From NCBI GenBank assembly GCA_030656575.1, contig JAUSPO010000168.1:1-55224 (forward strand): a DNA stretch of 55,224 nucleotides, written 5' to 3'. Below the pieces are notes generated by a model, which saw nothing but the letters and a program-made list of their open reading frames with translations, ran no database searches and had not been told where the DNA came from. Source of the DNA: Bacillota bacterium (GTDB taxonomy: Bacteria > Bacillota > Dethiobacteria > DTU022 > UBA8154). The translations under genes and the position numbers were made by a program. Of the stretch, positions 1 to 55,224 are shown in pieces; the first letter of the stretch is position 1; each line of letters opens with the position of its first letter.

Positions 1-92
1 CGGGGCCTTTCTCCCGGATATTGATGGGTTGTTACCAGTGGCACTTTATCTTCCATCTTGCGATATTTTTTCTCTTGTGTTAAGTTATTCAC
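1..92 (-). CDS. partial hypothetical protein, N-terminal end
   Basis: An open frame starts at a GTG (92..90) and runs off the left edge, giving about 30 residues that begin V-N-N-L-T-Q-E-K-K-Y-R-K. It is charged and hydrophilic, with no domain I can name from this length. The Shine-Dalgarno sequence upstream is weak. It follows a 30-codon ORF on the same strand, so the two may belong to one small operon or mobile-element module outside the window. The call rests only on an uninterrupted frame and is uncertain. Confidence 0.3.
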   Translation of the reverse strand, partial: MNNLTQEKKYRKMEDKVPLVTTHQYPGERP

Positions 93-147
93 AGCAGTCT
101 CATTTCCGTTGCCGTTTTATTCTCAGTTTGCTTGCCGGAAAATCTCA

Positions 148-240
148 CTATGCGCTGCCGTTTACATCTATGTTCTCCTTTAGATCTTTAATTTTAATTT
201 TTAGCATTTCATTAAGTTTTGCATCATTTTCTGTCGCCAA
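148..240 (-). CDS. possible 30-aa small protein
   Basis: A short frame begins with TTG at 240..238, about 8 nt after a strong AGGGGGG ribosome-binding site, and ends at TAG (150..148). The product is lysine- and glutamate-rich and looks helical (contains KLNEMLKIKIKDLKENID). It is too short to assign to a family. The good ribosome-binding site is the main support. The partial ORF at 92..1 lies 55 nt downstream on the same strand. Confidence 0.3.
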   Translation of the reverse strand: MATENDAKLNEMLKIKIKDLKENIDVNGSA

Positions 241-260
241 GTAAATGCCCCCCTATATGT

Positions 261-288
261 AAAAAAACTGAAAGATAGACCTTCAGTT
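261..288 (-). terminator. intrinsic terminator after the defence operon
   Basis: The perfect 7-bp stem AACTGAA/TTCAGTT is followed on the minus strand by seven Ts. It sits downstream of the last nuclease fragment and would end transcripts coming from the hsd block. Confidence 0.6.
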
Positions 289-426
289 CGAGAATTTCCC
301 TTTTATTATAGCAGAAATATTTGCATGGTTAGCCATGATATTCCAAAACCCTAGCAACATTTTAATTACTGAGATATTCTGTAGGTAATGAAAACCATTA
401 TTTGGAGCAATTCTTTTCTAAAATTG

Positions 427-876
427 TTATATCATAAGCTTATTAAAGTTTCCTTCTTCGGCTAAAGCTCTGACTTTGCTCCAAATCAAGTCTTTCATCT
501 CGGTTTTCCTCGATAGTGCAATTGCTAATTCTTGGACAGTCATCAACACAATACTTACTTTTCTCCCACTTGCAAACGTACTCAATGCTTCAACACTATA
601 ACCCGAATAGCTGATGTATAAACCTCTCGTAAAGCTTGATTTTGATGATACTTTTTCATTGAAAATAACCAAGTTGCTTTTATCAAGCGGTTTATTTGTC
701 CATTTTGCTTCGAGTAAATATACTTCGTTATGTAAGATAAAGCTACCGTCAATTTGTTCTCCGACTAATTTAAAGCTTCCTCGAGGCTCTAACCTGCTAA
801 TCTCAAAAAAGCTTTTTAAGTATTTTTCAAAAGCAAAGCCTCTTGATTGTGGTGCCGGAGCAAGAAATAAGGATAT
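427..876 (-). pseudogene. 5'-truncated PD-(D/E)XK restriction endonuclease
   Basis: The continuous frame encodes about 150 residues resembling the C-terminal catalytic domain of a family of stand-alone restriction endonuclease-like proteins. It starts near SRGFAFEKYLKSFF, followed by GEQIDGSF and YLLEAKW, which supply the D...E-x-K nuclease signature, then GLYISYSGYS. An in-frame TAG at 879..877 and the absence of any start codon before the conserved block show that the N-terminal region is missing. The only ATG in this frame lies downstream of the catalytic residues, so an ORF begun there (672) would lack the active site. It sits at the end of the hsd operon, fitting a decaying defence gene. 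The family name is from memory of the motif. Confidence 0.55.
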
Positions 877-939
877 CTATCTTCGATAGGGATAGCAATT
901 GACCAGAGGATGCCAAGGACATATAAATCCATCATATTT

Positions 940-1119
940 TCATGGCTTTCGATAGATATTAAGACCGATTTTTATATCCTCTTTTTCGGGGATAGACACA
1001 TTACCTTCAGTTGAGCTAATAATAATGCTCTTACCGGAAGATGATTTGCCAAATTCCTTTGAAATATCAACCGTTATCGTCAATATATTACCGTTCAATT
1101 TCATTTCACAATTCTTCAT
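940..1119 (-). CDS. conserved small protein, 59 aa, function unknown
   Basis: ATG at 1119..1117 follows a strong AGAGGGGG ribosome-binding site, and the frame ends at TGA (942..940). The product begins MKNCEMKLNGNILTITVDIS and continues through a Ser/Gly-Lys segment (KSSSGKSIII). Proteins of this size and pattern (short beta-rich start, then SSSGK and an IASS-like strand) occur widely in Clostridia and archaea as uncharacterised small proteins. That resemblance is from memory. It is the last intact gene of the defence block. The Gly-Lys segment is too short to be a proper P-loop NTPase. Confidence 0.65.
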   Translation of the reverse strand: MKNCEMKLNGNILTITVDISKEFGKSSSGKSIIISSTEGNVSIPEKEDIKIGLNIYRKP

Positions 1120-1142
1120 GGAAATCCCCCTCTTAATTTTGG

Positions 1143-1454
1143 TTAGTCATTAGAAATATTACAAATTTCGCTCAACAGTTCATAATCATTTTCAGTAAAT
1201 AGATAATCAATTCCCTTGCCCTCATCTTTGAACGATACCCGACAATGTCCGATCAAGCTGTTTTCTTCCTTATTGAACGTCATTTCCCTATCACCGAAAT
1301 ATTGGGTATCGAATCGAGCAGAGTAAAAATTCTGCTTGTTCAGATGAATGGTACGAATGAAATTGAGAATATCGATAGAAATCACTTCATCTACCGTCAA
1401 ATTATCGAATCCCTTTTTCATCATTTTTTTGAGTTCAAGTTCATTATATTTCAT
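1143..1454 (-). CDS. hypothetical protein, 103 aa
   Basis: I do not recognise this acidic protein. It starts MKYNELELKKMMKKGFDNLT and contains predicted helices, then a segment rich in Phe and Asp (DTQYFGDREMTFNKEENS), and has no membrane segment or signal peptide. It begins 11 nt after the stop of the 232-aa gene upstream, and the close same-strand spacing suggests one transcript from the hsd promoter. A role in the defence island is inferred from position only. Confidence 0.55.
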   Translation of the reverse strand: MKYNELELKKMMKKGFDNLTVDEVISIDILNFIRTIHLNKQNFYSARFDTQYFGDREMTFNKEENSLIGHCRVSFKDEGKGIDYLFTENDYELLSEICNISND

Positions 1455-1465
1455 TCCCGCATCCC

Positions 1466-2164
1466 CTAAAGCGAATCCTTTATCTTATTGTTCAATATCT
1501 CTGTAAACTTTCTTTTCATGAAATCATTCTCATAGACCGTACTGCAAATATTAAGCCATTCCCCTTTAGTAACTCCCAACTGATCTTCTAACATAGATAT
1601 ATCAGTTTCTTCCGAGTTTTCATACGAATCAACCATGAATTTACCAAGTTCAAGTGGTGATTTGAAAACGTCGATGTATGAAAATAGTTCGAGGCCTTTG
1701 TTCCATTGATCATTGTAGTCAACCAAGAACCTCTTGAGTTCATCAAAACAATTTTCGCCGTCACAATTCCAAAGCTCTCTGATCTGGCTACTAAATTCTC
1801 TCATCTCGGGAATCAAATCTTTCCGATTGCACTTTTCGGAATCAGTCATTATATCCAGCATTTCATCGAGATTACCTTGAACAAGGAATTCTGTCTCTTT
1901 AGATAGGAAAGCAAAAAATGCCATTGAAACAAAAACATAATTCAGAAAGCCAAACAGGGCATCATTATTGGGAAAGTGTAGCCATCTTTCGTAACTCTGA
2001 CCATGGCAGTTAACAATAACTCCATGAAAGAAAACCGATTCCTCGGTTATAGGATCAGCAGCAAATGGGTTATCACTTTTGTCTTTCTTTACGATGTTCT
2101 CCCAGTAGTAATCACTATCATACTTACTCTTCAGAATATCACCCCCGATTATTCCCATTGGCAA
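1466..2164 (-). CDS. hypothetical protein, 232 aa
   Basis: I do not recognise a family. The product is acidic with one hydrophobic stretch (FGFLNYVFVSMAFFAFLS, about residues 70-88) that could be a buried helix or a single membrane segment. The C-terminal half is helical, with aspartate and glutamate clusters. The start is uncertain: the longest frame begins with TTG at 2164, but a GGGGG ribosome-binding site lies further in, before codons about 12-14. The upstream PC4/YdbC-like gene ends 2 nt before the frame when its frameshift is ignored, so the two were probably translated in tandem. Confidence 0.5.
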   Translation of the reverse strand: MPMGIIGGDILKSKYDSDYYWENIVKKDKSDNPFAADPITEESVFFHGVIVNCHGQSYERWLHFPNNDALFGFLNYVFVSMAFFAFLSKETEFLVQGNLDEMLDIMTDSEKCNRKDLIPEMREFSSQIRELWNCDGENCFDELKRFLVDYNDQWNKGLELFSYIDVFKSPLELGKFMVDSYENSEETDISMLEDQLGVTKGEWLNICSTVYENDFMKRKFTEILNNKIKDSL

Positions 2165-2166
2165 AC

Positions 2167-2387
2167 TTACAGGTTTAGACCACTCAGCAAATCCTTTAAC
2201 TTCTTTAGCTCATCTTTGGTAAGGTTACACCCTTGCCCATCTTAGCATGATCAGGAGACCATTCCCGAATGTCATACTTTGGGTCTTTATCATTCCAACT
2301 AACAAGGTTTAGTTCTTTCGACCAGCCTTTTGCTGATTCTGATAGGACACCGATTGTTTCCTTGATTTCAAATTTAATGTCTGCCAT
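2167..2387 (-). pseudogene. PC4/YdbC-like ssDNA-binding protein, frameshifted
   Basis: The frame starting at 2387 encodes MADIKFEIKETIGVLS, then WSKELNLVSWND, YDIREWSPDH and KMGKGVTL, the pattern of the bacterial PC4/YdbC family of small nucleic-acid-binding proteins (about 72-75 aa). The ORF stops after PKMS at 2205, but the next frame continues exactly as expected with TKDELKKLKDLLSGLNL and ends at 2169..2167. One missing A near 2219-2223 restores the full-length protein. It lies 34 nt downstream of hsdR. The family normally acts as a dimer; losing the C-terminal helix should impair it unless the shift is an assembly error. Confidence 0.7.
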
Positions 2388-2421
2388 GTTTAGCCCTCCA
2401 TAATTCTAATTTTCTATAGTA

Positions 2422-5400
2422 TTAATCCACATCCTCATTATCAGTCCACATCTCACACTGAGAAATAACAACATTAACGGCTTCTTCTTGACCTTCTGGA
2501 GGGTACTTGTACTTTTTAAGTAACCGCTTCACCATTGACCTCATATTAGCCCTTGCTTGCTCTTTTTTCTGCCAGTCAACAGTTCTGCTCTTTGAGAGCA
2601 TTTGTGTTAGTTCCTTTGTTATTTGTACCAAAGCTTCGTTTGAAAAAAAGTCCTTGATTGCTGATGGTTTTAACAGTGCATCGTAGAACGCCTTTTCCTC
2701 CACAGACAGTCCCAATTCATCGCCTGATTTATGGTCTTTTGCTATCTCTGCAGCCATTTTTAACAGTTCGTCTATAACTTCTGCATTTGTAAGTTGACCG
2801 TTTCGATATGAATTCATTAGCCGCCCCATTTTTTCAGAGAACAGCTCTGATTTGACTAGATTTGTTCGCTTATAAACGGATATTTGTTCTTGAATTAGTT
2901 TTTTAAGCAGTTCAGCTGCAAGGTTTTTTTGTTGCATCTTAGCGATGTCTTCCAAAAACGCTGCATCAAAAATCGAAAATTCAGTTTTAATATCGGAAAA
3001 CAAGTTAATAACCCCATCACTCTTGATGCTCTGCTTTAATAATTCATTAATCCGATCGTTGATTTCTTTAAGAGACAGTTTCTTACCTGTAACAATCCTA
3101 GTAATAGCTGTTCGCACTGCTTCAAAAAATGCTGCTTCAAATCTCTGTGTTTTATCAAGCAAGCTTCGACATAGCGATGCAGATTGTTTGAGATACAGAG
3201 CTTCTTTAATAAACAAACTTTTCTTTTGTTCATCTGCAATTATGAAGTTAATTCCTCCTACAATTGCTTTTGCTCTGTCTAAGTCGCTTCCATTTTCAAA
3301 TTTTGAAATATCAAAAGAATGGAATAGATCCTTACAGACTATAAGTTTCTCAATAAACTTTGGTAATGCCGCCTTTGATATATCAGTATCACCATAATTT
3401 TTTCTATCACGTAAAGTAAATTCTTTCATTGCTTGTTTGAGTGCCGATGCTATGCCCACATAGTCGACAACCAAGCCACCCTCTTTATCACCAAATACAC
3501 GATTAACCCTGGCGATTGCCTGCATCAGATTATGTCCTGCCATGGGTTTATATATATACATTGTGGCAAGAGAAGGAACATCAAATCCTGTTAGCCACAT
3601 ATCAACAACGATTGCAATTTTCATTTCATCATTGTCATTCTTGAACTTTCGTGCAAGCTCTGACCGATAGCCCTTTCCGCCCACAATATCTTTCCATTCT
3701 TCGGGATCGTTGTTGTCGCTGGTCATAACAACTTTTACCTTTTCTGACCACTCCGGGCGAAGCCGCAAAATCTCAGCATATATCTTCATAGCAATAGGGC
3801 GAGAATATGCAACAATCATTGCTTTGCCAGTCAGCAAGTACTGCCTGTCCTCATAGTGAGTTACAATATCATTGCAAAGCGATTTTATCGTCGCTTCTGC
3901 CCCCAAAATTGAGTCCATTGTCGAAAGCTCTTTTTTACTCTTTTCAACGACATATTCCTCTGCCTGCTCTGCAACACGCTCATACTCTTCATCAACACTT
4001 TTTAGAACCTCTTCATTAAGTCCAAGATTTATAACTCTACTTTCATAATAAACTGGACGGGTTGCTCCATCCTCGACTGATTGTGTCATATCGTAAACAT
4101 CTATGTATTCACCAAAAACCTCTCTTGTTGAGCGGTCTTTAACTGATATTGGTGTACCTGTAAAGCCTATGAATGTTGCCTTTGGTAAACTTTCTCTCAC
4201 AAGGCGTGCAAAACCGAGGCTGACTTTTCCAGTTTTTGCATCTATCTTTTCATCTAAAGCATACTGGCTTCTGTGTGCTTCGTCTGCCATCAAGATTATA
4301 TTTCTACGGTTTGATAGTGGCTCAGCTGATTCCTCAAACTTCTGCATTGTGGTAAATATAATTCCATTAGCTACTCTTCCTGCAAGAAGTTTTTTAAGGT
4401 CAGCTCTGTTTTCTGCCTGCTCAGGCACTTGCCTCAAATAATCTTTACACTTTGCAAATTGTCCATACAATTGGTCGTCCAAATCATTTCTATCGGTTAA
4501 AACTACAACCGTCGGACTATTAAGAGCTGCTTGTAAAAGTTTCGTATAAAAAACCATTGAAAGAGATTTTCCGCTACCTTGTGTGTGCCAGAATATACCG
4601 CCCTTACCATCAGTTTCTGTAGCAGTTTTGGTACGTTCTATTGCCTTTTTTACAGCGAAATATTGATGATACCCAGCAAGAATTTTATTATCATCAGAAA
4701 AAAGAATGAAATTTTTTATAATATCAAGCAAGCGTTTTTTTACAAACATCCCCTCAAACAAAACATCAAACATTGCATACTTTGTTTCTTCATAATCACC
4801 ACTAGTGGTTTTCCATTCCATAAAACGATCTTCAGCAGAGGTAATAGTTCCAACCTTTGAAGTTGCAAGATCGCTCATTACACAAAAAATATTATATGCA
4901 AAAATACATGGAATGTCCTTCATATAGTTCCGTAATTGACGATATGCCGCCGATACATCTGTTTGCTCACGAGAGCAGGATTTAAGCTCAATCACAACAA
5001 GAGGGAGCCCATTAATAAAAACCACAACATCAGGTCGTTTTTCTTCATTTTCTACTACTGTCCATTGGTTTATAACACAGTAACTGTTGCGGTCAGTATT
5101 GTCATAGTCGATGAGTTTCACTCTGTCATACTTTGTTTCACCCTTATAAACCGTACTAACCTCAATGCCATTTTGCAAATAGTCCATGAACACGCTATTC
5201 TTCTGCAAAAGTTGTACACTTTCAAAGTTTTTAAGCTTATATATTGCTTCGATAATAGCATCCTGCGAGAGCATAGGGTTTATATCACTTAATGAGGATA
5301 GAAGCAATTCTTCATATAACGGTGAGCGGTAATCACGCAATATATTAGGTCCATATAAATAATCATAGCCCAAATTATCACGCATTAATTCAATAATAGC

Positions 5401-5430
5401 ATTCTCAAAGTCTTGTTCTGTAAATGGCAT
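2422..5430 (-). CDS. hsdR: type I restriction enzyme, R subunit (HsdR)
   Basis: The motor and nuclease subunit of a type I restriction-modification complex: it translocates DNA with ATP and cleaves unmodified DNA. Residues 132-150 carry the endonuclease motif (RPDVVVFINGLPLVVIELK, giving D...E-x-K). The helicase core follows: GSGKS near 285, DEAHRS near 383 and GFTGTPI near 425, with the second RecA-like domain including RVNRVFG. The length of 1002 aa is normal. I place the start at the ATG at 5430 (MPFTEQDFEN), which follows GAGGAGG; an upstream in-frame ATG at 5466 lies inside hsdS and has no such site. The gene overlaps or closely follows hsdS, so the subunits are translationally linked. 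It appears intact. Confidence 0.95.
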   Translation of the reverse strand: MPFTEQDFENAIIELMRDNLGYDYLYGPNILRDYRSPLYEELLLSSLSDINPMLSQDAIIEAIYKLKNFESVQLLQKNSVFMDYLQNGIEVSTVYKGETKYDRVKLIDYDNTDRNSYCVINQWTVVENEEKRPDVVVFINGLPLVVIELKSCSREQTDVSAAYRQLRNYMKDIPCIFAYNIFCVMSDLATSKVGTITSAEDRFMEWKTTSGDYEETKYAMFDVLFEGMFVKKRLLDIIKNFILFSDDNKILAGYHQYFAVKKAIERTKTATETDGKGGIFWHTQGSGKSLSMVFYTKLLQAALNSPTVVVLTDRNDLDDQLYGQFAKCKDYLRQVPEQAENRADLKKLLAGRVANGIIFTTMQKFEESAEPLSNRRNIILMADEAHRSQYALDEKIDAKTGKVSLGFARLVRESLPKATFIGFTGTPISVKDRSTREVFGEYIDVYDMTQSVEDGATRPVYYESRVINLGLNEEVLKSVDEEYERVAEQAEEYVVEKSKKELSTMDSILGAEATIKSLCNDIVTHYEDRQYLLTGKAMIVAYSRPIAMKIYAEILRLRPEWSEKVKVVMTSDNNDPEEWKDIVGGKGYRSELARKFKNDNDEMKIAIVVDMWLTGFDVPSLATMYIYKPMAGHNLMQAIARVNRVFGDKEGGLVVDYVGIASALKQAMKEFTLRDRKNYGDTDISKAALPKFIEKLIVCKDLFHSFDISKFENGSDLDRAKAIVGGINFIIADEQKKSLFIKEALYLKQSASLCRSLLDKTQRFEAAFFEAVRTAITRIVTGKKLSLKEINDRINELLKQSIKSDGVINLFSDIKTEFSIFDAAFLEDIAKMQQKNLAAELLKKLIQEQISVYKRTNLVKSELFSEKMGRLMNSYRNGQLTNAEVIDELLKMAAEIAKDHKSGDELGLSVEEKAFYDALLKPSAIKDFFSNEALVQITKELTQMLSKSRTVDWQKKEQARANMRSMVKRLLKKYKYPPEGQEEAVNVVISQCEMWTDNEDVD

Positions 5431-5434
5431 ACAG

Positions 5435-6664
5435 CTAAACCTCCTCAACTGGAACTCTGATTTCACCTGACATTAGTTTAGGCATAAGCGTATCACGAAT
5501 GTTAGTAATTATTTCCGTTTCTTTCGTTAGTTTATTTATATACGTATTAATAGATTCAGCAGTATTTTTATATTTATAAAATAGGTTTTCGTCTGGGAGA
5601 TAAATGTGTTTTTTTATCAGAACAGACTTATCTATACCTTGTCCCTCTCTTGATGCTGGTTTAATTATATCCATGAAATAATTAATCCTAAAAGTCATAA
5701 ACTCTTCTAGATACAGAGGGTCAATTCTTTGATTATCAATCGAAAAAACATTATAGGCAGAACTCACGCCACCAATAGTATCTCTCATTAATCCCCAATT
5801 TAGAATTTCCCGACTCATTCCAAATACTAAATCATGCTTTTTTATAACTTTGTTTTTACTTTTAGACACCGAAAGCTGCTTTTTAAATTTTTCATCTCTC
5901 GGAAAAACGCCTAAGTTTGTTACTGAATATTCAGGAAAATCTAAATCAGAAGTTTTTTCATTTCTTATTTTTAAAAAATTAGAGAATTGAATTAACTCCC
6001 ACCCTATTGGTATCATTCCAAGTTCACTGTCTACCATTTCACCACCACTAGATTTATAGGGGCATCCATCTTCATTTGGAAAATCAAAATCAATAAACCA
6101 ATGCTTGTATAATACTTTCACAATTTCATGAAGATTTTTAATTATTCGTTTATTAGCCTCTATTTTATCATCAAGAGATGAAATAGTATTAGCTATAGCC
6201 TTCTGTTCCAAAATTGGAGGCAGCAAAATTTCAGTATTCAATAAAAACTCCGGTGATATTCTTTGATGGCTATTTGACGTCCCTGTTGTTGCAGTCAACA
6301 TCATGTTTGTAAATTCATCACTGCTTAAAATATAATATAGGAACAACTGCTCACATTGCTTTCGTGGTCTTATTGGTAAAAATTCGGTTGAGCAAACACT
6401 ATTTGGTGATAATTTAAAGTTAATATTCCAAATTCGTTTAAATCTAACATTTAATTTGTTGTATAAAATCGTGCCTTCTGACATAATTGTTTTATTGCTT
6501 TTAATCTCACTGCCATACTGTTCTTCAGGAGATTTATCATTATCATATGATGGTAAACTAAAATGATAAAATAAAATCTTTTCATTTTTTATTGGGTTGA
6601 TAGTACCCTTTTCTATTGTACAAACTTCTCCCAGTTTTATCTTTTGCCAATCACTTAACTTCAT
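5435..6664 (-). CDS. hsdS: type I restriction enzyme, specificity subunit (HsdS)
   Basis: Sets the DNA target of the type I complex. The 409-aa product shows the usual two-fold arrangement: a target-recognition domain (about 1-150), a conserved helical spacer (EQKAIANTISSLDDKIEANK, about 160-200), a second recognition domain opening with ELGMIPIGWELIQFS (about 215-350), and a closing conserved region (ITNIRDTLMPKLMSGEIRV). The start overlaps the end of hsdM by 14 nt. The two recognition domains look unlike each other, suggesting an asymmetric bipartite target. The target itself cannot be read from sequence. Confidence 0.93.
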   Translation of the reverse strand: MKLSDWQKIKLGEVCTIEKGTINPIKNEKILFYHFSLPSYDNDKSPEEQYGSEIKSNKTIMSEGTILYNKLNVRFKRIWNINFKLSPNSVCSTEFLPIRPRKQCEQLFLYYILSSDEFTNMMLTATTGTSNSHQRISPEFLLNTEILLPPILEQKAIANTISSLDDKIEANKRIIKNLHEIVKVLYKHWFIDFDFPNEDGCPYKSSGGEMVDSELGMIPIGWELIQFSNFLKIRNEKTSDLDFPEYSVTNLGVFPRDEKFKKQLSVSKSKNKVIKKHDLVFGMSREILNWGLMRDTIGGVSSAYNVFSIDNQRIDPLYLEEFMTFRINYFMDIIKPASREGQGIDKSVLIKKHIYLPDENLFYKYKNTAESINTYINKLTKETEIITNIRDTLMPKLMSGEIRVPVEEV

Positions 6665-8156
6665 ATCCTATTGCCCCCAGACGCTCTTTCATATTAGATT
6701 CAAACTCTTTTGACTGTGAGAGCATCTGTGATAGCTCATTCGTAAGTCTTTCAATCTTTTCATCAAAGAGCTCCCCATTATCTTCTTGTTCCTCAATGCC
6801 GACATATCTACCTGGAGATAAAATACAATCCCGTTTTAAAATTTCACTCGTATCAACTACCGCACAATAGCCTTTTACCTCCTCAAAGTTCCCTTTTTCA
6901 AACGCAGTAAAAGTATTAGAAATTTTTTCTATATCATTGTCCGTAAGTTCTCGTAGTGTACGTGCAACCATAGAACCATGATTTCTAGCATCAATAAAAA
7001 GTGTTTTACCTTTTTGCTTTTTATTTTTATTTAAAAACCATAATGATACCTGTATTCCTGTTGTATAAAATAGTTGTGATGGTAATGCAACAATACCCTC
7101 CACGAGATCAGCATTTATGATGTTTTTTCTAATTTCTCCCTCGCCTCCATTTTGGCTTGAAAGTGAGCCATTAGCAAGCACAAGTGCAATTTTCCCATTT
7201 GGTGATAAGTGATGAATCATATGCTGCATCCAAGCGAAGTTTGCATTTCCTGCTGGTGGAAGACCATATTTCCACCGAACATCATCCTTTAATTTATCCA
7301 ATCCCCAATCAGAAAGGTTAAATGGAGGATTTGCGAGTATGTAATCAGCACGAAGTGTAGTATGGCAATCATCAAGGAATGTATCAGCATTATATCTACC
7401 CAAGTCTGCCTCTATACCCCGAATAGCAAGGTTCATCATGCACATCTTCCATGTAGTGGCATTACTGTCCTGACCATATATAGAAATATTGTTTATGTTT
7501 CCTTGATGATTTTCTATAAACTTCGCTGATTGTACAAACATACCACCTGATCCACAACAAGGGTCATAAACTCTGCCATTATAAGGTTTTAATACCGCAA
7601 CTAGTGTTTTAACAACACAGGCAGGAGTATAGAATTCACCTGCTAATTTACCCTCTTGCTCTGCAAATTTAGAAAGACAATATTCGTAAGCTCTACCTAA
7701 TACATCTTTAGTATCACCATGCTCAATCATTGAAATATTTGTAAACAAATCAACCACATCACCAAGACGACGCTTATCAAGCTCTGGACGAGAAAAATTT
7801 TTAGGCAGTACTCCTTTAAGTCTTTTATTCTCTCGCTCTATCAATTGCATGGCTTCGTCAATCATCTTGCCAATATCTGGGGTGTGTGCTTCAGCTGCAA
7901 TCGCTGACCATCTTGCAGTAGGTGGTACATAGAATACACCTTTTGCAGCATACTCGTCCATATCCTCTTCAAAGCCCTCTCCCTCAGTCACAAGTTCGTT
8001 ATACCTTGCCTCAAATTTATCTGATATGTATTTTAAGAATATAAGCCCTAGAACCACCTGTTTATATTCAGATGCATCCATATTGCCTCTCAGGATACAT
8101 GCTGCATCCCATATCTGCTTTTCAAAGCCTACATTTGCTGTGTTAACCTCTGCCAT
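6651..8156 (-). CDS. hsdM: type I restriction enzyme, methyltransferase subunit (HsdM)
   Basis: N6-adenine methyltransferase of the type I complex, using S-adenosylmethionine. Motif I appears as DPCCGSGGMF at about 198-207 and catalytic motif IV as NPPF at 276-279. An N-terminal HsdM domain (about 10-140) precedes the methylase fold. I start it at the ATG at 8156 (MAEVNTANVG), preceded by TTGGAGGATAA, giving 501 aa. The longer open frame to 8258 overlaps the upstream P-loop gene and adds residues unlike the family. It overlaps hsdS downstream, so M and S are made together. Confidence 0.95.
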   Translation of the reverse strand: MAEVNTANVGFEKQIWDAACILRGNMDASEYKQVVLGLIFLKYISDKFEARYNELVTEGEGFEEDMDEYAAKGVFYVPPTARWSAIAAEAHTPDIGKMIDEAMQLIERENKRLKGVLPKNFSRPELDKRRLGDVVDLFTNISMIEHGDTKDVLGRAYEYCLSKFAEQEGKLAGEFYTPACVVKTLVAVLKPYNGRVYDPCCGSGGMFVQSAKFIENHQGNINNISIYGQDSNATTWKMCMMNLAIRGIEADLGRYNADTFLDDCHTTLRADYILANPPFNLSDWGLDKLKDDVRWKYGLPPAGNANFAWMQHMIHHLSPNGKIALVLANGSLSSQNGGEGEIRKNIINADLVEGIVALPSQLFYTTGIQVSLWFLNKNKKQKGKTLFIDARNHGSMVARTLRELTDNDIEKISNTFTAFEKGNFEEVKGYCAVVDTSEILKRDCILSPGRYVGIEEQEDNGELFDEKIERLTNELSQMLSQSKEFESNMKERLGAIGYEVK

Positions 8157-8178
8157 AAAATTATCCTCCAACTCAATT

Positions 8179-8697
8179 CTATATTTTAAACCACTTATTA
8201 ATCTGTTTAACTGCATCCACAATGTCGCTTTCACTTTTTGTACTTGTAAAAGGAACACAAAGAAATTCAGCTATCTCTTCTGCATAGGAAAGTTCTTCAT
8301 TTTGAAACTTCTCAAATGTTACCTCTCTATGCTTAATGCCATCTCGTGTATTAAGCCTTTCCACAACTTTGGAGACATCGTCATATATAACCATAATTGC
8401 ATTTATATGTAACTGCTTGAATGTATCCAGTGGCACACGTTCCACCTCACCCGCTGAATTCAATAAGCAAAAATGTCCATCAAGTAGATATTCCTTATCT
8501 GATATTTTTCCAACTGCATCCAATAAGTAGTTTTGGTTGCCGCCAATATCTGCAATTAGCTTATCAGACTTAAACTGCTCATGCTTTATTTCTGTAATGA
8601 GCTTACTTGCAGAATACGCCTTTAATCCTGTTTGTTCAGTTATCTGCTCGCAGAAATACGATTTACCTACTCCATGAATGCCACCAATAAATATCAA
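8179..8697 (-). CDS. P-loop ATP-binding protein in the hsd operon
   Basis: A 172-aa nucleotide-binding protein with an early Walker A motif (GGIHGVGKS) and an adenylate-kinase-like layout (YLLDGHFCLL near the middle, possibly the second strand). The substrate is unknown. I take the TTG at 8697 as start because GGAGGGTGAGA lies just before it; the longer frame to 8751 includes a segment (MLYNEIIIILEG) without a good site. The stop lies 22 nt upstream of hsdM, so it is co-transcribed. Such ATP-binding proteins occur beside some type I systems, but a role in restriction is only inferred here. Confidence 0.75.
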   Translation of the reverse strand: MIFIGGIHGVGKSYFCEQITEQTGLKAYSASKLITEIKHEQFKSDKLIADIGGNQNYLLDAVGKISDKEYLLDGHFCLLNSAGEVERVPLDTFKQLHINAIMVIYDDVSKVVERLNTRDGIKHREVTFEKFQNEELSYAEEIAEFLCVPFTSTKSESDIVDAVKQINKWFKI

Positions 8698-8766
8698 ATT
8701 CTCACCCTCCAAAATGATTATTATCTCATTATATAACATCGCTTGTCCCAAAAAACGGACTGTTAA

Positions 8767-8955
8767 TTATTCTGCAGCTCCACCGTTATTAACCCACTCA
8801 TCAATTTCACTAATCTTGAACTTCCATAGCTTGCCGATTTTTATTGCAGGCATATTCTTATTCAAAATCCATTTCAAAACAGTGTCTCTCTTAATGCCTA
8901 AATGCTCACATATCTCATTCATGGAATACCAACGTTCAATATCGTTATCCGACAA
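8767..8955 (-). CDS. small excisionase-type helix-turn-helix DNA-binding protein
   Basis: A 62-aa protein matching the MerR-like/excisionase domain: YSMNEICEHLGIKRDTVLKWI forms the helix-turn-helix, followed by the wing MPAIKIGKLWKFKISEIDEWV. I prefer the TTG start at 8955 after GGGGG; the ATG at 8970 adds five residues. It is the first gene of the hsd operon, directly below a promoter with a palindrome over its -35 box. An autoregulatory role like that of restriction-modification controller proteins is plausible but unproven. Confidence 0.75.
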   Translation of the reverse strand: MSDNDIERWYSMNEICEHLGIKRDTVLKWILNKNMPAIKIGKLWKFKISEIDEWVNNGGAAE

Positions 8956-9002
8956 ATTAATTACCCCCATTCAGACACAGTTATTTCCATCGTACCTATT
9001 AA

Positions 9003-9037
9003 ATAATAACAGAACATCCTAAACAATTCAATTGTTT
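9003..9037 (-). promoter_or_regulatory. promoter and palindromic operator of the hsd operon
   Basis: On the minus strand TTGAAT (9031-9026) and TATTAT (9008-9003) are separated by exactly 17 nt. The perfect odd palindrome AAACAATT-C-AATTGTTT (9021-9037) covers the -35 box, as expected for a repressor site. The small helix-turn-helix protein encoded about 50 nt downstream is the obvious candidate ligand. Confidence 0.6.
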
Positions 9038-9123
9038 TAACGATTTATGATTGTTTTTATTGTTTTATAAATAATTGTGGTTGCATCATCCTAATAACAA
9101 AGTATACAAAAACCCATAAATCC

Positions 9124-9262
9124 AGTAGATATGTTTCCCTGTACGACGACACCCTCAAAACTGTAACTTTCGCCGCATAAATCACGTAGATATGTTTCCG
9201 CATACGACACCAAGCCACAAAACCTCAATTGCACCCCGTAGACCTGTTTCCACGTACGTACA
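9124..9262 (-). repeat. three direct repeats resembling an IS21-family terminus
   Basis: Three imperfect copies of a unit beginning (minus strand) GTCGTA-NN-GGAAACATATCTAC lie at about 9124, 9185 and 9237, spaced 61 and 52 nt. The first two copies also share GATTTATG downstream of the core. IS21-family elements carry several such internal repeats at their ends, so this is probably a solitary leftover end. No transposase is present. The rest of 8970-9367 holds only the hsd promoter. Confidence 0.4.
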
Positions 9263-9367
9263 AAACATCCCTAAACGAGAAATTACCACCGTTCAAACTA
9301 CTTTTTCAAGCAACTCCCAACGGTGGCAAAACTCTCAAAAGTGCCTATATATCAAGGTTTTCAGTCT

Positions 9368-10747
9368 TTATTTAGAAGTTACACGTGACATCAACACTAC
9401 ACACTCCACGTGGCTTGTATGCGGGAACATATCAACGGGCTGGACTTCCGAAGCTGAATAGCCCTTCTCCTTGAGATAGCGGAGATCCCGGGCCAGAGTG
9501 GAAGGATTGCAGGAGACATAGATGAAACGATTGGGGTTTGCAGCGGCGATGGTGGAAAGGAGTTTTTCAGTGCAGCCTTTGCGGGGCGGGTCCACGATTA
9601 CTACATCTGAAGAATACCCCTGCTCTAAAAGCCCGGGAAAGATATCTTCGGCCGGACCGGTAAAGAATTCGGCATTGGTAATCCCGTTGAGCTGGGCATT
9701 TTTACGGGCGTCCTCCACTGCGGGGGAGTAAGATTCAATCCCCACAACCTTACCAGCCTTACGGCTCAGGTATAGTGCAATGGTTCCAGTTCCGCAGTAG
9801 AGATCAAAAACCGTCTCTGATCCTGTCAGGACGGCATATTTTTCTACCTGCCGGAAAAGTACCTCCGCCTGGGCGGAATTAACCTGAAAAAACGAACCCG
9901 GGGATACCAGATAGGAAATCTCACCCAGCTTCTCAACTAGGTAGGATTTTCCCCACAACATAATGTTCTCCTCGCCAAGAACTACGTTACCCCTGCGGTT
10001 ATTGATATTCTGCACAATCCCCACCAGACCGGGAATCCTGGGCGTAATAGCCTCCACAAAGGATTTTGCCTGAGGGAATTCCCGACCATTGGTCACCAGG
10101 ATAACGAGAACTTGATCTCCGGAATGGGAAGCCCTGATCACCAGGTGGCGAAGCAGGCCGTGATGCGTTTTTTCGTCGTAAATGGACATCCCCAGTTCCT
10201 GAATGAGTTCCCGGGCTATCCCAAAGGCTTCGTCGATAAGAGGATGCTGAATTGAACAGTTTTCCAAATCTATGATTTCATGGGTCCCCCTGCGGAAAAA
10301 GCCGGCCTTAAGAGCTTTTTCCTCTATTCCTAAGGGGAACTGGGCTTTGTTGCGGTAAGACCAGGGCTCTGACATCCCAAGCACGGGGAGGACTTCCAGA
10401 TCAAGACCGCCCAACCTCCGCAGGGCATCCTGGACGATCTGCCTTTTCCGGCGGAGCTGCTCCCCGTAATCCAGATGCTGAAGCTGGCAGCCTCCGCAGT
10501 CTTCAAAATGCCTGCACAGGGAAGCAATGCGATGGGATGAGGGATTCAAAACGGCCTCCAAAAGCGCCCTGGCATAGCTTTTCTTTACGGAAATGACTTT
10601 GGCTTTAACCCGGTCTCCGGGGAGCGCCAGGGGCACAAAAACAGTAAATGCATCGACCCGCCCAACCCCTTCACCGTTGTGGTTGAGGTCCGTTATATCC
10701 ATTTCTATTGTCTGCCCGGTTGAAACCGGCGGTTTTTCTTTTGGCAT
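9368..10747 (-). CDS. rlmD: 23S rRNA (uracil-5-)-methyltransferase, RlmD/RlmCD type
   Basis: S-adenosylmethionine-dependent enzyme that makes 5-methyluridine in 23S rRNA. The 459-aa protein has an N-terminal TRAM RNA-binding domain (about 8-65; ITDLNHNGEGVGR), the cysteines of an iron-sulphur cluster (LCRHFEDCGGCQLQH, about 77-91), the methyltransferase motif DLYCGTGTIALYL near 320, and the catalytic Cys in VSCNPSTLARD near 415. The length is normal. It starts 3 nt after the stop of a YefM-like antitoxin gene, so the two share a transcript. Confidence 0.9.
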   Translation of the reverse strand: MPKEKPPVSTGQTIEMDITDLNHNGEGVGRVDAFTVFVPLALPGDRVKAKVISVKKSYARALLEAVLNPSSHRIASLCRHFEDCGGCQLQHLDYGEQLRRKRQIVQDALRRLGGLDLEVLPVLGMSEPWSYRNKAQFPLGIEEKALKAGFFRRGTHEIIDLENCSIQHPLIDEAFGIARELIQELGMSIYDEKTHHGLLRHLVIRASHSGDQVLVILVTNGREFPQAKSFVEAITPRIPGLVGIVQNINNRRGNVVLGEENIMLWGKSYLVEKLGEISYLVSPGSFFQVNSAQAEVLFRQVEKYAVLTGSETVFDLYCGTGTIALYLSRKAGKVVGIESYSPAVEDARKNAQLNGITNAEFFTGPAEDIFPGLLEQGYSSDVVIVDPPRKGCTEKLLSTIAAANPNRFIYVSCNPSTLARDLRYLKEKGYSASEVQPVDMFPHTSHVECVVLMSRVTSK

Positions 10748-10750
10748 ATT

Positions 10751-11035
10751 CTATTCTCGTTTTTCCTTTTTATCAGCAATGCGCGCCTTCAAATCTGAGA
10801 ACACTTCTTCGAGTGAATAGCGTTTATCAGTAGATTTTGCTTCCAATTCTGCTTCTTTTAACTTAAAGTAGATTTCATTTCCAAATAGCTTGCGTTCATA
10901 GGCTTCAATGCTCATAACAACCATATCACCATGCCCATTTTTTGTTAAAAAAACTGGTTCTGATGTTTCATGCACGATCTTTGAGATTTCCGAAAATTTA
11001 TTACGCAAATCTGAAACCGGTCTAATGTGTGGCAT
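10751..11035 (-). CDS. Phd/YefM-family antitoxin without an adjacent toxin
   Basis: A 94-aa protein with the YefM/Phd dimerisation and DNA-binding domain: PHIRPVSDLRNKFSEISKIV, then EPVFLTKNGHGDMVVMSIEAYE. The C-terminal helix that would wrap a toxin is present. I choose the ATG at 11035 after GAGGTGATT rather than the one at 11047. Normally a RelE/YoeB-type toxin gene follows directly, but here the next gene is an rRNA methyltransferase 3 nt on. It may act as a stand-alone repressor, or the toxin may have been lost. Confidence 0.85.
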   Translation of the reverse strand: MPHIRPVSDLRNKFSEISKIVHETSEPVFLTKNGHGDMVVMSIEAYERKLFGNEIYFKLKEAELEAKSTDKRYSLEEVFSDLKARIADKKEKRE

Positions 11036-11061
11036 AAAAATAATCACCTCTATATTATTAT

Positions 11062-11092
11062 CTTAGCATAATATTATCATAATTGTGCTAAG
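11062..11092 (-). promoter_or_regulatory. inverted repeat upstream of the antitoxin gene
   Basis: The perfect 7-bp arms CTTAGCA (11062-11068) and TGCTAAG (11086-11092) flank an AT-rich 17-nt centre, 27 nt upstream of the antitoxin start. Phd/YefM proteins repress their own promoters through palindromes, so this is a reasonable operator. Confidence 0.45.
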
Positions 11093-11150
11093 CAGTCAAT
11101 TTTAATGAGTTACGGTATGCCCTAAGCAAAAATTCGGATATGGTTAATAA

Positions 11151-11179
11151 TTGACAAATCTAATTTAAAGATTTATAAT
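11151..11179 (+). promoter_or_regulatory. consensus sigma-A promoter of the arsR-type gene
   Basis: TTGACA (11151-11156) and TATAAT (11174-11179) both match consensus with a 17-nt spacer, 42 nt upstream of the TTG start. The AT-rich ATTTA...TAAAT sequence over and below the -10 (11171-11193) could be the ArsR operator. Confidence 0.8.
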
Positions 11180-11220
11180 TTAATTAAGTAAATACTTCAT
11201 CAAATCTGAGGTGATTAGTA

Positions 11221-11691
11221 TTGCCAGAATTAATAGGAATCTTAAAAGCACTATCTGATCAAACCCGATTTAATCTTGTAAACCTTCTTGTAAACCATGA
11301 TTATTGCGTTGGCGCATTAGCCAACCGGTTGGATATTTCTGAATCTGCCGTATCTCAACATCTTAAAGTCCTGCGAAACGCTGGAATCGTAAAGGGAGAA
11401 AAACGGGGATATTTCACGCATTACTGGGTAGACCGTGAGTCTTTGAAGGACGCTGCCAAAGAAATCATCGAATTGTCATCTGCAATCCCTGTTGTTAACA
11501 AATGTAATAATCATACAATCATACATCCTAAACACATTCATGTTGCAGAAAGGAGGGAAACAAAAATGTCTAAAGGTAATTGCGAACACCCTGATCTAAA
11601 AATAAAGGATTGCAAATGCAGCGAGAAGCAAATTAAAGAATGTTATGGTGACGAAACAAATCATTCCTGCGATTGTGAAGAAAAAAAGTAA
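11221..11691 (+). CDS. ArsR-family metalloregulator with Cys-rich C-terminal extension
   Basis: Residues 1-90 form an ArsR winged helix-turn-helix (ALSDQTRFNLVNLL, then ISESAVSQHLKVLRNAGIV and GYFTHYWVD). The start is TTG after GAGGTGATTAG. Residues 116-156 are an unusual tail with six Cys and several His, Lys and Glu (DCKCSEKQIKECYG, HSCDCEEKK), probably metal-binding. A strong internal ribosome-binding site (AGGAGGG at 11551-11557) precedes an in-frame ATG at 11566, so the tail may also be made as a separate 41-aa protein. The controlled gene may have been the ABC permease whose remnant lies downstream. Which metal is bound cannot be read from sequence. Confidence 0.85.
   Translation: MPELIGILKALSDQTRFNLVNLLVNHDYCVGALANRLDISESAVSQHLKVLRNAGIVKGEKRGYFTHYWVDRESLKDAAKEIIELSSAIPVVNKCNNHTIIHPKHIHVAERRETKMSKGNCEHPDLKIKDCKCSEKQIKECYGDETNHSCDCEEKK
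11566..11691 (+). CDS. possible internally initiated 41-aa Cys-rich protein
   Basis: This is the in-frame 3' part of the ArsR-type gene read from its own ATG (11566), 8 nt after AGGAGGG, a better ribosome-binding site than most whole genes here have. The product starts MSKGNCEHPDLKIKDCKC and has six cysteines. It may be a metallothionein-like carrier, or the arrangement may be a recent fusion of two genes. Separate translation is an inference. Confidence 0.45.
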   Translation: MSKGNCEHPDLKIKDCKCSEKQIKECYGDETNHSCDCEEKK

Positions 11692-11804
11692 GGTTCAGCA
11701 AGCCGGACATCAGGTAATCAGGTGGAGAGCCTGTTTCCCTGATTGTAAAGTCCCGCCTACACTAAATGCTTTGAGGTGGGGGTCTTATACAATAACACAA
11801 TCTC

Positions 11805-12029
11805 ATGATGTTCCTATGCGGCTTATTCATACCAATACAAAGCCTGCCTGCATTGGTAAGACCTATTTCATATATCCTACCGCTAACCTATGGCGCTGAT
11901 ATATTGAAGAGATCAATTAATGGGACGGGTTTTATTGATCCCTGGATAAGCTTTTTTATTCTGTTGGTCTTCAGCCTGGGTTTATTTCTTGTGAGTACAC
12001 ATAACATAAATAAGAAATGGATTTACTAG
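11805..12029 (+). pseudogene. C-terminal remnant of an ABC-2 type transporter permease
   Basis: The frame encodes about 74 residues matching the end of ABC-2 permeases: FIPIQSLPALVRPISYILPL, then TYGADILKRS and a last membrane helix (WISFFILLVFSLGLFLV). An in-frame stop lies just upstream (TAA about 9 nt before the ATG) and the rest of the permease and its ATPase are absent. It probably belonged to an efflux operon controlled by the ArsR gene 110 nt upstream. Confidence 0.65.
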
Positions 12030-12038
12030 TATGAAGTG

Positions 12039-12072
12039 AAAATCCCGGCACCTTGGGCGTCGGGATTTTTGT
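12039..12072 (+). terminator. intrinsic terminator
   Basis: The perfect 9-bp stem AAAATCCCG/CGGGATTTT has an inner loop, and a T-rich run follows. It lies 10 nt after the permease remnant. Confidence 0.75.
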
Positions 12073-12076
12073 TTAA

Positions 12077-12180
12077 GGTAAGGGGACACACCTCATTTTT
12101 CAAGTGGTAAGGGGACACACCTCATTCAGAGGAATGTCCCCAATGGAATGTCCCCAATGGAATGTCCCCAATGGAATGCC
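12077..12180. repeat. degenerate GGGGACA-type repeat element
   Basis: Two copies of AAGGGGACACACCTCATT, separated by TTTCAAGTGGT, are followed by three tandem copies of AATGTCCCCAATGG. This is the core of the element found complete at 31.46, 52.55 and 54.93 kb but without its GGGGACGGTTC ends. The GGGGACA and TGTCCCC parts can pair. Confidence 0.6.
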
Positions 12181-12195
12181 CTCATGCAGAGCTTT

Positions 12196-12798
12196 TTATG
12201 CGAAGGGGGTTTTTCCTGGTTTGGAGCGCCTGTTTTTTTCTTTGAGGAGATGAAAGATTGACTTTGTATCCCGATCAACGTTCCCAAAGAATACAAAGAT
12301 CAGGATTTCTTCGGAAAAACCCACGATGTAGGAAATAATTGCAGCGCGAACAAAGTAAGTGGTATCCATGAAAAAGGATAAAATGACCACCAGGTAAACC
12401 AGGACTCCGTTTAACCTGAGCAAACTGGTGTGCATCATTACGGGCTTATGGAAGAGATAGGCGGAAATGAGAAACGACAGGCCCAAAAGAGCGAAAAATG
12501 CGATCAGGTAGTTCATATTGGCCAGGATGATCTCAGGAAATAAGAAATATAGGAAGTAAGCTGATGAGATGTAAAAAAAGAGGTCCGCCACTGAGTCCAG
12601 CGTTTTTCCTAAGGCTGTTACCATGTTGAGTTTACGGGCCAGAAGACCGTCCCAAAAGTCTGTAGACCCCACTAATATATAAACAATCAGGAATAATAAA
12701 GGGGGACCGGTATGTAACAGCCAAAAAAGCAGAGGCATAAAGATAATCCTGGAGAGAGAAAGCATATTAGGCAAATTTATTTTAAACAATGTGATCAT
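12196..12798 (-). CDS. CDP-alcohol phosphatidyltransferase family membrane protein
   Basis: A 200-aa integral membrane enzyme that joins a CDP-activated lipid to an alcohol, as in phosphatidylglycerophosphate synthesis. The signature D-x2-DG-x2-AR-x8-G-x3-D-x3-D is complete at about residues 46-72 (DFWDGLLARK through LDSVAD). About six hydrophobic segments follow. The specific alcohol cannot be told, and the low similarity to housekeeping PgsA suggests a paralogue. It stands alone on the minus strand. Confidence 0.8.
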   Translation of the reverse strand: MITLFKINLPNMLSLSRIIFMPLLFWLLHTGPPLLFLIVYILVGSTDFWDGLLARKLNMVTALGKTLDSVADLFFYISSAYFLYFLFPEIILANMNYLIAFFALLGLSFLISAYLFHKPVMMHTSLLRLNGVLVYLVVILSFFMDTTYFVRAAIISYIVGFSEEILIFVFFGNVDRDTKSIFHLLKEKNRRSKPGKTPFA

Positions 12799-12898
12799 CC
12801 CTACCTTTTTTCAATTTTAAAGGATAAAACCTACTACTTTTTTATTAATAGTATGACTTTTTGAACCTCCTGCTTATTTTTTAACGAAGATTGGAGTA

Positions 12899-14712
12899 TT
12901 AATTGGTTAAGGGCCATAAAAGCGGCACAATCAGCCCAATAATTACAAGGACGATCAGGCATAATCCAATTCCGAACCTCAGGTAATCCCTTGAGCTGTA
13001 ATTTCCAGGTTTCTGCACCAGCAGGGGAGCAGTGTGCCCAATGGGCATAAGAAAAGCAGCTGAAACCCCCACAATAACAGTAACGGCAAATGCCTTGGGA
13101 TTAGCCCCCAGTGTTCGTGCAACGCTTAATGCAATGGGGGTCATGACTACAGCCGCAGCAACGTTATGAAGGGGTTGAGTTAATAGCATAGAAATTAAAG
13201 CCACACCCAGAAGAGCGCCCATTGGTCCCAGGTTCCCTGAGATGCTCACCAGCATATCTGCCAGTAGGGCCCTGCTCCCGTTTTTTCCAAGGCCAGTCCA
13301 AGGGGATAAAGGCCTCCAATTAAGACAATAGTCCGCCATTCTATACTCTCGTAAGCCTGCTTTAAGTTAAAAATTCCCAGAAAAAACATGCCCACAACCC
13401 CTAACAAAGCAGCAACTGCAATGGATAACCACCCAAGTGCTGAGGTGATAACCACAACTAAAAGTATAAGCACAGCGGCAGGCCCCAAACGTCTGAGTTC
13501 CTGGGGGGCTTCCTCATTGCGGGGAGCGTGCAGCCATACAAAACTCGGTTTAGGTTCAAATCCCTGCGTCTTTTTTCGATCTCCAAAAAGCAGGAGTGCA
13601 TCCCCTTCCCGGAGGGGCTGACTTCCCACATCGGTACGGACGGGCTGGCCTTTCCTCCAAAGGGCAATCCCGCTTAAACCTGTCTTTTCCCGAAAGCTGA
13701 TCTCGGAAAGGGTTTTCCCGATGATTGTAGAACGGGGAGGAATAACTACCTCTACCAGTTCAGCAGTACTTAATGGAAAATCTTCCTGTTCATTGGGATG
13801 ACCTGCCAGGATAAGACCTTCCTGGTCCACTAGATCCTTTATCCTTTCTTCCCCTCCCAGAACCAACAGTACGTCCCCCGCCTGGATGATCAGCTTATCT
13901 TTCTCAGCCTGCGGTTGTTCCCCTGCCCTAACAATGGCAATCACACTTAATCCGTAACGCTCCCCTAAACCTGTTTCCCGCAAGCACTTACCTGCAGCGG
14001 AACAATTCTCCTTTACCCAAAGTTCCCATAGCCGATCGTAGAGACCATATGTCTTCACCAAATCCTCTGATGCCGACTTTTCATCCCCCTGTTTAACATC
14101 TTTGCCTGGAAGAAGGAGCTTACCGAAAAAGAAGTTATATAATACAGCTGCAGTAAGGAGAAGAAAACCAAGTGGCATAAATTCAAAGAAAGTAAAACCT
14201 TCCCCCACTGAATCAATAATCAAGCTGTTCACGATAAGATTATGGGATGCGCCGATTAGCGTAAGGTTCGCTCCCAATAAACAGCTCACTGCCATGGGCA
14301 AAAGCAGCCTCGAACGGGGAATATTATTTTGGAGTGCCATGCGCATTACTGTGGGGATAAAGAAGAAAACCGTTGGCACAATAAGTATAAACCCGGCTAA
14401 AATACCGGGAAGAGCCGTGCTGGCCAGTATTAACCGAAAATTACTCTCTTTAGTGAGATATTTTAAATAATTTGCCACACGGTCCACAACTCCTGTACGT
14501 ACCATCCCGGAACTAATCACAAAAAGAGCCGCAACTGTAATAACAGCCTTACTGCTGAATCCGGCAAATAACTCCTCAGGACTTACAAGGCCAAAAACAG
14601 CCAATGACACAAGCACCAGGATGGGGACTATATCCCGCCGCACCCATCCGGTCGCAAAAAAAAGGACCACCGCGATCAGTATCATAAAAACCAGAATCAT
14701 ATCCAGATTCAA
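12899..14712 (-). pseudogene. SLC13/DASS-type anion transporter with two TrkA-C domains, frameshifted
   Basis: Two overlapping frames make one protein of about 604 aa. The first part has membrane helices, then two TrkA-C (RCK_C) domains in a cytoplasmic loop (the second contains VEVVIPPRSTIIGKTLSE), then more helices up to GGLYPLGLALEKTGA. The second frame continues with LLADMLVSISGNLGP, TQPLHNVAAAVVMTPIA and the final helices. One missing base in the GGGCCC run at about 13267-13275 explains the break. The likely start is TTG at 14712 after GGGGGAAAAGAG; the ORF to 14871 overlaps the divergent 3D-domain gene. Such transporters move sulphate, phosphate or dicarboxylates; the substrate is not assignable. 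Confidence 0.8.
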
Positions 14713-14856
14713 CGGACTCTTTTCCCCCAAGTTTTCCTTAATTATATCACCGGCAGAGAAAGAAATACAACTGCTTCCATAGAGGTTAAGTTTTCTAGTT
14801 TTGCAAATAATAGAATCATAAACCTTGTCAATGCCAGAAAGGAGATTTAAAACCCA

Positions 14857-15303
14857 ATGACCCGTAAGCATCTTTTGTTAATAACTGCCGTTTTTATCCT
14901 CTTTATTTTTATAATCTTTAGCCTTGCAGCAGAGACGAAAAAAGCGAGACAGGAGGCCATCGATGCGCGGGAAATGGCGTTAGAGTCTAAAGAATACCAG
15001 GTTCAGATCATGAATATTACCAAGTATGCCCCTTTAAGCCCCTTGGCGACGGAAGGCTCGGATTATTCAGGAGATCCATCACTTACAGCAAGCGGTGATA
15101 AAGTCGTGCCCGGGGAAACAGCAACGACAGGCCCCAATATTCCTTTTGGCACCAGGATTTACGTGGAAGGATTGGGCTGGCGCACCGTTAATGATCGGGG
15201 CAGGTTAGTGGGCCCCAATGACATAGATCTAGCCGTATCCACAAAAAAAGAATCAATAGAATTTGGAAAACAAAAGCGCCTCGTCATAATTAAGCTTCAA
15301 TAG
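14857..15303 (+). CDS. 3D-domain protein (putative cell-wall hydrolase), exported
   Basis: A 148-aa protein with an N-terminal membrane anchor or signal (about 5-25) and a C-terminal 3D domain named for its aspartates. TEGSDYSGDP, LTASGDKVVPGETA, then FGTRIYVEGLGW, VNDRGRLVGPNDIDLAV match the double-psi beta-barrel of MltA/YuiC-like murein hydrolases. The ribosome-binding site is AAAGGAG 10 nt upstream. It diverges from the SLC13 gene and ends before a bidirectional terminator. Cutting of peptidoglycan is inferred from the family. Confidence 0.8.
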   Translation: MTRKHLLLITAVFILFIFIIFSLAAETKKARQEAIDAREMALESKEYQVQIMNITKYAPLSPLATEGSDYSGDPSLTASGDKVVPGETATTGPNIPFGTRIYVEGLGWRTVNDRGRLVGPNDIDLAVSTKKESIEFGKQKRLVIIKLQ

Positions 15304-15472
15304 TTTTTATACCAGATTTGATCCCAACTATAGCGTTTTTCCATAATCAACTTGAACAATTTTTAATGGGCCTGACGCTATGATTAAAATAACAAGGACT
15401 TGTTTATTAATAAGTTCTCTGCTGGATAAAACAAATAAACGTTTCATTTTAGAGGCTGATTTAAAATAAATT

Positions 15473-15511
15473 AGAAAGCCCTGTTCTTTTTTTTCTTACA
15501 GGGCTTTCTTG
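15473..15511. terminator. bidirectional terminator between convergent genes
   Basis: The 11-bp perfect stem AGAAAGCCCTG/CAGGGCTTTCT lies between the 3D-domain gene and the convergent metal ATPase gene. The loop is T-rich. Confidence 0.7.
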
Positions 15512-15547
15512 ATTGTAGCGGAGAAGGTAAAGCCGTTGTTTTCAGGG

Positions 15548-17521
15548 TCACCTCATGGCCCGCATGGCATTTAAGACTGCCAGCAGGGTCACGCCCACAT
15601 CGGCGAAGACCGCTTCCCACATAGATGCCATTCCTGCAGCTCCAAGCAGGAGAATGAGGGCTTTTATACCCAGGGCAAAAACCACATTTTGTATGACGAT
15701 GCTCCTTGTTTTTCGCGCGATAGTAATTGCTTCGGCCAGCTTTGAAGGTTCGGCGGTCATGAGCACCACGTCCGCAGCTTCCACGGCGGCATCAGAACCG
15801 ATACCTCCCATGGCCACCCCGATATCCGCCCGGGCCAGGGCCGGGGCATCATTGATCCCATCACCCACAAAAGCGATCCTTTTTTTTGCCCCGCCGCCCT
15901 CTTGCTGCAGCTTTTCAATCATCTCCACTTTCTGGTGAGGAAGAAGCTCTGAGAAGACGAGATCAAGACCTAGCCTCCTGCCTATTTCCTCTGCCACAGG
16001 TTTTCTGTCTCCTGTAAGCATTACAATTTTGCGAACGCCGAGATTTTTCAGGCGCCGTACAGCATCAGCCGAATCTTCTCTGATTTCGTCCGATACCATG
16101 ATCCTGCCGGCATATCTTCCACCTACGGCTAAATGTACCTGCGTTCCCGGGTCACCCTGATCAAGAAAAGGGATTCCATGCCTTTCCATCAGCTTCCCGT
16201 TTCCCATGAGCACTTCCCCTTCGGAAGTTATCAATCTAACTCCATGACCGGGTATTTCTTCGAAGCTATGAATCGTGCTTTCTTCTGCCCCAGCCCCCCA
16301 GGCCCGGAGAATGGAGACGGCGACAGGATGGGACGAGCAGCTTGCAGCCGCAGCCCCATAGCGCAACAACTCTCTTTCGTTAAAACCATCTGATGGGTAG
16401 ATTCCATTGACCTCAAAAGAACCCCGGGTAAGAGTCCCTGTTTTATCAAAGATAACCGTATCAATACGGCTGAGAGCCTCCAGGAAAGTGCCACCTTTTA
16501 CCAGGATCCCCTTTCGTGATGCACCCCCGATTCCCCCAAAAAAGCCGAGGGGGATGGAGATGACCAGGGCGCATGGACAGGAAATAACAAGAAACACCAA
16601 CGCCCTGTAAGTCCAGGTTGAAAAAGTTTCTCCCGGAAAAAGAAGCGGGGGCAAAAAAGCCAGCAGAATGGCCGCTGCAACCACGACTGGAGTATAATAC
16701 CTGGCAAAGCGGGTAATAAACCGTTCAGTTTGCGCCTTGCGGCCGGCAGCTTCTTCTACAAGAGAGAGAATGCGGCTGACGGTGGAATCTTTATATATCT
16801 TTGTTACCTGGATTTTCAAAAGTCCTGTATTGTTAACGGAGCCGGAGAGAACCTCGTCTCCTGCACTTATCTCACGGGGAAAGGACTCGCCGGTCAGGGC
16901 TGAGACGTCCAAACTGGACGATCCATCCAGTACCATTCCGTCCAGGGGTATCCTTTCTCCCGGAAAGACCATAATTATATCGCCTTCTTTAACCAAATCA
17001 GGGAACACTTTTTGTATGCCGCCGTCCTCATCCTTGAGGTGAGCATAATCGGGACGAATATCCATCAACTGCTGGATGGACTTACGCGAGCGGTTTACAG
17101 CATGCCCCTGGAGCATTTCACCCACCTGATAGAAAACCATAACTGCTACACCCTCGGGATATTCACCAATGGCAAAAGCCCCCAGAGTCGCAATAGACAT
17201 GAGGAAATTTTCGTCAAAAACACTGCCCCTGATTATATTTCGCCCTGCCTTGAGAAGAACCCCGCTTCCCCAGAGCAGATAGGCTGCAGCAAAAATTATT
17301 AACTCCAGAAGACCATGAAGGGGTAAAAAGATTCCCGCGGCGAAAAAGAGGGCGCCAACAGAAAAAAAGAGAAGCTTAGCAGAATTAGTGGGCATCCTGA
17401 CTGCAAATTCACCATTTATTTTTTTGTCTGCCGGATTCGCAGGGGAGAATGTAAAATCGGCCGCACAGCTGCAGGCGGCGCATTCGGCAGAACAACTTTG
17501 ATCACTCTTATGTTTAGACAT
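15548..17521 (-). CDS. cadA: P1B-type heavy-metal-translocating ATPase (Cd/Zn/Pb type)
   Basis: Exports divalent metal ions across the membrane at the cost of ATP. The 657-aa protein has the transmembrane metal site SCPCALVIS, phosphorylation motif DKTGTLTRG, ALTGES, the HP motif SSHPVA, and GDGINDAPALARADIG. It lacks a standard heavy-metal-associated domain; instead the first 25 residues are Cys-rich (SCSAECAACSCA). I use the ATG at 17521 after GGAAGGAG. The ArsR-type regulator gene ends 23 nt upstream, forming a cad-like operon. CPC metal specificity suggests Cd/Zn/Pb, but the precise metal is inferred. Confidence 0.9.
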   Translation of the reverse strand: MSKHKSDQSCSAECAACSCAADFTFSPANPADKKINGEFAVRMPTNSAKLLFFSVGALFFAAGIFLPLHGLLELIIFAAAYLLWGSGVLLKAGRNIIRGSVFDENFLMSIATLGAFAIGEYPEGVAVMVFYQVGEMLQGHAVNRSRKSIQQLMDIRPDYAHLKDEDGGIQKVFPDLVKEGDIIMVFPGERIPLDGMVLDGSSSLDVSALTGESFPREISAGDEVLSGSVNNTGLLKIQVTKIYKDSTVSRILSLVEEAAGRKAQTERFITRFARYYTPVVVAAAILLAFLPPLLFPGETFSTWTYRALVFLVISCPCALVISIPLGFFGGIGGASRKGILVKGGTFLEALSRIDTVIFDKTGTLTRGSFEVNGIYPSDGFNERELLRYGAAAASCSSHPVAVSILRAWGAGAEESTIHSFEEIPGHGVRLITSEGEVLMGNGKLMERHGIPFLDQGDPGTQVHLAVGGRYAGRIMVSDEIREDSADAVRRLKNLGVRKIVMLTGDRKPVAEEIGRRLGLDLVFSELLPHQKVEMIEKLQQEGGGAKKRIAFVGDGINDAPALARADIGVAMGGIGSDAAVEAADVVLMTAEPSKLAEAITIARKTRSIVIQNVVFALGIKALILLLGAAGMASMWEAVFADVGVTLLAVLNAMRAMR

Positions 17522-17543
17522 GGATTTTTCTCCTTCCAGCCTT

Positions 17544-17912
17544 TCACATGTTTTCATTAATATGAATTAATCCCTGATTAAAGATTAGTTCAATGTGTTT
17601 GTCATCCAAAGAATAGTAGACAACCTTGCCTTCTCTGCGGCGCTTAACCAGGCGGGATTGCTTTAAAACACGGAGTTGATGGGAGATAGCCGACTGGGAC
17701 ATATTCAAAAGATAGGCAATATCGCAAACACACATTTCTGCCTCAAACAAGGCCCAAATAATTCTTATCCTCGTGGAGTTTCCAAAAACTTTGAATAGGT
17801 CGGCAAGATCATACAGTTTCTCCTCAGGCGGCATTAGCTGCCTGACCTTGTTCACCACTTCCTCATGGATGATGCTGCAGTCACATTTCATCTCTTCTCT
17901 TTTGTCATGCAT
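17544..17912 (-). CDS. ArsR/SmtB-family metal-responsive repressor (CadC-like)
   Basis: A 122-aa winged helix-turn-helix repressor that releases DNA on binding metal. The N-terminal KCDCSIIHEE carries the cysteines of a CadC-type metal site and EAEMCVCDIAYLLNMSQSAI the ELCVCDL-like motif and recognition helix, followed by SHQLRVLKQSRLVKRRREG. The start is ATG at 17912 after GAGGTGGC. It precedes the metal ATPase by 22 nt and has a palindromic operator about 20 nt upstream. Confidence 0.88.
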   Translation of the reverse strand: MHDKREEMKCDCSIIHEEVVNKVRQLMPPEEKLYDLADLFKVFGNSTRIRIIWALFEAEMCVCDIAYLLNMSQSAISHQLRVLKQSRLVKRRREGKVVYYSLDDKHIELIFNQGLIHINENM

Positions 17913-17930
17913 AGACAGCCACCTCAATCC

Positions 17931-17958
17931 ATATGAACATATGAGCATGCATTCATAT
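17931..17958 (-). promoter_or_regulatory. ArsR/SmtB-type operator palindrome
   Basis: ATATGAA (17931-17937) and TTCATAT (17952-17958) are inverted arms around a 14-nt centre, just upstream of the CadC-like start. This fits the imperfect palindrome recognised by ArsR/SmtB repressors. The remaining 340 nt up to the activase stop at 18306 contain AT-rich sequence with no gene I can support. Confidence 0.65.
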
Positions 17959-18305
17959 ATATCTATAATATATGCTATCTGAGAAAAATGTCAATAGAAT
18001 TTTTTATGGAGTTTTTTATGGAGTTTAATCATAAACTTGCGAAAGCCAATTTACATTTTAATTACAAAAAAGCCCCCTTTTTAGGGAGCTCCAACGATCT
18101 TTATAATTATTTCTTTTTATTTTATAGTGTTTTACCCACTCCTGACCTGCCTTCGCTGTTCAGGATATGGGCACCCCATAAATCGGGGTAGTTTTTGTCC
18201 AACCCTTCGCTTTTCCATACAAAAGAAACTTATTAAAAATATTGACTTCCTCTCTGAACAGTTCTAAGAAAAGAACACGCAGGCTGTCATTTTTTATTGT
18301 TTCAA

Positions 18306-21300
18306 TCACTGCCCAGCCTCCACTATCTTTACCACTTCGTTATTTGCTGTCGGATGAAACTTCACAAGTATTTCTCCAACAAGTCCTACCTTTGGTTTTA
18401 TCTCGTTAGTTAACTCTAATTCATCAAACTCTTTTACTATACCCCTAATATTTTTCTTAAAAGTTTTCTTATTGGAATCCATTAAAGAGAGTTTGCATAT
18501 CTTCACACTTTTTTCATATAGCTCATTGGCAGAGCCTTTAAACTTTTCATATGGTCTGACTCTATATAAAACGTTCATAAGCAGGTCACCATAAATCAAA
18601 GCCATCATAGTTCTATCGAACAATTTAAAAGTATATTTTAAGCCCGGGTTTTTCTCCATACCAATAGCATTAATTGATATGACAGGAATATTCTCAAAAC
18701 CTGAATCCATTAAGGCTTTTCTTAGTAAAGCAATATAATTGGTGGTCCTGCATCCCCCGCCAGTTTGTGAGATCATGACTGAGGTATTTTGCAAATCGTA
18801 TTTTCCTGATTTTAAAGCTGCAATAAGCTGGCCTATTACAATTATTGCAGGATAACAAGCATCATTGTTGACATATTTTAAGCCTTCATCTATAGCTTTA
18901 TTGTCTATTGATGGGAGCACCTCCAGGTTGTAACCTGAAAGCCTAAAGGCCTCTTCTAAAAATTGAAAATGTATCGGGGACATTTCAGGTGACAGGATAG
19001 TATGGTTTTTTCTCATCTCCACAGTAAACTTAATTTTCTTATATTTACGATCTATTTTCTGAAGACTGAATCCATTATTCTCTCTTTCCATCATGGCAGC
19101 CTTTAGGGAACGAAGTCTTATTCTTGCTGCCCCTAGATTATTTCCTTCATCTATTTTAAGGGTCGTGTAGATTTTTGAGTTTTCATTCAGGATTTCCTGC
19201 ACCTGATCAGTCGTTATAGCATCTAAACCACAGCCAAAGGAATTTAATTGGACTAGTTCCAAGTCTTTTCGTTTTGATACAAAGCTAGCCGCAGCATAGA
19301 GCCGTGAATGATATGCCCACTGATCCACTACTCTAAGAGGCCTATCAATTTCTCCAGGATGGGCTACAGAATCTTCGGTTAATACTGCCATACCGAGTGA
19401 ATTTATCATATCTGGGATACCATGATTTATGACAGGATCTAAATGGTAAGGCCTTCCTGCAAGTACTATCCCCTTCATTCCTTTTTCACCAACAAGTTTC
19501 AGCGTATCCTCTCCAGCCTTTTGGATATCTTTTTTAAATTCTGCCTGCTCAAGGTAAGCTTTCTCTACGCTTGCCTTGATTTCATGCATACCGATATTAA
19601 ATCTTCTCAATTCCTCATCTAGTCTTCGTATTAATCTTTTTTGATGATCATAGGGCAGGAACGGTTTCATAAACAAAATATTGTTTTCCCTTAGAAGATC
19701 AATGTTATTTTTGATAACTTCCGGGTATGAGATCACTACGGGACAGTTATAATGGTTGTCTGCCTCTTGCTGCTCTTTTTTCTCGTAGGTAATACATGGA
19801 TAAAAGATGAATTTTATTCCTTTCTCTACAAGATTCATGATATGGCCATGAGCCAGCTTCCCCGGGTAACATACAGACTCTGATGGAATCGTTTCAATTC
19901 CTTTTTCATAGATACTCGTTGAGGATCTGTCAGATAACTGCACTCTAAAGCCCAGTTCTGTAAAGAAGGTAAACCAAAATGGATAATTTTCATAGATATT
20001 TAAAACTCTGGGGATACCTACAATACCTCTTTTTGCTTCCGGGATCGATAGAGGTTTATACTTAAAAAGCATTCTATATTTATACTGATATAGATTTGGC
20101 AGGAGGTTATCTTTTTCAGTTTTACCTGCTCCCTTTTCACATCTATTGCCCGAAATAAATTTCTCGCCGTTTTTGAAATTATTTATAGTCAGCAAACATT
20201 TATTTGAGCAAAGTTTGCATCTTGAAATAGTAGTTTTTGTTTCGAATTTATCTAACTTAATTCTATTTAGCAAAGTTGAACTATGATCTTTTACATACCT
20301 TTCTCTGGCAATCAATGCAGCTCCAAAAGCACCCATTATCCCCGCAATATCTGGTCTTACAGCTTCTCTTTCAGATAATATTTCAAAGCATCTAAGAACT
20401 GCATCATTATAAAAGGTGCCACCCTGCAGGACTATTTTTTCTCCTAACTCTTTGGGGTTTTTCACTTTAATTACTTTAAATAAAGCATTTTTTATGACTG
20501 AATAGGATAATCCCGCAGAAATATCACCTATTGTAACTCCCTCTTTTTGGGATTGCTTAACCCTGGAGTTCATAAAAACAGTACATCTTGAACCAAGGTC
20601 TACTGGTTTTTTTGCAGCTAAAGCTTCCGATGCAAAGTCTTCAATACTTAAGCCTAATGAATTTGCAAATGTATCTAAAAATGAACCGCATCCAGAAGAA
20701 CAAGCTTCATTTAAGAGTATATTTTCTATAATTCCATCCTTAATTTTGAGGCATTTCATATCCTGGCCGCCAATATCTAAGATGAAATCTACCCCTGGGC
20801 GAAAGAATTTTGCCGCTTGATAGTGAGCTATGGTTTCTATTTCACCTATGTCAACAGTGAGCGCTGATTTAATCAAGCCTTCTCCATAACCAGTTACTGC
20901 TGAATTTACTACTCTGGCCTTTTCCGGCAAACGATTGTATAGTTCTTTAAGCGCAGCGATAGTAGAATTGAGGGGACTTCCTTCATTGCTTCCGTAATAG
21001 GTATACAGGAGTGACCCTTCACCGTCTAGAAGTGCTATTTTTGTAGTTGTTGATCCAGCATCTATACCCAAAAAACATTCGCCTTTAAATGAAGACAGAT
21101 CTTTTCTGATGATTGAATTTTGACTGTGCCTTGTTTTAAACTCTTCATATTCCCCGTCATCTCTAAAAAGTGGTGCTAGTCTAGACGCTCCATCCAAAGA
21201 ACTGCTTCCATATTTTTCGTTTCTACTTATTAAAGATTTCAGCATGGTAGGCTCTTCATTTTCAGAAGCTAATGCTGCGCCAATTGCAACATAAAGTTGT

Positions 21301-22034
21301 GAGTTTTCTGGAAAAATTATTTGATCTGCTTTTAATTTTAAAGTTTCCATAAATCTTATTCTGAGCTCAGAGAGAAAGTAAAGCGGTCCACCTAAAAATG
21401 CCACATTCCCCCGGATAGGTCTGCCACACGCTAACCCACTTATAGTCTGAATGACGACAGATTGCAGTATAGATGCAGCAATATTTTCTTTTGCAGCACC
21501 TTCGTTCAGTAAAGGCTGCACATCAGTTTTTGCAAACACTCCACATCTTGCAGCGATTGGATACAGCGTCTTATAGTTCCTGGCCAGTTCATTAAGTCCA
21601 GAAGCATCTACTTTTAACAGTGAAGCCATCTGGTCAATAAATGAACCTGTTCCTCCTGCACAAATGCCGTTCATTCGCTGTTCTATTCCGTCTTTAAAGT
21701 AAGTGATCTTTGCGTCTTCTCATCCTAGTTCAATGGCTACATCAGTTTCAGGATGATAGGTTTTGATTGCTTTTGTAGCTGCAATTACTTCTTGTGTAAA
21801 AGAAATGCCCATACTATTAGCAAATCTCATCCCGCCTGAGCCAGTAATCATGATCCTTAACTCTTTATTCTTTAGAATTTTATAAGCATCATAAAGTAGA
21901 TACTGAAGCTTCTGTTTGATATCAGCGTAATGCCTTTCATATTTACTATAGATCAACTCTTTTTTACTATTTAAAATAACCACTTTGATTGTTGTGGAGC
22001 CAATATCAATACCTAAGTGACAGAAATCTTTCAT
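18306..22034 (-). pseudogene. large 2-hydroxyacyl-CoA dehydratase-type activase, interrupted by in-frame TGA
   Basis: Two frames in phase, separated only by TGA at 21722..21720, make one protein of about 1242 codons. It contains two ASKHA ATPase (BcrA/BadF/HgdC) units, one opening LGIDIGSTTIKVVIL and the other [15 protein letters not shown], the [4Fe-4S] cysteines around [15 protein letters not shown], and a long C-terminal DUF2229/CoA-activase region with [10 protein letters not shown] and many conserved Cys. Such proteins use ATP to inject an electron into a dehydratase. The TGA replaces a Gly codon (family ELGGEDAKI; here ELG-stop-EDAKI). The start at 22034 (MKDFC) is preferred over 22076. 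No dehydratase subunits lie nearby, so the partner is unknown. Confidence 0.8.
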
Positions 22035-22221
22035 AGCTCGGACAGCATATACGCTGTGCCCACCTCCCGCTGGCATCTAAGCAATTAATATACCATATGT
22101 AAATAATATACAATGTGTTGACAATCTTGTATATAGTTATTGCAATTAATATTAAATGAGTATTCAATGAAAAAAAATTACAAGAAGGCCGTAAAAAAAC
22201 TTCAATTGAATTTTTTTATGC

Positions 22222-22248
22222 AAAAAAGCACCCATTTTGAAGGGGTGC
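22222..22248 (-). terminator. intrinsic terminator for carB
   Basis: On the minus strand a GCACCCC...GGGTGC stem with a loop of about 9 nt is followed by six Ts. It lies 112 nt after the carB stop, beyond the nested inverted repeat at 22253-22351. Confidence 0.55.
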
Positions 22249-22252
22249 CAAA

Positions 22253-22351
22253 GGATCACGGGGAGGGATCCGGGAACGGTACTATTGATCAAGCCACTCT
22301 TGACATGCTAATATTTATATTGTGGGTTCAATAGGATCGTCCCCGTGATCC
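22253..22351. repeat. nested inverted-repeat element related to the GGGGACGG family
   Basis: The perfect 12-bp arms GGATCACGGGGA (22253-22264) and TCCCCGTGATCC (22340-22351) enclose a second pair, CTATTGA and TCAATAG. The whole can fold as a hairpin of about 99 nt. GGGAACGG inside and CGGGGA at the edges recall the repeats elsewhere in the window. It sits between the carB stop and its terminator. Confidence 0.5.
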
Positions 22352-22359
22352 GGTCTGGT

Positions 22360-25300
22360 CTAAATAATATCGGCATGATACTCTTGCAAAGATTTTAAAT
22401 TTGCGCTCTGTGAATTATTTTCTATATAGGCTGCGATACCTTTGGCACTTGCTAAGGCTGCAGCCATGGTCGTTATATATGACACCTTTTTTCTGATTGC
22501 CGTCGTGCGGATATAAGAGTCATCATATTGGCTCCGTTTGCCGGAAGGTGTATTGATTACAAGATTGATTTCATTGTTCATAATACCGTCGGCTATATTG
22601 GGACGGCCTTCGTATAATTTTTTAATCTCTTCAGAGTTGATCCCGTTTTCTTTAAGGAATTGATGGGTTCCTGCTGTTGCTTTAATATTAAAGCCCAGTT
22701 TGATAAACTCCCTGGCCGTTTCCAGTGCCGCCGGTTTATCCTGATCGACCACACTGATAAGAACAGTTCCGGATGTGGGTAACGGGGATTGGGTAGCTTC
22801 CTGAGCCTTATAATATGCCAGCCCGAATGAATCAGCCATCCCCAATACCTCTCCGGTTGAACGCATTTCCGGACCTAACAGGGGATCAACTTCCGGAAAC
22901 ATATTAAACGGGAAGACCGCTTCTTTTACCCCAAAATGAGGAATTTTCCCGGAAACAAGATTCTTTACAGGGGACTCTTTTCCGGTTATGTCTGCTAACA
23001 TGATCTCAGTGGCGATGCGGGCCATGGAGATATTGCATACTTTTGATACAAGGGGAACAGTTCGTGAGGCCCTTGGATTTGCTTCCAGAACATAAACCTT
23101 ATCATCGGCGATGGCGTACTGTATATTCATTAGACCTACCACATTCATTTCCCGGGCAATCTTCTTCGTATACTCCACAATAGTATCCATATGTTTGGCT
23201 GGTATACTAATGGGTGGAATTACACAGGCTGAGTCTCCGGAATGAATACCTGCCAATTCAATATGCTCCATCACCGTGGGCACATAAGCGTCAGTTCCAT
23301 CGGCTATGGCGTCAGCTTCTGCTTCAATGGCATTACTTAGAAATTTATCGATCAGAATCGGTCTTTCCGGGGTAACCCAGACTGCTGCAGCCAGGTAATG
23401 GCGGAGCATTTCCTCATCGTAAACAACTTCCATCCCGCGGCCGCCCAAAACATAGGAGGGCCGAACCATTAAAGGATAACCGATTCGATTGGCAATAGCC
23501 AGGGCTTCCCCTATATTTACCGCCATCCCGGATTCCGGCATGGGAATGCCAAGTTTCTCCATGATTTGACCGAACCGGTCGCGGTCTTCGGCCAAATCTA
23601 TCGTTTCAGGAGAAGTGCCGAAAATTTTCACTCCTGCCTTCTCCAGTTCTCCAGCGATATTTAAGGGGGTTTGCCCGCCAAACTGCACGATTACTCCTTC
23701 GGGCTTTTCCTTTTCGTAGATGCTTAGCACATCTTCTACTGTGAGCGGTTCAAAGTAGAGCTTGTCGGAAGTGTCATAGTCGGTGGATACTGTTTCAGGA
23801 TTGCAGTTGACGATAACCGTTTCAAAACCCATATCGCGCAGAGCAAAGGCTGCATGTACACAGCAATAGTCAAACTCAATTCCCTGACCGATCCGGTTCG
23901 GACCTCCGCCTAAGATCATCACCTTTTGCCGGTCACTGGACACTGTCCGGTCAGGGGCATTGTAGGTGGAGTAATAGTAGGCTGCCTCTTCAACCCCGCT
24001 GACAGGTATAGAATCCCATGCTTCGACCAACCCCAAGGCAATTCTACGTTGGCGAATCTCTGTTTCCGGCAGATTCAAGAGCATGGCCAGATAACGATCC
24101 GCAAAACCATCTTTTTTAGCCTGAACCAGCAGTTCATCCGGCAGATGCCCATCCTTATACTTTAGAATCTCCTCTTCCAGCATAACCAATTCTTTCATTT
24201 GCTCTATAAACCATAGTTTGATATGGGTCAGCCGATGAAGCGTTTCCAGATCTGCACCTTTACGTAATGCCTCATACATGATAAATTGGCGCTCACTGGA
24301 CGGCTCCGCTAAAAGCGACAGCAGTTCTTCCAAAGAACACCGGTTAAAGTCCTTGGCAAAGCCCAGCCCGTAACGACCGATTTCCAGGGAACGAATTGCT
24401 TTATGGAAGGCTTCCTTATAGTTTTTACCGATGCTCATTGCTTCACCGACGGCCCGCATTTGTGTCCCCAGTTTGTCCAGGGAACCGGGAAATTTTTCAA
24501 AGGCCCAACGGGCAAATTTCACGACAACATAATCGCCGGAAGGGGTGTATTTATCCAGGGTGCCTTCCCGCCAGTAGGGTAATTCATCAAGGGTTAAGCC
24601 AGCTGCTAACATTGCTGATATTAAGGCGATGGGAAAGCCTGTGGCTTTTGAGGCTAATGCAGAGGAACGGGAAGTTCGGGGATTTATTTCAATGATCACA
24701 ACCCGGCCGGTTTTTGGATCATGGGCAAATTGAACATTGGTTCCGCCAATTACTTCTATTGCTTCCACGATGGCATAGGAGTATTTTTGTAAACGTTCCT
24801 GAAGTTCCGGGCTGATCGTTAGCATGGGCGCCGTACAAATAGAATCACCGGTATGCACACCCATAGCATCAATGTTTTCAATAAAGCATACTGTGAGCAT
24901 CTGATTTTTGGCATCCCGAACAATCTCCAGTTCCAGTTCTTCCCAACCAAGAACTGATTCCTCTATAAGGACTTGTCCAACCATACTGGCGTCTATCCCT
25001 CGACTGGTAATAGTTCGCAGCTCTTCAACATTATAAACGAGCCCCCCACCAGTGCCTCCCATGGTGTAAGCAGGACGGATAACGACGGGATATCCAAGTT
25101 CTTGTGCGATCTCTTCTGCTCTATCCACACTGTAGGCTGCTTTACTGCGGGGCATTTCGATACCCAACCGGTTCATCGTTTCTTTAAAAGCGATTCGGTC
25201 TTCACCTCGTTCAATGGCATCAATTTGAATACCAATTACTTGAACCTCATATTTGCTTAAGATGCCGGCTTTTTCCAGTTCGGAACTCAAGTTGAGAGCT

Positions 25301-25581
25301 GACTGCCCTCCTAAATTCGGCAGTACAGCATCAGGCTTTTCCTTAGCTATGATAGCAGTCAGGCTTTTTACATTCAGAGGTTCAATATAAGTTACATCAG
25401 CGATTTCCGAATCAGTCATAATAGTAGCCGGATTGGAATTGACCAAAATAACCTTGTAACCTAATTTCCGCAGAGCCTTACAAGCCTGCGTTCCCGAATA
25501 ATCAAATTCACATGCTTGACCAATGACGATTGGGCCTGAACCAATAATTAGAATTCTGTTGATGTCGTCTCGCTTTGGCAT
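22360..25581 (-). CDS. carB: carbamoyl-phosphate synthase, large subunit
   Basis: Makes carbamoyl phosphate from bicarbonate, ammonia and two ATP for pyrimidines and arginine. The 1073-aa protein has the expected duplicated architecture: first ATP-grasp half (about 1-400; GSGPIVIGQACEFDYSG), an oligomerisation region, a second half (about 550-940; GGGPNRIGQGIEFDYCC), and a C-terminal MGS-like allosteric domain (about 940-1073; PTSGTVLISVVDQDK onwards). The start follows GGAGG. The gene is single: no carA, pyr or arg gene is adjacent in the window, and rubrerythrin diverges upstream. It appears complete. Confidence 0.97.
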   Translation of the reverse strand: MPKRDDINRILIIGSGPIVIGQACEFDYSGTQACKALRKLGYKVILVNSNPATIMTDSEIADVTYIEPLNVKSLTAIIAKEKPDAVLPNLGGQSALNLSSELEKAGILSKYEVQVIGIQIDAIERGEDRIAFKETMNRLGIEMPRSKAAYSVDRAEEIAQELGYPVVIRPAYTMGGTGGGLVYNVEELRTITSRGIDASMVGQVLIEESVLGWEELELEIVRDAKNQMLTVCFIENIDAMGVHTGDSICTAPMLTISPELQERLQKYSYAIVEAIEVIGGTNVQFAHDPKTGRVVIIEINPRTSRSSALASKATGFPIALISAMLAAGLTLDELPYWREGTLDKYTPSGDYVVVKFARWAFEKFPGSLDKLGTQMRAVGEAMSIGKNYKEAFHKAIRSLEIGRYGLGFAKDFNRCSLEELLSLLAEPSSERQFIMYEALRKGADLETLHRLTHIKLWFIEQMKELVMLEEEILKYKDGHLPDELLVQAKKDGFADRYLAMLLNLPETEIRQRRIALGLVEAWDSIPVSGVEEAAYYYSTYNAPDRTVSSDRQKVMILGGGPNRIGQGIEFDYCCVHAAFALRDMGFETVIVNCNPETVSTDYDTSDKLYFEPLTVEDVLSIYEKEKPEGVIVQFGGQTPLNIAGELEKAGVKIFGTSPETIDLAEDRDRFGQIMEKLGIPMPESGMAVNIGEALAIANRIGYPLMVRPSYVLGGRGMEVVYDEEMLRHYLAAAVWVTPERPILIDKFLSNAIEAEADAIADGTDAYVPTVMEHIELAGIHSGDSACVIPPISIPAKHMDTIVEYTKKIAREMNVVGLMNIQYAIADDKVYVLEANPRASRTVPLVSKVCNISMARIATEIMLADITGKESPVKNLVSGKIPHFGVKEAVFPFNMFPEVDPLLGPEMRSTGEVLGMADSFGLAYYKAQEATQSPLPTSGTVLISVVDQDKPAALETAREFIKLGFNIKATAGTHQFLKENGINSEEIKKLYEGRPNIADGIMNNEINLVINTPSGKRSQYDDSYIRTTAIRKKVSYITTMAAALASAKGIAAYIENNSQSANLKSLQEYHADII

Positions 25582-25794
25582 AAATGTTCCTCCCGCTGAT
25601 ATAGAATATCCCGCATTAAATAAATAAGAGTCTCATAAGAAATTATAGCAGAAAAACCTTAATTTGTATGTCACTTTTCAAGATACAGCAGCAAATGATA
25701 GCCGGGATTAAAAATAGTTTTCCCCAACTTATCATTTTTTTGTCTATACCAAGCCAGCTAATTCTGTCTGCCTTAGCGTTGCCCTCCCAATTAC

Positions 25795-25823
25795 TTGGAA
25801 AAGCTTCAGGAATAATGTATAAT
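25795..25823 (+). promoter_or_regulatory. sigma-A-type promoter of the rubrerythrin gene
   Basis: TTGGAA (25795-25800) and TATAAT (25818-25823) with a 17-nt spacer, 57 nt upstream of the ATG. The rest of the carB-rbr intergenic region (25582-25880) is AT-rich with no further feature visible. Confidence 0.7.
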
Positions 25824-25880
25824 TAATGGTAAAGATGCTCAATAGACACGCAGTTAAATTTTTCAAGGGAGTGATTCGAT

Positions 25881-26378
25881 ATGAAAACTTATGACAATTT
25901 GATGGCTGCTTTTGCTGGAGAATCACAGGCAAACCGCAAGTACCTTGCTTTTGCGCAAAAGGCGGAAAAAGAAGGATTTAAAAACATTGCCCGGATATTC
26001 CTGGCCATTGCGGAAGCGGAAACCCTGCATGCTCTAAAACACCTGGATGTCGCCGGAAAAGTGGGAAGCACCCTGGAAAACCTATCTTCTGCTGTTGAAG
26101 GGGAAACCCACGAGTACACTGAAATGTATCCTGGTTTTATAGAAACTGCCAGGGAAGAAAATGAAAAGAAGGCACTTAAATCATTTGAACAGGCGAACGA
26201 GGCTGAAAAGGTGCACGGGGGGACTTTTAAAGTGTTAAAAGCACTTGTTGAGGAAGGGAAAGACATGGAAGAAAAAGATATTTTCCTCTGTCCCGTTTGT
26301 GGATGGGTAGGAACAGATCCTGCTCCCGAGCGCTGCCCTATCTGCGGCGTACCTGCTAAGAATTTTAAAAAGTACTAA
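25881..26378 (+). CDS. rbr: rubrerythrin
   Basis: A non-haem iron peroxidase that reduces hydrogen peroxide in anaerobes. The 165-aa protein has an N-terminal four-helix ferritin-like di-iron domain (1-135, with FAGESQANRKYLAFA, EAETLHALKHL, EGETHEYTEMYP and EKVHGGTF supplying the Glu/His ligands) and a C-terminal rubredoxin domain with two C-x2-C pairs (LCPVCGW and RCPICGV). The ribosome-binding site is GGGAGTGA. It has its own promoter and is transcribed away from carB. Confidence 0.96.
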   Translation: MKTYDNLMAAFAGESQANRKYLAFAQKAEKEGFKNIARIFLAIAEAETLHALKHLDVAGKVGSTLENLSSAVEGETHEYTEMYPGFIETAREENEKKALKSFEQANEAEKVHGGTFKVLKALVEEGKDMEEKDIFLCPVCGWVGTDPAPERCPICGVPAKNFKKY

Positions 26379-26475
26379 CCTTCTGTCCTTACGGACAAAC
26401 AAGCCAGTATCAAGACAGATTATAAGGGGGGATAGCTCATTCCAAGAATAATTATAATGACGCCCTTTCAAGAGC

Positions 26476-27744
26476 TTAAGAACGAAAATTTCTGTAAAGA
26501 TACATTTTTCTTTTCCTGTTACTCCTTCTCTTTCTAAAACCTATAATTATACATATTAAACCTAATCCGGAGAAAAAATAGTTCTTAGTACTCTTTGAAT
26601 CCATATTAAAATCTTCAATATCCTCTGTACTTGTTTCCGCTTCGAGGAATATATACCCCAAACTAGTATACATAAAATTATTCGGCTGTTTTAAGTTTAG
26701 CAATAATTTTACCTTTACAGCTTCATTACTGTCACTCTCAAGAACTTCATAGTTTGCTTCCAGATCGTCAACAGATAAGCTTTTATGTAAAAGTATTGCT
26801 ATATTTTCATCAGGTTTAAGATTTAGATCTTCTATATTATTAAAGTTTGCAGGTTTTTTTGTTTCCAGATCTGCAACGTTAAATAATACATCCAAAAAAT
26901 CATGGAATCCATGATCTAAAAGTTTTATTGTATCTTCATAATTGCTATTTAAGCTTTGATTATCCATTACTACTGCAATAAGTTCTCTATTTCCCCGTTT
27001 TGCGGCAGTTACGAGCGTATGGTTGGCTTGTGAAGTCCATCCACTCTTACTGGCAATGATCCCGTCATATTGATATTTTCCTTGTAACAGAGAATTTCTA
27101 CAATGAAAATACCTCGTTTCCGACTGTTTGTTTGTAAATGGCATTTCATAACGTATTTTGCTAAATATTTCCCGGAACTTAGGGTTTTTTATTGCTTCCA
27201 TTATTATTTTCGCCATATCGTATGCAGTTGTATAGTGATTAGAATCTGGTAATCCGTGCGAATTAACAAAATTCGTATTCATAGCGCCAGATTCTATTGC
27301 TCTTTTATTCATAAGCTGAGCAAAGCTTTCAAGGTCTCCTGAAATATACTCAGCTATACCATTTGCCGCATCATTTGCGGAACTTATTGAAACGGCGTAT
27401 AGCGCCTGTTCAAGTGTCAACTCTTCTTCAACATCAAGGGCAATATGTGAAGTGTTCCTTCCAATAGAAAAAACGGCTTCTTTACTCATAGTTAAGATAT
27501 CCGATAAATTTCCTTTTTCGAGTGCGAGCATCCCTGTCATTATTTTTGTAATTGATGCAGGGTATTTTTTTTCATTCATATTTTTCTCGAATAGAACTTG
27601 TCCAGTTTTAGCATCCATCAAGACAGCAGTTTCAGCAGTCAACTCTGGATATGTGTATGATTCTGCTGATACCGTTGTATTTATAGATAGGTAGATCATT
27701 AATACAAATAAAATAAAAATGCTTTTATATTTTATTTCCCCCAT
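26476..27744 (-). CDS. dacF: D-alanyl-D-alanine carboxypeptidase, S11 family (DacF/PBP5-like)
   Basis: Trims the terminal D-Ala from peptidoglycan stems outside the membrane. The 422-aa product has a signal peptide (about 7-27), the SxxK active site in ASITK (S64, K67), SSANDAANG as the SxN motif, and KSG within IASKSGWTSQANH. The C-terminal tail carries a hydrophobic helix (YFFSGLGLICIIIGF) and a basic end, anchoring it. The ATG at 27744 after AGGAGAT is preferred to the longer frame from 27846. It is a lone gene, and a spore-cortex role as in DacF is only suggested by family. Confidence 0.9.
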   Translation of the reverse strand: MGEIKYKSIFILFVLMIYLSINTTVSAESYTYPELTAETAVLMDAKTGQVLFEKNMNEKKYPASITKIMTGMLALEKGNLSDILTMSKEAVFSIGRNTSHIALDVEEELTLEQALYAVSISSANDAANGIAEYISGDLESFAQLMNKRAIESGAMNTNFVNSHGLPDSNHYTTAYDMAKIIMEAIKNPKFREIFSKIRYEMPFTNKQSETRYFHCRNSLLQGKYQYDGIIASKSGWTSQANHTLVTAAKRGNRELIAVVMDNQSLNSNYEDTIKLLDHGFHDFLDVLFNVADLETKKPANFNNIEDLNLKPDENIAILLHKSLSVDDLEANYEVLESDSNEAVKVKLLLNLKQPNNFMYTSLGYIFLEAETSTEDIEDFNMDSKSTKNYFFSGLGLICIIIGFRKRRSNRKRKMYLYRNFRS

Positions 27745-27913
27745 GGAACCATCTCCTGATATCTGCATCGTTTGTATTACCACATTTTCTGCAATCAATA
27801 TATTATCTAATGGTAAAAGGTTCGCTTGTCCTATTATATCAATCATTTCATGTATCCATCAATCGAAATAAGAACATTTTTTTGAAATAGAAATATAATT
27901 TGCGGTGAGTAAG

Positions 27914-27960
27914 GCCAATAGAGAAGCTCCGGGGCAGGTTTCCGGAGCTTCTCTATTGGC
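27914..27960. repeat. perfect 19-bp palindrome with 9-nt loop
   Basis: GCCAATAGAGAAGCTCCGG (27914-27932) is exactly complementary to 27942-27960. No T-run follows on either strand, so it is not a clean terminator. The sequence GAGCTT...TTGGCGGAGA that follows resembles the terminator and acceptor end of the tRNA-Ser locus at 29.2 kb, so it may be a decayed copy of that end. The rest of 27745-28104 shows no gene I can support. Confidence 0.55.
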
Positions 27961-28104
27961 GGAGATAGAAAGGACTCTTTGAACGAACAGGGATTAGCAT
28001 GGTTGTTATATCGTCATTTGTCTGTACGTCTCTAAAAGCCCCTATTCTTAAACGGCAGAACAGCTCACTTAAATAAACTATTTTTTTCTTTCCCCGCTAA
28101 CGGC

Positions 28105-28989
28105 CTACTTTCTTTTTCTACTCTTTAGGATCATCAAAAGTACGCCAGCAAGCAGTACAACTGCAGCTGCTCCGGCAATGAAGGGCAGATTACCCAAACC
28201 CCCGCTATCCTGAACTACACCTGCACTAGCCTCAGTTTCAGCTGCAGCCATTGCTTCGCTTTCAACAAGCTCAGCCCAGGCTTCCTTTTCTGCTTCCAGA
28301 TCAAAAGTTTCTTTTTCCATCATCCCACTGCCGGTGGCGCTGGCCTTTTCTCCGCTGCTCACGATGACACTTTTGCCAAAGTTGTCTCGAAACTCCACGC
28401 TGCCTTCAATAACTTTGACCGAAGAGGTTGTGCCGGTTTCCTCACAGATAAGTATTGTACCCTTGATACCACTTACCGCTTGATTCATGGTCACTTCCAT
28501 TGTGCCATCCTTGATCATTTTTTTGACATTAACCCATATGTTTCCAGCGACGAGTTCAAGTTTGCTTTCCTTCTCTGGTGGTGTCGCAAGCACAATTTCC
28601 GTGTCAGCCTTCATCACAAATGTTTTTAAATCCTTGAATGAGATAATTGCACCACTTCTCGGCCCCGTTCTAATATGATCTTCCGTATATAAAACCATTT
28701 TTAACTGAGCAAAATCCCAGGCATCCTCATCAAAATCCGGTCGCACTTCAACCTGGCCGGAAAGTCCGGCGAATCTTGCACCAGAGTCAATGCGATCCTG
28801 AACCTCAGCACCCCACATGTAAAATGGATCCCCCGGAATCGCCTGCGGCTGGTCACAGAAATAGTAAAGCGCCATGTCCTGCACGCTGCCGCCAGGATGA
28901 TCAAAAATGATCTCTTTCCCATTTACAATTCTGCCCAGGTGACATGGGGGTGACATGGGGACGGGGTACTTGACAACATATAATAACAC
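28105..28989 (-). CDS. FecR-like domain protein with C-terminal membrane anchor; N-terminus doubtful
   Basis: The core (about 85-235) is a FecR-type beta domain: DHIRTGPRSGAIISF, LELVAGNIWVNVKKMIKDG, AVSGIKGTILICEE and VKVIEGSVEF. A Glu/Ala-rich linker and a membrane helix (FIAGAAAVVLLAGVLLMIL) with a basic tail end the protein. The first 20 residues come from a GGGGACGG repeat remnant rather than a signal peptide. A hydrophobic segment that looks like the lost signal anchor (about 29115-28990) lies upstream in another frame, so the gene may be damaged at its 5' end. Confidence 0.55.
   Translation of the reverse strand: MLLYVVKYPVPMSPPCHLGRIVNGKEIIFDHPGGSVQDMALYYFCDQPQAIPGDPFYMWGAEVQDRIDSGARFAGLSGQVEVRPDFDEDAWDFAQLKMVLYTEDHIRTGPRSGAIISFKDLKTFVMKADTEIVLATPPEKESKLELVAGNIWVNVKKMIKDGTMEVTMNQAVSGIKGTILICEETGTTSSVKVIEGSVEFRDNFGKSVIVSSGEKASATGSGMMEKETFDLEAEKEAWAELVESEAMAAAETEASAGVVQDSGGLGNLPFIAGAAAVVLLAGVLLMILKSRKRK
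28935..28965. repeat. GACATGGGG(ACGG) repeat remnant at the FecR gene 5' end
   Basis: Two overlapping copies of GTGACATGGGG, the second extended to GACATGGGGACGGGG, match the terminal repeat of the element at 54.85-55.08 kb. Confidence 0.5.
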
Positions 28990-29179
28990 AATTTTTTTTT
29001 ACTCGTCCAAAAATTGGGAAGAGTTCAATTACCCTGATGCTCTTGTTTTCAGCAACGAGGAAGACTACAAAAACTACAGTTATAATTGCAGCAATAATGT
29101 AGAGTAAAAAACGTTTATTATTTGTTAAAACTTTGCGTCAAAACGTTGTTAAAACTATTTATAGACTAGAAATCCTCAT

Positions 29180-29213
29180 AAAAAAAGCTCCGGGGAAAAT
29201 TCATCGGAGCTTT
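29180..29213 (-). terminator. terminator of tRNA-Ser(CGA)
   Basis: The perfect stem AAAGCTCCG/CGGAGCTTT is followed on the minus strand by a T-run, 6 nt after the tRNA CCA end. Confidence 0.7.
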
Positions 29214-29218
29214 GATTC

Positions 29219-29313
29219 TGGCGGAGAGAGTGGGATTCGAACCCACGAAACGGCTCAACACCGTTTACTCGATTTCGAGTCGAGCGCCTTCAACCGAACT
29301 CAGCCATCTCTCC
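29219..29313 (-). tRNA. tRNA-Ser(CGA)
   Basis: The minus strand folds as a class II tRNA: acceptor GGAGAGA/TCTCTCC with discriminator G and encoded CCA, D-arm, anticodon stem CTCGA/TCGAG around loop containing CGA, a long variable arm typical of serine tRNA, and T-loop TTCGAAT. It decodes UCG. Confidence 0.95.
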
Positions 29314-29337
29314 ATATTGTTTTTTACACCGAAATTT

Positions 29338-29366
29338 ATTATACAACAGCCACCCTGGTTTGTAAA
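29338..29366 (-). promoter_or_regulatory. promoter of tRNA-Ser(CGA)
   Basis: TTTACA (29366-29361) and TATAAT (29343-29338) on the minus strand are spaced 17 nt, 25 nt before the tRNA 5' end. Confidence 0.7.
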
Positions 29367-29527
29367 GTGGCTTAAAAAGCCAATTCGGCGCAATCAGCGC
29401 GTCCCTGTGCCACTAAACATTTCAATACGATACTAAAGAATTACAACCCACCCATCGCTTCTGCTTAATCGTTCACATATTATAATTAAATATGGGAGAT
29501 TCCCTCGGATATCTAGTGAAGAAGGAA

Positions 29528-30178
29528 TTAAAGAGTGATACACTTTGCGGCAGAGCGAATGTTTTCCACAGTGTCATACATGTTGGTCACTTTACCTACT
29601 TTCAATTTATCCTTCAGCTCGTAATAGTCCAGGCAGGTTCCGCAGGAGAAAACTTCTACACCTGCTTCTATCAATTGGTTTAGCTCATCCAAGATGGGGC
29701 TTCCTTCCGTAGTTAAGAACACACCGCTGTTAAGAAATAGCAACTTAGAAGGTAAAAAGCTGGTTTCTGTGAGAGAATAAATGAAACTGCGCATCAATAG
29801 TTTTCCCAGTTCCTCGCTGCCTTGGCCCAGGGTTGAGGAAGTAATGAGAAAAACCGTTCTCCCTGCTGATTGATCGCCTGCACAGCAACAGGATTCTTTT
29901 TCAAGCGGTTGGCTTATCTCTTTGTAATTGTCCGTTTGCATAGGCTTTTCAATAATAATAAAAATACCATCATCCTTTTCTTCCGCAGTTACCCGGCACC
30001 CCGCTGTCCTGGCAAAGCGGGCAACATTCTCCCCTGCAGCTACATTATCAACTATGGCTGTAAGTGTAAATTCCTGATGGCCTCCCTGAAACAGTTCATC
30101 CAGGGCTTTTTTTGTATTGATCACCGGCTTGGGGCAGGATAACCCCCTGTTATCAATTATTTTATGCATCAACTGCAT
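29528..30178 (-). CDS. yedF: YedF, sulfurtransferase-like selenium metabolism protein
   Basis: The N-terminal 75 residues form a TusA-like domain with the CPxP motif in DNRGLSCPKPVINTKKAL. A Cys-rich linker (ESCCCAGD) follows, then a DsrE-like domain (about 110-216) with TSSTLGQGSEELG and SCGTCLDYYELKDKLKVG. In this family (YedF, selenium-using bacteria) the protein is linked to selenium delivery, from co-occurrence; the reaction is not proven. Its leader contains a truncated copy of the tRNA-Ser(CGA) gene. Start ATG at 30178 is close to GGGGG; ATG at 30169 is an alternative. Confidence 0.88.
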   Translation of the reverse strand: MQLMHKIIDNRGLSCPKPVINTKKALDELFQGGHQEFTLTAIVDNVAAGENVARFARTAGCRVTAEEKDDGIFIIIEKPMQTDNYKEISQPLEKESCCCAGDQSAGRTVFLITSSTLGQGSEELGKLLMRSFIYSLTETSFLPSKLLFLNSGVFLTTEGSPILDELNQLIEAGVEVFSCGTCLDYYELKDKLKVGKVTNMYDTVENIRSAAKCITL

Positions 30179-30193
30179 GTTCCCCCTTAATAT

Positions 30194-30264
30194 CCCACGA
30201 ATAGGCTCAACACCGTCTACTCGATTTCGAATCGAGCGCCTTCAAACGAACTCAACCATCTATA
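30194..30264 (-). pseudogene. tRNA-Ser(CGA) pseudogene in the yedF leader
   Basis: About 70 nt closely match tRNA-Ser(CGA): D-arm, a complete anticodon arm (CTCGATTCGAAATCGAG, anticodon CGA intact) and most of the variable arm. The T-arm and acceptor 3' half are missing, and the sequence runs straight into the yedF ribosome-binding site. Similarity continues about 100 nt upstream over the tRNA promoter region. A functional tRNA is impossible without the missing half. Confidence 0.75.
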
Positions 30265-30350
30265 ATTATTGTTTTTTAACGGTACAAATTTAAGACAGTA
30301 ACCATGATTGCAAAATGGCTTGAAAGCAAACTAAATGCGCTATGTAACAA

Positions 30351-30836
30351 TCAAAGCGTCCCCGTGTTACGTATGCCGCCGCGGTCTCGGCGCTCTTTAA
30401 AGAAATCCTGGAGCAATGCGGCGCATCTTTCACTGAGAATCCCTTCGTTTACTTCAAGACGATGGTTTAACCTTGGATCGGAAGTAATATTATAAAGGGA
30501 TGCCGCTGCTCCTGCTTTGGGATCCCGCGCCCCGTAAACCAAACGGGACACACGGGCCTGAACGAGAGCTCCCGCACACATGGGGCAGGGCTCAAGTGTA
30601 ACATAAAGCGCGGTTCCCAGAAGACGCCATCCCCCAAGCGACTGTCCTGCTTTGCGCAGTACCAGGATTTCGGCGTGGGCAGTTGCATCCTTTAACTCTT
30701 CCCGGCGGTTATGATCCTGAGCAAGGATTTCTCCATCCCTGACCAGGAGAGCACCGATAGGAACTTCTCCCCGGGTGTAAGCCTCTTCAGCCAACTGCAG
30801 GGCTATCTCCATATATTGTTCGTCGTTAAGCGCCAC
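30351..30836 (-). CDS. tadA: tRNA-specific adenosine-34 deaminase
   Basis: Converts A34 to inosine in tRNA-Arg(ACG), whose gene lies at 38.6 kb in this window. The 161-aa enzyme has the zinc-deaminase signature TAHAEI with the catalytic Glu, and PCPMCAGALVQARV with both zinc Cys, plus VYGARDPKAGAAAS. The length is normal. The ribosome-binding site GAGGAGCGG is upstream of 30836. Confidence 0.95.
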   Translation of the reverse strand: MALNDEQYMEIALQLAEEAYTRGEVPIGALLVRDGEILAQDHNRREELKDATAHAEILVLRKAGQSLGGWRLLGTALYVTLEPCPMCAGALVQARVSRLVYGARDPKAGAAASLYNITSDPRLNHRLEVNEGILSERCAALLQDFFKERRDRGGIRNTGTL

Positions 30837-30873
30837 AAATAACCGCTCCTCAAATACTCACTCAACCGTTATA

Positions 30874-31074
30874 TTAAATCAGAAAAACCGCCTTATAAGG
30901 ACACTCTTTCAAACAGGCGCCGCAGCCGTTGCAGCCATTATCAACATAAGGGGATTCCTTTTCCTCCTGCTGCAAAGACTTTTTAGGGCAGCTGACTGTC
31001 AGGGGACAGGGATCGCATTTCCGGCAGAGCTCAGGATCAACAAAGGTTCTTTTAGTTCCAAGCACTGCTGTCAT
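30874..31074 (-). CDS. ferredoxin-like 4Fe-4S protein, 66 aa
   Basis: A small protein with two clusters of cysteines: CRKCDPCPLTVSC near the N-terminus and CNGCGACLKECP near the C-terminus, the latter a standard 4Fe-4S motif. The spacing of the first is irregular for a bacterial ferredoxin, so it may bind one cluster with an extra site. Its partner is unknown. It lies between tadA and the cbpM-like gene on the same strand. Confidence 0.8.
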   Translation of the reverse strand: MTAVLGTKRTFVDPELCRKCDPCPLTVSCPKKSLQQEEKESPYVDNGCNGCGACLKECPYKAVFLI

Positions 31075-31092
31075 CCTCTCTTCTATACTATA

Positions 31093-31392
31093 CTATTTAT
31101 CCCTTTTTAACTTTTTTATTTCATCCCTTAGATGCTCCACTTCATCAAGGAGTTCCAGAATAATCCCCGCCCCAGCCAGGTTTATTCCTAACGTCTTGCG
31201 CAGGCGCAGGGCTTTATAAATACGCTGGACATGATCTGAGGGTATCCCCTTTTCGCTCATTGTAATAATACCCATCTCTGCCATCTTCTGAAGAAGTTCA
31301 ATGGTTACATTGAGCTGGTTTGGCTTTACCCAGCCATAATCCTCAACTACAAGGGCATCAAAACAGAATATTTCTACCTGGTGCTTTTTCAT
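31093..31392 (-). CDS. CbpM-like chaperone modulator
   Basis: A 99-aa MerR-type small protein with an N-terminal VKPNQLNVTIELLQKMAEMG and RIYKALRLRKTLGINLAGAG, the helix-turn-helix-like fold of CbpM, then a helical tail (LLDEVEHLRDEIKKLKR). CbpM binds the J-domain co-chaperone CbpA and checks it, and the DnaJ/CbpA-like gene lies immediately upstream, which supports the call. I take ATG at 31392; ATG at 31419 is possible. A repeat element separates the pair. Confidence 0.75.
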   Translation of the reverse strand: MKKHQVEIFCFDALVVEDYGWVKPNQLNVTIELLQKMAEMGIITMSEKGIPSDHVQRIYKALRLRKTLGINLAGAGIILELLDEVEHLRDEIKKLKRDK

Positions 31393-31455
31393 TAGCCTGC
31401 CAAACCCCCGTTTTTGCATTATTTATCAAAGGCAATCCCGTCGGTCTTAAACGCA

Positions 31456-31614
31456 AAGCATGGGGACGGTTCCATCGTCTTCCCACTAGCTATGGTAAGG
31501 CGACACACCCCATTTTTCAAGTGGTATGGGGACACACCCCTGCGGGGAATGTCCCCTATGAATGTCCCCAAGTCTTCGCTACGCTACGGTGACGCTCGAA
31601 CCGTCCCCAAGCTT
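31456..31614. repeat. complete GGGGACGGTTC inverted-repeat element, copy A
   Basis: A 159-bp element with 17-bp terminal inverted repeats, AAGCATGGGGACGGTTC at 31456-31472 and its near-perfect complement at 31598-31614. Inside, GGGGACACACCCC and GGGGAATGTCCCC can pair, and GGTAAGGCGACACACCCC recurs in the other copies. It lies between cbpM-like and cbpA-like genes. No transposase is within it. Confidence 0.85.
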
Positions 31615-31640
31615 CACTTATCTTTTCTCTGAGTAGTTAC

Positions 31641-32666
31641 CTATATTTTAATCTCTGCTATTCTCCGGTATAGTTCTTCTTCCTCAGGCTTAATATCCCA
31701 GGGAATATCAAGAATTATGTTTATATAAAGATCTCCAAAGCTCCCGTCCTTTTTAGGCATACCCTTGCCCTTCAGGCGAAGCCTGTGCCTCGTATGGGTG
31801 CGGGCTGGGACTGTAACACGCACAGAGCCTTCCAGGGTTAGAACCGGAACCTTGTCTCCCAGTGCTGCCTGCCAGGGATGGATGACCACCTCTTTTTCCA
31901 AGTCATCCCCATTGAGCGTAAATTCTTTATGGGGCAAAACTTTTATCTTTAGATAGAGATCCCCCCGCTCTCCACCGGGTTCTCCTTCCCCACCCTGGCC
32001 CTTTAAACGTATCTTCCTGCCATCTCTTGCATCCCGGGGAACTTTCAGTTTAATATTCTTGACAGTTGAGTTCTGCCCGCTGCCCCCACAGACCTGACAA
32101 AAACTATTGCCCAACTGTCCTGTTCCCCCGCACTGCAAACATAAGTCCTGAAGGGAAAACTGGAGCTGTTTTTCTTTGCCAAAATAAATCTCATCCAGGG
32201 AAACATCCAATTCCGCCTCAACATCCATACCGCGCCGCGGACGGCGAGCCCTGCGTGTTCTTTCTTCACCTTTAAAACCTCTTCCGCCGAAGAAAGCTTC
32301 AAAAAAATCGCTAAAACTGCCGCCCCCCTGTTCACCGCCGAAATTAAAGCTGTAATCGTCACCCTGTCCTTCACCAGCAGGCCTTCTTCTCTGCTGCTGA
32401 TGCTGCTGGTAGGCTGCAAATTCATCACCCTGCTGCCAGTTGGCACCTAAACGATCATATTTTTCTCTTTTTTCCGAGTCTTTAAGGACTTCGTAAGCTT
32501 CATTAATTAATTTAAATTTCTGCTCGGCCGCTTCTTTTTTCTCCTTGGGCTGGAGATCGGGATGAGACTCCCGGGCCATCTTACGGTAAGCTTTTTTGAT
32601 ATCCTTTTCGGTGGCATTTCGTTCAAGGCCCAAAGTTTTATAGTAATCCTGAAATTTTACAGCCAT
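31641..32666 (-). CDS. DnaJ/CbpA-like co-chaperone with a short zinc-finger region
   Basis: Residues 1-70 form a J-domain with HPD in ARESHPDLQP, which stimulates Hsp70 ATPase. A Gly/Arg-rich linker follows. The middle carries only two C-x2-C-x-G-x-G repeats (CLQCGGTG, CQVCGGSG), where DnaJ has four, so at most one zinc. The C-terminal substrate-binding domain (KVPRDARDGRKIRLKGQG onwards) is complete. I use ATG at 32666 after GAGGGAAG, giving 341 aa. The gene sits upstream of the CbpM-like gene. Confidence 0.88.
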   Translation of the reverse strand: MAVKFQDYYKTLGLERNATEKDIKKAYRKMARESHPDLQPKEKKEAAEQKFKLINEAYEVLKDSEKREKYDRLGANWQQGDEFAAYQQHQQQRRRPAGEGQGDDYSFNFGGEQGGGSFSDFFEAFFGGRGFKGEERTRRARRPRRGMDVEAELDVSLDEIYFGKEKQLQFSLQDLCLQCGGTGQLGNSFCQVCGGSGQNSTVKNIKLKVPRDARDGRKIRLKGQGGEGEPGGERGDLYLKIKVLPHKEFTLNGDDLEKEVVIHPWQAALGDKVPVLTLEGSVRVTVPARTHTRHRLRLKGKGMPKKDGSFGDLYINIILDIPWDIKPEEEELYRRIAEIKI

Positions 32667-32733
32667 CTTATCTTCCCTCGCCTTTCCCAAACCGTTTAGC
32701 GCCAGCGTCTATGTCAGTAATGGTTTTTATAAA

Positions 32734-32762
32734 ATTATAACAAAGAGTTCCCGTCAAGACAA
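32734..32762 (-). promoter_or_regulatory. promoter of the cbpA-like gene
   Basis: TTGTCT (32762-32757) and TATAAT (32739-32734) on the minus strand with a 17-nt spacer, 68 nt before the start codon. Confidence 0.6.
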
Positions 32763-32855
32763 TGTTTATCATTTGGAATAAGTGTGTTTCTGAATAAGTC
32801 TTCGTAGTAGTATTTCTACAATATCATAGATATACATAGTAAGGGAGGGATTTCT

Positions 32856-33632
32856 ATGGTAAGCAATATCTCAATTTTGTTTATGGTCATCTCTTTATTA
32901 ATTATTTTCCTATTGCCAGTTGGTCTAATCATTTATTTTTATAAAAAAGAGAAAATATCTCTTCTGGCAGTACTGGTTGGCGCTTTGGTTTTTTTTATTT
33001 TTCAAGTGGCCACAAGACTACCCCTGCTTAATTACCTGGCAGGTTTGGAATGGTTTCAGGGTATTGCCATCAATATGGTATTTATCGCCGTATTTGTAAG
33101 CCTCTCTGCAGGCATTTTTGAGGAAGTGGGAAGGTTTGTAGGCTTTAAATATTGCCTAGGAAATATTTTGGAGAGAAAGAACGGTATTGCTTATGGCATT
33201 GGACATGGTGGAATTGAAGCAATACTTCTTGTAGGGTTTACGTATATAAATAATATTGCTTTCAGCATAATGATGATTAATTCTGGAACATTTGATAAAA
33301 TCATTGTTCAGTTGGGTCCTGTTACTGCAGAGATAATTAGAGATGCTCTGGTAAAAACACCACCTGTTATGTTCTTAATCGGAGGGATGGAAAGATTCTT
33401 TTCCATAATAATTCAAATAGCCCTTTCTCTCATCGTTCTATATGCTGTAAGGTTCAAAAAAACATCTTTTTTGCTCTATGCCATTCTTATTCACACGTTA
33501 ATTAATATACCCGCAGTGATGATTACCCAACACGGACTCAGTATCTGGATCAGCCAGCTTTACATCTTCATTATTGCCACTGCAGGCTTTCTGTTCATTA
33601 AAAATTCAAAGTCTCTTTTTGGAGAAAAGTGA
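32856..33632 (+). CDS. yhfC: YhfC-family intramembrane metalloprotease
   Basis: A 258-aa membrane protein with about seven hydrophobic helices. FEEVGRFVGFKYCLG and GIAYGIGHGGIEAILLVG supply the Glu and His residues conserved in the YhfC/PF10086 group, which is related to CPBP/PrsW-type intramembrane proteases. The ribosome-binding site is AGGGAGGG. It stands alone and diverges from the cbpA-like gene. Protease activity is assumed from the family. Confidence 0.85.
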   Translation: MVSNISILFMVISLLIIFLLPVGLIIYFYKKEKISLLAVLVGALVFFIFQVATRLPLLNYLAGLEWFQGIAINMVFIAVFVSLSAGIFEEVGRFVGFKYCLGNILERKNGIAYGIGHGGIEAILLVGFTYINNIAFSIMMINSGTFDKIIVQLGPVTAEIIRDALVKTPPVMFLIGGMERFFSIIIQIALSLIVLYAVRFKKTSFLLYAILIHTLINIPAVMITQHGLSIWISQLYIFIIATAGFLFIKNSKSLFGEK

Positions 33633-33657
33633 ACTCATTTCATTAAGCTGAAACTCT

Positions 33658-33686
33658 AATAAATCAGGACAAAGACCTGATTTATT
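33658..33686 (+). terminator. terminator after yhfC
   Basis: The perfect 11-bp stem AATAAATCAGG/CCTGATTTATT with a 7-nt loop lies 26 nt after the yhfC stop. Confidence 0.7.
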
Positions 33687-33714
33687 ATGTTCCTGTTTCA
33701 CCACGAATGATGGA

Positions 33715-33939
33715 CTAATAGCTATATCTTGAGGTTTTCTTCCCTGTGATATATAACGTTATAACAAGGGCTGCCTGAATTATAAAGTCAAAACTAACAT
33801 TTGCGATGCCGGCCTCTCCTTTAAAGACACTGAATATAGTGGCAATCATCATTGCATATGCGCTTATTACAAGGACTTTAAGCATTTCCTTATTTCCCGT
33901 CTTAACTGCAGAAAATGCTCCGTAGCCAATGGCTTTGGC
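33715..33939 (-). pseudogene. remnant of a small integral membrane protein
   Basis: An open frame without a start codon encodes about 74 residues with two hydrophobic segments (MLKVLVISAYAMMIATIF and NVSFDFIIQAALVITLYI). It ends in TSRYSY-stop and is closed upstream by TGA at 33942..33940. It looks like the C-terminal end of a lost membrane gene. The rest of 33633-34065 has no feature beyond the terminator. Confidence 0.35.
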
Positions 33940-34065
33940 TCATCCCCCGTGGCTCATGAGGTTTTGGGTTCTTCTTCCCGGTGTCACTTTGCAGGAAGGT
34001 TACATATCTTAGTATCACAGGTATATCTATTTCCCGTGATATTAAGGTGAAAGAGGTACTTATTT

Positions 34066-35535
34066 TTGTTCAGTATTATTATTCCAACCTTCAACCAGCT
34101 TATGTTCACCAGATTGTGTCTCGAGTTCCTGAAGACGTTCACAACTGAACCGTATGAAATAATTATTGTTGACAATGGTTCTTCCGACGGCACGGTTAAT
34201 TTTCTTCAGAACACTGACAAAAAGATCCGCTTCATTTCCCTAAAGTCAAATCTTGGTTATGCAGCGGCCTGTAATAAAGGAATAGACGCAGCGAAGGGTG
34301 ATTACTTCGTCCTGCTCAATAATGATGTGCTGGTTACTCCCCAATGGCTCTCCAATATTAAGAAGGCACTTGATTCCCGCAGCGACGCAGGAATGGTTCT
34401 CCCTGTCACCAACCTCACCTACGGACCCCAGATCATCCAGGTATCATATCCAAATCTTAAAGCAATGGTAAGTTTTTCCCGCGGTTATAATGTATCCAAT
34501 CCGGCAAGATGGCGGGAGGCCTCGCGCCTGCCGGATTACTGCCTGGTGATTCGCCGGGAGGTTGTTGAACGCATAGGCCTGCTGGACGAACAATTCAGCC
34601 CGGGGTATTTCGAAGACGATGACTACTCTTATCGGGCGAGGCAGGCCGGCTTTACGCTCATATTTACGGAGGATACTTTTGTACATCATTTCAGCGGCGT
34701 TACAACTGGAAAAGTGGACAGCAATAAAACAATGGGTGACATAAACCGTGGGCGCTTCAAGGCCAAATGGGGCTTCGACCCCATCAAACATTTTCAGTTG
34801 CCGCTTAGGATCGTGAATCCGCTTCCAAGCGGCCTTATCTTAAATTGGGAAAACCATCTTTTTCTTTTAGATGGATCCATGCTTCGTTTTGTTCCTTCTT
34901 CCACATGGGCATCTCAAGGAAGTCGTTATCTGGAAAAAATACCGTTTGTAACCGATAATATTAGAAAGTTATACCCGGTTGGTCCACCGCTGCCTGCCGG
35001 TTTTTTCCCAGGTGGAACTCTGCTAACCAGCCAAGGAAATGAAGTTTTTGTGGCAGATAAAAACCAAAGACGAAGGGTAAGCTGCCCTGAAATGAAACAC
35101 CGCCTTCTGAGCCAGCGTACGCCTCTCTTTCTGGAACTGGGACAGCTCAACAATCTGCCTGAGGGACCCCCTTTGGAAATATCTCCGCAAAACGGGTTTC
35201 CAAATGGGTTTGTGTTTACAAACGGTAAAAGGTTTTTCATATCCTCTGACAACATGCTGCGGCAAATCAACCCTGAAACCGCACTAAAATATTCTTACAG
35301 CCTGGATAACCCTATCCCCCTGGAACAAAAGATTCTAAATATAAGTGCCCAGGGACCACCTGTATATCCTTTCCCGGGAACCCATCTGGATAATAAACGC
35401 TTGCTCAGCCTGGTATCCACGGCACAGGAGAATAACAGACAGATGTTAAGAAACGAGACGAACAACCCTTCCTATCTGAACGTCAGACAGATCCTCAAGA
35501 AAAGTAATTTCTCAGCCGAAGAAATTTTCCAGTAA
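34066..35535 (+). CDS. GT2-family glycosyltransferase with C-terminal repeat domain
   Basis: Residues 1-240 form a GT-A glycosyltransferase: SIIIPTFNQLMF, IIIVDNGSSDG (nucleotide-binding Asp), LLNNDVLVTP in the DXD position, and GYFEDDDYSYRARQAGF. The substrate is likely an activated sugar for a surface glycan. Residues 250-489 are different: three imperfect repeats (near ENHLFLLDGSMLRFV, GNEVFVADKNQRRRV, NGKRFFISSDNMLRQI), each ending near a Pro-Gly turn, of unknown role. The start is TTG after AAAGAGG. The FAD oxidoreductase gene follows by 13 nt. Confidence 0.85.
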   Translation: MFSIIIPTFNQLMFTRLCLEFLKTFTTEPYEIIIVDNGSSDGTVNFLQNTDKKIRFISLKSNLGYAAACNKGIDAAKGDYFVLLNNDVLVTPQWLSNIKKALDSRSDAGMVLPVTNLTYGPQIIQVSYPNLKAMVSFSRGYNVSNPARWREASRLPDYCLVIRREVVERIGLLDEQFSPGYFEDDDYSYRARQAGFTLIFTEDTFVHHFSGVTTGKVDSNKTMGDINRGRFKAKWGFDPIKHFQLPLRIVNPLPSGLILNWENHLFLLDGSMLRFVPSSTWASQGSRYLEKIPFVTDNIRKLYPVGPPLPAGFFPGGTLLTSQGNEVFVADKNQRRRVSCPEMKHRLLSQRTPLFLELGQLNNLPEGPPLEISPQNGFPNGFVFTNGKRFFISSDNMLRQINPETALKYSYSLDNPIPLEQKILNISAQGPPVYPFPGTHLDNKRLLSLVSTAQENNRQMLRNETNNPSYLNVRQILKKSNFSAEEIFQ

Positions 35536-35548
35536 GGAGAAGAGAATT

Positions 35549-36901
35549 ATGAATAAAAAGATCCTGGTTCTTGGAGCAGGATTAACGGGACTTACGGCCG
35601 CTTATTACCTTAACCGCTTCGGTATTCCCGTAACAGTGTTGGAAAGGTCGGACTGTCCCGGCGGAACCCTGGGAATCGGTAAATGGGAAGGCTTTACATT
35701 TGACGCGGGCATCCACGTGCTGCACGGCCGTGACCCAAAAGTACTCTCCTTCCTGGAGGACGAACTGGGCATCCCGTTGGATGAGACTTACCGCAGGGCA
35801 TTTTTCGTACACGAAGGAAAAGTTTTTCCTTATCCTTTTCAGCTTAATACCTACTGCCTTCCCCTCCTTGAAAGGCTGCAAATTTTCTTTCAAATGCTCA
35901 CACCCCGGTGGGGAAGCCCTTCAAACTATGGAGAGTTTCTAAATCAAAACTTCGGGTCAGTCTTATGCAACCGTTTTATTTATCCATATGCTGAAAAATT
36001 TTGGACGATCAACCCTGGGGAGCTGACCACAGAATGGGTAGCATCCCGGATCCCAAGACCGTCACTGTCGGAGAGAGTGCAGGGACTTTTTGGGGAAGTA
36101 AAGGGAGATTTCGGCCCTAACGCTTTTTTTCGCTACCCTCAACGTGGTGGAATTTCTTCCCTGGCTGAGACTCTGGCCAGGCGTTTACAAAAACAGATTA
36201 TATACAGCGCCGAAGTCAGCCGTATAGAACCTGAATCTCACTCTGTAACCTGTGCTGATGGCAGGACTTATGATTATAATATCTGCTTATCAACTCTGCC
36301 GCTGCCGCTCACTGTCCGACTGCTGCACCCCATAGATGCTGAGATTAATCAGAAAGCTTCCCGGTTACAGTATACTTCTATCATATCTCTTTCCGTCGGT
36401 ATAGGGGGAGAGATACCCCATGATTATCATTGGGTATATTTTCCGTCTTTATCAGAGCCAATGGCAAGGGTTCATTTCCCAGGCAATATCTCACCATATA
36501 CCGTCCCTGCCGGGTGTTATTCCCTCCAGATTGAAGTGGCGCTCCGCGGGCCGGTGATTTCTCCTGAAGTGGCGCCTGGATTCTGGGAGGGCTGCCTGGA
36601 TCGGCTCCGGAAACTGGAATTGATGGGTGAGAAGAAAAATGTGCTTTTTGTTAAAGAACACCTGATCGAGCCTGCATACGTGATTTACGATCATTACCGC
36701 ATGCTGCACCTGCCAAAAATTTTAGAGTGGATTATGGAGAAGAGTATTATCCCGGTAGGCCGCTTTGGTGAGTGGAATTATCACTGGATGCATGACAGTA
36801 TTTTAAGCGGCAAAATGGCAGCGATCGGCGCGCTTACTCGTCTTTGGCCGGAATTAAAAGATCTTAATCCGACCAGAGATATTTTTTCAGCTAAAGTTTA
36901 A
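35549..36901 (+). CDS. FAD-dependent oxidoreductase, amine-oxidase/UDP-galactopyranose-mutase-like
   Basis: The 450-aa protein begins with a Rossmann FAD motif (VLGAGLTGLTAAYYL, then ERSDCPGGTLG). HVLHGRDPKVLSFL and FPYPFQLNTYCLP resemble the UDP-galactopyranose mutase and protoporphyrinogen-oxidase-like branch. The C-terminal part has RFGEWNYHWMHDSILSG, a second FAD-contacting region. It is sandwiched between a glycosyltransferase and RmlD, so a sugar-nucleotide substrate is the best guess. The ribosome-binding site is AAGGAG. Confidence 0.8.
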   Translation: MNKKILVLGAGLTGLTAAYYLNRFGIPVTVLERSDCPGGTLGIGKWEGFTFDAGIHVLHGRDPKVLSFLEDELGIPLDETYRRAFFVHEGKVFPYPFQLNTYCLPLLERLQIFFQMLTPRWGSPSNYGEFLNQNFGSVLCNRFIYPYAEKFWTINPGELTTEWVASRIPRPSLSERVQGLFGEVKGDFGPNAFFRYPQRGGISSLAETLARRLQKQIIYSAEVSRIEPESHSVTCADGRTYDYNICLSTLPLPLTVRLLHPIDAEINQKASRLQYTSIISLSVGIGGEIPHDYHWVYFPSLSEPMARVHFPGNISPYTVPAGCYSLQIEVALRGPVISPEVAPGFWEGCLDRLRKLELMGEKKNVLFVKEHLIEPAYVIYDHYRMLHLPKILEWIMEKSIIPVGRFGEWNYHWMHDSILSGKMAAIGALTRLWPELKDLNPTRDIFSAKV

Positions 36902-36918
36902 TTTAAGGAGGTAAAGAA

Positions 36919-37818
36919 ATGAGAGTTCTGGTGACCGGTGCCGGGGGAATGCTCGGACGTTCTTTTGCATTGTATCTCTCTCGTCATGAAAGCTGGGTAA
37001 ATTTTCTCTCTCACCGTTCAAAGATGGATGTAACCGATTCTACCGCTATCCAGAATGGCTTTAATCACTCACAGCCTGACGTTGTAATACACTTGGCTGC
37101 CCTGACGGACGTGGACCTGTGTCAGAAAGAGCCAGATGCCGCATATCTGACAAACTACCTGGGAACGTGGTTTGTTGCCCAGGCCTGTGCGCAGAGAAAT
37201 ATTACCATGGTCTACCTGAGCACAGATATGGTTTTTGACGGATCCAAAGAATCATCCTACATAGAGACCGACATTCCGTCCCCCCTGAATATATACGGAA
37301 AAACTAAACTGGCGGGAGAATGCCTGGTCAGAAACCTCGTTTCCCACCATTACATCATCCGTACCGGTTGGATGTTTGGGGGCATCCAGGAAGACCACAA
37401 GTTTGTAGGTAAAATAATCGAACAGATCCTGACCGGAAAAGAGTTAAAAGTAGTGACAGACAGGATTGGTTCACCTATTTATACAGAAGACCTGGCCAAT
37501 AAAATCATAAATATGCTCACTGAAAACCTGCCCTGGGGAACATACCATCTTGCAAACCGGGGCAGCTGCACCCGTTATGAGTTTGCCCGTCAGATTATGG
37601 ATTACTCTGAACTTCCCAATATTTCCATAGTCCCGATCCTTTCTTCCGATTTCCCGGTAGACACTCCCCGTCCGGCTATGACTGCCCTGCGTAATTATTC
37701 CCTGGAGTTAATGGGGAAAGACGACATGCGAACCTGGCAGGAAGCTCTCAATGAATACGTGGCGAAAATGGTAAAAGAGCGTAAGAGGAAGACGGAACCG
37801 TTAAGAATTGCCCGATAA
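36919..37818 (+). CDS. rfbD: dTDP-4-dehydrorhamnose reductase (RmlD/RfbD-like)
   Basis: NADPH-dependent short-chain-type reductase making dTDP-L-rhamnose. The 299-aa protein has the nucleotide motif VTGAGGMLGR, the Y-x3-K pair in YGKTKLAGE, and IHLAALTDVDLCQ and RTGWMFGG in family positions. The ribosome-binding site is GGAGGTAAAG. It is the last gene of the GT2-oxidoreductase-RmlD cassette and ends before a strong terminator. No rmlA, B or C is present in the window. Confidence 0.88.
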   Translation: MRVLVTGAGGMLGRSFALYLSRHESWVNFLSHRSKMDVTDSTAIQNGFNHSQPDVVIHLAALTDVDLCQKEPDAAYLTNYLGTWFVAQACAQRNITMVYLSTDMVFDGSKESSYIETDIPSPLNIYGKTKLAGECLVRNLVSHHYIIRTGWMFGGIQEDHKFVGKIIEQILTGKELKVVTDRIGSPIYTEDLANKIINMLTENLPWGTYHLANRGSCTRYEFARQIMDYSELPNISIVPILSSDFPVDTPRPAMTALRNYSLELMGKDDMRTWQEALNEYVAKMVKERKRKTEPLRIAR

Positions 37819-37823
37819 AAAAT

Positions 37824-37873
37824 AACCGCCAATTAGTCAGCTTTCTTTAGACCGCATTTTTGGCGGTTTTTTA
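37824..37873 (+). terminator. terminator of the glycan cassette
   Basis: The 9-bp arms AACCGCCAA and TTGGCGGTT flank a 27-nt loop, with a T-run following. Confidence 0.7.
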
Positions 37874-37920
37874 CTTTTAAAACTGTAGAATGTTTCTCAG
37901 AGTGAATCGGTTTACTTAGT

Positions 37921-38381
37921 TTATTTTACGGTTAACACATTAGTATCTGCTTCATTAACAACAGCGCTACTGACACTTCCAAGGAATAGCTTTTTCAAAC
38001 CACCCTGCCCTCTACTGCCAATAACTATCATATCAAACCCTCCCTCTGAAGCAACCCTTGTAATTACTTCAGAAGGATGCCCTTCCTCAAAAATCGTGCG
38101 CGCTTTTATGTTATTCTTTTCAAATATCTTTAAGGCTTCTGATACAATCTTTTTTCTTTCCTCTTTGTGCTGCTCCTCCATCTTTCTAAAGAGTTTTATA
38201 TCTTCTTTTGTTACAGTGCCTCTACCATACCCCCCCCTCGAAGATAAGCATAATCCGGGGTGCTATTATAAACATGTATTATGGCAACCTCATCAACTTT
38301 ACAACCACTAGCGATTTTAGAAGCTTCTTCTAAAGCTTTTTGACTATGCTCCGACCCATCCGTACAAACTAAAATTTTCAT
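37921..38381 (-). pseudogene. universal stress protein (UspA family), frameshifted at a G8 tract
   Basis: The N-terminal frame gives MKILVCTDGSEHSQKALEE (ATG at 38381 after GAGGAGTG) and stops just past a run of eight Gs (38230-38237). One more G, or two fewer, joins it to the second frame, which ends with DMIVIGSRGQGGLKKLFLGS and VSSAVVNEADTNVLTVK, the ATP-binding G-x2-G-x9-G-S/T signature. Together they make a normal-length Usp. The site may be a sequencing homopolymer error or a slippable tract. Confidence 0.85.
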
Positions 38382-38503
38382 TTGAATCACTCCTCGCAAT
38401 TTTTCAAAAGGCAAAGAATCTTTTTATACTCTAATATACCATAACATGATAATATATTGAAAGATAACATAGCAGAGAAGGTAGGAGCATTGGCTGCCTG
38501 CCT

Positions 38504-38535
38504 AAAAAAATAAGCCTCTTAAAAAAAGGCTTATC
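38504..38535 (-). terminator. terminator of the tRNA operon
   Basis: On the minus strand the stem ATAAGCCT/AGGCTTAT is followed by a run of seven Ts. A second hairpin, CCGGGAG/CTCCCGG at 38554-38573, lies just before it. Confidence 0.8.
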
Positions 38536-38644
38536 ACGGGATTTTACTTTAGCCGGGAGCGGACACTCCCGGTTCTTATTTTGCCCTGGCACTAAAAGAA
38601 TTGCATGCTATTGCAGTACCGGACTTTTTAAAACCCTCTGAATG

Positions 38645-38722
38645 TGGTGCGCCCGGCAGGATTCGAACCTGCGACCTCCTGATTCGTAGTCAGTTACTCT
38701 ATCCAGGCTGAGCTACGAGCGC
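38645..38722 (-). tRNA. tRNA-Arg(ACG)
   Basis: The minus strand has acceptor GCGCTCG/CGGGCGC, D-arm, anticodon loop CTACGAA (ACG), T-arm with TTCGAAT and encoded CCA. A34 becomes inosine through TadA, encoded at 30.35 kb. The bottom pair of the anticodon stem is an A-G mismatch. Confidence 0.95.
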
Positions 38723-38727
38723 ATATT

Positions 38728-38822
38728 TGGCGGAGAGAGTGGGATTCGAACCCACGAAGCGAGCTTTAACCCGCTTAATCGCTTAGCAGGCGACCGCCTT
38801 CGACCGGCTCGGCCATCTCTCC
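38728..38822 (-). tRNA. tRNA-Ser(GCT)
   Basis: Class II tRNA: acceptor GGAGAGA/TCTCTCC, anticodon loop CTGCTAA (GCT), long variable arm, TTCGAAT T-loop and encoded CCA. It reads AGC/AGU. Confidence 0.95.
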
Positions 38823-38846
38823 GCATGTAAGCTTTGACGCTCTTTC

Positions 38847-38933
38847 TGGCGGAGGGGGTGGGATTCGAACCCACGGCTCTTTCGAGTCACCAGTTTTCAA
38901 GACTGGCTCCTTAAACCGCTCGGACACCCCTCC
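38847..38933 (-). tRNA. tRNA-Ser(TGA)
   Basis: Class II tRNA: acceptor GGAGGGG/CCCCTCC, anticodon loop CTTGAAA (TGA), variable arm, TTCGAAT T-loop and encoded CCA. It reads UCA and related codons. Confidence 0.95.
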
Positions 38934-38946
38934 TAAGGTTAAAAAA

Positions 38947-38975
38947 AGTATAACATAGAAGCACCTTTTTGTCAA
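38947..38975 (-). promoter_or_regulatory. promoter of the tRNA-Ser/Ser/Arg operon
   Basis: TTGACA (38975-38970) and TATACT (38952-38947) on the minus strand with a 17-nt spacer, 14 nt before the first tRNA. The three tRNAs therefore do not depend on read-through from serS. Confidence 0.8.
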
Positions 38976-39152
38976 CGAACCGAACCCTTTTGAAAAGTCA
39001 CTCTGAGAGCAGATTTTTGGGAAAGAAGCCATTTCCCGGCTGCATGACGGGGTTCTTTGCCTTCCAGTTCAACGGATACGTTGAGCACTCATAGCAACTT
39101 CACCCAGCAAGAGGATTGCTTTTTGCAGTGTTTCATCCATTAATGGACTGGA

Positions 39153-40436
39153 TCAGGGAACTCTGATCACGCCTTCTGATGAAGAAGGAAAGTAAGGGCG
39201 CAGCGCCTCGGGAATGATTACACTTCCATCAGCCTGCTGGTAGTTTTCAAGGATAGCGGCAAGGGTCCGCCCCACAGCTACTCCAGAACCGTTAAGGGTA
39301 TGGACAAACTCGGCTTTGACCCCAGGCGCAGGACGAAAGCGAATGCCGGCGCGACGGGACTGAAAATCCCGGAAGTTACTGCAGGAAGAAACCTCCCTGT
39401 AAGCACCATATGATGGAAACCAGATTTCCAGATCATATTTTTTGGCAGCGGCAAAACCTAAATCTCCTGTACACATAAGCATAACCCGGTAAGGTATTCC
39501 CAGGAGCTGTAAAACCCTTTCAGCGTTCCCTACGAGCTTTTCAAGTTCTTCATTGGAGTCCTCCGGTGCTGTGAATTTCACCAGTTCAACTTTGTTAAAC
39601 TGGTGCTGCCTGATCAATCCCCTCGTATCCCTTCCATGGGCACCTGCCTCGGCACGAAAGCAGGCACTGTAGCCCACGTAGTAGAGAGGCAGCTGTTTCC
39701 CATCGAGAATCTCATCCCGGTGCATATTGGTCACCGGCACCTCTGCCGTGGGGATCAGCCAGTAGTCTGTCCCTTCAACATGAAAAGCATCTTCAGCAAA
39801 CTTTGGAAGCTGCCCGGTTCCAAGCATACTCTCACTGTTCACCATAAAGGGAGGAAAAATCTCCTTGTAGCCGTGTTCAGAAGTGTGCAGATCGAGCATA
39901 AAATTAATTAATGCTCTTTCCAGACGGGCACCAAGACCCTGATAAAGGACAAACCGGGAACCTGTAATTTTTCTGGCACGGGGAAAATCCAGGATCCCCA
40001 GAAGCTCTCCGATATCCCAGTGAGCCCTTGGTGTAAAATCAAACTCCGGAACATTACCATAGCGTCGGACTTCCAAATTGTCCTCTTCAGCCGAACCAAA
40101 AGGAACCTGCGGATCTGGAAGATTGGGGATATGTAAAAGAATCTTTTCCAAATTTGTCTCTATTTCCTTATTCTTTTCGTCAATGTTTTTAATACGTTCA
40201 TTTACAAGCTGCATTTTTTCAACAAGTGTATCAGCGTCCTGCCCATCTTTTTTCAGGCGGCCCACTTCTTTGGAGACTGTATTGCGCTGGTGTTTAAGGG
40301 CTTCCACTTCCTGGAGCAGATCACGGCGCGTTTTATCGAGACGTGAAAATTCTTCCAGGTCAGCTTTTTCCCCTTTGGCGTTAATGGCATCCTGCACTAC
40401 TTCAATGTTTTCCCTTACAAAACGTAAATCCAACAT
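39153..40436 (-). CDS. serS: seryl-tRNA synthetase
   Basis: Charges tRNA-Ser. The 427-aa class II synthetase begins with the coiled-coil tRNA-binding arm (about 1-110; [18 protein letters not shown] then charged helices), and its core carries [15 protein letters not shown], motif 2 [19 protein letters not shown] and motif 3 [15 protein letters not shown]. The length is normal. It lies 28 nt downstream of argS and upstream of two serine tRNAs. It appears intact. Confidence 0.97.
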
Positions 40437-40463
40437 CTGCTGTCTCTCCCCTTTTCTAAATAC

Positions 40464-42191
40464 TTACATCTCCTCAGGAGCTTCAATTCCCAGAAGGTCA
40501 AGACCGTTCTTAATGACGATACGTACACCCTCAATAAGCAGGAACCGGTTCTTCCTGAGGCTTTCAGGAGCGTTAAGAACAGGACAGTTGTGATAAAATT
40601 TATTAAAATCCCTGGCAAGGTCCACCAGGTACCGCGCCATGTGAGAAGGACGATAATCTGCTGCAGAACGCCTAATTTGCTCTTTAAAGCGGGCCATAGT
40701 TATAAGAAGCTGCTCCTCTTCAGGATCACTGAGGAATCCTGTTTCCGATAAGAGCAGGGAATCGTCCGTCTCCGGAGCCACAGCATTTCCGTCCTGTCCA
40801 GCTTTTCTTAAGATACTGCAGATCCGCGCATGGGCATACTGCACATAGGGAGCTGTTTCACCGGAAAAATCCAGCACTTTATCCCAGTCAAATTCTATAT
40901 CCTTAATGCGGTCGTTAATTAAATCCCCAAAGATAACCGCGCCCAGACCCACCATACGTGCCGCTTCCTCTTTATCATGCAAATCAGGGTTTTTCTCCTG
41001 GATAATTCGATGGGCCATCTCGATAGCTCTGTTCAAGACATCCTCCAGAAAAATAACATTGCCCTCCCGGGTCGACATTCGCCCGTCCTTAAAGTGAATT
41101 AAACCGAAAGGAACATGGACACAGTGCTTAGACCAGGTATAGCCCAACAGTTCAATGATCTTAAAAAGCTGTTTGAAATGGAGAGTCTGCTCAGCGCCTA
41201 CTACATAGACCAGCTTCTGGAAATGATATTGTTCATGCCTGTAAATAGCAGCAGCCAGGTCCCTGGTGATATAAAGGGCGGCGCCGTCTTTTTTACGCAG
41301 CAGGCAGGGGGGCATTCCATGAGGCTCCAGATCCGCCAACAGCGCACCATCACTCTCCCTGGCCAGTCCTTTTCCCACGGCCAGGTTTATTGTATCTTCA
41401 AGGAGGTGATTGTAAAAGCTTTCTCCCTGGAAAGAATCAAATTTTATTCCCAGGAAATTATAGATCCGCTTAAATTCCTCAAGGCTTAAACCACGAAATC
41501 GTTCCCAGATCTCCATAGCTTCCTTGTCGTTCATTTCCAGTTTTCTGAACCATTGACGCGCCTCTTCATCAAGATCAGGTTCCTTCTCTGCTTCCCGGTG
41601 AAAAAGGACATAGAGCTGATAAAGGTAATGGACGGGGTCTTTTTCCAGCTTCGAGCTCTCCCCCCAGCGCCGGTAAGCCACAATTAACTTACCGAACTGC
41701 GTGCCCCAGTCTCCCAGGTGATTAATGCCCATGACATGATAACCGAGGGCTATGTAGAGGCGGCAGAGGGCGTTCCCAATCACCGTTGAGCGCAAGTGCC
41801 CCACACCAAAGGGTTTGGCAATATTTGGAGCGGAATAGTCTACGACTATCGTCTCGTCGTGGCGTTTTTCTTCCTTTCCATAGGCAGTTCCCATTCTTAC
41901 AATTTCCGGGATAAGCTGTTTAAAAAGATGGAGCCGATCTACATAAAAATTCAGGTAAGGACCTTCGCTGATAGCCTTTCCCAGGTAACGGTCAGGCTCT
42001 ATTTTAGCGGCAAGCTCAGATGCTATGGCCTGGGGCGCTTTCCTTAGCTGCCTGGCAAGCAGGTAACAGGGGAAGGAATATTCACCCATCCCCGGCTCAG
42101 GGGGGATCTCCAGATAAGAGGCCGCCTCAGCTGCATCAAGTCCCGTTAATGTTGAAAGTATGTTTGATATCTGTTCTCTGAAAGCAAGCAA
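40464..42191 (-). CDS. argS: arginyl-tRNA synthetase
   Basis: Charges tRNA-Arg. The 575-aa class I synthetase has an N-terminal ArgRS domain, the HIGH-like motif in SAPNIAKPFGVGHLRST, and the KMS-type region in DGRMSTREGNVIFL, where KMSKS is altered to RMSTR as is usual in ArgRS. The DALR anticodon-binding domain (APYVQYAHARICSILRK onwards) ends it. It is followed 28 nt later by serS. Confidence 0.97.
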   Translation of the reverse strand: MLAFREQISNILSTLTGLDAAEAASYLEIPPEPGMGEYSFPCYLLARQLRKAPQAIASELAAKIEPDRYLGKAISEGPYLNFYVDRLHLFKQLIPEIVRMGTAYGKEEKRHDETIVVDYSAPNIAKPFGVGHLRSTVIGNALCRLYIALGYHVMGINHLGDWGTQFGKLIVAYRRWGESSKLEKDPVHYLYQLYVLFHREAEKEPDLDEEARQWFRKLEMNDKEAMEIWERFRGLSLEEFKRIYNFLGIKFDSFQGESFYNHLLEDTINLAVGKGLARESDGALLADLEPHGMPPCLLRKKDGAALYITRDLAAAIYRHEQYHFQKLVYVVGAEQTLHFKQLFKIIELLGYTWSKHCVHVPFGLIHFKDGRMSTREGNVIFLEDVLNRAIEMAHRIIQEKNPDLHDKEEAARMVGLGAVIFGDLINDRIKDIEFDWDKVLDFSGETAPYVQYAHARICSILRKAGQDGNAVAPETDDSLLLSETGFLSDPEEEQLLITMARFKEQIRRSAADYRPSHMARYLVDLARDFNKFYHNCPVLNAPESLRKNRFLLIEGVRIVIKNGLDLLGIEAPEEM

Positions 42192-42347
42192 AATTAATCA
42201 CGATCCTTTGCTAAAATTCCCGTATAAATCTTTTTCCTTATTCTACCTTAAGTATAAGAGGAAAACAATGCGATACAGCAAAAAAGCTTCTATCTTTCTT
42301 ACGTAGTTATAGCCATTCGGTAATACAAATATGCCCAACGAAGCAAA

Positions 42348-44450
42348 TTACTCTGGGTTTATATAGAATGGACGCTTTACTATACGGTTTAGAGGAGGAT
42401 ATTCAGAAGGTGGTTCCCAGGCCACTCCGTCCACTAAAAACACAAGCTGGTCAGGTTCAAGATTATTCGTCAGCGTCAAAAGCAGCGCATCCAAAAAGAG
42501 AGCCGCCAGTGCTTTTTCCTGGGGATTGGCGTCAGGGGGAAACAATTTTTTAAATGATGGGCCCCAGTCTAAGATGATTTCTTCTCGCAAAACTGTAATT
42601 TTATTAAGTTCCAACAGCTCAGGTAATAAGCTGCTGCTTTCCTCCAGAAGAATTCTGACCAGATCATGAGGAGTATTAAATTTTCCTCCAAGCTGGACCG
42701 CTTCCCGGGGAAGCAGGTAATAACGTTCTCCGGAGCGATAAGGCAGGTAGAGCAGCATTCTATTATTTTCCCCGGGATGGCGCGGTGGAAAAACCTGGTC
42801 AATGATCAGCCCTTCAGCACCAAAGCTTTCGGAATACTGCCCATCTACCAAAAAGCGGATACCTTCCACTGCATTAAATTGGGAGACAGTAAAAATCAGG
42901 GAATCTATAATGCCAACAATCTGGCTCGAACCCCCAAGACGGTTGAGTGCTCCAGGGAGGTTAATTTCAGTGAGACCGTCTTTTTGAACTACGTTAATAC
43001 CCGTATCTTTGGGAATAGTCCGCGAAAGGCCGCTAAAGCGGCGGGGGCCTTTCACCAGCTCATTGACAGCAACCTGTAGAACCCTCAAAGTCCTTTTCAC
43101 ATTACGGTTTACGGGAATAAGATGCACAGCCTCTTCATCGTAAAAATACAGGGTAAGGTAGAATTCGTCTCCTGGCCGTTCAAAGGCAACAGGCCGATAT
43201 ATTTCCCCACCCTGTTCAAAGTCTGCCTTCTCCGTTTCCTCATAGTAGATACCCGGACCGGGAATATCCAGAATAAAGATATTGCCATAGCTTCCAGCCA
43301 GGGTGAGGATTGTGCCATCGTTCGCCAAAGCCATTTTTTCTATACGGCTGGCCATCTCTATTTTTTGCAATGTGTTGCCATTGTTGTCCAGCACCAAGAC
43401 CATGCTAAAATCATCGCTGTATTCCCGCCAGGAAGAAGCTACGATTCTCTCACCATTAAAAGATGTCCGGATCAAAGAACCGTCAGGAATCCTCTTTTTC
43501 CAAAGAACGTGGCCGTCTTTATGAAAAGCAAAAAGGTTGCTGCTCCCGCCGGAGAAAGCACTGTAGGCCAGTACCTGCTCTCCTCCTTCGGTGATGTCCA
43601 GCCAGCTTATTTCTATATTGATGGAATGACTGGATAAAAGGACGGGGGGAGCCGTTTCCCTCAGACTGTAAAAATTGATCATCTCCCCCGTATAGGTAAC
43701 AACAAAATTTCCGCAGCCCGACACAGAAGACAGCAGAGCCTTTTCCTCCCATAACAGATCTCCCATGGAGAGAATAACAAGGGTGTTTATTTGATCCCCT
43801 TTTTCAAGATAATAAAGCTCCCCTCCGGGTAAAATTTTTAGATCCAAAATCATACCGGTTTTCAATTCCCCGAGCGGAGTGCCCCATTTATCCAAATAAT
43901 AAAGCATATAACCGTCTTCTTCTTCAATAGAAACCGCTAAGTAATTACCCTCCGGATCAAGAGCGAGTTGTCTAGGCCTGCCCTCAAAAAGATTTTCCCA
44001 TAAAACATGCCCGTCATTTCTCAAAAAATATAATTTACCAAGGTCTGTGCCCACTGCCACATAGCACCCGTCAGAAGTCAAATCGGCAGCTACAGGGCTG
44101 CCTTCAGGGAAAAATTCCCACCTCAGGCGCCCCTGATCATCTAACATATTAATTGAGCGAGCATCCAGGCTGAAGATAATCTCACTTCCAGAGCTGGAAA
44201 TGGCAAGAGCATGCACGGTCATTTCCGGGTTCACAACAGAAAAGCGCCCCCTGAGATACAAGTCACCTGATCTTTCCAGCCCCCATATTACAGGCTCAAC
44301 AGGAGCATCCTGGGAAAAGGGGATCCTCGGAGCACAGGCAGAGCTTTGAAGCAGCGCCGTTAATAGTAGAATAATAAGAGCCTGTTTCAGATAAGGGTAT
44401 ATTTTCCCTGGCAATAAAATTACCTTAACATTATTTTTTCTGATAGTCAT
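42348..44450 (-). CDS. lipoprotein with beta-propeller and GerMN domains (LpqB-like)
   Basis: A 700-aa exported protein. A hydrophobic segment (about 21-36) ends in SSACAP, a plausible lipobox with Cys. Residues about 55-410 are repeated blade-like units (GSEIIFSLDARSINMLDDQG, DGHVLWENLFEGRPRQ) of a beta-propeller. A GerMN domain follows (about 425-560; LRVLQVAVNELVKGPRR and GLTEINLPGALN), then a second, weaker GerMN-like unit. The start overlaps the histidine kinase stop in ATATGA, so it is translationally coupled. Actinobacterial LpqB, linked to MtrAB, has the same two domain types in reverse order. It may sense or tune envelope state through the kinase. Confidence 0.8.
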   Translation of the reverse strand: MTIRKNNVKVILLPGKIYPYLKQALIILLLTALLQSSACAPRIPFSQDAPVEPVIWGLERSGDLYLRGRFSVVNPEMTVHALAISSSGSEIIFSLDARSINMLDDQGRLRWEFFPEGSPVAADLTSDGCYVAVGTDLGKLYFLRNDGHVLWENLFEGRPRQLALDPEGNYLAVSIEEEDGYMLYYLDKWGTPLGELKTGMILDLKILPGGELYYLEKGDQINTLVILSMGDLLWEEKALLSSVSGCGNFVVTYTGEMINFYSLRETAPPVLLSSHSINIEISWLDITEGGEQVLAYSAFSGGSSNLFAFHKDGHVLWKKRIPDGSLIRTSFNGERIVASSWREYSDDFSMVLVLDNNGNTLQKIEMASRIEKMALANDGTILTLAGSYGNIFILDIPGPGIYYEETEKADFEQGGEIYRPVAFERPGDEFYLTLYFYDEEAVHLIPVNRNVKRTLRVLQVAVNELVKGPRRFSGLSRTIPKDTGINVVQKDGLTEINLPGALNRLGGSSQIVGIIDSLIFTVSQFNAVEGIRFLVDGQYSESFGAEGLIIDQVFPPRHPGENNRMLLYLPYRSGERYYLLPREAVQLGGKFNTPHDLVRILLEESSSLLPELLELNKITVLREEIILDWGPSFKKLFPPDANPQEKALAALFLDALLLTLTNNLEPDQLVFLVDGVAWEPPSEYPPLNRIVKRPFYINPE

Positions 44451-45883
44451 ATGACATCTTCCTCATAATCAGCTTGTATTGTTACATCTACCGGAAGAGT
44501 AAAGAAAAAGGTGCTGCCTTTGTCTTCCTGGCTTTCCTCAACTCCAATTTGACCACCATAATGATCGATTATCTCCTTGCAAATAGCCAACCCCAGGCCT
44601 GTACCTCCCAGGTAACGGGACCTGGACTTGTCAACCCTGAAAAAACGTTCAAAAAGATGAGGAATTGCTTCTTCAGGTATACCGCAGCCTGTATCCTGAA
44701 CGGTGACTATTACCTCACCTGCCCTGTTCTCAGCTGCAATTTTAAGCCAACCGCCGGAGGGAGTATACTTAATAGCGTTATCCAAAAGATTGAAGAGCAC
44801 TCTTTTGAGGGCTTCCGGAGAAATAAAAAAAAGAGGAAGTCCTTCTGAGATTTCTTTGAAGAGCGTTAACCCTTTGCGCTTAACGCGAGGGCTGGTAACC
44901 TCCAATACTTCTTCCAGCAGCTCTCCTAAAGAAAAAATCTCACTTTTTTCGCCTACTTCCTGTCTTCTTGTCAGCTCCAGAAGGTCTTCTACCAGGTAGA
45001 TTAAGCGTTCGGTTTCCTTGTTGATATCCTGCAAAAATTCCTTCTGCTCTTCCGGTTTCATTTCATAATCTTCCAGGGACTGGAGGCAGATGTGTATGGA
45101 AGCAAGAGGCGTCCTCAGCTCGTGGGAAACATCGCCCACAAAACGTGTGAGGTGCTGGTTCGTCTCCTTAACCCTTGCGGCCATGATGTTAAACTGCTGC
45201 GCCAGCCGCCCGATTTCATCATCTGTGGTAATAGGAATATTCTGGTCCAGTTTCCCTTCAGCCATCTGCTGGGCTACGCCAGTTAACTCTTTAATAGGTT
45301 TCGTGAGGCGATGGGCAAAAAGTATTACGAGCCCCCCTGCAAAAAGCATGGCAGTAAGCGTGGAGACGACCATAAAACGGCGGATGGCCGTGAGGTTTTC
45401 ATAAACAGGTGCCAGGGAAGCGGAAAGAAAGACTGCCCCAAAAGAAGTATCGTGTTCTTCCACAGGAACAGTTACCTGGAGAACCCATTGATCTGAAAGC
45501 TTGCTGTATTGAATACTGCGGCCCATTCTTCCTTCCAGGGCATCCTGAACTTCTGACCGCTCCAACCTTGAGCCCAAAAGCCCTCCGATGCGTACTGAAT
45601 CTCCCAAAACTAATTTTTGGGGGCTGACGACAATGACCCGTGCATTGATCTGACGGCTAAAACTCTCAGCCACACTGCTTAGGAGAACGGGGTCCGAATC
45701 TTCCCTTAGGTAGGTCAGGAATGATTCTGCCGCCAACCTGCCTGTGCGCTGTAAATTTTCTTCCTCTGACGAGAGGTAATAATTTTCGAGAACATTTAAG
45801 AGGACAAGCCCGGTTGCCAGCATCACCGCTGCGATAAGCAAAAGATATGTTATTGTCATTCTGAGACGAATACTATTGAACAT
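44447..45883 (-). CDS. two-component sensor histidine kinase
   Basis: A 478-aa membrane kinase: helix at about 8-30, an extracellular domain (about 31-160), second helix near 165-185, HAMP linker, the phosphoacceptor His in FVGDVSHELRTPLASI (about 255), the N-box NLLDNAIKYTPSGG, and DTGCGIPEEA, GGTGLGLAICKEI of the ATPase. This PhoR/MtrB-like layout pairs with the upstream OmpR-type regulator. It overlaps the lipoprotein gene downstream. The stimulus is unknown, and the lipoprotein is a candidate. Confidence 0.92.
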   Translation of the reverse strand: MFNSIRLRMTITYLLLIAAVMLATGLVLLNVLENYYLSSEEENLQRTGRLAAESFLTYLREDSDPVLLSSVAESFSRQINARVIVVSPQKLVLGDSVRIGGLLGSRLERSEVQDALEGRMGRSIQYSKLSDQWVLQVTVPVEEHDTSFGAVFLSASLAPVYENLTAIRRFMVVSTLTAMLFAGGLVILFAHRLTKPIKELTGVAQQMAEGKLDQNIPITTDDEIGRLAQQFNIMAARVKETNQHLTRFVGDVSHELRTPLASIHICLQSLEDYEMKPEEQKEFLQDINKETERLIYLVEDLLELTRRQEVGEKSEIFSLGELLEEVLEVTSPRVKRKGLTLFKEISEGLPLFFISPEALKRVLFNLLDNAIKYTPSGGWLKIAAENRAGEVIVTVQDTGCGIPEEAIPHLFERFFRVDKSRSRYLGGTGLGLAICKEIIDHYGGQIGVEESQEDKGSTFFFTLPVDVTIQADYEEDVI

Positions 45884-45894
45884 ACTATTTTAGG

Positions 45895-46581
45895 TTATCC
45901 CTCCCTGAATTTATAACCTGTCCCCCAGACTGTAAGGATTAAGCCGGGATCTGCCGGAAATTCCTCAATTTTTTCCCTTAAATGCCTGACGTGGACATCC
46001 ACCGTACGGGCATCACCAGAGTGCTTTTCTCCCCATATCTCCTCAAGGAGCTGGTCTCGGGAATAGACTCTTCCGGAATTTGAAGCTAAAAAGCTCAGGA
46101 GGGCATATTCCTTTGAAGTAAGAAATACTTCACGATCTTTAACTGTAACTTTATGTTTGATAAGATCTATCTGCAGATCCCCCACCTTGATGCTGTTTTT
46201 TTCTAAGGCAGGCTGATGAACAGTGCGGCGTAAAATAGCCTTAATGCGCGCCACAAGTTCCCGCGTGTTAAAGGGCTTTGTCATATAGTCGTCTGCGCCA
46301 AGCTCGAGTCCGAGAATTTTGTCTATATCCTCGTCCCGGGCCGTAAGCATAATAATCGGGACCTCAGAGTCCCGTCGTATACTGCGGCAAACCTCATAAC
46401 CATCAATTTTAGGAAGCATGAGATCAAGAATGACAAGGTCCGGTTCTTCTCTGTCCACGGACTTTAGAGCCTCTTCTCCGTCAAAGGCCACCTCTACATT
46501 AAATCCTTCTTTTTCCAGGCTAAACTTAAGCGCCTTGGCAAGGGTTATTTCATCCTCGACAAGGAGGATTTTTTCATTCAT
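45895..46581 (-). CDS. OmpR/PhoB-family response regulator
   Basis: A 228-aa regulator: receiver domain with acidic pocket in LLVEDE, phosphoacceptor D53 in ILDLMLPKIDG, Thr in LTARDED and Lys in DDYMTKPFNTREL, followed by a winged-helix output domain (FLTSKEYALLSFLASNSGRV, SGDARTVDVHVRHLREKIEE). I use the ATG at 46581 (MNEKILL), 12 nt after AGGAG. It is the first gene of the three-gene signalling operon; its targets are not known. Confidence 0.93.
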   Translation of the reverse strand: MNEKILLVEDEITLAKALKFSLEKEGFNVEVAFDGEEALKSVDREEPDLVILDLMLPKIDGYEVCRSIRRDSEVPIIMLTARDEDIDKILGLELGADDYMTKPFNTRELVARIKAILRRTVHQPALEKNSIKVGDLQIDLIKHKVTVKDREVFLTSKEYALLSFLASNSGRVYSRDQLLEEIWGEKHSGDARTVDVHVRHLREKIEEFPADPGLILTVWGTGYKFREG

Positions 46582-46617
46582 GACAATCCGCATCTCCTGA
46601 ATCAGTATATATTTTTG

Positions 46618-47202
46618 TTACATTTTTCCGTACATTTTCATTGCCTGCTGAATATCTTCCCAGACGGGCAAATTTTTATGGGGATCACGTAAAAGGGCGG
46701 CAGGATGAAAGGTGGGCATCAACATGCGACTGCCGATTTTATGCCATTTTCCCCGCTCTTTCGTAATTAAAATTTTGGGGCCGAGAAAGACCTTTGTGGC
46801 TACTGCCCCAAGGGTGACCATAATAGCCGGATCGATAAGCTCAATCTGCTTTTCCAGGAGAGGATAGCAGAATTCAATTTCTTCCTGCAAAGGGTTGCGG
46901 TTACCGATAGGACGGCATTTAACAATATTGGCTATATAGACCACTTCCCTATTCCAACCGGCAGCACCCAAAATACGGTCAAGAAGCTTTCCCGCTTTAC
47001 CAACAAAAGGACGGCCCAGTTTATCTTCTTCAGCTCCCGGTCCTTCACCAATAAAGATAATCTTTGCATGAGGGTTTCCCTCGCCAAAAACAACACCATG
47101 GGCCCCTTCACGCAATGGACAGCGCCTGCAGTTGAGGCAGACATCCCGCCATTGTTCGAGCTTGCTTATATTCTCAGCCTGCGCAAGAAAAAGATCATCC
47201 AT
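46618..47202 (-). CDS. family 4 uracil-DNA glycosylase
   Basis: Removes uracil from DNA. The 194-aa protein has the iron-sulphur-type layout: CLNCRRCPLREGAHG near the N-terminus, catalytic IGEGPGAEEDKLGRPFVGKAG (about 50-70), NIVKCRPIGNRNP with a further Cys ligand, and MPTFHPAALLRDP motif B. These match type IV (UdgA) enzymes of thermophiles and anaerobes. It lies upstream of the two-component operon with a short gap. Confidence 0.92.
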   Translation of the reverse strand: MDDLFLAQAENISKLEQWRDVCLNCRRCPLREGAHGVVFGEGNPHAKIIFIGEGPGAEEDKLGRPFVGKAGKLLDRILGAAGWNREVVYIANIVKCRPIGNRNPLQEEIEFCYPLLEKQIELIDPAIMVTLGAVATKVFLGPKILITKERGKWHKIGSRMLMPTFHPAALLRDPHKNLPVWEDIQQAMKMYGKM

Positions 47203-47265
47203 ATTTATCCACCCTAAGCGTATATATTCTTCACTACACTGTCTTTATCCTCTCCTAAAATGAAA

Positions 47266-47288
47266 AAGAAAAGGGAACACCCTTTCCT
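47266..47288 (-). terminator. terminator after pdxT
   Basis: A GAAAAGGG/CCCTTTCC stem (one mismatch) is followed on the minus strand by a T-rich run, 29 nt after the pdxT stop. Confidence 0.6.
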
Positions 47289-47316
47289 CTTTCTGTTAAA
47301 TTTTTTTCCAGGGTTA

Positions 47317-47913
47317 CTAGACTGCCTTTTGCAGGGCCATACCGAGGAAATAGTTGTGAAAGCGTAAATCATCAGTAAGTTCCGGGTGAAAAGAAGCTGC
47401 CAGAAGGTTATTTTCCCGAACAGCCACTATCTGTCCCTGAAATTGCGCCAGAACTCCGGCCCCTTCCTGCACAGAGGTAATGATCGGTGCCCTGATAAAA
47501 ACCCCGCAGTAAGGCTCTTCACCAAGAACAGGAATCTGCAAATCTGCCTCAAAGCTTTCCTTCTGCCTGCCAAAAGCATTGCGCCTTACCTTAATTGACA
47601 TCAGAGCTAAAATGGGATCCTGCCCCTCCAGTTCCCTGGCCAGCAGTATCAGTCCTGCGCATGTACCAAAAATGGGCTTACCTGCCGCAGCCATAGCAGA
47701 TATACGATCCTGATAGCCGTACAACCCGCTTAACCGCCCTATCGTAGTGCTTTCACCGCCGGGGATAATGAGACCATCAAGATCATCCAGCAGAGCAGCT
47801 TTTCTGACAGCAACATAACCGGCGCCACATTTCTTCAGGGATTCAATATGCTCGGAGACAGCTCCCTGTATACCAAGAACTCCTATCCTAAGGTCCCTAA
47901 ACAGATTAAACAC
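47317..47913 (-). CDS. pdxT: glutaminase subunit of pyridoxal 5'-phosphate synthase
   Basis: Supplies ammonia from glutamine to PdxS. The 198-aa protein has [30 protein letters not shown], the catalytic Cys in [12 protein letters not shown], and HPEL in [10 protein letters not shown] for the His/Glu of the triad. It overlaps pdxS by 8 nt, fixing the two-gene operon. The start is GTG. Confidence 0.96.
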
Positions 47914-48790
47914 CTCTAGTCTGCATGCGCTCCGCCTGGGTCAGCAGAGAAATATCCAGACCGTGCATTGCATCGCCTAAGCCCTTGGAAACAGCAGCCA
48001 GAAGCTCGGGGTCATCATAATGCAAAGTTGCCTCTACGATTGCCACTGCCATTTTCTGAGGATCATCTGATTTAAAAATACCGGAACCCACAAAAACGCC
48101 GTCAGCCCCCAGCTGCATCATAAGCGCAGCGTCTGCGGGAGTTGCGATTCCACCGGCAGCGAAATTCACAACGGGCAGTTTCCCAAGCTTTTTTACCTGG
48201 AGGATCAGTTCATAAGGAGCGCCTATTTCTTTGGCAAGGGTCATCAGTTCCTCATCTGGAGCATTCTGTACCTGACGGATTTGATCCATGACCTGACGCA
48301 TGTGCCTGACCGCTTCCACCACATTGCCGGTTCCTGGTTCACCTTTAGTACGAATCATGGCTGCCCCTTCCCCGATACGGCGCAGGGCTTCACCAAGATC
48401 CCTGCAGCCGCAGACAAAAGGCACAGTAAATGAATGCTTATTCACATGGTATCGTTCGTCTGCAGGAGTAAGAACTTCACTCTCATCAATATAATCAACT
48501 CCCAGGGCTTCCAGTATCTGGGCTTCTACGAAATGCCCGATACGGCATTTAGCCATGACAGGAATAGTGACCACTTCCATGATCTTCTGAATGATTTCAG
48601 GATCAGCCATGCGCGCTACGCCCCCCGTAGCTCTTATATCCGCCGGAACCCTTTCAAGGGCCATAACTGCTACGGCACCTGAAGACTCCGCAATTTTCGC
48701 CTGCTCGGGATTGACTACATCCATAATAACCCCGCCCTTTTGCATTTCAGCCATCCCTTTTTTAACTCTGAATGTACCTATCTCCATCAT
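47906..48790 (-). CDS. pdxS: pyridoxal 5'-phosphate synthase, lyase subunit
   Basis: Builds vitamin B6 cofactor from ribose 5-phosphate, glyceraldehyde 3-phosphate and ammonia. The 294-aa TIM barrel has [20 protein letters not shown], the substrate lysine in [26 protein letters not shown] and [20 protein letters not shown] use the ATG at 48790 after AGGAGGATG, with an ATG three nucleotides later also usable; an in-frame upstream ATG (48814) is less likely. It is the first gene of the pdxST operon. Confidence 0.97.
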
Positions 48791-48943
48791 GAACCATCCT
48801 CCTGTTTTTGCCAAAATCCCTGCTTCTTCTTTTTTAACTGCTCATATTGTACTACATATATTTTAAATTAACAAGCTGTGGGTAAAAGTCCCTGGGGGTT
48901 TACAAAAAAATGGTTCTTTGGTACTAGAAAAAAGAATGGACCA

Positions 48944-50044
48944 CTATGAGTTAAATTTAAGCCTGCTTTTTTCCTCATGCTTTTCCAGGGCTACCTCTAT
49001 CAGCCTGTCAATGAGCTTTCCATAAGGGATACCGCTTTTCTCCCAGAGTTTGGGATACATACTGATACTCGTAAAACCGGGAATAGTGTTAATTTCGTTG
49101 ACAAAGATCTTCTCTTCTTTCTCATCATAGAAAAAGTCAACCCTTCCAAGGCCACTGCATTCCACGGCTTGAAAAGCAAGGACAGCATATTGCTTAATTT
49201 TCTCTTCTGCTTCCTGATCCAGAGGAGCGGGAATAATAAGGCGGGAACTTTCGTCTAAGTACTTAGCATTGTAATCATAAAAGTCGGCGCCGGGAATAAT
49301 TTCCCCCGGGACAGAAGAAATGGGCTCATTATGCCCCAGGACGCTGCATTCGATCTCACGTCCTTTAATGAAAGCTTCTACGATTACTTTGTGGTCATAA
49401 TTAAAAGCATCTTCAATTCCCTGAAGAAGTGACCCATGATCAGAAGCTTTGCTTATACCCACGCTTGAGCCTAAATTTGCCGGCTTAATAAAGCAGGGAT
49501 AGCCCAGTTTTTCCTCGATCATTTTTATAATCGGTTTCCGGTCCCTGGACCACTGAAAAGACTTAAAGGAGATAAATTCACCTACAGGCAGTCCATGATA
49601 ACTAAAAAGCACCTTCATGAAAACCTTATCCATTCCCACAGCGGAAGAAAGAACGCCAGCCCCCACATACGGCAAATTCGCCAGCTCCAGCAGGCCCTGT
49701 ATTGTGCCGTCCTCACCATATGTGCCATGAAGGACAGGAAAAACCGCATCAAGAGGTATAAACTCCCTGTTTTGTCCCTCTTTGCTTAAAAATATTAATC
49801 CAGGCGAAATTGGGTCCGTGACTAAGGATGTGAAACAGCAGTCTCCCGGTATCTCCTTCTTCTTAAGGCAGCGCAGCGGATCTCCACCTGCCAGCCATTG
49901 GCCTTCTTCTGTGATCCCTACGGGAATAATCTCGTATCTATTCTTATCCATAGCTGCCATTACAGATGCAGCCGAGAGCAATGAAACAGTATGTTCACCG
50001 GAACGCCCTCCAAAAAGAATACCTACCCTTAATTTTTTCGCCAA
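48944..50044 (-). CDS. ddl: D-alanine-D-alanine ligase
   Basis: Joins two D-Ala for peptidoglycan. The 366-aa ATP-grasp protein has FGGRSGEHTVSLLSAAS, LHGTYGEDGTIQGLL, FIKPANLGSSVGIS and the metal-binding FVNEINTIPGFTSISMYP. I place the start at TTG (50044), about 9 nt after AAGGGG, rather than the ATG at 50068 which has no site. The gene is single on the minus strand between pdxST and the EF-G paralogue. Confidence 0.95.
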   Translation of the reverse strand: MAKKLRVGILFGGRSGEHTVSLLSAASVMAAMDKNRYEIIPVGITEEGQWLAGGDPLRCLKKKEIPGDCCFTSLVTDPISPGLIFLSKEGQNREFIPLDAVFPVLHGTYGEDGTIQGLLELANLPYVGAGVLSSAVGMDKVFMKVLFSYHGLPVGEFISFKSFQWSRDRKPIIKMIEEKLGYPCFIKPANLGSSVGISKASDHGSLLQGIEDAFNYDHKVIVEAFIKGREIECSVLGHNEPISSVPGEIIPGADFYDYNAKYLDESSRLIIPAPLDQEAEEKIKQYAVLAFQAVECSGLGRVDFFYDEKEEKIFVNEINTIPGFTSISMYPKLWEKSGIPYGKLIDRLIEVALEKHEEKSRLKFNS

Positions 50045-50127
50045 GACCTTCAACCCCTTTTTGACCATCTAAATGGCATTTAAGTCTACTTTACAATATG
50101 CAGAAGAAATCTTGTCCGATGCTAAAT

Positions 50128-50163
50128 ATAAGGGAAGCCCCCCAAATATGGGGAGCTTCCTGT
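50128..50163 (-). terminator. terminator of the EF-G paralogue gene
   Basis: The stem GGAAGC/GCTTCC with an inner CCCC/GGGG pairing is followed on the minus strand by TATATTT. It lies 12 nt after the stop. Confidence 0.6.
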
Positions 50164-50175
50164 ATTCGGCGAACC

Positions 50176-52263
50176 TTAGTTTCCTTCTTTTTTTGCTTTG
50201 GCGGCGGCAATAATTTTTTCAGCCTCCTGGAAAGGAACTTCTTCATAATGGGAAAACTTCATCTTGAAGAAACCCCTGCCCTGTGTCATGGAACGCAAAT
50301 CTATAGCATAGTCGAACATTTCAGAGAGAGGAACCTGAGCCTTAATAACCTGCAGCCCTTCGCCTGGCACCATGCCCTGGATACGGCCTCTCCTGCTGTT
50401 AAGGGCACCCATGATATCGCCCATAAAATTATCAGGCACTGTTACCTCCACACCCATAATTGGTTCCAAAAGGACGGGATCAGCATTGTCTATAGCTGAG
50501 CGTAAGGCCATGGAAGCAGCAATCTTGAAAGCCATCTCAGACGAGTCTACGTTATGATAGGAACCGTCATAGAGAGCAACCTTCATGTCCACCATGGGAT
50601 ATTTAGCCAGGTTTCCTTCATCCATAGCTTCAACTACGCCTTTTTCCACCGCAGGGATATACTGACGGGGGACAACACCCCCCACAACCTTATCTTCAAA
50701 GACAAAACCCTCTCCCCGGGGCATAGGATTTATCTCCAGGAAAACATGGCCGTACTGGCCCCGACCACCGCTTTGTTTCTTATACTTTCCTTCCTTTTTG
50801 GCAGCACCCCGGATCGTTTCCCGATATGGCACTTTGGGAGTCGTAAGGTTTACTTCAACATTAAACTTTTTAGCGAGTCTTTCAACAATAACATCGAGGT
50901 GGGTATCTCCCATCCCAGAGATGATAGTCTGCTTCGTTTCCGTATTTCTCTCCACACGGAAAGTAGGATCTTCTTCCAGGAAGCGTGTGAGGCCTGCGCC
51001 TACTTTTTCCTCATCACCCTTATTTTTTGGTTCTACAGCAAAGGAAATGACGGGTTCTGGAAAATTAATGGGCTGGAAGAGAACAGGACTGCTTTTTTCG
51101 CCGAAGGTATCACCTGTGGCAGTTGCTGAAAGCTTGGCCACAGCCCCGATATCACCGGCAACAACCTGGTCCGTTTGGATCTGGTTTTTCCCCCGCATGA
51201 AAAATATACTGCCGATACGTTCCGCTTTCTCTTTGTTAAAGTTATATACCTGAGAGTCCGCTTTGAGCACACCGGAATAAACCCGGAAATAGGTTACCCT
51301 GCCCACATAAGGGTCTGCCAGGGTTTTAAAAACCATGGCGGAGAGAGGTCCGCTCGCATCGGCCTTTTTGATAACCTCGTCTTCCTTGCCGGGAAGGGTG
51401 CCTTTTACAGGGGGTTTGTCTAAAGGTGAAGGGAGCGCGGTCTGCATTAAATCGAGAAGGGGCTGCATTCCGTAATTCATTGTCCCTGCTCCGCAAAGAA
51501 CCGGGACTATCCTGCCCTCGAGGGTACCCTTTCGTAATGCCCCACCAATTTCTTCTTCACTTAAGGCATCCCCTTCAAGGTATTTTTCCATAAGTGCATC
51601 GTCGGATTCAGCTGCCGCTTCAACAACTTTCTCCCGTAATTCTTCTGCTTTCTCAAGCAGGTCTGCAGGGATATCTTCTTCCTTGACCGCAAGCCCTGTG
51701 GCATCAGTATAAACAAGAGCTTTCATTTTTACCAGATCCACTACCCCTTTAAAAGAAGCCTCATGCCCAAGGGGAAACTGCAGGGGGAAAACCTTCACGC
51801 CGAAAAATTTGCGCAGCTGCCCTAAAACATTATCAAAGTTGGCATTTTCCCTGTCAATTTTATTTATAAAAACCAGACGGGGCAGGTTGTGGTTATCAGC
51901 GTAAGCCCACACTTTTTCTGTGCCCACCTCAACCCCCGATACGGCGCAGACTACTACGACAGCGCTATCAGCCACACGCAGTGCTCCCTGCACCTCTCCA
52001 ATAAAATCAAAATATCCGGGTGTATCAAGAAGGTTTATCTTAACCCCTTTCCACTCTAAAGGAGCAAGAGAGGTACTGATTGTAACCTGCCTCTTGATTT
52101 CATCCGGATCAAAATCTGTGGTTGTATTCCCAGAATCCACTCTGCCAAGGCGGTTAATAGCCCCTGAAGTGTAAAGCATTGCTTCCGACAGGGATGTTTT
52201 CCCTGCCCCTCCGTGAGAAATGAGAGCAACATTGCGGATTTGTTCAGTACTATAGTTTTTCAT
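50176..52263 (-). CDS. elongation factor G-like GTPase (EF-G paralogue)
   Basis: A 695-aa protein with all five EF-G domains. The G1 loop is SHGGAGKTS (residues 16-24) instead of the usual AHIDAGKTT, and G3 is LDTPGYFDF, with Tyr replacing the His that activates hydrolysis in normal DTPGHVDF. INKIDRENANFD is G4, and domain IV (GQYGHVFLEINP) and domain V (IMGALNSRRGRI) follow. This matches the second EF-G-like family in Clostridia, not the main translation factor. The start ATG at 52263 follows GGGGCAGG. Its precise role is not established. Confidence 0.9.
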   Translation of the reverse strand: MKNYSTEQIRNVALISHGGAGKTSLSEAMLYTSGAINRLGRVDSGNTTTDFDPDEIKRQVTISTSLAPLEWKGVKINLLDTPGYFDFIGEVQGALRVADSAVVVVCAVSGVEVGTEKVWAYADNHNLPRLVFINKIDRENANFDNVLGQLRKFFGVKVFPLQFPLGHEASFKGVVDLVKMKALVYTDATGLAVKEEDIPADLLEKAEELREKVVEAAAESDDALMEKYLEGDALSEEEIGGALRKGTLEGRIVPVLCGAGTMNYGMQPLLDLMQTALPSPLDKPPVKGTLPGKEDEVIKKADASGPLSAMVFKTLADPYVGRVTYFRVYSGVLKADSQVYNFNKEKAERIGSIFFMRGKNQIQTDQVVAGDIGAVAKLSATATGDTFGEKSSPVLFQPINFPEPVISFAVEPKNKGDEEKVGAGLTRFLEEDPTFRVERNTETKQTIISGMGDTHLDVIVERLAKKFNVEVNLTTPKVPYRETIRGAAKKEGKYKKQSGGRGQYGHVFLEINPMPRGEGFVFEDKVVGGVVPRQYIPAVEKGVVEAMDEGNLAKYPMVDMKVALYDGSYHNVDSSEMAFKIAASMALRSAIDNADPVLLEPIMGVEVTVPDNFMGDIMGALNSRRGRIQGMVPGEGLQVIKAQVPLSEMFDYAIDLRSMTQGRGFFKMKFSHYEEVPFQEAEKIIAAAKAKKEGN

Positions 52264-52374
52264 GTTTGCCTGCCCCTGGTGCGGAACATCTTTTCCGAAC
52301 CAGGTTAACACCTCCTTCTTCCACATCAGTTTCTTATGCTGAGCTTTAACCTGAGTTGTTATTTTTTTTCTTCT

Positions 52375-52485
52375 TTATTCTCGTTTTTTCTCAAAATCCC
52401 TGTTATCATCACAGTTGGGACACTTGCGGGGTTTACATCGGCCATCCCTTTCAAAGCCACAAACCGGACAGCGCCATGTAGGCAC
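52375..52485 (-). CDS. RCKP-type rubredoxin-like protein, 36 aa
   Basis: A GTG start (52485) lies 8 nt after GGGAGGTG; the product is MPTWRCPVCGFERDG then RCKPRKCPNC and DDNRDFEKK. It has four Cys in two C-x2-C pairs, the knuckles of a minimal rubredoxin-like iron or zinc site, and the RCKP motif of a named small family. It ends 111 nt upstream of the EF-G paralogue start on the same strand, so co-transcription is possible. Confidence 0.85.
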   Translation of the reverse strand: MPTWRCPVCGFERDGRCKPRKCPNCDDNRDFEKKRE

Positions 52486-52518
52486 GGTGTTCACCTCCCG
52501 TTAATTACAATTATCTTC

Positions 52519-52703
52519 GTAACTACTCAGATAAAAGACAAGTAAAGCTTGGGGACGGTTCGAGCGTCACCGTAGCGTAGCTAAGACTTGGGGACATTCC
52601 CCGCAGGGGTGTGTCGCCTTACCATAGCTAGTGGGAAGACGATGGAACCGTCCCCATGCTTTGCGTCCCGAGCGACTAAGTAACCTAATGGCTGAGTAGT
52701 TAC
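52519..52703. repeat. GGGGACGGTTC element, copy B, with outer inverted repeats
   Basis: The core at 52545-52661 (117 bp) has 17-bp ends AAGCTTGGGGACGGTTC and its complement GAACCGTCCCCATGCTT, in the opposite orientation to copy A and lacking about 40 bp of its interior. It is framed by a second perfect 12-bp inverted pair GTAACTACTCAG (52519-52530) and CTGAGTAGTTAC (52692-52703), also partly seen beside copy A. Confidence 0.85.
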
Positions 52704-52874
52704 TTATCTTCTATAATAAGGTTTATTATCCATTAAAACTCAGGTAGTCAGAATTCAGAATGCCAAGAGAATTTGCTTCCATTGAATTTACTAACATCTT
52801 GTAAGCAGAAGTTTTGTTTTGAAATATCACCGTATCAAAAATCTTTCTTTCTCGCCAGTTTATCTCATTCTAAC

Positions 52875-52970
52875 TACTGACTTCTGATTCCTGACTACTG
52901 GGTAGTCTCTTATTCTGACTCCTGACTCCTGACTTCTGACTCCTGACTTCTGACTCCTGACTTCTGATTT
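52875..52970. repeat. short tandem repeat running into the leuD C-terminus
   Basis: Units of CTGACTTCTGACTC type (about 7 and 14 nt) recur tandemly at 52914-52970 and more loosely from 52875. The leuD stop codon lies within the array. Confidence 0.75.
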
Positions 52971-53461
52971 GCCACCTTTTCCTTAACGTAATTAATAAGG
53001 CCGCCTTTGGACATAATCTCCCGCATAAAAGGAGGAAAGGCAACGGCGGTAAATCTGCGACCGCTTATAATTTCATGTATTTCTCCCTTTTCCAGGTCAA
53101 CTTCCACCTGCTGACCTTCTTTTAAAAATGCTGCCGCCTCTGGTGATTCGAGGATGGGCAGCCCTATGTTTATGGCATTACGATAAAAAATACGGGCAAA
53201 ACTTTCGGCAATCACACAGCTAATACCTGCTTCCTTGATGGCAATGGGCGCATGTTCCCGGGAACTGCCGCAGCCAAAATTTTTCCCCGCAACAATTATG
53301 TCTCCGGGTGCCGCTTTTTCCACAAAAGTGCAATCTGCATCCTCCATGCAGTGAGCAGCAAGCTCCTTAGGATCAGAGGTATTGAGATACCGGGCTGGAA
53401 TGATGGCATCTGTATCAATATCATCTCCAAAAGACCAGACCCTGCCTTTTAATACACGCAT
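52910..53461 (-). CDS. leuD: 3-isopropylmalate dehydratase, small subunit
   Basis: Swivel-domain subunit that, with LeuC, isomerises isopropylmalate in leucine synthesis. The first 160 residues have [38 protein letters not shown] and [12 protein letters not shown] as in the family. The last 18 or so residues ([18 protein letters not shown]) are translated from a tandem DNA repeat and are not part of the normal fold. The start lies 1 nt after the leuC stop. Confidence 0.95.
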
Positions 53462-53462
53462 C

Positions 53463-54734
53463 TCACTTCACCTCCCCTAATTCCTCAGGATGGGCAATAG
53501 CCCCTACCACTGCTGAAGCTGCTGCTACAGCAGGTCCGGCAAGATATACCCTGCTTTTGGGGTGTCCCATCCGCCCCACAAAATTACGGTTAGTGGTAGC
53601 CACAGCCACTTCCCCTTCAGCAAGGATACCCATATGTCCTCCTAAGCATGGACCACATGTTGGCGTGCTTACAGCGGCCTCTGCTTCAGTGAAAATCTCC
53701 AGCAGCCCCTCGCGTAAGGCCTGCAGGTAGATAGCCTGAGTAGCCGGAATGACAATGAGGCGCACCCGGGGGTGAACCTTCCTGCCTTTTAAGAGAGCGG
53801 CTGCCTGGCGCAGATCTTCTATTCTTCCATTTGTGCAGGATCCTATCACAACCTGATCTACAGGCGTACCGGCTGCACTTGAAACAGGCTGTGCATTAGC
53901 CGGGCTGAAAGGAAGAGCCACCTGCGGCTCAAGATTCTCCACATCCCAATTATATTCCTGAAACACATATGCATCTTCGTCACCGGTTATAGGCGTAAAG
54001 TTTCTTTTGGCTCTGCCCTTCACATAATCAAGGGTAATATTATCCGGGGATATTAGCCCTGCTTTTGCTCCTGCCTCTATGGCCATGTTTGAGATCGTAA
54101 AGCGGGCATCCATATTCAACTTACTGATCACCGGGCCGGCAAATTCAAGGGCTGCGTATCGTGCTCCGTCAACACCGAGCTGCCCGATAGCAAATAAAAT
54201 CAGGTCTTTGCCGCCTACCCATGGAGGCAAATTTCCATGAAAGATAAGCCTGATCGTAGGAGGCACTTTAAACCAGAGTTCCCCTGTAGCCATCACAGCT
54301 GCAAGATCAGTGCTTCCAACTCCGGTGCCAAATGCGCCAAGTGCTCCATAAGTGCAGGTATGGGAATCGGCTCCTATAACCACGTCCCCCGGTAAAACCA
54401 GGCCCAATTCAGGGAGCAGGGCATGTTCGACACCCATACGGCCTATCTCATAATAGTGAACAATTCCCTGTTCATGGGCGAAGTCGCGCATAATCCTGAC
54501 CTGCTCAGCTGACTGCATGTCTTTGTTCGGCGTAAAATGATCCGGGATAAGAGCAATCCTTTCTTTGTCAAAGACATTCTCAACCCCTGTTTTTCTAAAT
54601 TCATTGATAGCCACAGGCGAAGTAATATCATTTCCCAGGGCCATATCTATTTTCGCAATAATTAATTCCCCGGGAAATACTTCTTTTTTTCCTGCAGCTT
54701 TAGCCAATATTTTTTCTGATATTGTATGACCCAC
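53463..54734 (-). CDS. leuC: 3-isopropylmalate dehydratase, large subunit
   Basis: The iron-sulphur subunit of isopropylmalate isomerase. The 423-aa protein has [21 protein letters not shown], the cluster Cys in [14 protein letters not shown] and in [14 protein letters not shown], and [17 protein letters not shown]. The short form is typical of Clostridia and archaea; a homoaconitase-type substrate is less likely because leuD is adjacent. The ribosome-binding site GGGGGAG is upstream. No leuA or leuB is present in the window. Confidence 0.95.
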
Positions 54735-54850
54735 TGTTTCTCCCCCTTTTAAAACTCTGCAATCTTCATTCTACTATAAAAATTAAATCTTGTATACATT
54801 AGTAAAGAGCCGCCCCAGAAGGGCGGTGAATATGTAGATGGAGCGGTGCA

Positions 54851-55084
54851 GACATGGGGACGGTTCCTTTGTCTGCCCATTTGAGGGGTTCCTATGCGCG
54901 AGACATGGGGACGGTTCTATGCGCGAGACATGGGGACGGTTCCATCGTCTGCCCACTAGCTATGGTAAGGCGACACACCCTATTTTTCAAGTGGTATGGC
55001 GACACACCCCTGCGGGGAATGTCCCCTATGAATGTCCCCAAGTCTTCGCTTACGCTACGGGGACAATCGAACCGTCCCCATGTC
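54851..55084. repeat. GGGGACGGTTC element, copy C, with tandem extra ends
   Basis: The full element (54927-55084) has ends GACATGGGGACGGTTC and GAACCGTCCCCATGTC, and an interior closely matching copy A. Two additional left ends lie in tandem at 54851-54866 and 54902-54916. Between leuC and the next gene (54735-55192) this is the main content, plus a CCGCCC/GGGCGG hairpin at about 54811-54826. Confidence 0.85.
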
Positions 55085-55131
55085 CACGGCGAATTCATGA
55101 AGACAATAAATGGAAATTAAAGAAATAATGC

Positions 55132-55160
55132 TGGACAAAATCAAAGCAGTTTGGTAAAAT
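55132..55160 (+). promoter_or_regulatory. promoter of the gene at the right edge
   Basis: TGGACA (55132-55137) and TAAAAT (55155-55160) with a 17-nt spacer, 32 nt before the ATG at 55193. Confidence 0.5.
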
Positions 55161-55192
55161 ATTGCTCAGAACTGTGTCTGGGGGGGTACATA

Positions 55193-55224
55193 ATGAGCAA
55201 TGAAAGATACCAAGGAAAGTTTTT
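55193..55224 (+). CDS. partial hypothetical protein, first ten codons
   Basis: An ATG at 55193 follows a strong G7 ribosome-binding site (about 55180-55186) and a promoter; the visible product is MSNERYQGKF and runs off the right edge. No family can be named. Confidence 0.45.
   Translation, partial: MSNERYQGKF

Follow-up and report, generated by a model that had tools for sequence, protein, structure and literature searches.

In Actinobacteria, the MtrA-MtrB two-component system is accompanied by a third protein, the lipoprotein LpqB, which is likely to be a periplasmic modulator of MtrB (PMC12338722). A TapA pull-down enriched LpqB along with MtrB (PMC12338722). Parageobacillus has AOT13_14265, a propeller lipoprotein whose gene probably shares an operon with those of a two-component system and which is likened by the authors to LpqB (PMC13068155). 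A literature search that covered few subscription papers returned none linking GerMN with LpqB, and the papers mentioning GerMN together with a histidine kinase appear unrelated.

An arrangement of this kind was examined in a 55,224-nucleotide contig (here called the window; contig C94 of a 2.99 Mb, 99% complete genome) from a Bacillota bacterium of the class Dethiobacteria. In the list of open reading frames, genes for a response regulator (RR), a histidine kinase (HK) and a lipoprotein (LP) are co-directional on the minus strand between positions 42348 and 46581. Their features are as follows:

45895-46581, minus strand: RR of the OmpR/PhoB family, REC plus winged helix, WalR/MtrA-like (Pfam, NCBIfam)
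44447-45883, minus strand: membrane HK, WalK-like (Pfam, NCBIfam, structure match)
44447-44450, minus strand: ATGA shared by the end of HK and the beginning of LP, TCATATGACT
42348-44450, minus strand: membrane LP, 700 amino acids (Pfam, AlphaFold2, Foldseek, hhalign)
43269-44258, minus strand: eight-bladed beta-propeller of LP, about residues 65-394 (AlphaFold2, Foldseek)
42834-43169, minus strand: first GerMN domain of LP (GerMN1; Germane in Pfam), about residues 428-539, and 428-548 in the AlphaFold2 model (Pfam, model)
42435-42758, minus strand: second GerMN domain (GerMN2) of LP, about residues 565-672 (profile-profile match and topology)

The RR open reading frame spans 45895-46593, and the conserved start MNEK at 46581 is preferred over 46593. 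The order of the three genes and the overlap between HK and LP had both been noted in a preliminary description of the window, and both were found; the layout suggests that HK and LP are likely to be translationally coupled through the ATGA overlap. Scans for sigma-70 promoters and terminators gave no signal above chance. Across Dethiobacteria the locus runs EF-G, Ddl, PdxST, UDG, RR, HK, LP, ArgS, SerS, with small variations. As this order is kept class-wide while LP identity is 25-60%, the association of the three genes is not a matter of chance. At one locus (L139:3562-4605, family f7; family codes are labels internal to this analysis), a second, tandem double-GerMN lipoprotein lies between LP and ArgS.

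The LP N-terminus has a signal or transmembrane helix (residues 17-38) with the lipobox LLQSSAC, followed by a PVEP motif. The type of anchor varies among families (lipobox in f1, f3, f6, f7 and f8; a plain transmembrane helix in f2 and f5), and membrane anchoring is conserved across them despite this switch of kind. The Germane domain was detected at residues 433-538 with an E-value of 1.4e-20 (74 bits against a Pfam cut-off of 23) and was present in 30/30 LP homologues. The propeller was sub-threshold by Pfam when the window protein was searched alone (PQQ_2, 4.7e-5). An AlphaFold2 model built from the 30 homologues (pLDDT 85.5) contained the N-terminal helix, a propeller at residues 65-394 and two domains of GerMN topology. 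Propellers were the best Foldseek matches to this model, with eight-bladed ones among the closest (Cake8, TMt 0.74; TBLR1, 0.75). GerMN2 was below Pfam detection in the window LP. Alignment of GerMN1 with the C-terminal unit by hhalign gave a probability of 95.5% (E 1.5e-8), and in the model the strand and helix order of GerMN2 is that of GerMN1; on the model and the profile match, the C-terminal unit is a genuine second GerMN domain. The protein ends in the tail RPFYINPE (window 42348-42374), of which (Y/F)INPE is nearly invariant across families. A lipoprotein with a propeller and a GerMN domain, and the presence of a second GerMN-like unit, had been proposed from the window alone, and these results bear both out.

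The HK is composed of TM1, an extracytoplasmic sensor of Cache-like type (about residues 32-157), TM2, HAMP, HisKA and HATPase_c, and has no PAS domain. Against the sensor, Cache_WalK gave 3.4e-5 (24.7 bits, below the cut-off of 27). The best PDB match of the kinase, extending across 607 columns, was 9a5d, a model of WalK-YycH, and the nearest NCBIfam model was WalK (NF033092; 335 bits, under the cut-off of 725). The RR matched Response_reg (2.3e-32) and Trans_reg_C (5.9e-29) in Pfam, and its best NCBIfam model was YycF (NF040534; 266 bits, under the cut-off of 340). Neither YycH nor YycI is encoded downstream of the window pair; elsewhere (L204, contig C135), the host genome has a separate and full set of RR, WalK, YycH and YycI genes, beyond which lies HtrA. 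By these sequence comparisons the window RR-HK pair is assigned as a WalRK-like paralogue of the host’s own WalRK. An identity as Pst-linked PhoPR was set aside: both RR and HK fall outside the Pst-linked clades in the two trees.

The preliminary description had likened the locus to MtrA-MtrB-LpqB, and the parallel in gene order and domain content is real. If the trio were a true orthologue of MtrAB-LpqB, derived from a common ancestor or by transfer, its lipoprotein domains would have been shuffled; the identical gene order and the Germane domain common to both lipoproteins are consistent with this. Genuine mtrA-mtrB-lpqB loci from Nocardia, Tsukamurella and Nonomuraea (three actinobacteria only) served as positive controls; they were drawn from three plasmid-collection records that look chromosomal. 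The HK scored 202 bits on the MtrB model (NF040691; cut-off 450) whereas the MtrB controls scored 650 and 660, and the RR scored 255 bits on the MtrA model (NF040689), below the cut-off of 300. The LpqB model did not match the window LP at all and gave 666 bits with an LpqB control. Gmad1, the LpqB propeller family, was found in 0/30 LP homologues, and the LP propeller profile was only a 21.7% probable match to the LpqB propeller. In the LpqB control (L190) Germane (183-303) precedes Gmad1 (336-597), so that the domain order of LP is the reverse, as the preliminary description had stated. In the best kinase tree the Dethiobacteria kinases do not group with MtrB, which sits at the end of a very long branch, and MtrA is likewise long-branched in the RR tree; a single clade of Dethiobacteria kinases and MtrB was not rejected at 5% by the AU test (p = 0.064, with three actinobacteria sampled), which leaves orthology some room. 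Viral contigs probed with MtrA gave no match.

Taken together, these data make orthology with MtrAB-LpqB highly improbable, and the kinship that the earlier wording implied is not supported, given the scores on the MtrA, MtrB and LpqB models, the absence of Gmad1 and the WalK-like character of the kinase. LP and LpqB most likely came by convergence to resemble each other in the propeller and have only the GerMN theme in common, and the favoured explanation is that the propeller joined a GerMN partner independently of LpqB.

The distribution of the trio was surveyed in relatives including Dethiobacter and ‘Syntrophomonadaceae’ metagenome-assembled genomes (MAGs); among genome contigs, a single-sequence query gave no match and an alignment query did. 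An LP match was found in 65/71 genomes of the order, some via GerMN alone. Class-wide, about 73/98 genomes match over most of LP and 7 more over part of it, so that LP is present in about 80/98. Outside Dethiobacteria, about 380 genomes sampled from the phylum gave nothing beyond a GerMN match to LP. The suggested survey of the three-gene order found it fixed across the class; of the classes sampled, Dethiobacteria alone had LP as a complete propeller protein. Three draft genomes (G048, G073 and G087) yielded neither an orthologous RR-HK pair (best RR 50-54% identical) nor a full-length LP. Two public MAG records titled Desulfovibrio sp. (L064, L080) carry the Dethiobacteria RR-HK-LP locus and are probably mislabelled.

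LP is cleanly missing between HK and ArgS in about four lineages (L129/L131/L148; L136; L140; L138). These comprise genus g9, G019, G046 (L140) and G081 (L138), mostly draft genomes, and the neighbouring genes are in place. LP is therefore dispensable to the RR-HK pair. In G081 the kinase (L138:6886-8001) has also lost its extracytoplasmic sensor, of which 13/126 residues are left. Sensor rates were expressed as sensor branch length relative to the kinase core with the core-tree topology fixed. After LP loss the sensor/core rate was 2.47 in g9, 3.13 in G046 and 0.87 in G019, compared with 1.09 on branches that retain LP (p = 0.006, the branches not being independent); the values for g9 and G046 are above 2.39, the 95th percentile among comparable tips with LP. 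HAMP/TM2 was also faster after LP loss (1.5-fold, p = 0.014), and the rise is therefore not sensor-specific. G047, which retains only the propeller of LP, showed no acceleration (0.79), a single case hinting that the propeller is the part of LP that matters. At L054:6004-7182 LP is cut down to the propeller alone, and the sister genome G046 (L140) is without any LP.

These observations bear on what LP does. It is reasonably probable that the trio is a Dethiobacteria three-component envelope-sensing system in which LP regulates the kinase from outside the cytoplasm, acting like YycH/YycI or LpqB. LP would sit anchored on the outer face of the membrane, where its propeller and two GerMN domains would contact the Cache-like sensor of HK or an envelope component; this would shift the kinase/phosphatase balance of HK, and RR would then adjust envelope genes. 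The co-directional overlapping genes, the class-wide fixed locus and the clean LP losses with sensor changes may be taken as indirect support for such regulation, and an LP-HK interaction appears likely. Analogy offers possible precedents in WalK-YycH, the best structure match of HK, and in LpqB-MtrB. A role for the pair in envelope regulation is inferred from its kinship with WalRK. G019, in which LP was lost without acceleration of the sensor, counts against this reading, as do the faster HAMP/TM2 after loss and the dispensability of LP to the pair.

LP might instead be an output, an envelope-assembly protein or a PQQ/BamB-like scaffold that is co-transcribed with the two-component system without acting on it. 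Its propeller resembles BamB/PQQ propellers, GerMN domains build rings as a scaffold in the sporulation protein GerM (PMC13068155), and RR-HK stays where LP has been lost. This is nevertheless unlikely, as the sensor was deleted or accelerated in three of the four LP-less lineages, LP invariably follows an RR-HK pair of the window type in the loci examined, and related pairs of other Bacillota also have an extracytoplasmic GerMN partner. Still less probable is a spore-formation system, in which LP would be an envelope protein of sporulating cells and RR-HK would regulate sporulation: the annotation of Germane names sporulation and spore germination, and a further GerM-like protein with two GerMN domains is encoded in the host genome (C188), but the locus is a housekeeping one (Ddl, PdxST, UDG, ArgS, SerS), the kinase is WalK-like, and actinobacterial LpqB (L190) has Germane without endospores. 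A regulator of the kinase remains the preferred role for LP, and the trio probably constitutes an undescribed envelope-sensing system, as had been suggested.

The GerMN partner was sought beyond the class in 40 regions that surround the closest non-Dethiobacteria RRs. A GerMN gene directly follows the kinase in 8/40 of these (f18, f28, f35, f87) and follows after one gene in 3/40 (f59), counts that are not an estimate of frequency because the regions were picked by RR similarity. L141 (f34) is a further case of a GerMN gene directly after the kinase. At two f28 loci (L149:3757-5421; L155:1613-3340) the RR-HK pair is followed by a protein in which an FG-GAP propeller comes after GerMN. The two domains are thus ordered as in LpqB, with a propeller that is unrelated, and propellers have therefore probably joined GerMN more than once. 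The f28 members also include RR-HK-YycH. The RR tree groups the GerMN-linked Bacillota RRs that it contains with those of Dethiobacteria in one clade (94/86). For the kinases, a clade of Dethiobacteria and GerMN-labelled sequences was rejected (p 2e-5) when nested rows, including the GerMN-encoding L177, were excluded; with the corrected 39 rows, a set named after the trees had been seen, a single clade was not rejected (p 0.52).

On these loci, the GerMN third gene appears older and more widespread in Bacillota than the propeller-GerMN LP. The preliminary description had offered ‘an ancient shared module or independent assembly’: the evidence favours independence for the propeller, and the GerMN third gene itself is the older and wider element. 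The findings point to a largely unnamed GerMN-linked two-component lineage in Bacillota. More tentatively, this could be a third group of WalRK/PhoPR-type systems in Bacillota, its hallmark being a GerMN partner outside the cytoplasm. Unrelated propellers would have been added to that partner on two or more occasions, a PQQ/WD-type one in Dethiobacteria and an FG-GAP one in f28, paralleling LpqB in Actinobacteria. If so, GerMN plus propeller would have served envelope kinases repeatedly as an input device. By comparing the independent GerMN-propeller partners, the natural LP losses and the natural sensor deletion, one can test which domain communicates with the kinase.

The trio resembles several described systems in part. 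GerM, a sporulation protein with the ring-building motif, is also a membrane lipoprotein with two GerMN domains, but lacks a propeller and any link to a two-component system. AOT13_14265 is likewise a lipoprotein with a propeller, likely encoded together with a two-component system, although its propeller is seven-bladed and GerMN is not mentioned in the available portion of the article (PMC13068155). Other Bacillota have RR-HK-GerMN loci (f18, f28, f34, f35, f87, and f59 with one gene between) that share a related RR and a GerMN third gene, without the PQQ/WD-type propeller. MtrA-MtrB-LpqB of Actinobacteria has the same order of RR, HK and lipoprotein, a lipoprotein uniting GerMN and a beta-propeller, and a third protein that is a probable periplasmic modulator of the kinase; it differs in that LpqB has one GerMN ahead of a Gmad1 propeller, whereas LP has a propeller and then two GerMN domains, and in that RR and HK belong to other families by score and in the best trees. 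WalR-WalK-YycH-YycI of Bacillota provides the nearest HK and RR families by score, with a sensor that the window HK probably resembles in its Cache-like type, and with membrane-anchored extracytoplasmic partners encoded directly downstream; the window HK, unlike WalK, has no PAS domain, and its partner is a propeller-GerMN-GerMN protein instead of YycH/YycI.
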